Assembly: GCA_947627195.1 (NCBI GenBank) | Contig: CANQVC010000014.1 | Coordinates: 1 to 34,197, forward strand | Direction: 5' to 3' | DNA length: 34,197 nucleotides | Source of the DNA: an uncultured Bacilli bacterium | GTDB taxonomy: Bacteria; Bacillota_I; Bacilli_A; ML615J-28; CAG-698 | Translations under genes and position numbers: made by a program | Notes under the pieces: generated by a model | What the model was told of the DNA's origin: nothing | The model's input: only the letters and a program-made list of their open reading frames with translations | The model's database searches: none | Shown here: piece by piece, positions 1 to 34,197 of the stretch | Layout of the letters: each line of letters begins with the position of its first letter | Position numbering within the stretch: the first letter of the stretch is position 1

Positions 1-2
1 TA

Positions 3-1538
3 GAAATAAGTCCAATAACAATAGAAATAAAAGGTAAAGAAAATACAATCGAAGAAGTAGAAGCAAGTACAATCACAATTAATGAAATACGTGAATTCTT
101 AGATTATATTGATGCTATTATGGCATTAAAAGATCAAAATGTTTTCAACATTGAAATTAATCCAACTGTAGCTTTAGATACAACTTCATCATCATTTGTA
201 TTTAATGGTTCAATTTATCTTGAATTAATGAAAAATTCTGATAATGTCATCGAAGATATTAAATTAGAACTTAAATTAGTTATTAATAAACAAGGTAATA
301 CTCATAACTTTACTCTTACTTATTTAGATTCAATGATTTATATTGTCATTGATCAAATTGGATTCTCAACACCATTTGAAAAATTAGGTGATGTATTATA
401 TAATGTTAATGATTTACTTGCATCTCAAGGTATAAATATTCCTTACATTCAATCTATGATTAACTTGTTGAGAAGAAATGGTAATGCTACAGATATTGTT
501 AATACTGATATTGATTTATCATCTATTATTAGATTAATTCCTAAATATTTCTTAGGTATTAATTTAGATTCAGATGGATTAAAAGTTAATTTATCAGGTA
601 AAGAATTATTTGGAACTGATCAAAATGTAATAATTGGTATAAAACAAGAAAATGGTAATGTTCAATCTGTTTTCGTAAAGAATTTATATTTACAAAATGA
701 ATTCTTTGATATTGATCTTCAATTAGGTACAGATAAATCCTTTGTTATTGATGAACAAGCTGTAATTGATGGAAACAATACAGTTAATAAATCATATAAT
801 GATTTATCAATGCTTCCAGATTTTATTCATGATGCTAAAACATTAATGAGTTATGGAAAATGGACTGTTGAGGGAACATTGGATATGACTGCTTTAAACT
901 TTATTCCAATTAAAGATATACCAGTTAAAATGGCATTACAAGTAGTAGATGGCAAAGTTCAATTTGTTATGGTTATCAACATTCCATCTTCTGCAATGTT
1001 ATTTGAAAATAAGTGTGATACATATCTTTATTATCGTGATGGTTATGTATATAGTGCTAAAGATATCTATTCTAATGGTTTCTTAGGATTTGGTTCAAAA
1101 TATGATCATACTGAAACATCGAAAATGACTGAAGAAGAATTTAAAGCTGATATGATGAATAATATCTTCAATTTATTATGTCTTAAATCTTCAATTGTTG
1201 ATTTAATAATGGAAAATATGAATAATACTGATGGATCAAGATCTCTATATGAAGCTATGAAAGATGGATATGTTAAATTTGAACGAGAAATATACAAACT
1301 AAAAGTTAATTTAGCATATGTATTAGCTAATAACAAACTTGGTAATGTAACTATTGACATTACAAGAGATAATACTTGTGGATTATCAAAAATCAGCTTA
1401 GATGCAACACTTGTATCTATAGTCAATGTTAAATTAAATGCTACAAATATGCAAACAAATGGAATGTATGGCTATGCTGATTTAGATGGTTTGTGGAATG
1501 GTATTCAAGGCGATAAAGATTATGTGAATTATGCCTAA
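3..1538 (+). CDS. C-terminal part of a large repeat-containing, probably surface-exposed protein (5' partial)
   Basis: The reading frame is open from base 3 without a stop, so the ATG at 120 is internal and 511 codons of a longer protein are visible. I do not recognise the family. The sequence is rich in Asn, Asp, Ile and Leu with alternating beta-strand patterns and almost no Cys. Two stretches look like copies of one module by eye: a part with FVFNGSIYLEL then FTLTYLDSMIYIVID, and a later part with WTVEGTLDM then VMVINIPSSAM and TYLYYRDGYVYSAKD. Each is followed by a helical segment and another beta-rich stretch. No membrane segment or sortase motif is seen at the C-terminus, which ends GDKDYVNYA, so any anchor or signal peptide must lie upstream of the window. 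An extracellular repeat protein is an inference from composition only. A strong terminator follows. Confidence 0.7.
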   Translation, partial: EISPITIEIKGKENTIEEVEASTITINEIREFLDYIDAIMALKDQNVFNIEINPTVALDTTSSSFVFNGSIYLELMKNSDNVIEDIKLELKLVINKQGNTHNFTLTYLDSMIYIVIDQIGFSTPFEKLGDVLYNVNDLLASQGINIPYIQSMINLLRRNGNATDIVNTDIDLSSIIRLIPKYFLGINLDSDGLKVNLSGKELFGTDQNVIIGIKQENGNVQSVFVKNLYLQNEFFDIDLQLGTDKSFVIDEQAVIDGNNTVNKSYNDLSMLPDFIHDAKTLMSYGKWTVEGTLDMTALNFIPIKDIPVKMALQVVDGKVQFVMVINIPSSAMLFENKCDTYLYYRDGYVYSAKDIYSNGFLGFGSKYDHTETSKMTEEEFKADMMNNIFNLLCLKSSIVDLIMENMNNTDGSRSLYEAMKDGYVKFEREIYKLKVNLAYVLANNKLGNVTIDITRDNTCGLSKISLDATLVSIVNVKLNATNMQTNGMYGYADLDGLWNGIQGDKDYVNYA

Positions 1539-1543
1539 TATTA

Positions 1544-1586
1544 GGTGATATTTAGTATCAATTGTGATATTAAATATCACCTTTTT
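1544..1586 (+). terminator. Intrinsic terminator after the left-edge gene
   Basis: A 10-bp perfect stem, GGTGATATTT (1544-1553) with AAATATCACC (1572-1581), is followed at once by TTTTT. It lies six bases after the stop codon of the partial gene. Confidence 0.85.
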
Positions 1587-1618
1587 ACATAAAAATATAT
1601 TATAAAAATGTTTTCTAT

Positions 1619-1647
1619 TTGTCTTTTATAAGAAAATAATGTATAAT
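1619..1647 (+). promoter_or_regulatory. SigA-type promoter for the riboswitch-folT unit
   Basis: TTGTCT (1619-1624), a 17-base spacer and a perfect TATAAT (1642-1647). The predicted start of transcription, about 1654, coincides with the first base of the riboswitch P1 stem, which supports both calls. Confidence 0.75.
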
Positions 1648-1653
1648 AATATT

Positions 1654-1746
1654 AACAGAGTAGTAAGAAAGCGTTAAGTGCCATGTCTAAGGATGAGTAG
1701 GAATGGACGAACACGTTAGTGGCGGTTTTCTTGCGCTTCCGCTGTT
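1654..1746 (+). ncRNA. Tetrahydrofolate (THF) riboswitch
   Basis: The leader matches the THF aptamer as I remember it: AGAGTAG near the 5' end, GCGTTAAGTG (1671-1680), GGATG (1691-1695), GCGGT, and a closing TTGCGCTTCCGCT. P1 forms from AACAG (1654-1658) and CTGTT (1742-1746); the adjacent AAGAAA pairs with TTTCTT for P2. The gene downstream is a folate-type ECF S component, the classic target of this riboswitch. Downstream, CCGCT (1739-1743) can instead pair with AGCGG (1753-1757), and GGGTCTCT just after can pair, with wobbles, with the Shine-Dalgarno AGGAGG (1771-1776). This would allow ligand-dependent sequestration of the ribosome-binding site; that mechanism is inferred. Confidence 0.85.
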
Positions 1747-1786
1747 TTTAAGAGCGGGTCTCTAATTATCAGGAGGTCTTTTTTTT

Positions 1787-2332
1787 ATGAAAAAACGTCG
1801 TTTAATTGAATTTGTCCTAGCAGCTATTATGGCAGCTTTAGCTGGTGTTTTGGATGCTTTTGCTAGTATTAGAATTGGAACTTACATTAAATTTACATTA
1901 TATGGTTTACCATTATTATTTACGGGTATTATGTATGGACCATTTGTTGGCGGATTGACAGGATTAGTTGCAGGGGTAATTACGCAATTATTTAGTCCTT
2001 ATGGTTTGACCCCAACTACACCATTATGGTTAATTGCTCCTATTATTTGGGGTTTAGTAAGTGGTTTAATATCATTATTATTTAAAAGAAATTATTCATT
2101 AATTAAAATAATGATTATGGTAATTCCTACAGCGTTACTTGCCACAATAATGAATAGTTTAGTTATATTTTTAGATGGTGTTATTATGGATTATCCAACA
2201 GGACAAACAATTATAACAATTTTAATTCGTGTTGCAACATCAATTGTTTTATCAATTATTTATATTGGTATTTTATATATTGCCTGTAACAGATTAAAAA
2301 ATTTACTTCATATAAAACAAAATGATGATTAA
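1787..2332 (+). CDS. folT: ECF transporter S component, folate-specific (FolT type)
   Basis: The 181-residue protein is very hydrophobic with about five to six membrane spans, the size and architecture of energy-coupling factor S components. The N-terminus has a short basic segment (KKRR) then a first helix with AALAGVLDAFASIRIGTYIKF, and the GLPLLFTGIMYGPFVGGLTG region is typical of the folate/pantothenate-like S family. The protein would bind a folate in the membrane and rely on a shared EcfA1-EcfA2-EcfT module encoded elsewhere, since none is here. Folate specificity rests mainly on the THF riboswitch in front of it. The start is fixed by AGGAGG at 1771-1776; a run of eight T follows it directly before ATG, an unusual spacer. 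The gene appears monocistronic. Confidence 0.85.
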   Translation: MKKRRLIEFVLAAIMAALAGVLDAFASIRIGTYIKFTLYGLPLLFTGIMYGPFVGGLTGLVAGVITQLFSPYGLTPTTPLWLIAPIIWGLVSGLISLLFKRNYSLIKIMIMVIPTALLATIMNSLVIFLDGVIMDYPTGQTIITILIRVATSIVLSIIYIGILYIACNRLKNLLHIKQNDD

Positions 2333-2379
2333 TTTTATATAAAATAATCATAACTTAAAATATTTGTTTATCGTATTTA

Positions 2380-2408
2380 TTGAAATATTTCTTAAAAAGG
2401 AGTATAAT
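2380..2408 (+). promoter_or_regulatory. SigA-type promoter for gpmI-eno-dapF
   Basis: TTGAAA (2380-2385), a 17-base spacer and TATAAT (2403-2408), 51 bases before the gpmI start codon. Confidence 0.8.
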
Positions 2409-2459
2409 AGATATATATAAGAAAATAGAAGATAATAATTGATTGTGGAGGAAAATAAA

Positions 2460-3995
2460 ATGGCAAAAAAGAAATTAGTTATGCTAGCAATTCTAGATGG
2501 ATATGGAATTACAGATAGAGTTGATGGTAATGCTATAAAAGCAGCAAATACTCCAACAATGGATGAATTGATGGAAAATTATCCTCATACTTTACTTGGA
2601 GCTAGTGGTGAAGATGTAGGACTACCAGATGGTCAAATGGGTAATAGTGAAGTTGGTCATATGAACATTGGTGCAGGAAGAGTTGTATATCAATCATTAA
2701 CTAGAGTAAATATTGCTGTTAGAAATGATGAATTAGATAAAAGACCAGCTATTAATGAAGCAATTGAAAATGCCATTAAAAAAGATGCAAAAGTTCATAT
2801 TATGGGCTTATGTAGTGATGGTGGAGTTCATTCTCATATTAATCACATTTTATATTTACTAGAAAAATGTGTTAAAAGAGGAGTAAAAGAAGTAGTAGTT
2901 CATTGTTTCTTAGATGGACGTGATGTACCACCTAAATCAGCAGTTCTTTATTTAAAACAAGTTCAAGATAAAATAAATCAAATTGGTCATTCAAAAATAG
3001 GGGTTGTAAGTGGTAGATATTATGCAATGGATCGTGATAAAAATTATGATCGTATTCAATTAGCTTATAATGCTCTTGTATATAATGATGCGCCATTAAA
3101 AGATTTATATGAAGGTATTAATGAATCATATGCTAATGGTGTAACTGATGAATTTGTTTGCCCATATATTGCTAATTATGATAGTGCAATTGAAGATGGT
3201 GATAGTGTTATCTTTGCAAATTTCCGTCCAGATAGAGCAATAGAAATTTCAACAGCTCTAACAAATCCTTCTTTAACAACAATTCAAGATGCCAAAAACT
3301 TTAAAGATTTAACTTTTGTTAGTATGATGTTATATAGTACGAATGTGAAAGGTAAATTAGCATTTGATGTTCAAGAACTTAATAACATCTATGGTGAAGT
3401 AATTGCTAATCATGGTTTAACACAATTAAGGATTGCGGAAACAGAAAAATATGCTCATGTTACATATTTCTTTGATGGTGGAGTTGAAAGACAATATCCA
3501 GGAGCAGATCGTATATTAGTTAATTCACCAAAAGTTGCCACATATGATTTAAAACCTGAAATGAGTGCATATGAAGTATGTGATAAAGTATTAGAAGCTA
3601 TTAAAAGTGAGAAATATGATACAATTATTTTAAACTTTGCTAATTGCGATATGGTTGGACATACAACTGTTTTTGATGCAACTGTTAAAGCTGTAGAGAC
3701 AGTTGATGAATGTTTAGGTAAAATTGTGAAAGCAGTGAATGCTGTTCATGGTACATTAGTTGTAACAGCAGATCATGGAAATGCCGATAAAATGTTAGAT
3801 GAAGAAGGTAAACCTTTCTCAGCTCATTCCACAAACCCAGTTCCATTCATTATTGTAAAGAAAGGATTAAATTTACGTGATGGCGGAAATCTTGGCGATA
3901 TTACACCAACAATGTTAGAGTTATTAGGCATAAAACAACCAGTAGAAATGACTGGTAAAAGTTTGATTGTGAAAGAAAACAACGAACAAAATTAA
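2460..3995 (+). CDS. gpmI: 2,3-bisphosphoglycerate-independent phosphoglycerate mutase
   Basis: Converts 3-phosphoglycerate to 2-phosphoglycerate in glycolysis through a phosphoserine intermediate, with two Mn2+ ions. The protein is 511 residues, the usual length. The alkaline-phosphatase-like metal site begins with ILDGYG (Asp13), and MGNSEVGH carries the catalytic serine (Ser63). Later come the substrate-loop elements CSDGGVHSH, FLDGRD and FRPDRA, and the C-terminal metal ligands NCDMVGHT and TADHGNAD. An in-frame TTG at 2439 precedes the gene, but GGAGG at 2447-2451 sits eight bases before the ATG at 2460, so that ATG is the start. It shares a promoter with eno 20 bases downstream, so two consecutive glycolytic steps are co-expressed. 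Confidence 0.97.
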   Translation: MAKKKLVMLAILDGYGITDRVDGNAIKAANTPTMDELMENYPHTLLGASGEDVGLPDGQMGNSEVGHMNIGAGRVVYQSLTRVNIAVRNDELDKRPAINEAIENAIKKDAKVHIMGLCSDGGVHSHINHILYLLEKCVKRGVKEVVVHCFLDGRDVPPKSAVLYLKQVQDKINQIGHSKIGVVSGRYYAMDRDKNYDRIQLAYNALVYNDAPLKDLYEGINESYANGVTDEFVCPYIANYDSAIEDGDSVIFANFRPDRAIEISTALTNPSLTTIQDAKNFKDLTFVSMMLYSTNVKGKLAFDVQELNNIYGEVIANHGLTQLRIAETEKYAHVTYFFDGGVERQYPGADRILVNSPKVATYDLKPEMSAYEVCDKVLEAIKSEKYDTIILNFANCDMVGHTTVFDATVKAVETVDECLGKIVKAVNAVHGTLVVTADHGNADKMLDEEGKPFSAHSTNPVPFIIVKKGLNLRDGGNLGDITPTMLELLGIKQPVEMTGKSLIVKENNEQN

Positions 3996-4000
3996 AATAA

Positions 4001-5320
<1,320 letters not shown>

Positions 5321-5337
5321 TTATAAAGGATAATATC

Positions 5338-6132
5338 ATGAATCTTGAAATCTATCATGGATGTCACAATTCATTTGTCATTACTGATGATCAAGAAAAC
5401 ATGCCATATGAAAATAATGCTAAAACGTTATGTAATAAATATCAAACCGATGGATTTATTGCTGTAAGAAAATTATTACCAAATAAATCAAAGGCAACAT
5501 TTGAAATGCTTTATTACAATAAAGATGGTTCACGTGCGCCAATGTGTGGTAATGGTATCCGTTGCATGATGCATTATTGTTATCTTCATAATTACATAAA
5601 GCAAGAACAAGTGTTAATATTAACACCTGGTGGTATTATGGAAACAAAAATTGTTTCCATAAATCCTTTCTTAGTTAGTGTTAATTTAAAGAAACCATCT
5701 TTTGATCCCAAAATATTATCAATTGATTATAATAAAAAACATATTAATCAACCTTTGAAGGTTAAAGATAAAATTATTTATGTAACATCAATTTTCTTAG
5801 GAACTCATCATTGTGTAGTATTTGTTGATGACATTCATGATGGTGATAATATCGGACAATATATTTGTCATCATCCTTTCTATAAAGCTGATGTAAATGT
5901 TAATTTTGCGAAAATCATTGATGAAAATAATATTGAAGTAAAAACTTATGAAAGAGGAGTAGGTTGGACACTTGCTTGTGGAACTGGTGGCTGTAGTGTA
6001 TTTGCTGTTGCAAATCTTCTTGGTAAATGTAAAGATCATGTTACTATTCATTTCATTGATGGAACAATTCAAGTGTCAAAAGATAAAGATGGAAATATTA
6101 TTATGGTAGGTCCATCAGAAAAAATAAAATAA
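5338..6132 (+). CDS. dapF: Diaminopimelate epimerase-family protein, with altered substrate-proximal residues
   Basis: A 264-residue two-lobed epimerase of the DapF fold. Both catalytic cysteines of the cofactor-independent mechanism are present: Cys70 in MCGNGIRC and Cys214 in ACGTGG. NKDGS, ERG and VNV, which hold substrate-contact residues in characterised DapF, are kept. Several usual signature positions are changed: HGLGNDF reads HGCHNSF, GNPH reads GTHH (the Asn equivalent to H. influenzae Asn157 becomes Thr156), and ERGxGET reads ERGVGWT (Glu becomes Trp210). DapF turns LL-diaminopimelate into the meso form for peptidoglycan and lysine. The changes leave open a divergent DapF or a racemase for another amino acid. 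It lies 17 bases after eno with a weak AAAGGA site, and no other lysine-pathway gene is nearby. Confidence 0.75.
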   Translation: MNLEIYHGCHNSFVITDDQENMPYENNAKTLCNKYQTDGFIAVRKLLPNKSKATFEMLYYNKDGSRAPMCGNGIRCMMHYCYLHNYIKQEQVLILTPGGIMETKIVSINPFLVSVNLKKPSFDPKILSIDYNKKHINQPLKVKDKIIYVTSIFLGTHHCVVFVDDIHDGDNIGQYICHHPFYKADVNVNFAKIIDENNIEVKTYERGVGWTLACGTGGCSVFAVANLLGKCKDHVTIHFIDGTIQVSKDKDGNIIMVGPSEKIK

Positions 6133-6140
6133 ACAATATA

Positions 6141-6172
6141 AAAGACATTTTCTCTTAAGAAAGTGTCTTTTT
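6141..6172 (+). terminator. Intrinsic terminator of gpmI-eno-dapF
   Basis: A 13-bp stem (6141-6153 with 6158-6170, one G-U pair) closes a four-base loop and runs into TTTTT. It starts nine bases after the dapF stop codon. Confidence 0.9.
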
Positions 6173-6221
6173 ATAATATCAAATATTATTTTTTATGGAT
6201 ATTTTTTGCCTTTAATTTATA

Positions 6222-6250
6222 TGGAAATTTTCTTGAATCTATGATATAAT
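6222..6250 (+). promoter_or_regulatory. Probable promoter of the 6299-12534 operon
   Basis: A perfect TATAAT at 6245-6250 with TGGAAA at 6222-6227 seventeen bases upstream. The -35 element is weak. It sits between the dapF terminator and the next gene. Confidence 0.55.
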
Positions 6251-6298
6251 TATATTGTATTATTTTTTAAATATAGTATCAAAAAAGTGGAGATAAAC

Positions 6299-7144
6299 AT
6301 GTTTTGGTCAAAAAAGAAAAAAACAAAAGAAGAAATTATTAATATCGAAGAAGAAACTGTTGAAGAAATAATAGAAGAAAAAAAAGAAGAAGTTAAATCT
6401 ATTGAAGAAATAAAACAAGATATTAATGATCAATTTCAATATATTAAAAAAAATTGGGATGAATTTTATCATAATTTTTTAATATGTCGATTTTTAATTA
6501 AAATTAATCTTCGTCCATCCCAAAGCAGTGAACAAATTACATTATTAGAAAATAGAATCAATGATTTAAAAGTTATGATTTCTTCATTAAAAGAAAAATT
6601 AAATGAAATAAGTGATAATAAAATAATTGATTTAGGAAAAGAAACATTAGATGTTTATTCATATATGCGTGGAATGGAAAATCAATTAAAAGAATCTTAT
6701 GCTAATTTTTCGGAAATGAAAATATCATCTGCACATATATTTATGAACAAAAATACTGAAGAATTAGAAAAACTATATCAAAACATTGAAATTGAAGGAA
6801 AAGATTATTCCAATTTTTCGCAAGCAGCTGATGCAATATATTATTATAGTGGTGACTTTTTAACATCATTAATTAATCAATTAGTTTCTCTAATCTCATC
6901 AACAAAACAAGAAAAATATATTAATTCTTACCCATTTTCTTTTTTCTTACCAAGCGAAGTTGTTGTAACATTATCAATAAAAGAATGGATAGATTTATAT
7001 AATCATATTAAATTTTCTTTAAAGAATTTCCCTGGCAAAAAAGATAAAAAATATCAAGAATTTATGAAACAATTAGATCGTTTTGAAGCAATATATACAA
7101 TATTAATGATTCGTGCGGAAAACCAAACGACAAAATATGCATAG
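6299..7144 (+). CDS. Unrecognised cytoplasmic protein with basic N-terminus and coiled-coil segments
   Basis: I do not recognise this 281-residue protein. It begins MFWSKKKKTKEE, followed by a long run of Glu, Ile and Lys to about residue 45, then helical segments with heptad-like spacing (near ITLLENRINDLKVMISSLKEKL, residues about 80-102). The middle and C-terminal part is predicted helical with aromatic clusters. No membrane span, no Cys cluster and no nucleotide-binding motif is seen. GTG at 6287 is in frame, but GTGGAG there is the ribosome-binding site for the ATG at 6299. It is the first gene of an operon leading into the PHP enzyme and rsmB-rlmN-rsgA, spaced only 12 bases from the PHP gene. 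A scaffolding or RNA-related role would be guesswork. Confidence 0.75.
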   Translation: MFWSKKKKTKEEIINIEEETVEEIIEEKKEEVKSIEEIKQDINDQFQYIKKNWDEFYHNFLICRFLIKINLRPSQSSEQITLLENRINDLKVMISSLKEKLNEISDNKIIDLGKETLDVYSYMRGMENQLKESYANFSEMKISSAHIFMNKNTEELEKLYQNIEIEGKDYSNFSQAADAIYYYSGDFLTSLINQLVSLISSTKQEKYINSYPFSFFLPSEVVVTLSIKEWIDLYNHIKFSLKNFPGKKDKKYQEFMKQLDRFEAIYTILMIRAENQTTKYA

Positions 7145-7156
7145 AAGAGGTAATAT

Positions 7157-7966
7157 ATGAAAGCAGATTTACATTCACATACAATATATTCTGACGGCTC
7201 ATTAACAGTTGATGAACTAATGACAAGAGCAATTGAACATGGCTTAGATGTTTTTGCCATTACTGATCATGATTGCCTAGATGGTGCATTAGAAGCTTAT
7301 AATAAACATACATCATTACATATGGTTTATGGCGTTGAAGTATCAACAAAAGCAAATAATGAAAGTGTTCATATCTTAGGTTATTTCAAAAAGCCATTAG
7401 AAGATGGAAATTTAATTATGACATTAGAACAACATCGTAAAAATCGTAAAATTAGAGCTAATCGTATATTAGATTTATTAGAAGAAAAATTTCTTATTAA
7501 ATTAGATAGATCTTTTATTGATTTAAAACAAGGAGTTACAAGAGGAACTATTGGTGATGAAATTATTAGACAGGGATATCCATACACTAAACAAGAAATT
7601 TTTGAAAAAATGATTGGTAAAGATTGTCCTTGTTATATCCCATCAACACAACTTTCTACTCATAAAGGGATATCTTTAATTCATGAATCAAATGGTATTG
7701 CTATTTTAGCTCATCCTTGTTTATTGAAAAATAATAATGTTGAAGATATCATTAGAATGGGTGTTGATGGTTTAGAAGCAGTTTATCCAAGAAAAAATAA
7801 TTCTGAAGACGTATATAGAGGATTAGCTAAAAAATATAATTTACTTGTCACAGCCGGTTCTGATTTCCATCATTTAAATGATTATGGACATGGTGATGTT
7901 GGGGAATGTTTTATAGAAGGAAAAGATGTTGAAAGATTCTTACAGGTATTAGAAAATGAACATTAG
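7157..7966 (+). CDS. PHP-domain phosphoesterase (RNase AM / nucleoside bisphosphate phosphatase type)
   Basis: A 269-residue single-domain PHP protein. The metal-binding signatures are in order: DLHSHTIYSDGS near the N-terminus, ITDHD, the Glu in YGVEVS, HILGYF, ILAHPCL and GSDFHH near residue 235. This arrangement is that of the YciV/TrpH group, whose characterised members dephosphorylate 3',5'-nucleoside bisphosphates or trim RNA 5' ends; a trinuclear metal centre is expected. The length fits stand-alone members. A GAAGAGG site precedes the ATG. It overlaps the start of rsmB by 11 bases, so translation is probably coupled. The exact substrate cannot be read from sequence. Confidence 0.85.
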   Translation: MKADLHSHTIYSDGSLTVDELMTRAIEHGLDVFAITDHDCLDGALEAYNKHTSLHMVYGVEVSTKANNESVHILGYFKKPLEDGNLIMTLEQHRKNRKIRANRILDLLEEKFLIKLDRSFIDLKQGVTRGTIGDEIIRQGYPYTKQEIFEKMIGKDCPCYIPSTQLSTHKGISLIHESNGIAILAHPCLLKNNNVEDIIRMGVDGLEAVYPRKNNSEDVYRGLAKKYNLLVTAGSDFHHLNDYGHGDVGECFIEGKDVERFLQVLENEH

Positions 7967-9227
7967 AAAATTAGCATTAAATGCCATTGAAAAAATATTA
8001 TATCAAAAAGGTTATTGTAATATTGTTATTAATGAATATATTGAAAAATTTGAATTCACATTAGAAGAAAAGAATTTATTTACTAAATTAGTTTTAGGAA
8101 CTGTGGAAAATAAAATTACCTTAGCTTATTATTTAGAACCTTACTTAAGAAAAAAACAAAAATCATGGGTTAATAGTTTATTATTAATGAGTATATATCA
8201 ATTAGTATATTTAGATATTCCTGAATATGCTGTTGTCAACGAATCTGTTTCGATTGCTAATATGACTGATAGAATGGTAGGCTCATTTGTTAATGGAGTT
8301 TTAAGAAATTTCTTAAGAGATGATATTCGTACTTTTGATGGATTAGAAGATATAAAATATTTAAGTGTTAAATATAGTTATCCAAGTTGGTTAGTATCTT
8401 ATTTATTAAAAGATTATGATTTTGATACAGTTACAAAAATACTAGAAGAAGCTCAAAAAGTTCATCCTACATATATTAGAATTAATACCATCCTTATTTC
8501 TAAACAAGAAGTAATGAATAAATTACAAGAAGATGGAATTGAATTTACGGAAAGTGATTTAGTTAAAAATGGTTTAATTGTTTCTAAATCATTAATAGAT
8601 CATCCTTTATTTTTAGAAGGAAAAATAATTATTCAAGATTTATCAAGTCAATTAGTTAGTGAAATAGTTAATCCATTATCTAATCAAACTATTTTAGATG
8701 TTTGTAGTGCTCCAGGTGGTAAAACATCACATTTAGCAGCAATCATGAATAATACAGGTCGTATTTTTGCATGTGATGTTCATCAACATAAAATAAAATT
8801 AATGCAAAAGAACTTTAAGAAATGGAAAGTTAAAAACGTTGAAACTGAATTAATTGATGCAAGAAAATTAAGTAAAGTCATAAAAGAAGAATCGTTTGAT
8901 GCTGTATTAGCTGATTTACCATGTAGTGGTTTAGGCGTTATGGGCCATAAAGTGGATTTAAAATATAACATTACCTATGATTCAATTCAAGAAATTATTG
9001 ATTTACAAAAAGAAATATTAGATAATATTTACATGCTTGTGAAAAAAGGTGGAACACTTACATATTCCACATGTACAATCAATAAACTAGAAAATGAACA
9101 ACAAATTAAATCATTTTTAGAACGCCATCCTGAATTTACAATAATTGAAGAAAGAACAATTTTACCATATGAATATCATACAGATGGATTTTATATATGT
9201 AAAATGAAGAGGAAAGAAAATGCTTAA
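7956..9227 (+). CDS. rsmB: 16S rRNA m5C967 methyltransferase RsmB
   Basis: Methylates C5 of cytosine 967 (E. coli numbering) in 16S rRNA using S-adenosylmethionine. The 423-residue protein has the N-terminal NusB-like RNA-binding domain (about 1-140, with LLMSIYQLVYLDIPEYAVVNESV) and a C-terminal methyltransferase domain. The SAM motif DVCSAPGGKTSHLA starts at Asp248; motif IV ADLPCSGLG holds Cys323 and motif VI YSTCT holds the nucleophile Cys373. The gene overlaps the PHP gene upstream and rlmN downstream (8 bases), indicating coupled translation. In Bacillus the same rsmB-rlmN pair follows fmt; here fmt lies 17 kb away, so the ancestral cluster is rearranged. Confidence 0.95.
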   Translation: MNIRKLALNAIEKILYQKGYCNIVINEYIEKFEFTLEEKNLFTKLVLGTVENKITLAYYLEPYLRKKQKSWVNSLLLMSIYQLVYLDIPEYAVVNESVSIANMTDRMVGSFVNGVLRNFLRDDIRTFDGLEDIKYLSVKYSYPSWLVSYLLKDYDFDTVTKILEEAQKVHPTYIRINTILISKQEVMNKLQEDGIEFTESDLVKNGLIVSKSLIDHPLFLEGKIIIQDLSSQLVSEIVNPLSNQTILDVCSAPGGKTSHLAAIMNNTGRIFACDVHQHKIKLMQKNFKKWKVKNVETELIDARKLSKVIKEESFDAVLADLPCSGLGVMGHKVDLKYNITYDSIQEIIDLQKEILDNIYMLVKKGGTLTYSTCTINKLENEQQIKSFLERHPEFTIIEERTILPYEYHTDGFYICKMKRKENA

Positions 9228-10260
9228 TCTATATGGTTTTACTAAAAAGCAACTTGAAGAAAAAATGATTTCTTTAAATCAAAAACCATTTAGAGCTACC
9301 CAAATGTTTGAATGGATATATAAGAAAAATGTTTTATCATTTGATGAAATGACAAACATGGGTAATGATAATGTAAAATTGATAAAAGAAATATTTACAT
9401 TAGATCATTTAAAAATCCAAAAAGAACAAATATCACAAGATGGAACTAGGAAATATTTATTTAAACTTGATGATGATAATTGTATTGAAACTGTTTTAAT
9501 GAATTATGAATATGGACAAAGTGTATGTATATCAACCCAAGTTGGTTGTAATATGGGATGTGCATTTTGTGCAAGTGGCATGCATAAAAAAATTCGTAAT
9601 TTAGAAGTATATGAAATGGTATTACAAGTCTTAATGGTTCAAGAACAATTACAAAACGAAGAAGATGAAAATAAAAGAAGGATTAGTCATGTTGTCATTA
9701 TGGGAATTGGTGAACCATTTGATAACTATGACAATGTTATGAATTTCATTCAAATAATTAATGATCCTAAAGGATTAGAAATTGGTGCAAGACATATCAC
9801 TTTATCGACATGTGGTATAGTTCCTAAGATATTAGAATTTGCTCATTTTCCTTTACAAATCAATTTAGCAATCTCTCTTCATTTCCCAACAGATGAATTA
9901 AGAAATAAATATATGCCAATTAATCGTCGTTATCCATTAGATGTGTTATTATCATCTATTAAATCATATTATAAAGAAACATCTAGACGAATTACTTTTG
10001 AATATATTTTATTAGATCAAATTAATGATTCTATTACATGTGCAAAACAATTAATAGAATTAATAAAAGGTATTAATTGCTATGTTAATTTAATACCAAT
10101 GAATGAATCAAATGGTTTATTTAAACGTAGTTCAAGAAGTAAAATATTTTTTGATTATTTGCATCAAAATAACATCAATTGTACACTTAGAAGAGAACAA
10201 GGACATGATATAGATGCTGCATGCGGTCAATTAAGAATAAAAGAAATGCAAAAAAAATAG
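9220..10260 (+). CDS. rlmN: Dual-specificity 23S rRNA A2503 / tRNA A37 C2-methyltransferase RlmN
   Basis: A radical-SAM enzyme that methylates C2 of A2503 in 23S rRNA and A37 in some tRNAs. The 346-residue protein has the RlmN N-terminal accessory domain (KPFRATQMFEWIYKK), the Cx3Cx2C cluster motif with Cys110, Cys114 and Cys117, the SAM-binding GIGEP segment, and the resolving cysteine Cys335 in AACGQLR, which forms the protein-RNA intermediate with a second methyl-carrying cysteine. It overlaps rsmB by 8 bases and is 7 bases from rsgA. In Bacillus the prpC-prkC phosphatase-kinase pair sits between rlmN and rsgA; it is absent here. Confidence 0.96.
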   Translation: MLNLYGFTKKQLEEKMISLNQKPFRATQMFEWIYKKNVLSFDEMTNMGNDNVKLIKEIFTLDHLKIQKEQISQDGTRKYLFKLDDDNCIETVLMNYEYGQSVCISTQVGCNMGCAFCASGMHKKIRNLEVYEMVLQVLMVQEQLQNEEDENKRRISHVVIMGIGEPFDNYDNVMNFIQIINDPKGLEIGARHITLSTCGIVPKILEFAHFPLQINLAISLHFPTDELRNKYMPINRRYPLDVLLSSIKSYYKETSRRITFEYILLDQINDSITCAKQLIELIKGINCYVNLIPMNESNGLFKRSSRSKIFFDYLHQNNINCTLRREQGHDIDAACGQLRIKEMQKK

Positions 10261-10267
10261 GAGTAAT

Positions 10268-11110
10268 ATGAATAATAAACAACAAGGAAGAATAATAAAA
10301 TCAATGAGTGGGGAATATACCATTAAATTAGATAAAGAACAAATAATATGTAAACCATTAGGTATTTTTCGTCATAAAAAAATAACACCTAAAGTAGGTG
10401 ATATTGTTATCATTGAAGATAAATCTATTATTTCAATTAATAAAAGAAAAAATGAACTTATTCGTCCTCCTGTTGCTAATATTGATAAAGTATTTATTGT
10501 AACATCTTTAATTCAACCAGATTTAAATCTTAATTTATTAGATAAATTGATTTGTGAAATGGAATATTTAGATGTCAATATAGTTTTAATATTTAGTAAA
10601 GAAGATTTAATTGACAAATCATCTTTTCTTGATGTAACTTCATATTATGAAAATTTAGGCTACCCTGTATATTTTACTCCTCATGATGTAATGGAAATTA
10701 AAAATGAAATAAATAACAATATATGTGTTGTTGCTGGACAAAGTGGAGTAGGTAAATCAACATTGATTAATTTGTTTGACCAATTTTTTCTAAAAACTGA
10801 TGAAATATCAAAATCTTTAGGTCGAGGAAAACATACAACAAGACATGTGGAATTATTACCTGTTGGTAATGGTTGGATAGCTGATACACCTGGTTTTGGT
10901 ACTCTTGATTTAGATATGGATATTGTAACTCTTTCTCATTCTTTCCGTGAATTTTTTCAAAGAAAATGTAAGTTTCATGGATGTACACATATTAATGAAC
11001 CAGGATGTCAAGTTAAAGAAGATGTTTTAAATGGAAAAATTAGAAAATCACGTTATGATAACTATTTATCTTTTGTTCAAGAAATAAAAAACAAAAAGCC
11101 CAAATATTAG
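10268..11110 (+). CDS. rsgA: Ribosome small-subunit biogenesis GTPase RsgA
   Basis: A circularly permuted GTPase that checks late 30S maturation at the decoding centre. The 280-residue protein shows an N-terminal OB fold (about 1-65), then the permuted G domain: G4 as FSKEDL, G1 as GQSGVGKST (residues 157-165), switch region GRGKHTTRHVE, and G3 DTPGFG, ending in a zinc knuckle CKFHGCTHINEPGC. The G4 has Ser-Lys in place of Asn-Lys; Bacillus homologues carry Thr-Lys as I recall, so this is family variation. It sits between rlmN and rpe with short gaps, in a cluster of rRNA-modifying enzymes. Confidence 0.95.
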   Translation: MNNKQQGRIIKSMSGEYTIKLDKEQIICKPLGIFRHKKITPKVGDIVIIEDKSIISINKRKNELIRPPVANIDKVFIVTSLIQPDLNLNLLDKLICEMEYLDVNIVLIFSKEDLIDKSSFLDVTSYYENLGYPVYFTPHDVMEIKNEINNNICVVAGQSGVGKSTLINLFDQFFLKTDEISKSLGRGKHTTRHVELLPVGNGWIADTPGFGTLDLDMDIVTLSHSFREFFQRKCKFHGCTHINEPGCQVKEDVLNGKIRKSRYDNYLSFVQEIKNKKPKY

Positions 11111-11119
11111 GAGGAATCT

Positions 11120-11773
11120 ATGCTTAAAGTAGCCCCATCAATTTTAGCTTGTGACTTCACAAAACTATTAGAAGAAGTAAAAACAGTTGAAAATGCCACC
11201 TTTTTACATATTGATGTAATGGATGGACATTTTGTTCCTAATATTAGTTTAGGACCATGTGTATATAATAATCTTAAAGGCAAAGTCAATATGATTTTTG
11301 ATGTCCATTTAATGATTAGTCATCCAGAGAAATATTATCAAGAATTTATTAAAAGTGGTGCTGATTATTTAACTCTTCATTTAGAAGCTTTACAAGATAA
11401 TAATACTAATATAATAGAATTAATAAATGCAATTCATCAATTAGGTTGTAAAGTTGGTTTAGCAATTAAACCTAATACTGATGTGTCTTTATTAAATGAT
11501 TATTTACCATATATTGATTTAGCTTTAGTAATGTCTGTAGAGCCAGGATTTGGTGGACAAAAGTTTATGGCAAATGTTCTTTCTAAAGTGACATATTTAA
11601 AAGAACAAAAACTAGATAATTATTATAAATATTTAATTGAAATTGATGGTGGTATTAATGATATGACAGCTAAATTAGCTAAAAATGCTGGTTGTGATGT
11701 TGTTGTTGCTGGTACATATATATTTAATAGTTCTAATCGTCAATTGAAAATAAAGGAATTAGAAAATTTATGA
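11120..11773 (+). CDS. rpe: Ribulose-phosphate 3-epimerase
   Basis: Interconverts ribulose 5-phosphate and xylulose 5-phosphate in the pentose phosphate pathway. The 217-residue TIM barrel carries APSILACDF, the catalytic Asp and metal ligands in HIDVMDGHFVPN, DVHLMI, the SVEPGFGGQ phosphate loop, and the second catalytic Asp in EIDGGI. AGGAGG precedes the start. Its TGA stop overlaps the ATG of thiN (ATGA), so the two are coupled; rsgA-rpe-thiN is the order in Bacillus. Confidence 0.97.
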   Translation: MLKVAPSILACDFTKLLEEVKTVENATFLHIDVMDGHFVPNISLGPCVYNNLKGKVNMIFDVHLMISHPEKYYQEFIKSGADYLTLHLEALQDNNTNIIELINAIHQLGCKVGLAIKPNTDVSLLNDYLPYIDLALVMSVEPGFGGQKFMANVLSKVTYLKEQKLDNYYKYLIEIDGGINDMTAKLAKNAGCDVVVAGTYIFNSSNRQLKIKELENL

Positions 11774-12396
11774 TTTATAATCTAATATGTGCTGGGGAAG
11801 ATTCCTTTAGTAATTTATATAATTCTTCAAAAAAAGAAAATGAAAAATATATTGCTATTGATGGTGGGTTAAATGTATTAACAAAATTAAATATTAAAAT
11901 AGATGCTTTTTTTGGTGATCAAGATAGTTTAGATAAAAAATATAATTTACCTAATTATGATTTTCCTTTAAAATCTCATTTATATTCCGAAAGAAAAGAT
12001 GATGGTGATTTAGAACTTGCCATATCATGGTTAATTAAACAATCGTTTTTTAAAATAAATGACGAAATAATTATTTATAATGCAACAGGTGGTAGATTAG
12101 ATCATTATCAAGCAGCTTTAAATATTTTAATTAAATATAAAGATTATAATATTAAAATAATTGATAAACAAAATGAAATATTTATTTGTAAATATTCGAT
12201 GATATTTAATAAAGATAATTATAAATATATTTCTTTCTTTGCTATTACTGATACAATTATTTCTTTAGATGGATTTAAATATCCATTAAATAATTATTTA
12301 TTACATCCATATTGTAATTTGTGCTTAAGTAATGAAATTGAAACAGAAGGTAAAATAAATATTAATAATCCAATTATTGTAATGAAAACAAAATAA
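11770..12396 (+). CDS. thiN: Thiamine pyrophosphokinase
   Basis: Transfers pyrophosphate from ATP to thiamine to make the active cofactor thiamine diphosphate. The 208-residue protein has the N-terminal catalytic domain with IAIDGGL, the metal-binding FFGDQDS, KDDGDLELA and NATGGRLDH, followed by a diverged C-terminal thiamine-binding beta domain. It overlaps rpe by four bases and is the last longer gene of its operon. The position between rpe and spoVM matches Bacillus yloS, a known ThiN. The cofactor it makes serves transketolase, which acts next to Rpe. Confidence 0.92.
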   Translation: MIYNLICAGEDSFSNLYNSSKKENEKYIAIDGGLNVLTKLNIKIDAFFGDQDSLDKKYNLPNYDFPLKSHLYSERKDDGDLELAISWLIKQSFFKINDEIIIYNATGGRLDHYQAALNILIKYKDYNIKIIDKQNEIFICKYSMIFNKDNYKYISFFAITDTIISLDGFKYPLNNYLLHPYCNLCLSNEIETEGKININNPIIVMKTK

Positions 12397-12456
12397 TATT
12401 CATATATTTTTTATTACTTGCATATAGTGAAGTAAAGAGATATAAGGAGAAGAAAT

Positions 12457-12534
12457 ATGAGAATTATTTGTATCAAATTACCAAAGTTTATTTCGTTTAT
12501 TGTTTTGAAGATTAAAAATTTATTTAAAAAATAA
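12457..12534 (+). CDS. spoVM: SpoVM-like amphipathic micro-protein (25 residues)
   Basis: A 25-codon gene with a strong AAGGAGA site (12444-12450) six bases before its ATG. Residues 6-11 read IKLPKF, identical to the core of Bacillus subtilis SpoVM as I recall it, with the proline at position 9 exactly as in SpoVM, where it matters for sensing membrane curvature. The rest is an amphipathic Ile/Lys/Phe helix ending FKK. In Bacillus spoVM lies between yloS (thiN) and the reversed rpmB, precisely the position here. SpoVM marks the forespore outer membrane and recruits SpoIVA for coat assembly. A SigE-like pair (ATA at 12402-12404, 16 bases, CATATAGT at 12421-12428) lies just upstream but is weak evidence in such AT-rich DNA. 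A terminator follows. Confidence 0.85.
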   Translation: MRIICIKLPKFISFIVLKIKNLFKK

Positions 12535-12542
12535 TTTTAAAA

Positions 12543-12568
12543 AAGAACCCTAGTAAAAAAGGGTTCTT
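12543..12568. terminator. Bidirectional intrinsic terminator between spoVM and rpmB
   Basis: AAGAACCC (12543-12550) and GGGTTCTT (12561-12568) form an 8-bp stem. On the minus strand it is followed by a T-run, on the plus strand by a weaker ATTC tail, so it can stop transcripts from both sides. Confidence 0.75.
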
Positions 12569-12587
12569 ATTCATTATAAAACATAAT

Positions 12588-12617
12588 AAAAAAAGACCAT
12601 AAAGAAACTTTATAGCC
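12588..12617 (-). terminator. Intrinsic terminator of rpmB
   Basis: Read on the minus strand, GGCTATAAA and TTTATGGTC pair over 9 bp with two wobbles around a short loop, followed by seven T. It starts ten bases after the rpmB stop codon. Confidence 0.75.
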
Positions 12618-12627
12618 TCAATTTATA

Positions 12628-12819
12628 TTAAGCACGTTTTACTAAGCCAGATCTTAAAGCACGTGTAGAAACGTATACACGTTTTACCTTACCATCTTCA
12701 TCAATAATTCTTACTTTTTGTAAGTTTGCTTTCCAAGTTCTACGTGAAGCTTTTAATGAGTGAGGGCGATTATTACCTGTTACCGTTCCTAAACCTGTCA
12801 CATAACATTTACGAGCCAT
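12628..12819 (-). CDS. rpmB: 50S ribosomal protein L28
   Basis: A basic 63-residue protein of the large ribosomal subunit. It begins MARKCYVTG and carries the family patterns [22 protein letters not shown] and [11 protein letters not shown]; the length is normal for Bacillota. The start is set by AAGGAGG just upstream on the minus strand. It is the only gene on the reverse strand between spoVM and fakA, as in Bacillus, and has its own promoter and terminators. Confidence 0.97.
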
Positions 12820-12850
12820 AATAGTACCTCCTTGTTTCTTAATACATTAT

Positions 12851-12879
12851 ATTTTATCATATTTTTTAATAAATAGCAA
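12851..12879 (-). promoter_or_regulatory. Promoter of rpmB
   Basis: On the minus strand TTGCTA (12874-12879), a 17-base spacer and TAAAAT (12851-12856). A perfect TATAAT also lies slightly downstream, so the exact -10 is uncertain. Confidence 0.55.
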
Positions 12880-13002
12880 GAATTATTTATAATTTTTATT
12901 TTTAAGAAAAAAGTATTATTTATTAAGTATTTATTATCGATTTTTTTTGATTTAATATGATATTTTTTGTTATGTAAAACCTTTTTTCAACATTTAAATT
13001 AC
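12880..13002. other. AT-rich intergenic stretch with no gene
   Basis: The rpmB-fakA gap spans 12820-13156. Apart from the rpmB and fakA promoters I see no coding frame, tRNA or structured RNA. Bacillus has yloU (an Asp23-family gene) here; no trace of it is visible. The roughly 120-base fakA leader (about 13038-13156) is very AT-rich and shows no recognised regulatory structure. Confidence 0.6.
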
Positions 13003-13031
13003 TTGCTTTTCTTTGCTTACTGTGGTATAAT
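13003..13031 (+). promoter_or_regulatory. Promoter of fakA (extended -10)
   Basis: TTGCTT (13003-13008), 17 bases and TATAAT (13026-13031) preceded by TGG, an extended -10 element. The start codon is about 120 bases beyond the expected transcription start. Confidence 0.8.
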
Positions 13032-13156
13032 AAATAAGTATTCAACTAGGATATATAGAAGAAATAGTATGAATTTATATTAATATTTTACATGATATCT
13101 AATATGTTATATATTTATTATAATATAATTTATTATGTATTTGAGAGGTGTCCAAA

Positions 13157-14836
13157 ATGAGTGTGAAAAAATTAGATGGACAGTTATTTAAGACATTAGT
13201 TTTAAATGGTGCAGAAAATCTAAGACAAAATTATCAATATGTCGATTCCTTAAATGTTTTTCCCGTTCCCGATGGTGATACAGGAACTAATATGAAAATG
13301 ACCATTGAAAGTGGTGTAAATGAAATTAGTTTATTAGATGATGTAAATATATTTGAAGTATCTAAGAAATTATCTAGAGCAATGTTAATGGGAGCAAGAG
13401 GAAATTCAGGAGTTATCTTATCGCAATTATTTAGAGGATTAAGTAAAGGCTTAGAAGGATTTGTTAGTGTTAATTCTGTAGGATTAGCTAAAGCTTTTGC
13501 TAGTGGGGTAACACAAGCATATAAAGCTGTGAAAGAACCTGTTGAAGGAACGATATTAACTGTTGCTAGGGAAGCAAGTGAAAAGATGAATTTAATTGCC
13601 AACTCTCGTATGACAATTGATGAATTTTTTGATGAATATATTAAAGAAGCTAAAGAATCATTAAATCGTACTCCTGATCTTTTACCAGTATTAAAAGATG
13701 CAGGTGTTGTAGATAGTGGTGGAGCAGGTTATATTAAAATATTAGAAGGAATGCAAAAAGCTTTGAATGGTGAGATTTTATCATCTGATTTTTCTGGTGC
13801 TATTCATCTTGCTAATCCAACATTTGAAGAAGCAAATGATGCAGTAGATAGATATTGTACAGAATTTGTTTTACAATTAAATGAACAAAAAACTAATCTT
13901 CAAGAATTTACCGAAAAACAAATTGTTGATTTAATTATGCCATTAGGAAATTCAATTGTTGTTGTAAAAGAAAATGATACAATTAAAGCTCATATTCATA
14001 CAACAAAACCTGGTGAAGTTTTATCTCTTTCTCAACAATTTGGTGAATTCACTAAAGTTAAAGTTGAAAACATGAGGATTCAACATAATCAATTAACAAA
14101 TATTGAACATGTTACCCAAGGTGTTTGCCCATGTGGAGAAGTTCATGCTCCTAAACCAACTAAACCAGAAAAACGTAGTAAATATGCTATTGTTACTGTT
14201 GCTAGTGGAGAAGGATTAGTTAATATTTTCCGTGAAATGGGTGCTGATTATATTGTAAGTGGTGGTCAAACAATGAATCCATCTACAGAAGATTTTATTA
14301 ATGGATTCGATACATTGAATGCGGAAAACATTATTGTTTTTCCTAATAATAAAAATATTATTCTTGCCGCAAAACAAGCAGCAAAAATTTATGAAGAAAG
14401 CAAAGTATGGATTGTGGAAACAAAAACAATTGCCCAAGGTTTCTCCGCTCTTACAATGCTTGAATTAAATGGTGAACCTGAAGATATTTTATCAGAAATG
14501 AATGAAGTTATCGAAAATGTCATTAGTGCTCAAGTTACATATTCAATCCGTGATACTGAAATTGAAGGAATTAATGTTCATAAAGATGATTTTATCGGTA
14601 TTGTTGATGGTAAAATTGTAACATCAAATAAAAAACGTATCGATACTGTTAAAAATCTTTTTAAAGCCAAAGACTTAAGCGAAAAAGATATCGTAACAAT
14701 AATTTATGGTAAAGATGTCTTATTAAAAGAAGTTAATGAAATTCAAAAATACATTGAAAAGAATTATAGCAACCTTGAAGTTGAAATAATCAAAGGTGAT
14801 CAAGAAGTATATAGCTATATTTTTTCAATAGAATAG
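13157..14836 (+). CDS. fakA: Fatty acid kinase ATP-binding subunit (FakA/YloV, DhaL-type kinase)
   Basis: FakA phosphorylates fatty acids presented by a FakB protein, giving acyl-phosphate for PlsX and phospholipid synthesis. The 559-residue protein has an N-terminal DhaL kinase domain (about 1-200) with FPVPDGDTGTNM, GARGNSGVILSQ and DSGGAGY, a middle domain with a Cys (RYCTEF) and HIH motif that match the zinc ligands of staphylococcal FakA, and a C-terminal domain (about 340-559) with SGGQTMNPST. A CPCGEVH segment at residues 324-330 adds two cysteines in the linker. GTG at 13148 is part of the ribosome-binding region GAGAGGTG, so ATG 13157 is the start. No fakB is in the window. A terminator follows. 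Confidence 0.9.
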   Translation: MSVKKLDGQLFKTLVLNGAENLRQNYQYVDSLNVFPVPDGDTGTNMKMTIESGVNEISLLDDVNIFEVSKKLSRAMLMGARGNSGVILSQLFRGLSKGLEGFVSVNSVGLAKAFASGVTQAYKAVKEPVEGTILTVAREASEKMNLIANSRMTIDEFFDEYIKEAKESLNRTPDLLPVLKDAGVVDSGGAGYIKILEGMQKALNGEILSSDFSGAIHLANPTFEEANDAVDRYCTEFVLQLNEQKTNLQEFTEKQIVDLIMPLGNSIVVVKENDTIKAHIHTTKPGEVLSLSQQFGEFTKVKVENMRIQHNQLTNIEHVTQGVCPCGEVHAPKPTKPEKRSKYAIVTVASGEGLVNIFREMGADYIVSGGQTMNPSTEDFINGFDTLNAENIIVFPNNKNIILAAKQAAKIYEESKVWIVETKTIAQGFSALTMLELNGEPEDILSEMNEVIENVISAQVTYSIRDTEIEGINVHKDDFIGIVDGKIVTSNKKRIDTVKNLFKAKDLSEKDIVTIIYGKDVLLKEVNEIQKYIEKNYSNLEVEIIKGDQEVYSYIFSIE

Positions 14837-14838
14837 AT

Positions 14839-14862
14839 AAAGGGCTCTATCGGCCCTTTTCT
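14839..14862 (+). terminator. Intrinsic terminator after fakA
   Basis: AAAGGGC (14839-14845) and GCCCTTT (14853-14859) form a 7-bp stem with a seven-base loop, followed by a short, T-rich tail. It may be partial, because recG has no clear promoter of its own. Confidence 0.7.
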
Positions 14863-14888
14863 TGCATAAAAAAGAAAGAGAAGCCATT

Positions 14889-16916
14889 ATGATAGAGTTA
14901 GCAAAAGTTGAATATTTAAGTACAAAGGTAGTTTCGCAATTAAAAAAATGTGGTATTATTACAGTTGATGATTTATTATATAGTTTTCCATCACGATTTG
15001 AAGATTATACAATTATTCCTTATGATGAAATAACTGATGTAACCAAAACAGTTACAATAGCAGGAATTGTTCAAAGTAAAGCTACAGTTATGAACTTAAA
15101 AACAAATTTAAACATGATGAATTTTTATGTTGATGTCGATGATGTTAAAGTAAAAGTTACTATTTTCAATCGTTTTTTCTTAAAAAGTAAAATTTATTAT
15201 GGAACTTATGTTCGTTTAACAGGAAAATTTGATGCTAAAAAGACCAAATTCACAGCTTCAGAAATAGCTTTTGATGAATTTGAAAGTGCCATTCATCCAA
15301 TCTTCAATATTAAAGGAATAGATGATAAAAAAATCTTTGAAATTAAAGAAAGATTGTATGAAGATTTTAATGATCAACTTATTGAAGATTTACCACATGA
15401 TATATTAGATAAATATCAATTATTACCAATACGTGATGCAATTAGAGCAATAAATTTACCAGATGATATGAAAGAAACATCACAAGCTGTTTATCGCATT
15501 AAATTTGAAGAATTATTAAAATATCAAATAAAAATCAAATATTTATTTTATATGCGAAAACATTTCCCTGAAGGTGTATGTGTTGTTTATGATGAAAATA
15601 AAGTCAAAGAATTCGTTAATAAACTTCCTTTCACATTAACAAAAGATCAAGTAACAAGTATGCAAGCTATATTAGAAGATATGCGTTCACCATATAAAAT
15701 GAATCGTTTATTACAAGGTGAAGTTGGAAGTGGTAAAACTGTTGTTAGTGCCATTGCCTTATATGCCGCAACAACAGCAGGATATCAAGGTGCTATCATG
15801 GTGCCAACAGAAGTATTAGCTGGACAACATTATCAAACATTTAAAGGATTATTTCATAATACGGAATTAAAAATTGCGTTATTAACATCAAGTGTTAATC
15901 CTAAAGATCGTAAAGATATTTTACAAGGATTAGAAGATGGAACAATTGATATTGTTGTTGGAACACATAGTTTAATTCAAAAAGATGTTTCATTTCATAA
16001 ATTAGGATTAGTTGTAACTGATGAAGAACATCGCTTTGGAGTAAAACAAAGAGTATCAATGGTAGGTAAAGGTTATTTAATCGATCATTTAAAAATGAGC
16101 GCAACCCCAATTCCCAGAACTCTTGCTATTAGTATATTGGGAGAATCAGATATTTCGATAATTAAAACTTTACCTGGGAATCGTAAAGAAGTTATTACTA
16201 AATATATTGATTATGATAAACGTGAAGAAGTATTTGAACACATTCGTGAACAAGTAAAACAAGGTAGACAAGTTTATATTATTACTCCAATGATTGAAGA
16301 ATCTGATGCTATGGATTTACAAAATGCTTTATCAGTTTATGAAAGAACTAAAAAATATTATCAAGATTTTTGCGAAGTAGGATTAATTCATGGTCGTTTA
16401 AAAACTGAACAAAAAGAAGAAGTAATGAATAAGTTCTATCAAAATGAAATTCAAATTTTAGTAGCTACAAGTGTTATTGAAGTAGGTGTTAATGTTGTTA
16501 ATGCCACAACAATTGTTATTCTTGATGCTGATCGTTTTGGGATTGCTCAACTTCACCAAATGCGTGGTAGAGTTCGTCGTAGTGATTATCAAGCATATTG
16601 TTTTTTAATTAGTAAAACGACTGTGGAAAACTCTATTAAGCGTTTAAAACTTGTGGAAGAAACAAATGATGGCTTTGCTTTAGCTGAAGAAGATTTATTT
16701 GTTCGAGGAGCTGGTGATTTATTTGGCGAAAAACAAACAGGAAATGTAGCTTTTAAAATGGCTGATATTGTTGTTGATAATGATATATTAGATGTTGCTA
16801 ATAAATGTGCTAACGAAATGTTTGAAACAGAAAAAATATTTAATAATGAAGAATATAAAAATTTACTAGAAATTGCCAAAAATAATTATTTAAATAAAAA
16901 AGAAATGGTTGAATAA
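14889..16916 (+). CDS. recG: ATP-dependent DNA helicase RecG
   Basis: Remodels stalled replication forks and branch-migrates Holliday junctions. The 675-residue protein has the N-terminal wedge/OB domain (about 1-180), then two RecA-like helicase domains: Walker A GEVGSGKTV (Lys283), the DExH box as DEEHRFG (residues 378-384; DEQH is commoner), SATPIPRTLA, and the C-terminal ATSVIEVGVNV, ADRFGIAQLHQMRGRVRRS and GAGDLFG motifs. Unlike PriA in this window, all helicase motifs are intact. An in-frame TTG at 14862 lies in the terminator tail; ATG 14889 fits family N-termini better though its ribosome-binding site is weak. It continues the fakA-recG-plsX order of Bacillus; sdaAB, sdaAA and fapR are missing between. 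Confidence 0.95.
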   Translation: MIELAKVEYLSTKVVSQLKKCGIITVDDLLYSFPSRFEDYTIIPYDEITDVTKTVTIAGIVQSKATVMNLKTNLNMMNFYVDVDDVKVKVTIFNRFFLKSKIYYGTYVRLTGKFDAKKTKFTASEIAFDEFESAIHPIFNIKGIDDKKIFEIKERLYEDFNDQLIEDLPHDILDKYQLLPIRDAIRAINLPDDMKETSQAVYRIKFEELLKYQIKIKYLFYMRKHFPEGVCVVYDENKVKEFVNKLPFTLTKDQVTSMQAILEDMRSPYKMNRLLQGEVGSGKTVVSAIALYAATTAGYQGAIMVPTEVLAGQHYQTFKGLFHNTELKIALLTSSVNPKDRKDILQGLEDGTIDIVVGTHSLIQKDVSFHKLGLVVTDEEHRFGVKQRVSMVGKGYLIDHLKMSATPIPRTLAISILGESDISIIKTLPGNRKEVITKYIDYDKREEVFEHIREQVKQGRQVYIITPMIEESDAMDLQNALSVYERTKKYYQDFCEVGLIHGRLKTEQKEEVMNKFYQNEIQILVATSVIEVGVNVVNATTIVILDADRFGIAQLHQMRGRVRRSDYQAYCFLISKTTVENSIKRLKLVEETNDGFALAEEDLFVRGAGDLFGEKQTGNVAFKMADIVVDNDILDVANKCANEMFETEKIFNNEEYKNLLEIAKNNYLNKKEMVE

Positions 16917-16975
16917 AATATATAATTTTAAATTATATAATATAAATAATATAATAAGAAAAGGGGATGAATAGT

Positions 16976-17968
16976 ATGGTCAAATTAGCCATTGATGCGA
17001 TGGGAGGAGATTTTGCTCCGAAAGAAATTGTTGAAGGATGTTTACTTGCCGCTAAAGAATTTTCTGATTTAAACCTTGTTTTATATGGGGATGAAGAACA
17101 AATTAAAATGTACATGAAAAAAGTACCTGAAAATATATCTATTGTTCATGCCAAGGACAAACTTGACATGGGAGAAAAAGATCCGATAAGTGCTATTCGT
17201 CGTAACGATGAATTATCTTTAGTTAAAGCATTTAAAGCAGTGCATGATAAAGAATGTAGTGGTGTTGTTACAGCTGGCCCAACTCAAGGAGTAGTTGTTG
17301 CCGCTCACATGATTATTAAAAAATTAGAAGGAATGAAAAGAGTTGCTATTTGTCCTCAACTTCCTGAAGTAGGAGGAAAAAGTAGATTATTATTAGATTC
17401 AGGTGCTAATACTGATGTTCGTCCTGAACATATTTTGCAATATGCTGAATTTGCTTCCATATTTTATAAATTAACAAGAGATGTAGAAAATCCTTTAGTT
17501 GGTCTTATTAATATAGGTAGTGAACCTGGTAAAGGAAGAGAATTAGAAAAAGAAGTTTTTGAATTATTAAAAGAAGATCCTAAAATTAATTTTTATGGAA
17601 ATGTTGAACCTAAAGAATTATTAACAACACCATGTGATATATTAGTATCTGATGGTTTTTCAGGAAATCTTGTCATGAAATCATTTGAGGGTTGTGCTAA
17701 AGCAATGGGAATTATTTTGAAAGAAGAAATTAGCAAAACTTTAGGTGGAAAAATAGGATATTTATTTATGCGTGATAATATTGATGAATTCAAGAGACGC
17801 ATGAGTGCTGATGAAGTTGGTGGTTCTTTAATTTTTGGTGTTGATGGTGTTGTTGTCAAAGCCCATGGAAGTAGTAATGCCTATGCTTTTTCTCATGCCA
17901 TTAAATTAGCAAGAAAAACTGTTTTAAGTAATGTTCTTGAAACAGTTAAACAACATTTAAATGAGTGA
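16976..17968 (+). CDS. plsX: Phosphate acyltransferase PlsX
   Basis: Interconverts acyl-ACP and acyl-phosphate at the membrane surface, supplying the acyl donor for glycerol-3-phosphate acylation by PlsY. The 330-residue protein begins with the family signature LAIDAMGGDFAPKEIVEG and later shows DKLDMGEKDPISAIRR, GLINIGSEPGKG, SDGFSGNLVMKS and GGSLIFGVDG. ATG 16967 is immediately next to AAGGGG, too close to use, so ATG 16976 nine bases on is the start. FakA, encoded 2 kb upstream, makes the same acyl-phosphate from free fatty acids. The fabD-fabG-acpP genes that usually follow plsX are absent; rnc comes 12 bases later. Confidence 0.96.
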   Translation: MVKLAIDAMGGDFAPKEIVEGCLLAAKEFSDLNLVLYGDEEQIKMYMKKVPENISIVHAKDKLDMGEKDPISAIRRNDELSLVKAFKAVHDKECSGVVTAGPTQGVVVAAHMIIKKLEGMKRVAICPQLPEVGGKSRLLLDSGANTDVRPEHILQYAEFASIFYKLTRDVENPLVGLINIGSEPGKGRELEKEVFELLKEDPKINFYGNVEPKELLTTPCDILVSDGFSGNLVMKSFEGCAKAMGIILKEEISKTLGGKIGYLFMRDNIDEFKRRMSADEVGGSLIFGVDGVVVKAHGSSNAYAFSHAIKLARKTVLSNVLETVKQHLNE

Positions 17969-17980
17969 TTAAAATATATT

Positions 17981-18679
17981 ATGGATAAAAAAGAATTTGC
18001 TAAAAACTTTAATGATGTATGTACCTTTTTACATATTGATTATCATAATTTAGATATTTATTATGAAGCATTTTCTCATCCATCATTTGCTAATGAAAAC
18101 CACCATAGTAAACATTATGAACGTTTAGAATTTTTAGGAGATGCCATTTTAGATTTTCTTGTTGGCGAATATATTTATAAAAATAGACCAGATATGCAAG
18201 AAGGTAAAATGACTAAGTTAAGAGCTAAATATGTTTGTGAACAAGCAAATGCTGATTATACAAAAGAAATGAAATTAAATACATGTTTAATGGTTGGTAA
18301 AGGAGCTAAAAAACAAGGTGAAGATCAAAAATTATCAGTTTTAGGAAATGTTTTTGAATCGTTCTTAGGGGCAATTTACTTGGACCATAATATGGAATAT
18401 GCTAGAAAAATATTGGAAAGATTTGTTTTTCCTAAAATATTTCAAGAAAAAGAAATTTTCTTTGAAGATTACAAAAGTGAATTACAAGAATTAATTCAAG
18501 CAGAAAATCGTAAAGGTGTAACTTATATAACAGTTTCGGAAAGTGGACCAGCCCATGATAAAGTTTTTGAAGTAATCGTGCAATATGAAGAAACTAAATT
18601 AGGAAGAGGAAAAGGAAAAACTAAAAAAGAAGCTGAACAAAATGCGGCAAAAGATGCATTAACAAAATTAGCAAAGTAA
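17981..18679 (+). CDS. rnc: Ribonuclease III
   Basis: Cleaves double-stranded RNA, including the 30S rRNA precursor. The 232-residue protein has the RNase III domain with signature ERLEFLGDAILD (residues 47-58) and the second acidic site LGNVFESFLGAIYLD, followed by a C-terminal double-stranded RNA-binding domain (YKSELQELIQ to the end, with GKGKTKKEAEQNAAKDAL). No good Shine-Dalgarno site is visible before the ATG; translation may be coupled to plsX, which ends 12 bases upstream. In Bacillus smc-ftsY-ffh follow rnc, but here dnaD comes next. Confidence 0.96.
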   Translation: MDKKEFAKNFNDVCTFLHIDYHNLDIYYEAFSHPSFANENHHSKHYERLEFLGDAILDFLVGEYIYKNRPDMQEGKMTKLRAKYVCEQANADYTKEMKLNTCLMVGKGAKKQGEDQKLSVLGNVFESFLGAIYLDHNMEYARKILERFVFPKIFQEKEIFFEDYKSELQELIQAENRKGVTYITVSESGPAHDKVFEVIVQYEETKLGRGKGKTKKEAEQNAAKDALTKLAK

Positions 18680-18690
18680 AGGAGAAAATA

Positions 18691-19308
18691 ATGACGCAAT
18701 ATTATATGTTGTTAAAAAACAGATTAATTGATTTTGAAAAATTAATCATTGATAAATATAGTTATTTAGGATTAAACGAAATAGACGTCATTATACTAAT
18801 TAAATTACATCGTTTATTAGAAACAAATAAATCATTTTTATCCGAAGAAATTGTAAAAGGAATGACAATATCTGAAGAAGAAGTTAGAAATAGATTAGTT
18901 AATTTAATTAACCAACAATTTATTACTTTAACTCTTTCTGGTAAAAATGAAATATATAGTTTAGATGAAACATTTAAAAAATTGGCTTCTTTGTTAGAAA
19001 ATAATGATGCAACAGATATTGAATTAGAAAATGATAATGAAACTAAAAAAGTAGTAGCATTGTTAGAAAAAGAATTTCAAAGAATACTTTCGCCAATCGA
19101 TTTAGAAGCAGTTCAACAATGGATTATGATTGATCATTTCCCTTATGATAAAATTTATGAAGCAGTTCTTGAATGTTTAAAATTAAAGAAAAATAGCGTT
19201 AAATATGTTAGTATGTTATTATATAAGAAAGAAGATTCAAGAAAAGTAGATGCTCCTAAAGAAGGATTACAAAATTTATTCAATAATGTTTATGGAAAAA
19301 TCAAATAA
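18691..19308 (+). CDS. dnaD: DnaD-family replication initiation/restart protein
   Basis: DnaD proteins act with DnaB and DnaI to load the replicative helicase at oriC and at PriA-marked forks in Bacillota. The 205-residue protein fits: an N-terminal winged-helix region (about 1-95, with MTISEEEVRNRLVNLINQQFITL) and a C-terminal DnaB_2 domain (about 125-190, with LSPIDLEAVQQWI and YDKIYEAVLECL) ending in the YVSMLLYKKE segment. A good AAGGAGAA site precedes the ATG. Its 3' end overlaps nth, the same dnaD-nth pairing as Bacillus. Confidence 0.85.
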   Translation: MTQYYMLLKNRLIDFEKLIIDKYSYLGLNEIDVIILIKLHRLLETNKSFLSEEIVKGMTISEEEVRNRLVNLINQQFITLTLSGKNEIYSLDETFKKLASLLENNDATDIELENDNETKKVVALLEKEFQRILSPIDLEAVQQWIMIDHFPYDKIYEAVLECLKLKKNSVKYVSMLLYKKEDSRKVDAPKEGLQNLFNNVYGKIK

Positions 19309-19924
19309 CATCTTAAATACATTACGAAAACTTTTTCCTGATGCTAAATGCGAATTAGAATATCACAATATTTATGAATTATTAATTGCCGTCTCATTAT
19401 CAGCTCAAACAACTGATAAAAGAGTTAATATCGTTACTAAACAATTATTTAAACTTTATCCCACTCCTTATGAATTAAGTAAAGCTTCATATGATGATGT
19501 TTATAATTGTATTAAAAGTTTAGGATTAGCGCAAATAAAAACTAAAAATATTATTGCCTTATCAAATAAACTTATTAATGATTTTTCTAGTGGTAATAGT
19601 GAATATTATGTTCCTAATACTAGAGAAGAATTAATGACTTTACCTGGAGTCGGTAGAAAAACAGCAAATGTTATTTTATCTGAAGGATTTAAGATACCAG
19701 CTATTGCTGTTGATACGCATATTGCTAGAGTGAGTAATCGTTTAGGTTTAGTTAAGTCTAATGATGTTTATATAATAGAACAAACACTCATGAAATTATT
19801 TGATGAAAGTGATTGGTATATAGTTCATCATACTTTACTATTTTTTGGTAGATATTTATGTAAAGCCAAAAATCCTGAATGTAATAGATGTCCTTTTAAA
19901 GAAAATTGCGAAGAAAATATTTAA
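19292..19924 (+). CDS. nth: Endonuclease III (DNA glycosylase / AP lyase)
   Basis: Removes oxidised pyrimidines and nicks the abasic site in base-excision repair. The 210-residue protein has the helix-hairpin-helix LPGVGRKTANV with catalytic Lys123, the catalytic Asp141 in VDTHIARVSNRL, and a C-terminal 4Fe-4S cluster motif C-x6-C-x2-C-x5-C (CKAKNPECNRCPFKENC). Upstream in-frame starts at 19250 and 19286 exist; ATG 19292 (or 19286) best fits family N-termini and leaves a 17-base overlap with dnaD. No strong ribosome-binding site is visible, consistent with coupling to dnaD. Confidence 0.95.
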   Translation: MEKSNNILNTLRKLFPDAKCELEYHNIYELLIAVSLSAQTTDKRVNIVTKQLFKLYPTPYELSKASYDDVYNCIKSLGLAQIKTKNIIALSNKLINDFSSGNSEYYVPNTREELMTLPGVGRKTANVILSEGFKIPAIAVDTHIARVSNRLGLVKSNDVYIIEQTLMKLFDESDWYIVHHTLLFFGRYLCKAKNPECNRCPFKENCEENI

Positions 19925-19939
19925 TTTAAATATCATTTT

Positions 19940-19967
19940 TTGCTAATATTCTTATTTTTAATATAAT
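19940..19967 (+). promoter_or_regulatory. Possible promoter of the cse60-like gene
   Basis: TTGCTA (19940-19945), 16 bases, TATAAT (19962-19967). The surrounding DNA is so rich in A and T that a sporulation-sigma promoter cannot be excluded. Confidence 0.5.
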
Positions 19968-20005
19968 ATAATAATTATATTATATTATAAAAAGGATGTC
20001 ATAAA

Positions 20006-20182
20006 ATGAAAGTAAAATTGTTTGATGAAAATCATGAAAAAGACTTAGAAAAAGTTGTTAACAATTTTCTAAGTCAAATTGATGAAGTTATTGATATTAA
20101 ATATCAAGTTGCCATTATGAATGATTATAAAACTAATGAACAAATTTATTGTTATAGTGCTATGATTATTTATCAAGAGTAG
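20006..20182 (+). CDS. Small Cse60/DUF2758-like protein (58 residues)
   Basis: A 58-codon gene with AAAGGAT (19991-19997) eight bases before the ATG. The protein begins MKVKLFDENHEKDLEKVV, has IDIKYQVAIM in the middle and ends QIYCYSAMIIYQE. This pattern (FDE.HEKDLE, IKY.V, YC.SAMI.Y) agrees with the short Cse60 family as I recall it; in Bacillus subtilis cse60 is a sporulation gene of unknown function under SigE. No membrane span or signal peptide is seen. The last 17 bases overlap the 3' end of rqcH on the other strand. The family call is from memory and no function can be stated. Confidence 0.7.
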   Translation: MKVKLFDENHEKDLEKVVNNFLSQIDEVIDIKYQVAIMNDYKTNEQIYCYSAMIIYQE

Positions 20183-21731
20183 CATTGTTATTTATAAATG
20201 TTATATCAGGATTAGCAAAAGCATTTTTTTCATGGGTGTAGGTTACAAATGAACCTTTACACCCTTTTACTTTTTTGACCCATTTAACATCTGTATAATC
20301 AACACATACATGAAAGCCATTTTTCATTTTTGAATAATAAGCAGCAATATTACTAGCAAGTTCAATTGTTTTATTTGTTAATTCTCCTCTTAAAATTACA
20401 TGACTTCCAGGTTGATTTTTCACATGAAAGAAGTAATCACCATTATGAGCTAATGTATGAGTCAAATAATCATTTTGGATATTATTTTTTCCAACAAATA
20501 TTTGATTTCCATCATGATCAATATATTTCATAATTTTTGGTTTATTATTATTTTTAGTTGGCTTTTGAATACCTATTTCAATCATTAATTCTTTTAAATC
20601 ATTATTAGAAACAAAATCAAGTTGCATTAATAAACATTCATAATAAGCAATATCATTTTTTGTTTGTTCAATTGTTTGTTTTAATAAAACAATTGTTCTT
20701 TTATTTTTCTTAACTTTATTAAAATAGTAATTAACATTTTCATTAGGAGAAATAGAAGTATTTAAAGGAATATTTATTAATTCATTATTATGATAAAAAT
20801 TTTCTACTTCAATTGATGTTTGGTAAGGTTTAACTAAATGAATGTTTGCGGCTAATACATTAGCAATTTCTTCTAATTGAGTATCTTGTAATGCTTGATT
20901 TAATTCATTCATTTGTTTTTCTAATTTGTTTTTTAATTTATTCAATTCTTTTTGAATAAATTGTTGTGTTCTTTTTTGTTCATTGCTTTTACTTATTTCT
21001 TCCATTACGATTGTGAAATAATATTCTAAAAGTTTTGATAATGTTGGAAAATATGTTCTTTTACCAATTAGAATTGTTAAATCAAAGCAATAATAATTTC
21101 CTTTTTCATCAGAAATATAAACAGGTTTAGTTTCTCTATTTAGAACACAATAACCACATGAAACCATTTCTTGAAATGTTAATGAAGAAACTCCTTCAAA
21201 TGGATTGTTATTATCAAAAATATTAATTTGTTCATTAAAAGGATTAATTTTATTAGATATTGGATATTGATAAATTGCACCCACTTGAATTATTCTTTCA
21301 TCTGTTAGATAAGATTTATTAATTGCTTCTAATATTTTATTATTTTCATCAGTAATAATTAAGTTAGCTGACTTACCTGTTAATTCAATAATCCAATTTA
21401 TTTTTTTCGCATATCCTAATTCATCAGTATGGCGAATAACAAATGTTACAATTCGGTCATTATGATATTGGATTATATCCAGTATAATACCATTATCAAT
21501 ATGTTTTTTTATGAAATTTCCTAAAAAAGATTTACCTGGTAAAAATGGTAATTCAGACATACGAATATGAGGATTTATTTTGGCTACACTCATTAATAAA
21601 TTTTTATGATTTTGTAAGACAAAAACATATTCAAAATCATTCAAACATATTGTGTGATGAATTCTTTTACCAATACAATCTTCTTTTAATTCTTTAATTA
21701 AACGATTTAAAAAAATTCCATCAAATGGCAT
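20166..21731 (-). CDS. rqcH: Ribosome quality control protein RqcH (NEMF/NFACT family, Fbp-like)
   Basis: RqcH binds 50S subunits with stalled peptidyl-tRNA and adds C-terminal alanine tails to mark the peptide for degradation. The 521-residue protein has the NFACT-N domain starting MPFDGIFLNRLIKEL, an Asp-Arg pair in YHNDRIVTF matching the catalytically needed DR of Bacillus RqcH, a central helix-hairpin and coiled-coil part (about 250-375), and the C-terminal NFACT-R domain with IFVGKNNIQND, HVKNQPGSHVIL and the basic VKWVKKVKGCKGSFV. Older annotation calls this family fibronectin-binding. It has its own promoter, diverging from gmk. Confidence 0.92.
   Translation of the reverse strand: MPFDGIFLNRLIKELKEDCIGKRIHHTICLNDFEYVFVLQNHKNLLMSVAKINPHIRMSELPFLPGKSFLGNFIKKHIDNGIILDIIQYHNDRIVTFVIRHTDELGYAKKINWIIELTGKSANLIITDENNKILEAINKSYLTDERIIQVGAIYQYPISNKINPFNEQINIFDNNNPFEGVSSLTFQEMVSCGYCVLNRETKPVYISDEKGNYYCFDLTILIGKRTYFPTLSKLLEYYFTIVMEEISKSNEQKRTQQFIQKELNKLKNKLEKQMNELNQALQDTQLEEIANVLAANIHLVKPYQTSIEVENFYHNNELINIPLNTSISPNENVNYYFNKVKKNKRTIVLLKQTIEQTKNDIAYYECLLMQLDFVSNNDLKELMIEIGIQKPTKNNNKPKIMKYIDHDGNQIFVGKNNIQNDYLTHTLAHNGDYFFHVKNQPGSHVILRGELTNKTIELASNIAAYYSKMKNGFHVCVDYTDVKWVKKVKGCKGSFVTYTHEKNAFANPDITFINNNATLDK
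20234..20268 (+). terminator. Plus-strand terminator-like hairpin inside rqcH, probably ending the cse60-like transcript
   Basis: GGGTGTA and GGTT (20234-20244) pair with AACC and TACACCC (20252-20255, 20258-20264), leaving a two-base bulge and a seven-base loop. TTTTAC then TTTTTT follows on the plus strand only. It lies 52 bases after the cse60-like stop codon and within the NFACT-R coding region of rqcH. Confidence 0.6.
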
Positions 21732-21761
21732 ATTATTTATCCTTTCATTAAAACAATAAAT

Positions 21762-21790
21762 ATTATATCATTTTTTTAATGAAAACGCAA
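21762..21790 (-). promoter_or_regulatory. Promoter of rqcH
   Basis: On the minus strand TTGCGT (21785-21790), a 17-base spacer and TATAAT (21762-21767), about 30 bases before the start codon; AAAGGA serves as ribosome-binding site. Confidence 0.8.
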
Positions 21791-21808
21791 AAATTTTCTA
21801 TAATCCCT

Positions 21809-21837
21809 TTGCAATTTAAATAGACTTGTAGTATAAT
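21809..21837 (+). promoter_or_regulatory. Promoter of gmk-rpoZ
   Basis: TTGCAA (21809-21814), 17 bases and TATAAT (21832-21837). Its -35 lies 19 bases from that of the diverging rqcH promoter, so the two may compete for RNA polymerase. Confidence 0.8.
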
Positions 21838-21857
21838 ATATTATTGAGGTATAATGA

Positions 21858-22484
21858 ATGAAATTAGATGAAAAAGGACTATTAGTCGTTATTTCTGGAC
21901 CTTCTGGGGTAGGAAAAGGTACTGTTAGAAATGCCTTGTTTCAAAGAGAAGGACATAATTTAGTATATTCAATTTCTATGACAACGAGAAAACCAAGACC
22001 TGGTGAAGTAAATGGTCGTGAATATTATTTTGTCAGTCAAGAAGAGTTTGAAAATAGAATTAAAAATAATCAATTTTTAGAATATGCCCAATTTGTTGGA
22101 AATTATTATGGAACTCCTTTAGATATGGTTGAACAAAAATTAAATGAAGGAAATGAAGTAGTATTAGAAATTGAAGTACAAGGAGCAATGCAAGTTCGTA
22201 AAAAAATGGATAATGCTGTATTTATTTTTATTGCTCCCCCTACTATGAAAGATTTACTTCATCGCTTACAAAACAGAGGTAGTGAATCTAATGAAGTCAT
22301 TCAAATGAGATATGAAAAAGCTTGTCGGGAAATTGAATTAGCTTATATGTATGATTATATTGTTGTAAATGATACTGTTGATAATGCCGCTGATAAAATT
22401 ATGGCAATTATTCGTGCCGAACATGCTAAAACAATTCGCACAATGTCAGGATATAAAAAATTATTAGAGGAGGGTAAGAAATGA
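21858..22484 (+). CDS. gmk: Guanylate kinase
   Basis: Phosphorylates GMP to GDP with ATP. The 208-residue protein has the P-loop GPSGVGKGT (residues 14-22), the GMP-binding TTRKPRPGEVNGREYYFVS segment, LEIEVQGAMQV and the lid region LLHRLQNRGSE. GAGG lies eight bases before the ATG, and the transcript leader is very short. Its TGA overlaps the ATG of rpoZ. The gmk-rpoZ pair links GTP synthesis with the RNA polymerase omega subunit, a common arrangement in Bacteria. Confidence 0.97.
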   Translation: MKLDEKGLLVVISGPSGVGKGTVRNALFQREGHNLVYSISMTTRKPRPGEVNGREYYFVSQEEFENRIKNNQFLEYAQFVGNYYGTPLDMVEQKLNEGNEVVLEIEVQGAMQVRKKMDNAVFIFIAPPTMKDLLHRLQNRGSESNEVIQMRYEKACREIELAYMYDYIVVNDTVDNAADKIMAIIRAEHAKTIRTMSGYKKLLEEGKK

Positions 22485-22705
22485 ATCACGAAAAAGATGG
22501 TATGAGATATCCATCAATTGATCAATTAGTTACAAAAACAACATCAAAATATCGTTTAGTTATTGGTACAGCTATTCGTGCAAAACAACTTGAATATACT
22601 GATGAAGAACCTCTTGTAACAAATCCCCATAGTAAAAAAGCTATTGGAATTGCTTTAGAAGAGATTTATGAAGATAAAATAAAAATTAAAGATCCCGAAG
22701 AATAA
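22481..22705 (+). CDS. rpoZ: DNA-directed RNA polymerase omega subunit
   Basis: A 74-residue protein that supports folding and assembly of the RNA polymerase beta' subunit. The characteristic MRYPSIDQLVTKTTSKYRLVIGTAIRA segment (split here as MRYPSIDQLV and SKYRLVIGTAIRA) and the later KKAIGIALEEI are visible; length is typical. GAGGAGGG in the end of gmk is its ribosome-binding site and the genes share an ATGA overlap. A terminator begins in its stop codon region. Confidence 0.95.
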   Translation: MNHEKDGMRYPSIDQLVTKTTSKYRLVIGTAIRAKQLEYTDEEPLVTNPHSKKAIGIALEEIYEDKIKIKDPEE

Positions 22706-22726
22706 TCCCCTCAAGGGATTTTTTTT
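22704..22726 (+). terminator. Intrinsic terminator of gmk-rpoZ
   Basis: AATCCC (22704-22709) and GGGATT (22715-22720) form a 6-bp stem with a five-base loop, followed by a run of T to 22726. Confidence 0.85.
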
Positions 22727-22776
22727 ATAAATAAAGTAAAATATAAATATTTTTGATAATATTTAATTAGATATAC

Positions 22777-22805
22777 TTGATTATTTTTTAAAAATCATAT
22801 ATAAT
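22777..22805 (+). promoter_or_regulatory. Promoter of priA-fmt
   Basis: TTGATT (22777-22782), 17 bases and TATAAT (22800-22805). AAGGAGG follows before the priA start codon. Confidence 0.8.
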
Positions 22806-22826
22806 GAATTTACAAGGAGGAAAGAA

Positions 22827-25163
22827 ATGTTTGCGAAAGTTGTCATAGATTTAAAAACAGATCAACTAAATGAAAGTTATGATTATCAAATACCTTTTGA
22901 GTTAGAAAACTTTATTGGTATTGGTAGTAGAGTAAGTGTACCATTTGGTTTACAAAATTTAATGGGATATGTTATTGACATTATGAATGATAGTCCTCAT
23001 AAAGATCATATTAAATCTATTAAAGATGTTTTAGATTATGAACAAGAACTAACAAAAGAACAAATTGAGTTAGCACAATATTTATGTTCAACTTATGCTG
23101 TTTCCATGTCAAGTGTTTTAGATAAAATGATTCCTTCTTTTTTAAAAGGTCAACAAAGAAAATACATTGTTGTGAAAAACTATAATGATTTACATCCATC
23201 ATTAGCTTTATTATTTATGGGAAAAGAAAGAATCATGATTGATGATAAAATCAAAAAAGAATATAATTTAATTCGTAAAGAAATAGAAAAAGATAATATT
23301 AGTTTAGATTATGATTATTATACATATGGTAAAAATAAAAAACAAAAAGTTTATTATTTGCCATCATTTGCTTATCCAATTGCAAGAAGTAATAAAAGAA
23401 AAAAAATTATTGATTATATTAAAGAATGTAATGATAAAAATAATGAGTATGTTTTAGAAGAAGATATAATTACTCAAAATGATTGTACAATTGCTTTATT
23501 ACATTCAATGGTTAAAGATAAAGAATTACTAGTAAAAGAAGAAACGATAATAAAAAAAGATGTTTTAGAACAAAAACAAATAATTAGTAATTATCAATTT
23601 TCTTTTGATCAATCCCAAACAATATTAAAATATGATCAATCAAAAACAATTCCTTATTTATTGTTTAGTAATGATGAAAAATTTAATTTAAATTTTTACT
23701 TACATATAATTGAAGAAAATACTAAACAAAATAAAATTACAATGATTTGTGCTCCAACAGTTATGTTACAAGAAGAAATGTATTATACATTAAAAAAAGT
23801 AACTAAAGGATATCAAATATTTGGTTTGAATGCGAAAAAAAGTCAAAAAGAATTTTATGATTGCTTTATGGGAATTCGTTATCAAACATGTGATGTATTT
23901 GTAACAACAATGGCAGGTATTTTATTGCCATTTAAAGAAAATAGTATTGGTACTATTATTGTTTTAGAAGAAGATAATGCTAATTATATCAATGAAAACT
24001 ATCCATATTTTCATTTACATGAGATTGTGAAATACAGGGCAAATTATCATAATGCGCGATTAATTTTTGCTACATCAACTCCTTCCATTGAAACATATCA
24101 AAAAGTAGAAGAGGGCAAATATAATTTATATCGTAGTGATCATTTCATTGTTAATCCTGTTTATGTTGTTTCTTTAAAAGAAGAATTAGAAATAAATAAA
24201 TCAAGGATGTTATCTCATACATTAATATCATCAATGCAAGCAGCATTTGATCATCATAATCAAGTAATGTTATATCTAAACAATAAAGGATATGCTTCCA
24301 TTTTACAATGTAAAGAATGTGGCAAAGTATTAAAATGTCCTACATGTCAAATCCCTTTAACATTACATAAGGAAAAGAAAGTGGCTAAATGTCCATATTG
24401 TGATTATAAACTATATCAATATGATACATGTAGTTGTGGATCTCATTCAATGATGTTTTTTAAAGCTGGATTAGAACAATTAAAAGAAGAATTAACAGAA
24501 TATTTTCCTGATAAAAAGATATTACAAGTAGATGCTGATCAAATGAAAAGTAGTCAAGATTATGAAGATGCCATTGCTTCTATTGATGAAGGAACTGTTG
24601 ATATTATTATTGGTACTAATATATTAACAAAACATTTTTCATCAAACATAATTGATAATGCAAATGATGTTAAAAATATTGAAGTGATTGGTTTACTTTC
24701 AATTGATGATATTTTAAATAGTTGTGATTATCGAGCTAGAGAATATGTTTATAATACGATTGCGAAAAATCTTAATAAATCAAAAGTAATAATTCAAACA
24801 TATTATCCTAATCAATCAACAATTCAAAAAGCAATTTTAGGAAAATATGATGAATATTATAATGAAGAAATTAAAATTAGAAAAAATTTATTATATCCAC
24901 CATTTTGTGAAATGAATCGTATTATGATTACTGGTGATTATAAAGAAATGTATCATTTTGCTAATTATTATAAAAAAGTATTTTCAAGAACTGTCGATGG
25001 AAGTGCTTTAGGGCCTGTATATGATGTTAAAAGTAAAGGAGTTAAACTTATTTTAAAACATAATGATTTTTCTAAAGTTATAAAAATATTAGATGATACT
25101 AAAAGTGTATTTAAAGACATAAACATTCTTGTTTCATTTGAAAGAATACCGAAAGTGATGTGA
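22827..25163 (+). CDS. priA: PriA-family primosomal protein with degenerate helicase motifs
   Basis: PriA recognises abandoned replication forks and starts primosome assembly. The 778-residue protein keeps the N-terminal DNA-binding domain (FAKVVIDLKTDQLNESYDY, VSVPFG), the central order of blocks, the LNNKGYA segment and cysteines of the zinc region (CKEC, CPTC, CPYC, then CSC), and the C-terminal YPPFCEMNRIMI. The helicase core is ruined: Walker A GVTGSGKT aligns with SNDEKFNL (residues 281-288, Lys replaced by Asn287), DEEH with LEED (380-383), SATPS with TSTPS, and QVAGRAGR with an unrelated TIAKNLNKS. The reading frame is intact, so this is not simple decay. It probably acts as a structural fork-recognition protein without ATPase. 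Bacillus has coaBC before and def after priA; both are missing. Confidence 0.9.
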   Translation: MFAKVVIDLKTDQLNESYDYQIPFELENFIGIGSRVSVPFGLQNLMGYVIDIMNDSPHKDHIKSIKDVLDYEQELTKEQIELAQYLCSTYAVSMSSVLDKMIPSFLKGQQRKYIVVKNYNDLHPSLALLFMGKERIMIDDKIKKEYNLIRKEIEKDNISLDYDYYTYGKNKKQKVYYLPSFAYPIARSNKRKKIIDYIKECNDKNNEYVLEEDIITQNDCTIALLHSMVKDKELLVKEETIIKKDVLEQKQIISNYQFSFDQSQTILKYDQSKTIPYLLFSNDEKFNLNFYLHIIEENTKQNKITMICAPTVMLQEEMYYTLKKVTKGYQIFGLNAKKSQKEFYDCFMGIRYQTCDVFVTTMAGILLPFKENSIGTIIVLEEDNANYINENYPYFHLHEIVKYRANYHNARLIFATSTPSIETYQKVEEGKYNLYRSDHFIVNPVYVVSLKEELEINKSRMLSHTLISSMQAAFDHHNQVMLYLNNKGYASILQCKECGKVLKCPTCQIPLTLHKEKKVAKCPYCDYKLYQYDTCSCGSHSMMFFKAGLEQLKEELTEYFPDKKILQVDADQMKSSQDYEDAIASIDEGTVDIIIGTNILTKHFSSNIIDNANDVKNIEVIGLLSIDDILNSCDYRAREYVYNTIAKNLNKSKVIIQTYYPNQSTIQKAILGKYDEYYNEEIKIRKNLLYPPFCEMNRIMITGDYKEMYHFANYYKKVFSRTVDGSALGPVYDVKSKGVKLILKHNDFSKVIKILDDTKSVFKDINILVSFERIPKVM

Positions 25164-25167
25164 TAAT

Positions 25168-26106
25168 ATGAATAAATTAAAAGTTATATTTATGGGTACA
25201 CCTGACTTTGCTGTTAGTATATTAAATGCTTTAGTAAAAGTATATGATGTTGTTTTAGTGGTAACTCAACCCGATAAAATTGTTGGAAGAAATCATAAAA
25301 TTGAATTTTCTCCTGTTAAGAAAAGAGCATTAGAATTAGGAATTGAAATATTTCAACCACAAAATATTCGTCATGATAATGATAAAATATTTTCTAAAGA
25401 AGTTGATATTATTGTAACAGCAGCATATGGACAAATTGTTGGTACTAAAGTATTATATTATCCTAAATATCATTCTATTAATGTTCATGGCTCACTTTTA
25501 CCTAAATATCGTGGGGGCTCACCTATTCAAAGAGCAATTATGAATGGTGATACAGAAACAGGTATTACAATTATGTATATGGAAAAAGGAATGGATAGTG
25601 GAGATATATTAGAACAAGAAAAAATAATTATTGAAAATAATGATACATCAACAACTTTATTTAATAAACTTGCATCGTTAGGGGCAACAATGATTACTAA
25701 AACAATTGAAAAAATAGTAAATAATGAAATAACTCCGATAAAACAAAATGAAAATGAAGTTACATATGCCCCAATTATTCAAAAAGAAGAAGAAAAAATT
25801 GATTTTGATACTTCAGCATTTTCTATTAATTGTATGATTAGAGCTCTTGCTAATAATCCAGGTGCATATTTCTTAATTGATGGTGTTCATTATAAAGTAT
25901 ATAGTAGTATTATTGAAGAAAAAAATTATAATGAAGTAGGTAAAATAGTTAATGTAAATAAAAATAGTTTTACTGTATCATGTAAAAAAGGTTGTATTAC
26001 ATTTACTGATATTAAACCTGAAGGCAAAAATTTAATGAAAGTAAGCGACTTTTTAAATGGTAAAGGTAAATCAATATTATTAATTGATAAATATTTAAAT
26101 AATTAA
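25168..26106 (+). CDS. fmt: Methionyl-tRNA formyltransferase
   Basis: Formylates initiator Met-tRNA using 10-formyltetrahydrofolate. The 312-residue protein has the N-terminal catalytic domain beginning VIFMGTPDFAV, the active-site Asn105 and His107 in NVHGSLLPKYRGG, and Asp143 in MEKGMDSGDIL, with a C-terminal OB-like tRNA-binding domain from about 205. It starts four bases after priA. The ribosome-binding site is weak (GTGAT), suggesting coupling to priA. Its folate cofactor ties in with the folT transporter elsewhere in the window. Confidence 0.96.
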   Translation: MNKLKVIFMGTPDFAVSILNALVKVYDVVLVVTQPDKIVGRNHKIEFSPVKKRALELGIEIFQPQNIRHDNDKIFSKEVDIIVTAAYGQIVGTKVLYYPKYHSINVHGSLLPKYRGGSPIQRAIMNGDTETGITIMYMEKGMDSGDILEQEKIIIENNDTSTTLFNKLASLGATMITKTIEKIVNNEITPIKQNENEVTYAPIIQKEEEKIDFDTSAFSINCMIRALANNPGAYFLIDGVHYKVYSSIIEEKNYNEVGKIVNVNKNSFTVSCKKGCITFTDIKPEGKNLMKVSDFLNGKGKSILLIDKYLNN

Positions 26107-26144
26107 TATTTAATATATTATAAATATAAAATAACATAAAATAT

Positions 26145-26177
26145 GAAAATCAATATATATTATTGGTTTTCTTTTTT
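26145..26177 (+). terminator. Intrinsic terminator of priA-fmt
   Basis: GAAAATCAAT (26145-26154) and ATTGGTTTTC (26162-26171) form a 10-bp stem with one wobble and a seven-base loop, followed by six T. Confidence 0.85.
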
Positions 26178-26219
26178 AAATTTCGATAAAAAATCTCTTA
26201 GAAAAAAAAGAATTCCATA

Positions 26220-26248
26220 TTGACTATTTTGTTATGAAATGTTATAAT
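26220..26248 (+). promoter_or_regulatory. Promoter of the ATP synthase operon (extended -10)
   Basis: TTGACT (26220-26225), 17 bases and TATAAT (26243-26248) preceded by TGT. It is the best promoter match inside the window and faces the atp genes. Confidence 0.88.
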
Positions 26249-26286
26249 TATAATAATAAATAAATACAATTTTATCAAATGATTAT

Positions 26287-26326
26287 GGTGGAGACTGTCA
26301 ATGACAGGGTTTCCCTGTCTTTTTTT
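26287..26326 (+). promoter_or_regulatory. Putative attenuator in the atp operon leader
   Basis: A perfect 7-bp stem, GACAGGG (26303-26309) and CCCTGTC (26313-26319) with a TTT loop, is followed by seven T: a textbook terminator between promoter and first gene. Upstream CTGTC (26295-26299) can pair with GACAG (26303-26307) and would disrupt it. GGTGGAG (26287-26293) sits seven bases before an ATG at 26301 whose frame runs through the hairpin into atpZ, so a ribosome starting there would cover the terminator. Function is inferred from structure. Confidence 0.65.
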
Positions 26327-26351
26327 GATAGAAAGGTTATTTAGGTGTTAT

Positions 26352-26564
26352 ATGGATAGAAAACTTGCTAAAGATATTAGAAGATATGCAACAATTGGTA
26401 ATTTAGCAATTTCCGTTGTTGTAACATTAGTCATGGGAGTTGTATTAGGTTTAGTCCTTGATTATTTGTTTGATACATCTTATTTAGTTGTTATTGTTTC
26501 TATTTTATTTATGATTTGTGCTATCATCAATTTTGTTCGGGGGATTATTCGGATTGCAAAATGA
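26352..26564 (+). CDS. atpZ: AtpZ-like accessory protein of the F-type ATP synthase (two membrane spans)
   Basis: A 70-residue protein with a short basic N-terminus (DRKLAKDIRRYA) and two membrane helices (about 12-35 and 42-65). This size, topology and first place in an atp operon fit the AtpZ / ATPase_gene1 family, thought to work with AtpI in assembling the rotor ring or in divalent-cation transport. AGGTG precedes ATG 26352. A second in-frame ATG at 26301 with a better-spaced ribosome-binding site would add 17 residues (MTGFPCLFLIERLFRCY) unlike known members; it is more likely part of the leader control. The TGA overlaps the next start (ATGA). Confidence 0.75.
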   Translation: MDRKLAKDIRRYATIGNLAISVVVTLVMGVVLGLVLDYLFDTSYLVVIVSILFMICAIINFVRGIIRIAK

Positions 26565-27161
26565 ATCAATATTGTGATAATGATGTAAAACAAATTAAAA
26601 AAATATTTTTTATATATCTAATTATTGCATTTATTATAATTTTTATATTAGAAAATCTAATTCAAATGAAATTTTCTTATCGATGGTCATGTTCATTTTT
26701 ATTAGGAGGAATTGCTAATATAATATGTTTTTTAATAACTGAAAAAGCAGTTAATCAAATTGGTATAAAAGATGAAAAAAGAATTCGTATTTTTTTCATA
26801 TCTGTTAATATTTTAAAATTATGTATATATGCTTTGATATTATTAATTGTTGGATTTTTAATTTTAAAATATGGGGTATTTTTAGCTGCTTTTGGAATGA
26901 TTAGTATTAAAATTATTATTTCGTTTAAATATTTAATTATAGAAAGAATTAAAGATAATATTCGTTTAATAGATGATTTAGATATTGATAAATCAATGCA
27001 AAATAAATTAAAATTAAATGGAATTACTAAAGTTAAACAATTAGTTTTAATGAATAGAAATGATTTAAATTCTTATTTATCTATTGATGAAATTGAAGTA
27101 TTATCATTAAGTTTAAGAAAATATGGATTATTTTTAAAAGGAGAATTGGAGGTGATAGAAG

Positions 27162-27181
<20 letters not shown>
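26561..27181 (+). CDS. atpI: AtpI-like ATP synthase assembly protein fused to an RNA polymerase alpha-CTD-like domain
   Basis: The N-terminal part (to about residue 130) has four membrane helices (near 14-32, 42-60, 76-100, 103-124) and sits between atpZ and atpB, the place of AtpI, a helper for c-ring assembly. Residues about 135-195 form a soluble tail, IDDLDIDKSMQNKLKLNGI then TKVKQL, and ending LRKYGLFLKGE, which matches the helix-hairpin-helix pattern of the RNA polymerase alpha C-terminal domain (IEELDLS..S.N.LK..GI..V..L). DNA-contacting residues of that domain (Arg265, Gly296, Lys298, Ser299 in E. coli) are not kept, so a protein-protein role is likelier. A very acidic DDDDKS ends it. 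The ATG overlaps atpZ by four bases; the 3' end overlaps atpB by 20. Confidence 0.75.
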
Positions 27182-28170
<989 letters not shown>

Positions 28171-28187
28171 AATAAAGGAATAACAAT

Positions 28188-28763
28188 ATGTTAGTATTAG
28201 GATGGGATGAATTTTCTGAAAAAGTTGAAAACTTAATTAATTATGGCATTCGTCTTATTCAAGATGGATTAGGTATTACTTTGTCAGAAATGTTAATTCA
28301 ATTATGTGCAACATTAGTTTTATTTTTAGTTGTTCGTTTCTTTGTTTGGAATAAAGTAACAGCTATTTTAGATAAAAGGAAACAACTTGTTAAAGATGCA
28401 ATAAAAACTAAAGATGAAGCTATTAAAGCTCATGATGATTTAATAAAAGAAGATGAATTAAAGCGTATTGAAATGAAAAAAGAAGCTAATCGTATTATTG
28501 AAAATGCCAAACAAAAAAGTTATGATGAAGCCGAACAAATTATTTTAAATGCGCAAAATGAAGCAAAACAAAAAATAGATGCTGCTCAAAAAGAAATAGA
28601 AGTAATGATTTCTGAAAGTGAAGAACAAATGAAAAAAGAAATTGTTGATGTTGCATATGAGATGGCAGAAGTTATTGTGAAAAAAGAAATTGAAAAAGAT
28701 AAATATCCATTAGATGTTGATGATTTCATTAAGAAGGTGCACATGGATGACAAGAGAAACTAG
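28188..28763 (+). CDS. atpF: F-type ATP synthase subunit b
   Basis: The peripheral stalk subunit: one membrane helix (about 31-52, MLIQLCATLVLFLVVRFFVW) and a long charged coiled coil rich in Lys, Glu and Ala reaching to the F1 sector. At 191 residues it is somewhat longer than usual because of an N-terminal stretch of about 30 residues before the membrane helix. Its 3' end overlaps atpH by 17 bases, so synthesis of the two stalk subunits is coupled. Confidence 0.93.
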   Translation: MLVLGWDEFSEKVENLINYGIRLIQDGLGITLSEMLIQLCATLVLFLVVRFFVWNKVTAILDKRKQLVKDAIKTKDEAIKAHDDLIKEDELKRIEMKKEANRIIENAKQKSYDEAEQIILNAQNEAKQKIDAAQKEIEVMISESEEQMKKEIVDVAYEMAEVIVKKEIEKDKYPLDVDDFIKKVHMDDKRN

Positions 28764-29316
28764 TTCATCTTATGATAATCAAAAACAAAAATATTTTGTA
28801 AGTTATGCTAATTGTTTATTAGATTTAAATGAAGAAATAAACGATAAAAATATATCATATATTGATGAATTACAACTTGTATATGATCATATTGATGATA
28901 CATTTTACCAATTTTTAAAACATCCAAAAATATTACCAAGTGAAAAAAAGAATGTTTTTAAAACAGTTTATTTTGATAATCATAAAATTAGTCAAACTAC
29001 TCTTTCTTTTTTATATTTATTGATTGATAATGGTATGATTTGTGAGATAGGTAATATTATTAATACATATCACAAAGAAATGAATAAAAGAAATGGTATA
29101 TTAGAAGTAGAAGTCATTACCTCAAATCCTTTAAGTAAGGAAGAAAAAGATAAATTACAAACTAAACTAATTAAATATTTTCATAAACAAATAATATTAA
29201 AAGAAGTTTTAAAAAGTAACATTCTTGGTGGTATGATTATTAAATATAATGATAAAGTAATCGATGCTTCATTAATTCATGAACAAGAAGCATTAAAGAA
29301 ATATTTAGAAAAGTAG
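28747..29316 (+). CDS. atpH: F-type ATP synthase subunit delta
   Basis: Connects the peripheral stalk to the top of F1. The 189-residue protein is diverged but has the N-terminal helical domain (YFVSYANCLLDLNEE) and the C-terminal signature ILGGMIIKYNDKVIDASL. An earlier in-frame ATG at 28714 lies far inside atpF; AGAAGGTG at 28732-28739 points to ATG 28747. Location between atpF and atpA confirms the call. Confidence 0.92.
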   Translation: MTRETSSSYDNQKQKYFVSYANCLLDLNEEINDKNISYIDELQLVYDHIDDTFYQFLKHPKILPSEKKNVFKTVYFDNHKISQTTLSFLYLLIDNGMICEIGNIINTYHKEMNKRNGILEVEVITSNPLSKEEKDKLQTKLIKYFHKQIILKEVLKSNILGGMIIKYNDKVIDASLIHEQEALKKYLEK

Positions 29317-29325
29317 AGGAAGCTT

Positions 29326-30828
29326 ATGGCTATGAAAATAGATGAAATAAGTGCTTTAATAAAAGAGCAAATAAAAAAATATAGCCAAGATTTAGAAACA
29401 AATTCCATTGGAACTGTTATTCGTGTTGGTGATGGAATAGCATTTGTTTATGGTTTAGATGATGCCATGAATGGTGAGTTACTTGATTTTGGAAATGAAA
29501 TATATGGAATGGCTTTAAATTTAGAGCAAGATCAAGTAGGTGCTATTATTTTTGGTAATGCGAATAATGTTAAAGAGGGGGACACTGTTAAATGTACGAA
29601 GAGAATATTAGAAGTTCCTGTTGGCAAAGCTCTTCTTGGACGTGTCATTAATCCCATTGGTAAACCTCTTGATGGATTAGGTGAAATTAAAACTAATGTT
29701 TATCGACCAATTGAGAAGAAAGCAACGGGTGTAATGGCTCGTAAATCTGTTAATACACCTCTTCAAACAGGTATTAAAGTAATAGATGCCTTAGTACCTA
29801 TTGGAAGGGGACAACGTGAATTGATTATTGGTGATCGTCAAACTGGTAAAACTTCTATTGCTATTGATACAATCATTAATCAAAAAGGAAAAGACGTTAT
29901 TTGTATTTATGTGGCAATTGGTCAAAAAGAATCAACAGTAAGTAATGTCATTGAAACATTAAAAAAATATGATGCCATGTCTTATTCAATTGTGGTAAGT
30001 GCTTCAGCATCTAATATGGCACCATTATTATATTTGGCTCCTTATGCGGGAGTTACGATTGCAGAAGAATTTATGTTTCAGGGAAAAGATGTCTTAATTA
30101 TTTATGATGACTTATCAAAACATGCTGTAAGTTATCGTGAACTTTCATTATTACTTAAAAGACCACCTGGACGTGAAGCATTCCCTGGCGATGTTTTCTA
30201 CTTGCATTCACGTTTGTTAGAAAGATCCGCAAAATTAAATGATGAATTAGGTGGAGGTAGTATTACTGCTTTACCAATTATTGAAACTCAAGCTGGTGAT
30301 ATCTCAAGTTATATCCCAACAAATGTTATTTCAATTACTGATGGACAAATCTTTTTACAATCAGATTTATTTTATTCAGGTGTTAGACCAGCAATAAATG
30401 CTGGATTATCTGTTTCACGTGTTGGCGGAAATGCCCAAATTAAAGCAATTAAAAAAGTTTCAGGAAACTTACGTTTGGATTTAGCATCTTATCGTGAATT
30501 AGAATCATTTACTCAATTTGGTTCTGATTTAGACCCTGTTACTAAAATGAAACTTGAACGTGGAAAAAGAACCATTGAAGTTTTAAAACAAGGTTTGCAT
30601 GAAGCAATGGCTGTGGAAGAACAAGTAGTTATTTTATTTGCTTTAACAAAAGGTTATTTAGATGATATACCTGTATTAGAAATAAAAACATTTGAAGAAG
30701 AATTAGTTCGTTTCTTATATCGTGATGAACTTGGCAAAAAAGTTATTAAAATTCTTTCGGAAACAAAAGATTTACCAAAAGGAAAAGAAATAGAAGAAGC
30801 ATTAGAAAAGTTTAAAAGTGAGAGATAA
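29326..30828 (+). CDS. atpA: F-type ATP synthase subunit alpha
   Basis: Non-catalytic nucleotide-binding subunit of the F1 hexamer. The 500-residue protein has the N-terminal beta-barrel ([19 protein letters not shown]), the P-loop GDRQTGKTS (residues 169-177), and the VSRVGGNAQ and [12 protein letters not shown] segments with the expected arginine (VSR) that reaches into the catalytic site. AGAGGA sits five bases before the ATG. Length and motifs are ordinary. Confidence 0.98.
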
Positions 30829-30830
30829 AT

Positions 30831-33099
<2,269 letters not shown>

Positions 33100-33101
33100 T
33101 T

Positions 33102-33503
33102 ATGATAAAATTGGTAGTTAATACACCAAAAGGAGAAATTGCCAATTTTAATTGTCCATATTTAACTGTTGATGGAGATTATGGACAAATAGGAATATAT
33201 CCTAATCATGTTCCAATTATTATGAAAATAACATCTAGTTATATAGAAACTGAAGTTCAAGAAAAATTATTTGAAACTACATTTATAGTTGTTATCAATG
33301 GTATTCTTGATTTTAATGATAATATAGCAACAGTTGTTGCCCAGGATGCAAGTATAAGTAATAATTTAGAAGATGCTTTTAAAATAATAGAAGAAAATAA
33401 AAAACGCATCTTAAATGAAAATAAACGTAAAACTGTTGACTTTGTTCAAGCAGAAAAAGAACTTGCAAAAAACATTAAAGAAAGTAAAGCATCAAAAATC
33501 TAG
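33102..33503 (+). CDS. atpC: F-type ATP synthase subunit epsilon
   Basis: The 133-residue subunit couples gamma to the c-ring and can inhibit ATP hydrolysis. The N-terminal beta-sandwich is recognisable (VNTPKGEIANF, GDYGQIGIYPNHVPII), followed by a C-terminal helical hairpin rich in Lys and Glu (about 85-133), the regulatory arm. It starts two bases after atpD with the AGGTGAA end of atpD serving as ribosome-binding site. Confidence 0.95.
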   Translation: MIKLVVNTPKGEIANFNCPYLTVDGDYGQIGIYPNHVPIIMKITSSYIETEVQEKLFETTFIVVINGILDFNDNIATVVAQDASISNNLEDAFKIIEENKKRILNENKRKTVDFVQAEKELAKNIKESKASKI

Positions 33504-33521
33504 AAGAAAGGAGGACAAAAA

Positions 33522-34031
33522 ATGTTAGACTTGTTAAAGGATAATTGGTATTGGATTTTAATTGCTGTTATCGTTATTGTTGTACTTATAGTTGTTATTT
33601 GTCTTCGTCCTAAGAAAGATAAAACAGCAAATATGGAAGAAAAAGTAGAAAATGATAAAAATGTTGAAACAATAGAACAACCTCAAGAAGAGCCAGTTGA
33701 AAATAAAGAAGAACCTTCTGAAGTTAATGAAGATGAAGAACAAGATGATGAAGAAGAAATAACATTTGAGTCAACTGAAGAATTGGATGAAGAAGTTTCA
33801 CAAGAAGAAAAAACTAAAGAAGCAACTAGACCAAAACAATATCGTATTTCTTATGACAGAGAACAAAAGATGTGGTTGATTAAGAAAGATGGCGCTAAAA
33901 GAGTAATACGTAAAACAAAGACTAAATCTGAAGCTGTTGAAATTGCAAAAACAATGTGTAACAATCAAGATTTAAATCTAGTTGTACAAAAGAAAGATGG
34001 AAAATTCCAAAAGAAAAAGAATGTTCATTAA
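33522..34031 (+). CDS. Single-pass membrane protein with acidic linker and DUF2188-like C-terminal domain
   Basis: The 169-residue protein has one N-terminal membrane helix (about 9-28, WILIAVIVIVVLIVVICL), a long linker of Glu, Asp and Gln (about 35-105) and a basic C-terminal domain (about 107-165) with YRISYDREQKMWLIKKDGA, TKTKSEAVEIAKTM and KKDGKFQKKK. The last part fits the DUF2188 pattern (aromatic strand, Trp-x-(V/I)-K, T-K-x-E-A, short C-terminal strand ending in DGK). AAAGGAGG before the ATG is among the strongest ribosome-binding sites here. It follows atpC by 18 bases with no terminator between, so it is the last gene of the ATP synthase transcript. Its role is unknown. Confidence 0.75.
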   Translation: MLDLLKDNWYWILIAVIVIVVLIVVICLRPKKDKTANMEEKVENDKNVETIEQPQEEPVENKEEPSEVNEDEEQDDEEEITFESTEELDEEVSQEEKTKEATRPKQYRISYDREQKMWLIKKDGAKRVIRKTKTKSEAVEIAKTMCNNQDLNLVVQKKDGKFQKKKNVH

Positions 34032-34043
34032 AATGATCTAATT

Positions 34044-34067
34044 AGGTAGGAGATAATCCTACCTTTT
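34044..34067 (+). terminator. Intrinsic terminator of the ATP synthase operon
   Basis: GGTAGGA (34045-34051) and TCCTACC (34057-34063) form a 7-bp stem, extended by an A-T pair, with a five-base loop and TTTT after it. Confidence 0.85.
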
Positions 34068-34100
34068 AACTTTAAATTTTTATAATATATTGTATTTTTT

Positions 34101-34130
34101 TTGACAATTTTTTAAAAATTATGATATAAC
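34101..34130 (+). promoter_or_regulatory. Strong promoter facing the right edge
   Basis: A perfect TTGACA (34101-34106), 18 bases, then TATAAC (34125-34130) with TG just upstream. The transcript would begin near 34137 and leave the window after about 60 bases. An ATG at 34168 has no ribosome-binding site, so the real gene probably starts beyond the edge. Confidence 0.7.
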
Positions 34131-34197
34131 CCGAGTTTGACAGTTATTGTGCTACAAAAATTAATTTATGCAGAAATCATTAAAAAAACACCTAAAT

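Follow-up and report, generated by a model that had tools for sequence, protein, structure and literature searches.

A full-length PriA without its helicase motor motifs, maintained across an order of uncultured bacteria from gut and rumen

The only PriA of an uncultured Bacilli bacterium is a full-length protein in which helicase motifs I, II, III and VI are lost and motif V is partly kept. Loss of the PriA motor motifs is order-wide, the order to which the genome belongs consisting of uncultured gut and rumen bacteria that have this replication-restart protein in a single copy. The gene lies in a stretch of 34,197 nucleotides, hereafter the window, whose relevant features are collected in Table 1. 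From its sequence, the protein most likely serves as an ATP-independent fork-recognition scaffold, presumably inactive as a motor, that would pass forks to DnaD, DnaB and DnaI for helicase loading.

Table 1. Features of the window discussed in the text (aa, residues of PriA).
Feature	Position	Strand	Basis
recG, motifs intact (GEVGSGKT, DEEH, SATP, QMRGR), internal control	14862..16916	+	profile match and printed sequence
dnaD, presumed restart partner	18691..19308	+	DnaD_N 4e-13, DnaB_2 5e-9
gmk, upstream neighbour	21858..22484	+	named by sequence
rpoZ (74 aa), upstream neighbour	22481..22705	+	named by sequence
priA ribosome-binding site AAGGAGG	22814..22820	+	printed sequence
priA coding sequence, 778 aa, motor-less PriA	22827..25163	+	ORF, Pfam, NCBIfam
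3'-DNA-binding domain (3'BD), aa 4-103	22836..23135	+	Pfam, alignment
Former motif I (Walker A), now SNDEKFN without the glycines and lysine, aa 281-287	23667..23687	+	alignment
Former motif II (Walker B) LEED, aa 380-383; canonical DEEH	23964..23975	+	alignment
Former motif III TSTPS, aa 416-420; canonical SATPS	24072..24086	+	alignment
Zinc region CxxC-CxxC-CxxC-CxC, aa 495-537, between the helicase lobes	24309..24437	+	Pfam, alignment
Motif V remnant GTNILTKH, aa 596-603; canonical GTQMIAKG	24612..24635	+	alignment
Motif VI site KNLNKS, aa 647-652; QVAGRAGR replaced, partly deleted	24765..24782	+	alignment
C-terminal domain (CTD), aa 661-778	24807..25160	+	alignment
fmt, downstream neighbour	25168..26106	+	ORF list

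The window gene is the priA of the cell

The priA frame starts with ATG, is open across 778 codons and has a good ribosome site upstream. Its product matched the full Pfam PriA_3primeBD profile (PF17764; E 9e-21) and, above the cut-off, Zn_ribbon_PriA (PF18319; 2e-6), and scored 277 bits against the NCBIfam model TIGR00595 (curated cut-off 230.35). ORF, Pfam and TIGR00595 evidence thus agree with a sequence-only reading of the window, which had recognised a full-length PriA homologue with an intact frame. The gene order gmk-rpoZ-priA-fmt is the usual priA setting, and the priA-fmt linkage recurs in the sister family and in Acholeplasma laidlawii. The G+C content of priA and fmt (positions 22827-26106) is 0.24-0.25, lower than the 0.28-0.32 of most other window genes measured.

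A second intact priA, with the window copy under relaxed selection, had been named beforehand as a finding that would speak against a maintained PriA of this kind; a TIGR00595 profile search found none in the source genome (1.84 Mb, 98% complete). The other matches of the model there were ORFs of the size and place of RecG (in the window), of Mfd size (1149 aa) and of UvrB size (666 aa). Because the PriA models and the gene setting match and the genome holds no other PriA, the window gene is the genuine priA orthologue rather than a paralogue, and the cell has no PriA besides it.

The helicase motifs are lost

An active PriA helicase of the SF2 type is recognised by Walker A GxTGSGKT, Walker B DEEH and motif VI QVxGRxGR, which supplies the arginine fingers; the window protein has none of the three. 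In an alignment of the protein and its canonical counterparts from the same class, the P-loop block PYLLFSNDEKFN pairs without a gap with P-x-L-L-x-G-x-T-G-S-G-K, which places S281, E284, F286 and N287 at the positions of Gly, Gly, Gly and Lys. The disappearance of the Walker A glycines and the replacement of the lysine by Asn287, first noted by eye, are thus confirmed, and the alignment agrees with the changes noted earlier in motifs II, III, V and VI (Table 1). At motif VI, the deletion leaves the second Gly-Arg without a counterpart. A sequencing artefact of the contig was excluded because recG, a paralogous motor 6 kb upstream of priA in the same window, retains all its motifs.

The AlphaFold model of the protein was weak (pLDDT 70, pTM 0.51, N-terminus below 40). 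Its geometry was therefore left aside, and the model served for fold identity only; its best fold matches were PriA crystal structures.

DNA-binding and C-terminal parts are kept

The N-terminus, the zinc-region cysteines and the C-terminus had been described as persisting, and all three hold invariant residues: (i) in the 3'BD, Y20, G33, V36, V38, F40, K63 and P103 are invariant among 32 relatives; (ii) all eight zinc cysteines are invariant in the order (32 sequences, both families), the last pair, C535-S-C537, having the shortened CxC spacing already remarked on in the window and common to several relatives; and (iii) R685, P692, P730 and K744 of the CTD, along with D627 and Q657 ahead of it, are invariant in both the window's own family (f1) and the sister family (f2). 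In an alignment read by eye, D19, G41 and K63 align with Asp17, Gly37 and Lys61 of Escherichia coli PriA, and functional roles have been attributed to Gly37 and Lys61 of that protein. Asp17 is reported to be crucial in 3'-end recognition (PMC4129139). The PDB alignment of the window PriA stops just before Arg697, a residue of the SSB-tail pocket.

Mean pairwise identity among canonical PriAs is 0.49 and 0.57 in the two helicase lobes, 0.39 in the 3'BD and 0.32 in the CTD. The corresponding values are 0.35, 0.39, 0.46 and 0.43 for f1 PriAs, and 0.36, 0.36, 0.49 and 0.44 for those of f2. The ranking of domain conservation is reversed compared with canonical PriA: the catalytic core has shed its special constraint, and the DNA-binding and C-terminal parts have not.

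A proposed scaffold for DnaD, DnaB and DnaI

A restart primosome set of the Bacillus subtilis type (DnaD, DnaB and DnaI) is present. In addition to dnaD in the window, DnaB (424 aa) and DnaI (274 aa) adjoin on another contig of the source genome, and the DnaI P-loop is intact (GSFGTGKT). Of 27 genomes surveyed in the order, 22 gave a DnaI_N match with the Pfam model; this model missed the DnaI of the source genome, which a lineage alignment recovered. One SSB of the source genome has a DDDLPF tail.

Since motifs I, II, III and VI are lost, ATP binding and hydrolysis of the usual kind would no longer be possible for the SF2 motor of the window protein. We propose that PriA very probably continues to recognise abandoned forks and D-loops via the 3'BD, the remnant core and the CTD, and would form a static platform on which DnaD, then DnaB, then DnaI dock; the docked loaders would put the replicative helicase onto the template of the lagging strand. 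A motor-less PriA would itself be unable to clear the nascent lagging strand, so that either the lagging template of an arriving fork would need to be single-stranded already, or a further enzyme, for example RecG, would have to open the fork. The scaffold role suggested in the sequence-only reading, with restart passing to DnaD and the helicase loader, agrees with these data, because dnaD lies in the window, dnaB-dnaI lie elsewhere in the genome and ATPase-dead E. coli PriA loads helicase: the K230A protein loads DnaB in vitro, and PriA-PriB restart in vivo does not require the PriA ATPase (PMC10175261). The PriA of B. subtilis brings in DnaD and DnaB, and these two load the replicative helicase jointly with DnaI; whether the PriA motor matters there is stated to be unclear (PMC10804225).

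PriA could instead have left replication restart for another function at forks or junctions, such as protection or recombination control. Conservation alone cannot reveal function, and RadA/Sms was found above its family cut-off in 0 of 27 genomes of the order, which would point to altered fork processing in the lineage; the matches in that search were short and partial, either to ORFs of about 774-794 aa, which we take to be Lon-sized, or to other ATPase-like ORFs. Nevertheless, we consider a move away from restart decidedly unlikely, since DnaD, DnaB and DnaI are present and the restart elements of PriA (zinc region, 3'BD and CTD) are conserved.

Motor loss extends through the order

Among the genomes of the order that are at least 90% complete, 26 of 27 gave a PriA match; in f1, 25 of 28 genomes did so, mostly with full-length open frames. 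The order search found no PriA match in one relative, G014 (93% complete). All these relatives are MAGs. The PriAs of f2 stand at 27-30% identity. The losses first seen in the window recur in every one of the 33 full-length PriAs of the two families: the Gly pair and the Thr of the P-loop, the Asp of Walker B and the second Arg of motif VI are retained in none. By contrast, all 61 canonical PriAs from other families retain the Lys, Thr and last Gly of the P-loop and the Asp and Glu of Walker B, and in motif VI the Gln together with the two Arg residues; the pattern is thus not due to chance.

One canonical sequence (L030, G001:C34) was found beside a motor-less one and was rejected as an intact second priA of the order. 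It clusters with family f11 and not within the order, and the contamination listed for G001 is 6%; L030 is therefore probably a foreign contig or contaminant.

The P-loop site of f1 proteins carries a recurrent replacement, (S/T)-N-D-E-x-F-(K), with F286 nearly invariant, which suggests a structural or contact role at the old P-loop. Twelve of the 23 f1 proteins do have a lysine at the K position (for example, TNDEEFK), never together with the glycines, and its occurrence in about half of these relatives is a coincidence. The constraint on this spot, together with the Gly-Thr of motif V, which is kept in f1 and mostly lost in f2, could be taken as a sign of a remodelled, non-canonical nucleotide site with cryptic ATPase or helicase activity. 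We regard such activity as highly improbable, because all 33 proteins are devoid of the P-loop glycines, of the Asp in Walker B and of the second Arg in motif VI, the replacement segment does not extend to f2, and the other motor losses described below differ in detail.

Selection maintains the motor-less protein

Pairwise dN/dS values of priA (Nei-Gojobori method), read with the caution that dS was near saturation in most pairs, were 0.065 (L023/L025), 0.087 (L041/L043), 0.16 (L020/L024), 0.29 (window/L006) and 0.17 in one further usable pair; a single distant pair gave 0.43, and pairs with saturated dS gave no defined value. The neighbouring fmt had similar values in matched pairs. With dN/dS of about 0.06-0.3 in the most usable pairs, priA is under purifying selection and a pseudogene is excluded in practice, as the earlier claim that selection keeps a PriA without helicase motifs had anticipated.

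A copy that decays under relaxed selection and is heading for the absence of PriA seen in mycoplasmas would account for the free drift of core residues; G014 gave no PriA match, and the mycoplasma-like small-genome families f5, f16 and f23 have no PriA above the cut-off. Such decay is nonetheless very improbable, as nearly all genomes of the two divergent families have intact frames free of stops, dN/dS is low, and the eight cysteines and the CTD residues are invariant.

Motor loss occurred repeatedly

We surveyed TIGR00595 scores across one class only, with no typical Bacillus genomes covered. Low scores came from the present order (f1 and f2), from one f19 genome and, within family f10, from genus g53 and part of genus g130; motif loss was confirmed by reading the sequences in all these groups. 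Genus g53 was taken as Acholeplasma, and genome G117 as A. laidlawii PG-8.

The remnants were as follows. In g53 (L084-L087, L089-L091 and L112), 7 of 7 PriAs are without motifs I, II, III and VI and without four of the eight zinc cysteines; they retain motif V as GTQM/GTKM-ALK. In the phytoplasma-like genus g130, the P-loop glycines and motif VI are lost in L076, L078, L079, L082 and L083, and canonical motifs are kept in L142 (G199), so that the loss took place within one genus. In f19, a 684-aa PriA beside rsmB (L156:4107-6161, G161) has every motor motif gone; the family is otherwise canonical, the motor-less form being found in this genome alone.

In a tree built without the motif columns, and to be read with its long branches in mind, the order formed one clade, and g53 and the g130 subset fell inside f10 among canonical members. 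A single clade of the order and g53 was rejected (p-AU 0.0016), as was one with g130 added (2e-5). Together, the sequences indicate at least three further motor losses: in Acholeplasma, in part of the phytoplasma-like genus and in one f19 genome. The proposal of an independent loss in this lineage is upheld, since the tree and the AU test set the order apart from the other losses. A single ancestral loss, common to the order, Acholeplasma and the phytoplasma-like genomes or passed on by gene transfer, is extremely improbable even though all cases belong to one radiation, given the nesting among canonical members, the rejected clades and the differing remnants (Acholeplasma retains GTQM-K and is without four zinc cysteines). 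As f5, f16 and f23 are without a PriA over the cut-off, motor loss and full PriA loss both occur in the radiation.

Comparison with known PriA proteins

With canonical PriA, the type of B. subtilis and E. coli described by TIGR00595, the window PriA shares domain order, 3'BD, eight-cysteine zinc region, CTD, gene neighbourhood and its DnaD, DnaB and DnaI partners; it differs in being without motifs I, II, III and VI and in that the core is no longer the most conserved part.

The best-documented published precedent, absent from the sequence-only reading, is the pseudohelicase PriA of Deinococcus-Thermus, which is likewise the sole PriA and has degenerate motor motifs. D. radiodurans PriA shows neither ATPase nor helicase activity and binds single-stranded DNA, forks and DnaB (PMC4504706). 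In that group, the Walker lysine is conservatively replaced by Arg, and motifs I and II match poorly (PMC4504706). In the window protein, by contrast, motif I is unrecognisable and motif VI deleted, the lineage is distant, and the partners are DnaD, DnaB and DnaI; fork binding was measured in Deinococcus, whereas for the window PriA it is suggested by residue conservation in the 3'BD and CTD.

Actinobacterial PriA (PRK14873 models), invoked earlier as a PriA known to lack helicase motifs, is also divergent; the cited source describes it only as a smaller, highly divergent protein (PMC1193525). Unlike that type, the window PriA is full length and scores 375 bits against PRK05580 compared with 145 bits against PRK14873.

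The Acholeplasma-type PriA (g53, including A. laidlawii PG-8) is likewise single-copy, beside fmt and without motifs I, II, III and VI; unlike the window protein, it lies on a separate branch, keeps GTQMALK of motif V and has lost four of the eight zinc cysteines. Our literature search found no paper on PriA motor loss in this lineage or in Acholeplasma. PriA pseudohelicases are already known as a kind, and the present case is a more complete and repeated loss.

Implications

The combination of a B. subtilis loader set with a motor-less PriA, together with separate losses in relatives, is a natural experiment on the need for the motor, a need that evolution has tested several times. The culturable A. 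laidlawii is among the losses and offers ready proteins for assay. A motor-less PriA is also, plausibly, the step that links a complete PriA to the total loss of the protein in mycoplasma-like genomes. We suggest tentatively, as a generalisation that may well prove too broad, that the motor is dispensable as a rule in the Acholeplasma, phytoplasma-like and mycoplasma-like radiation, where it would have been discarded at least four times, and that fork restart in the order, which seemingly has no RadA/Sms, relies on a platform of DnaD, DnaB, DnaI and a PriA without motor. If so, removal of the nascent lagging strand would be skipped in these bacteria or carried out by a different enzyme.
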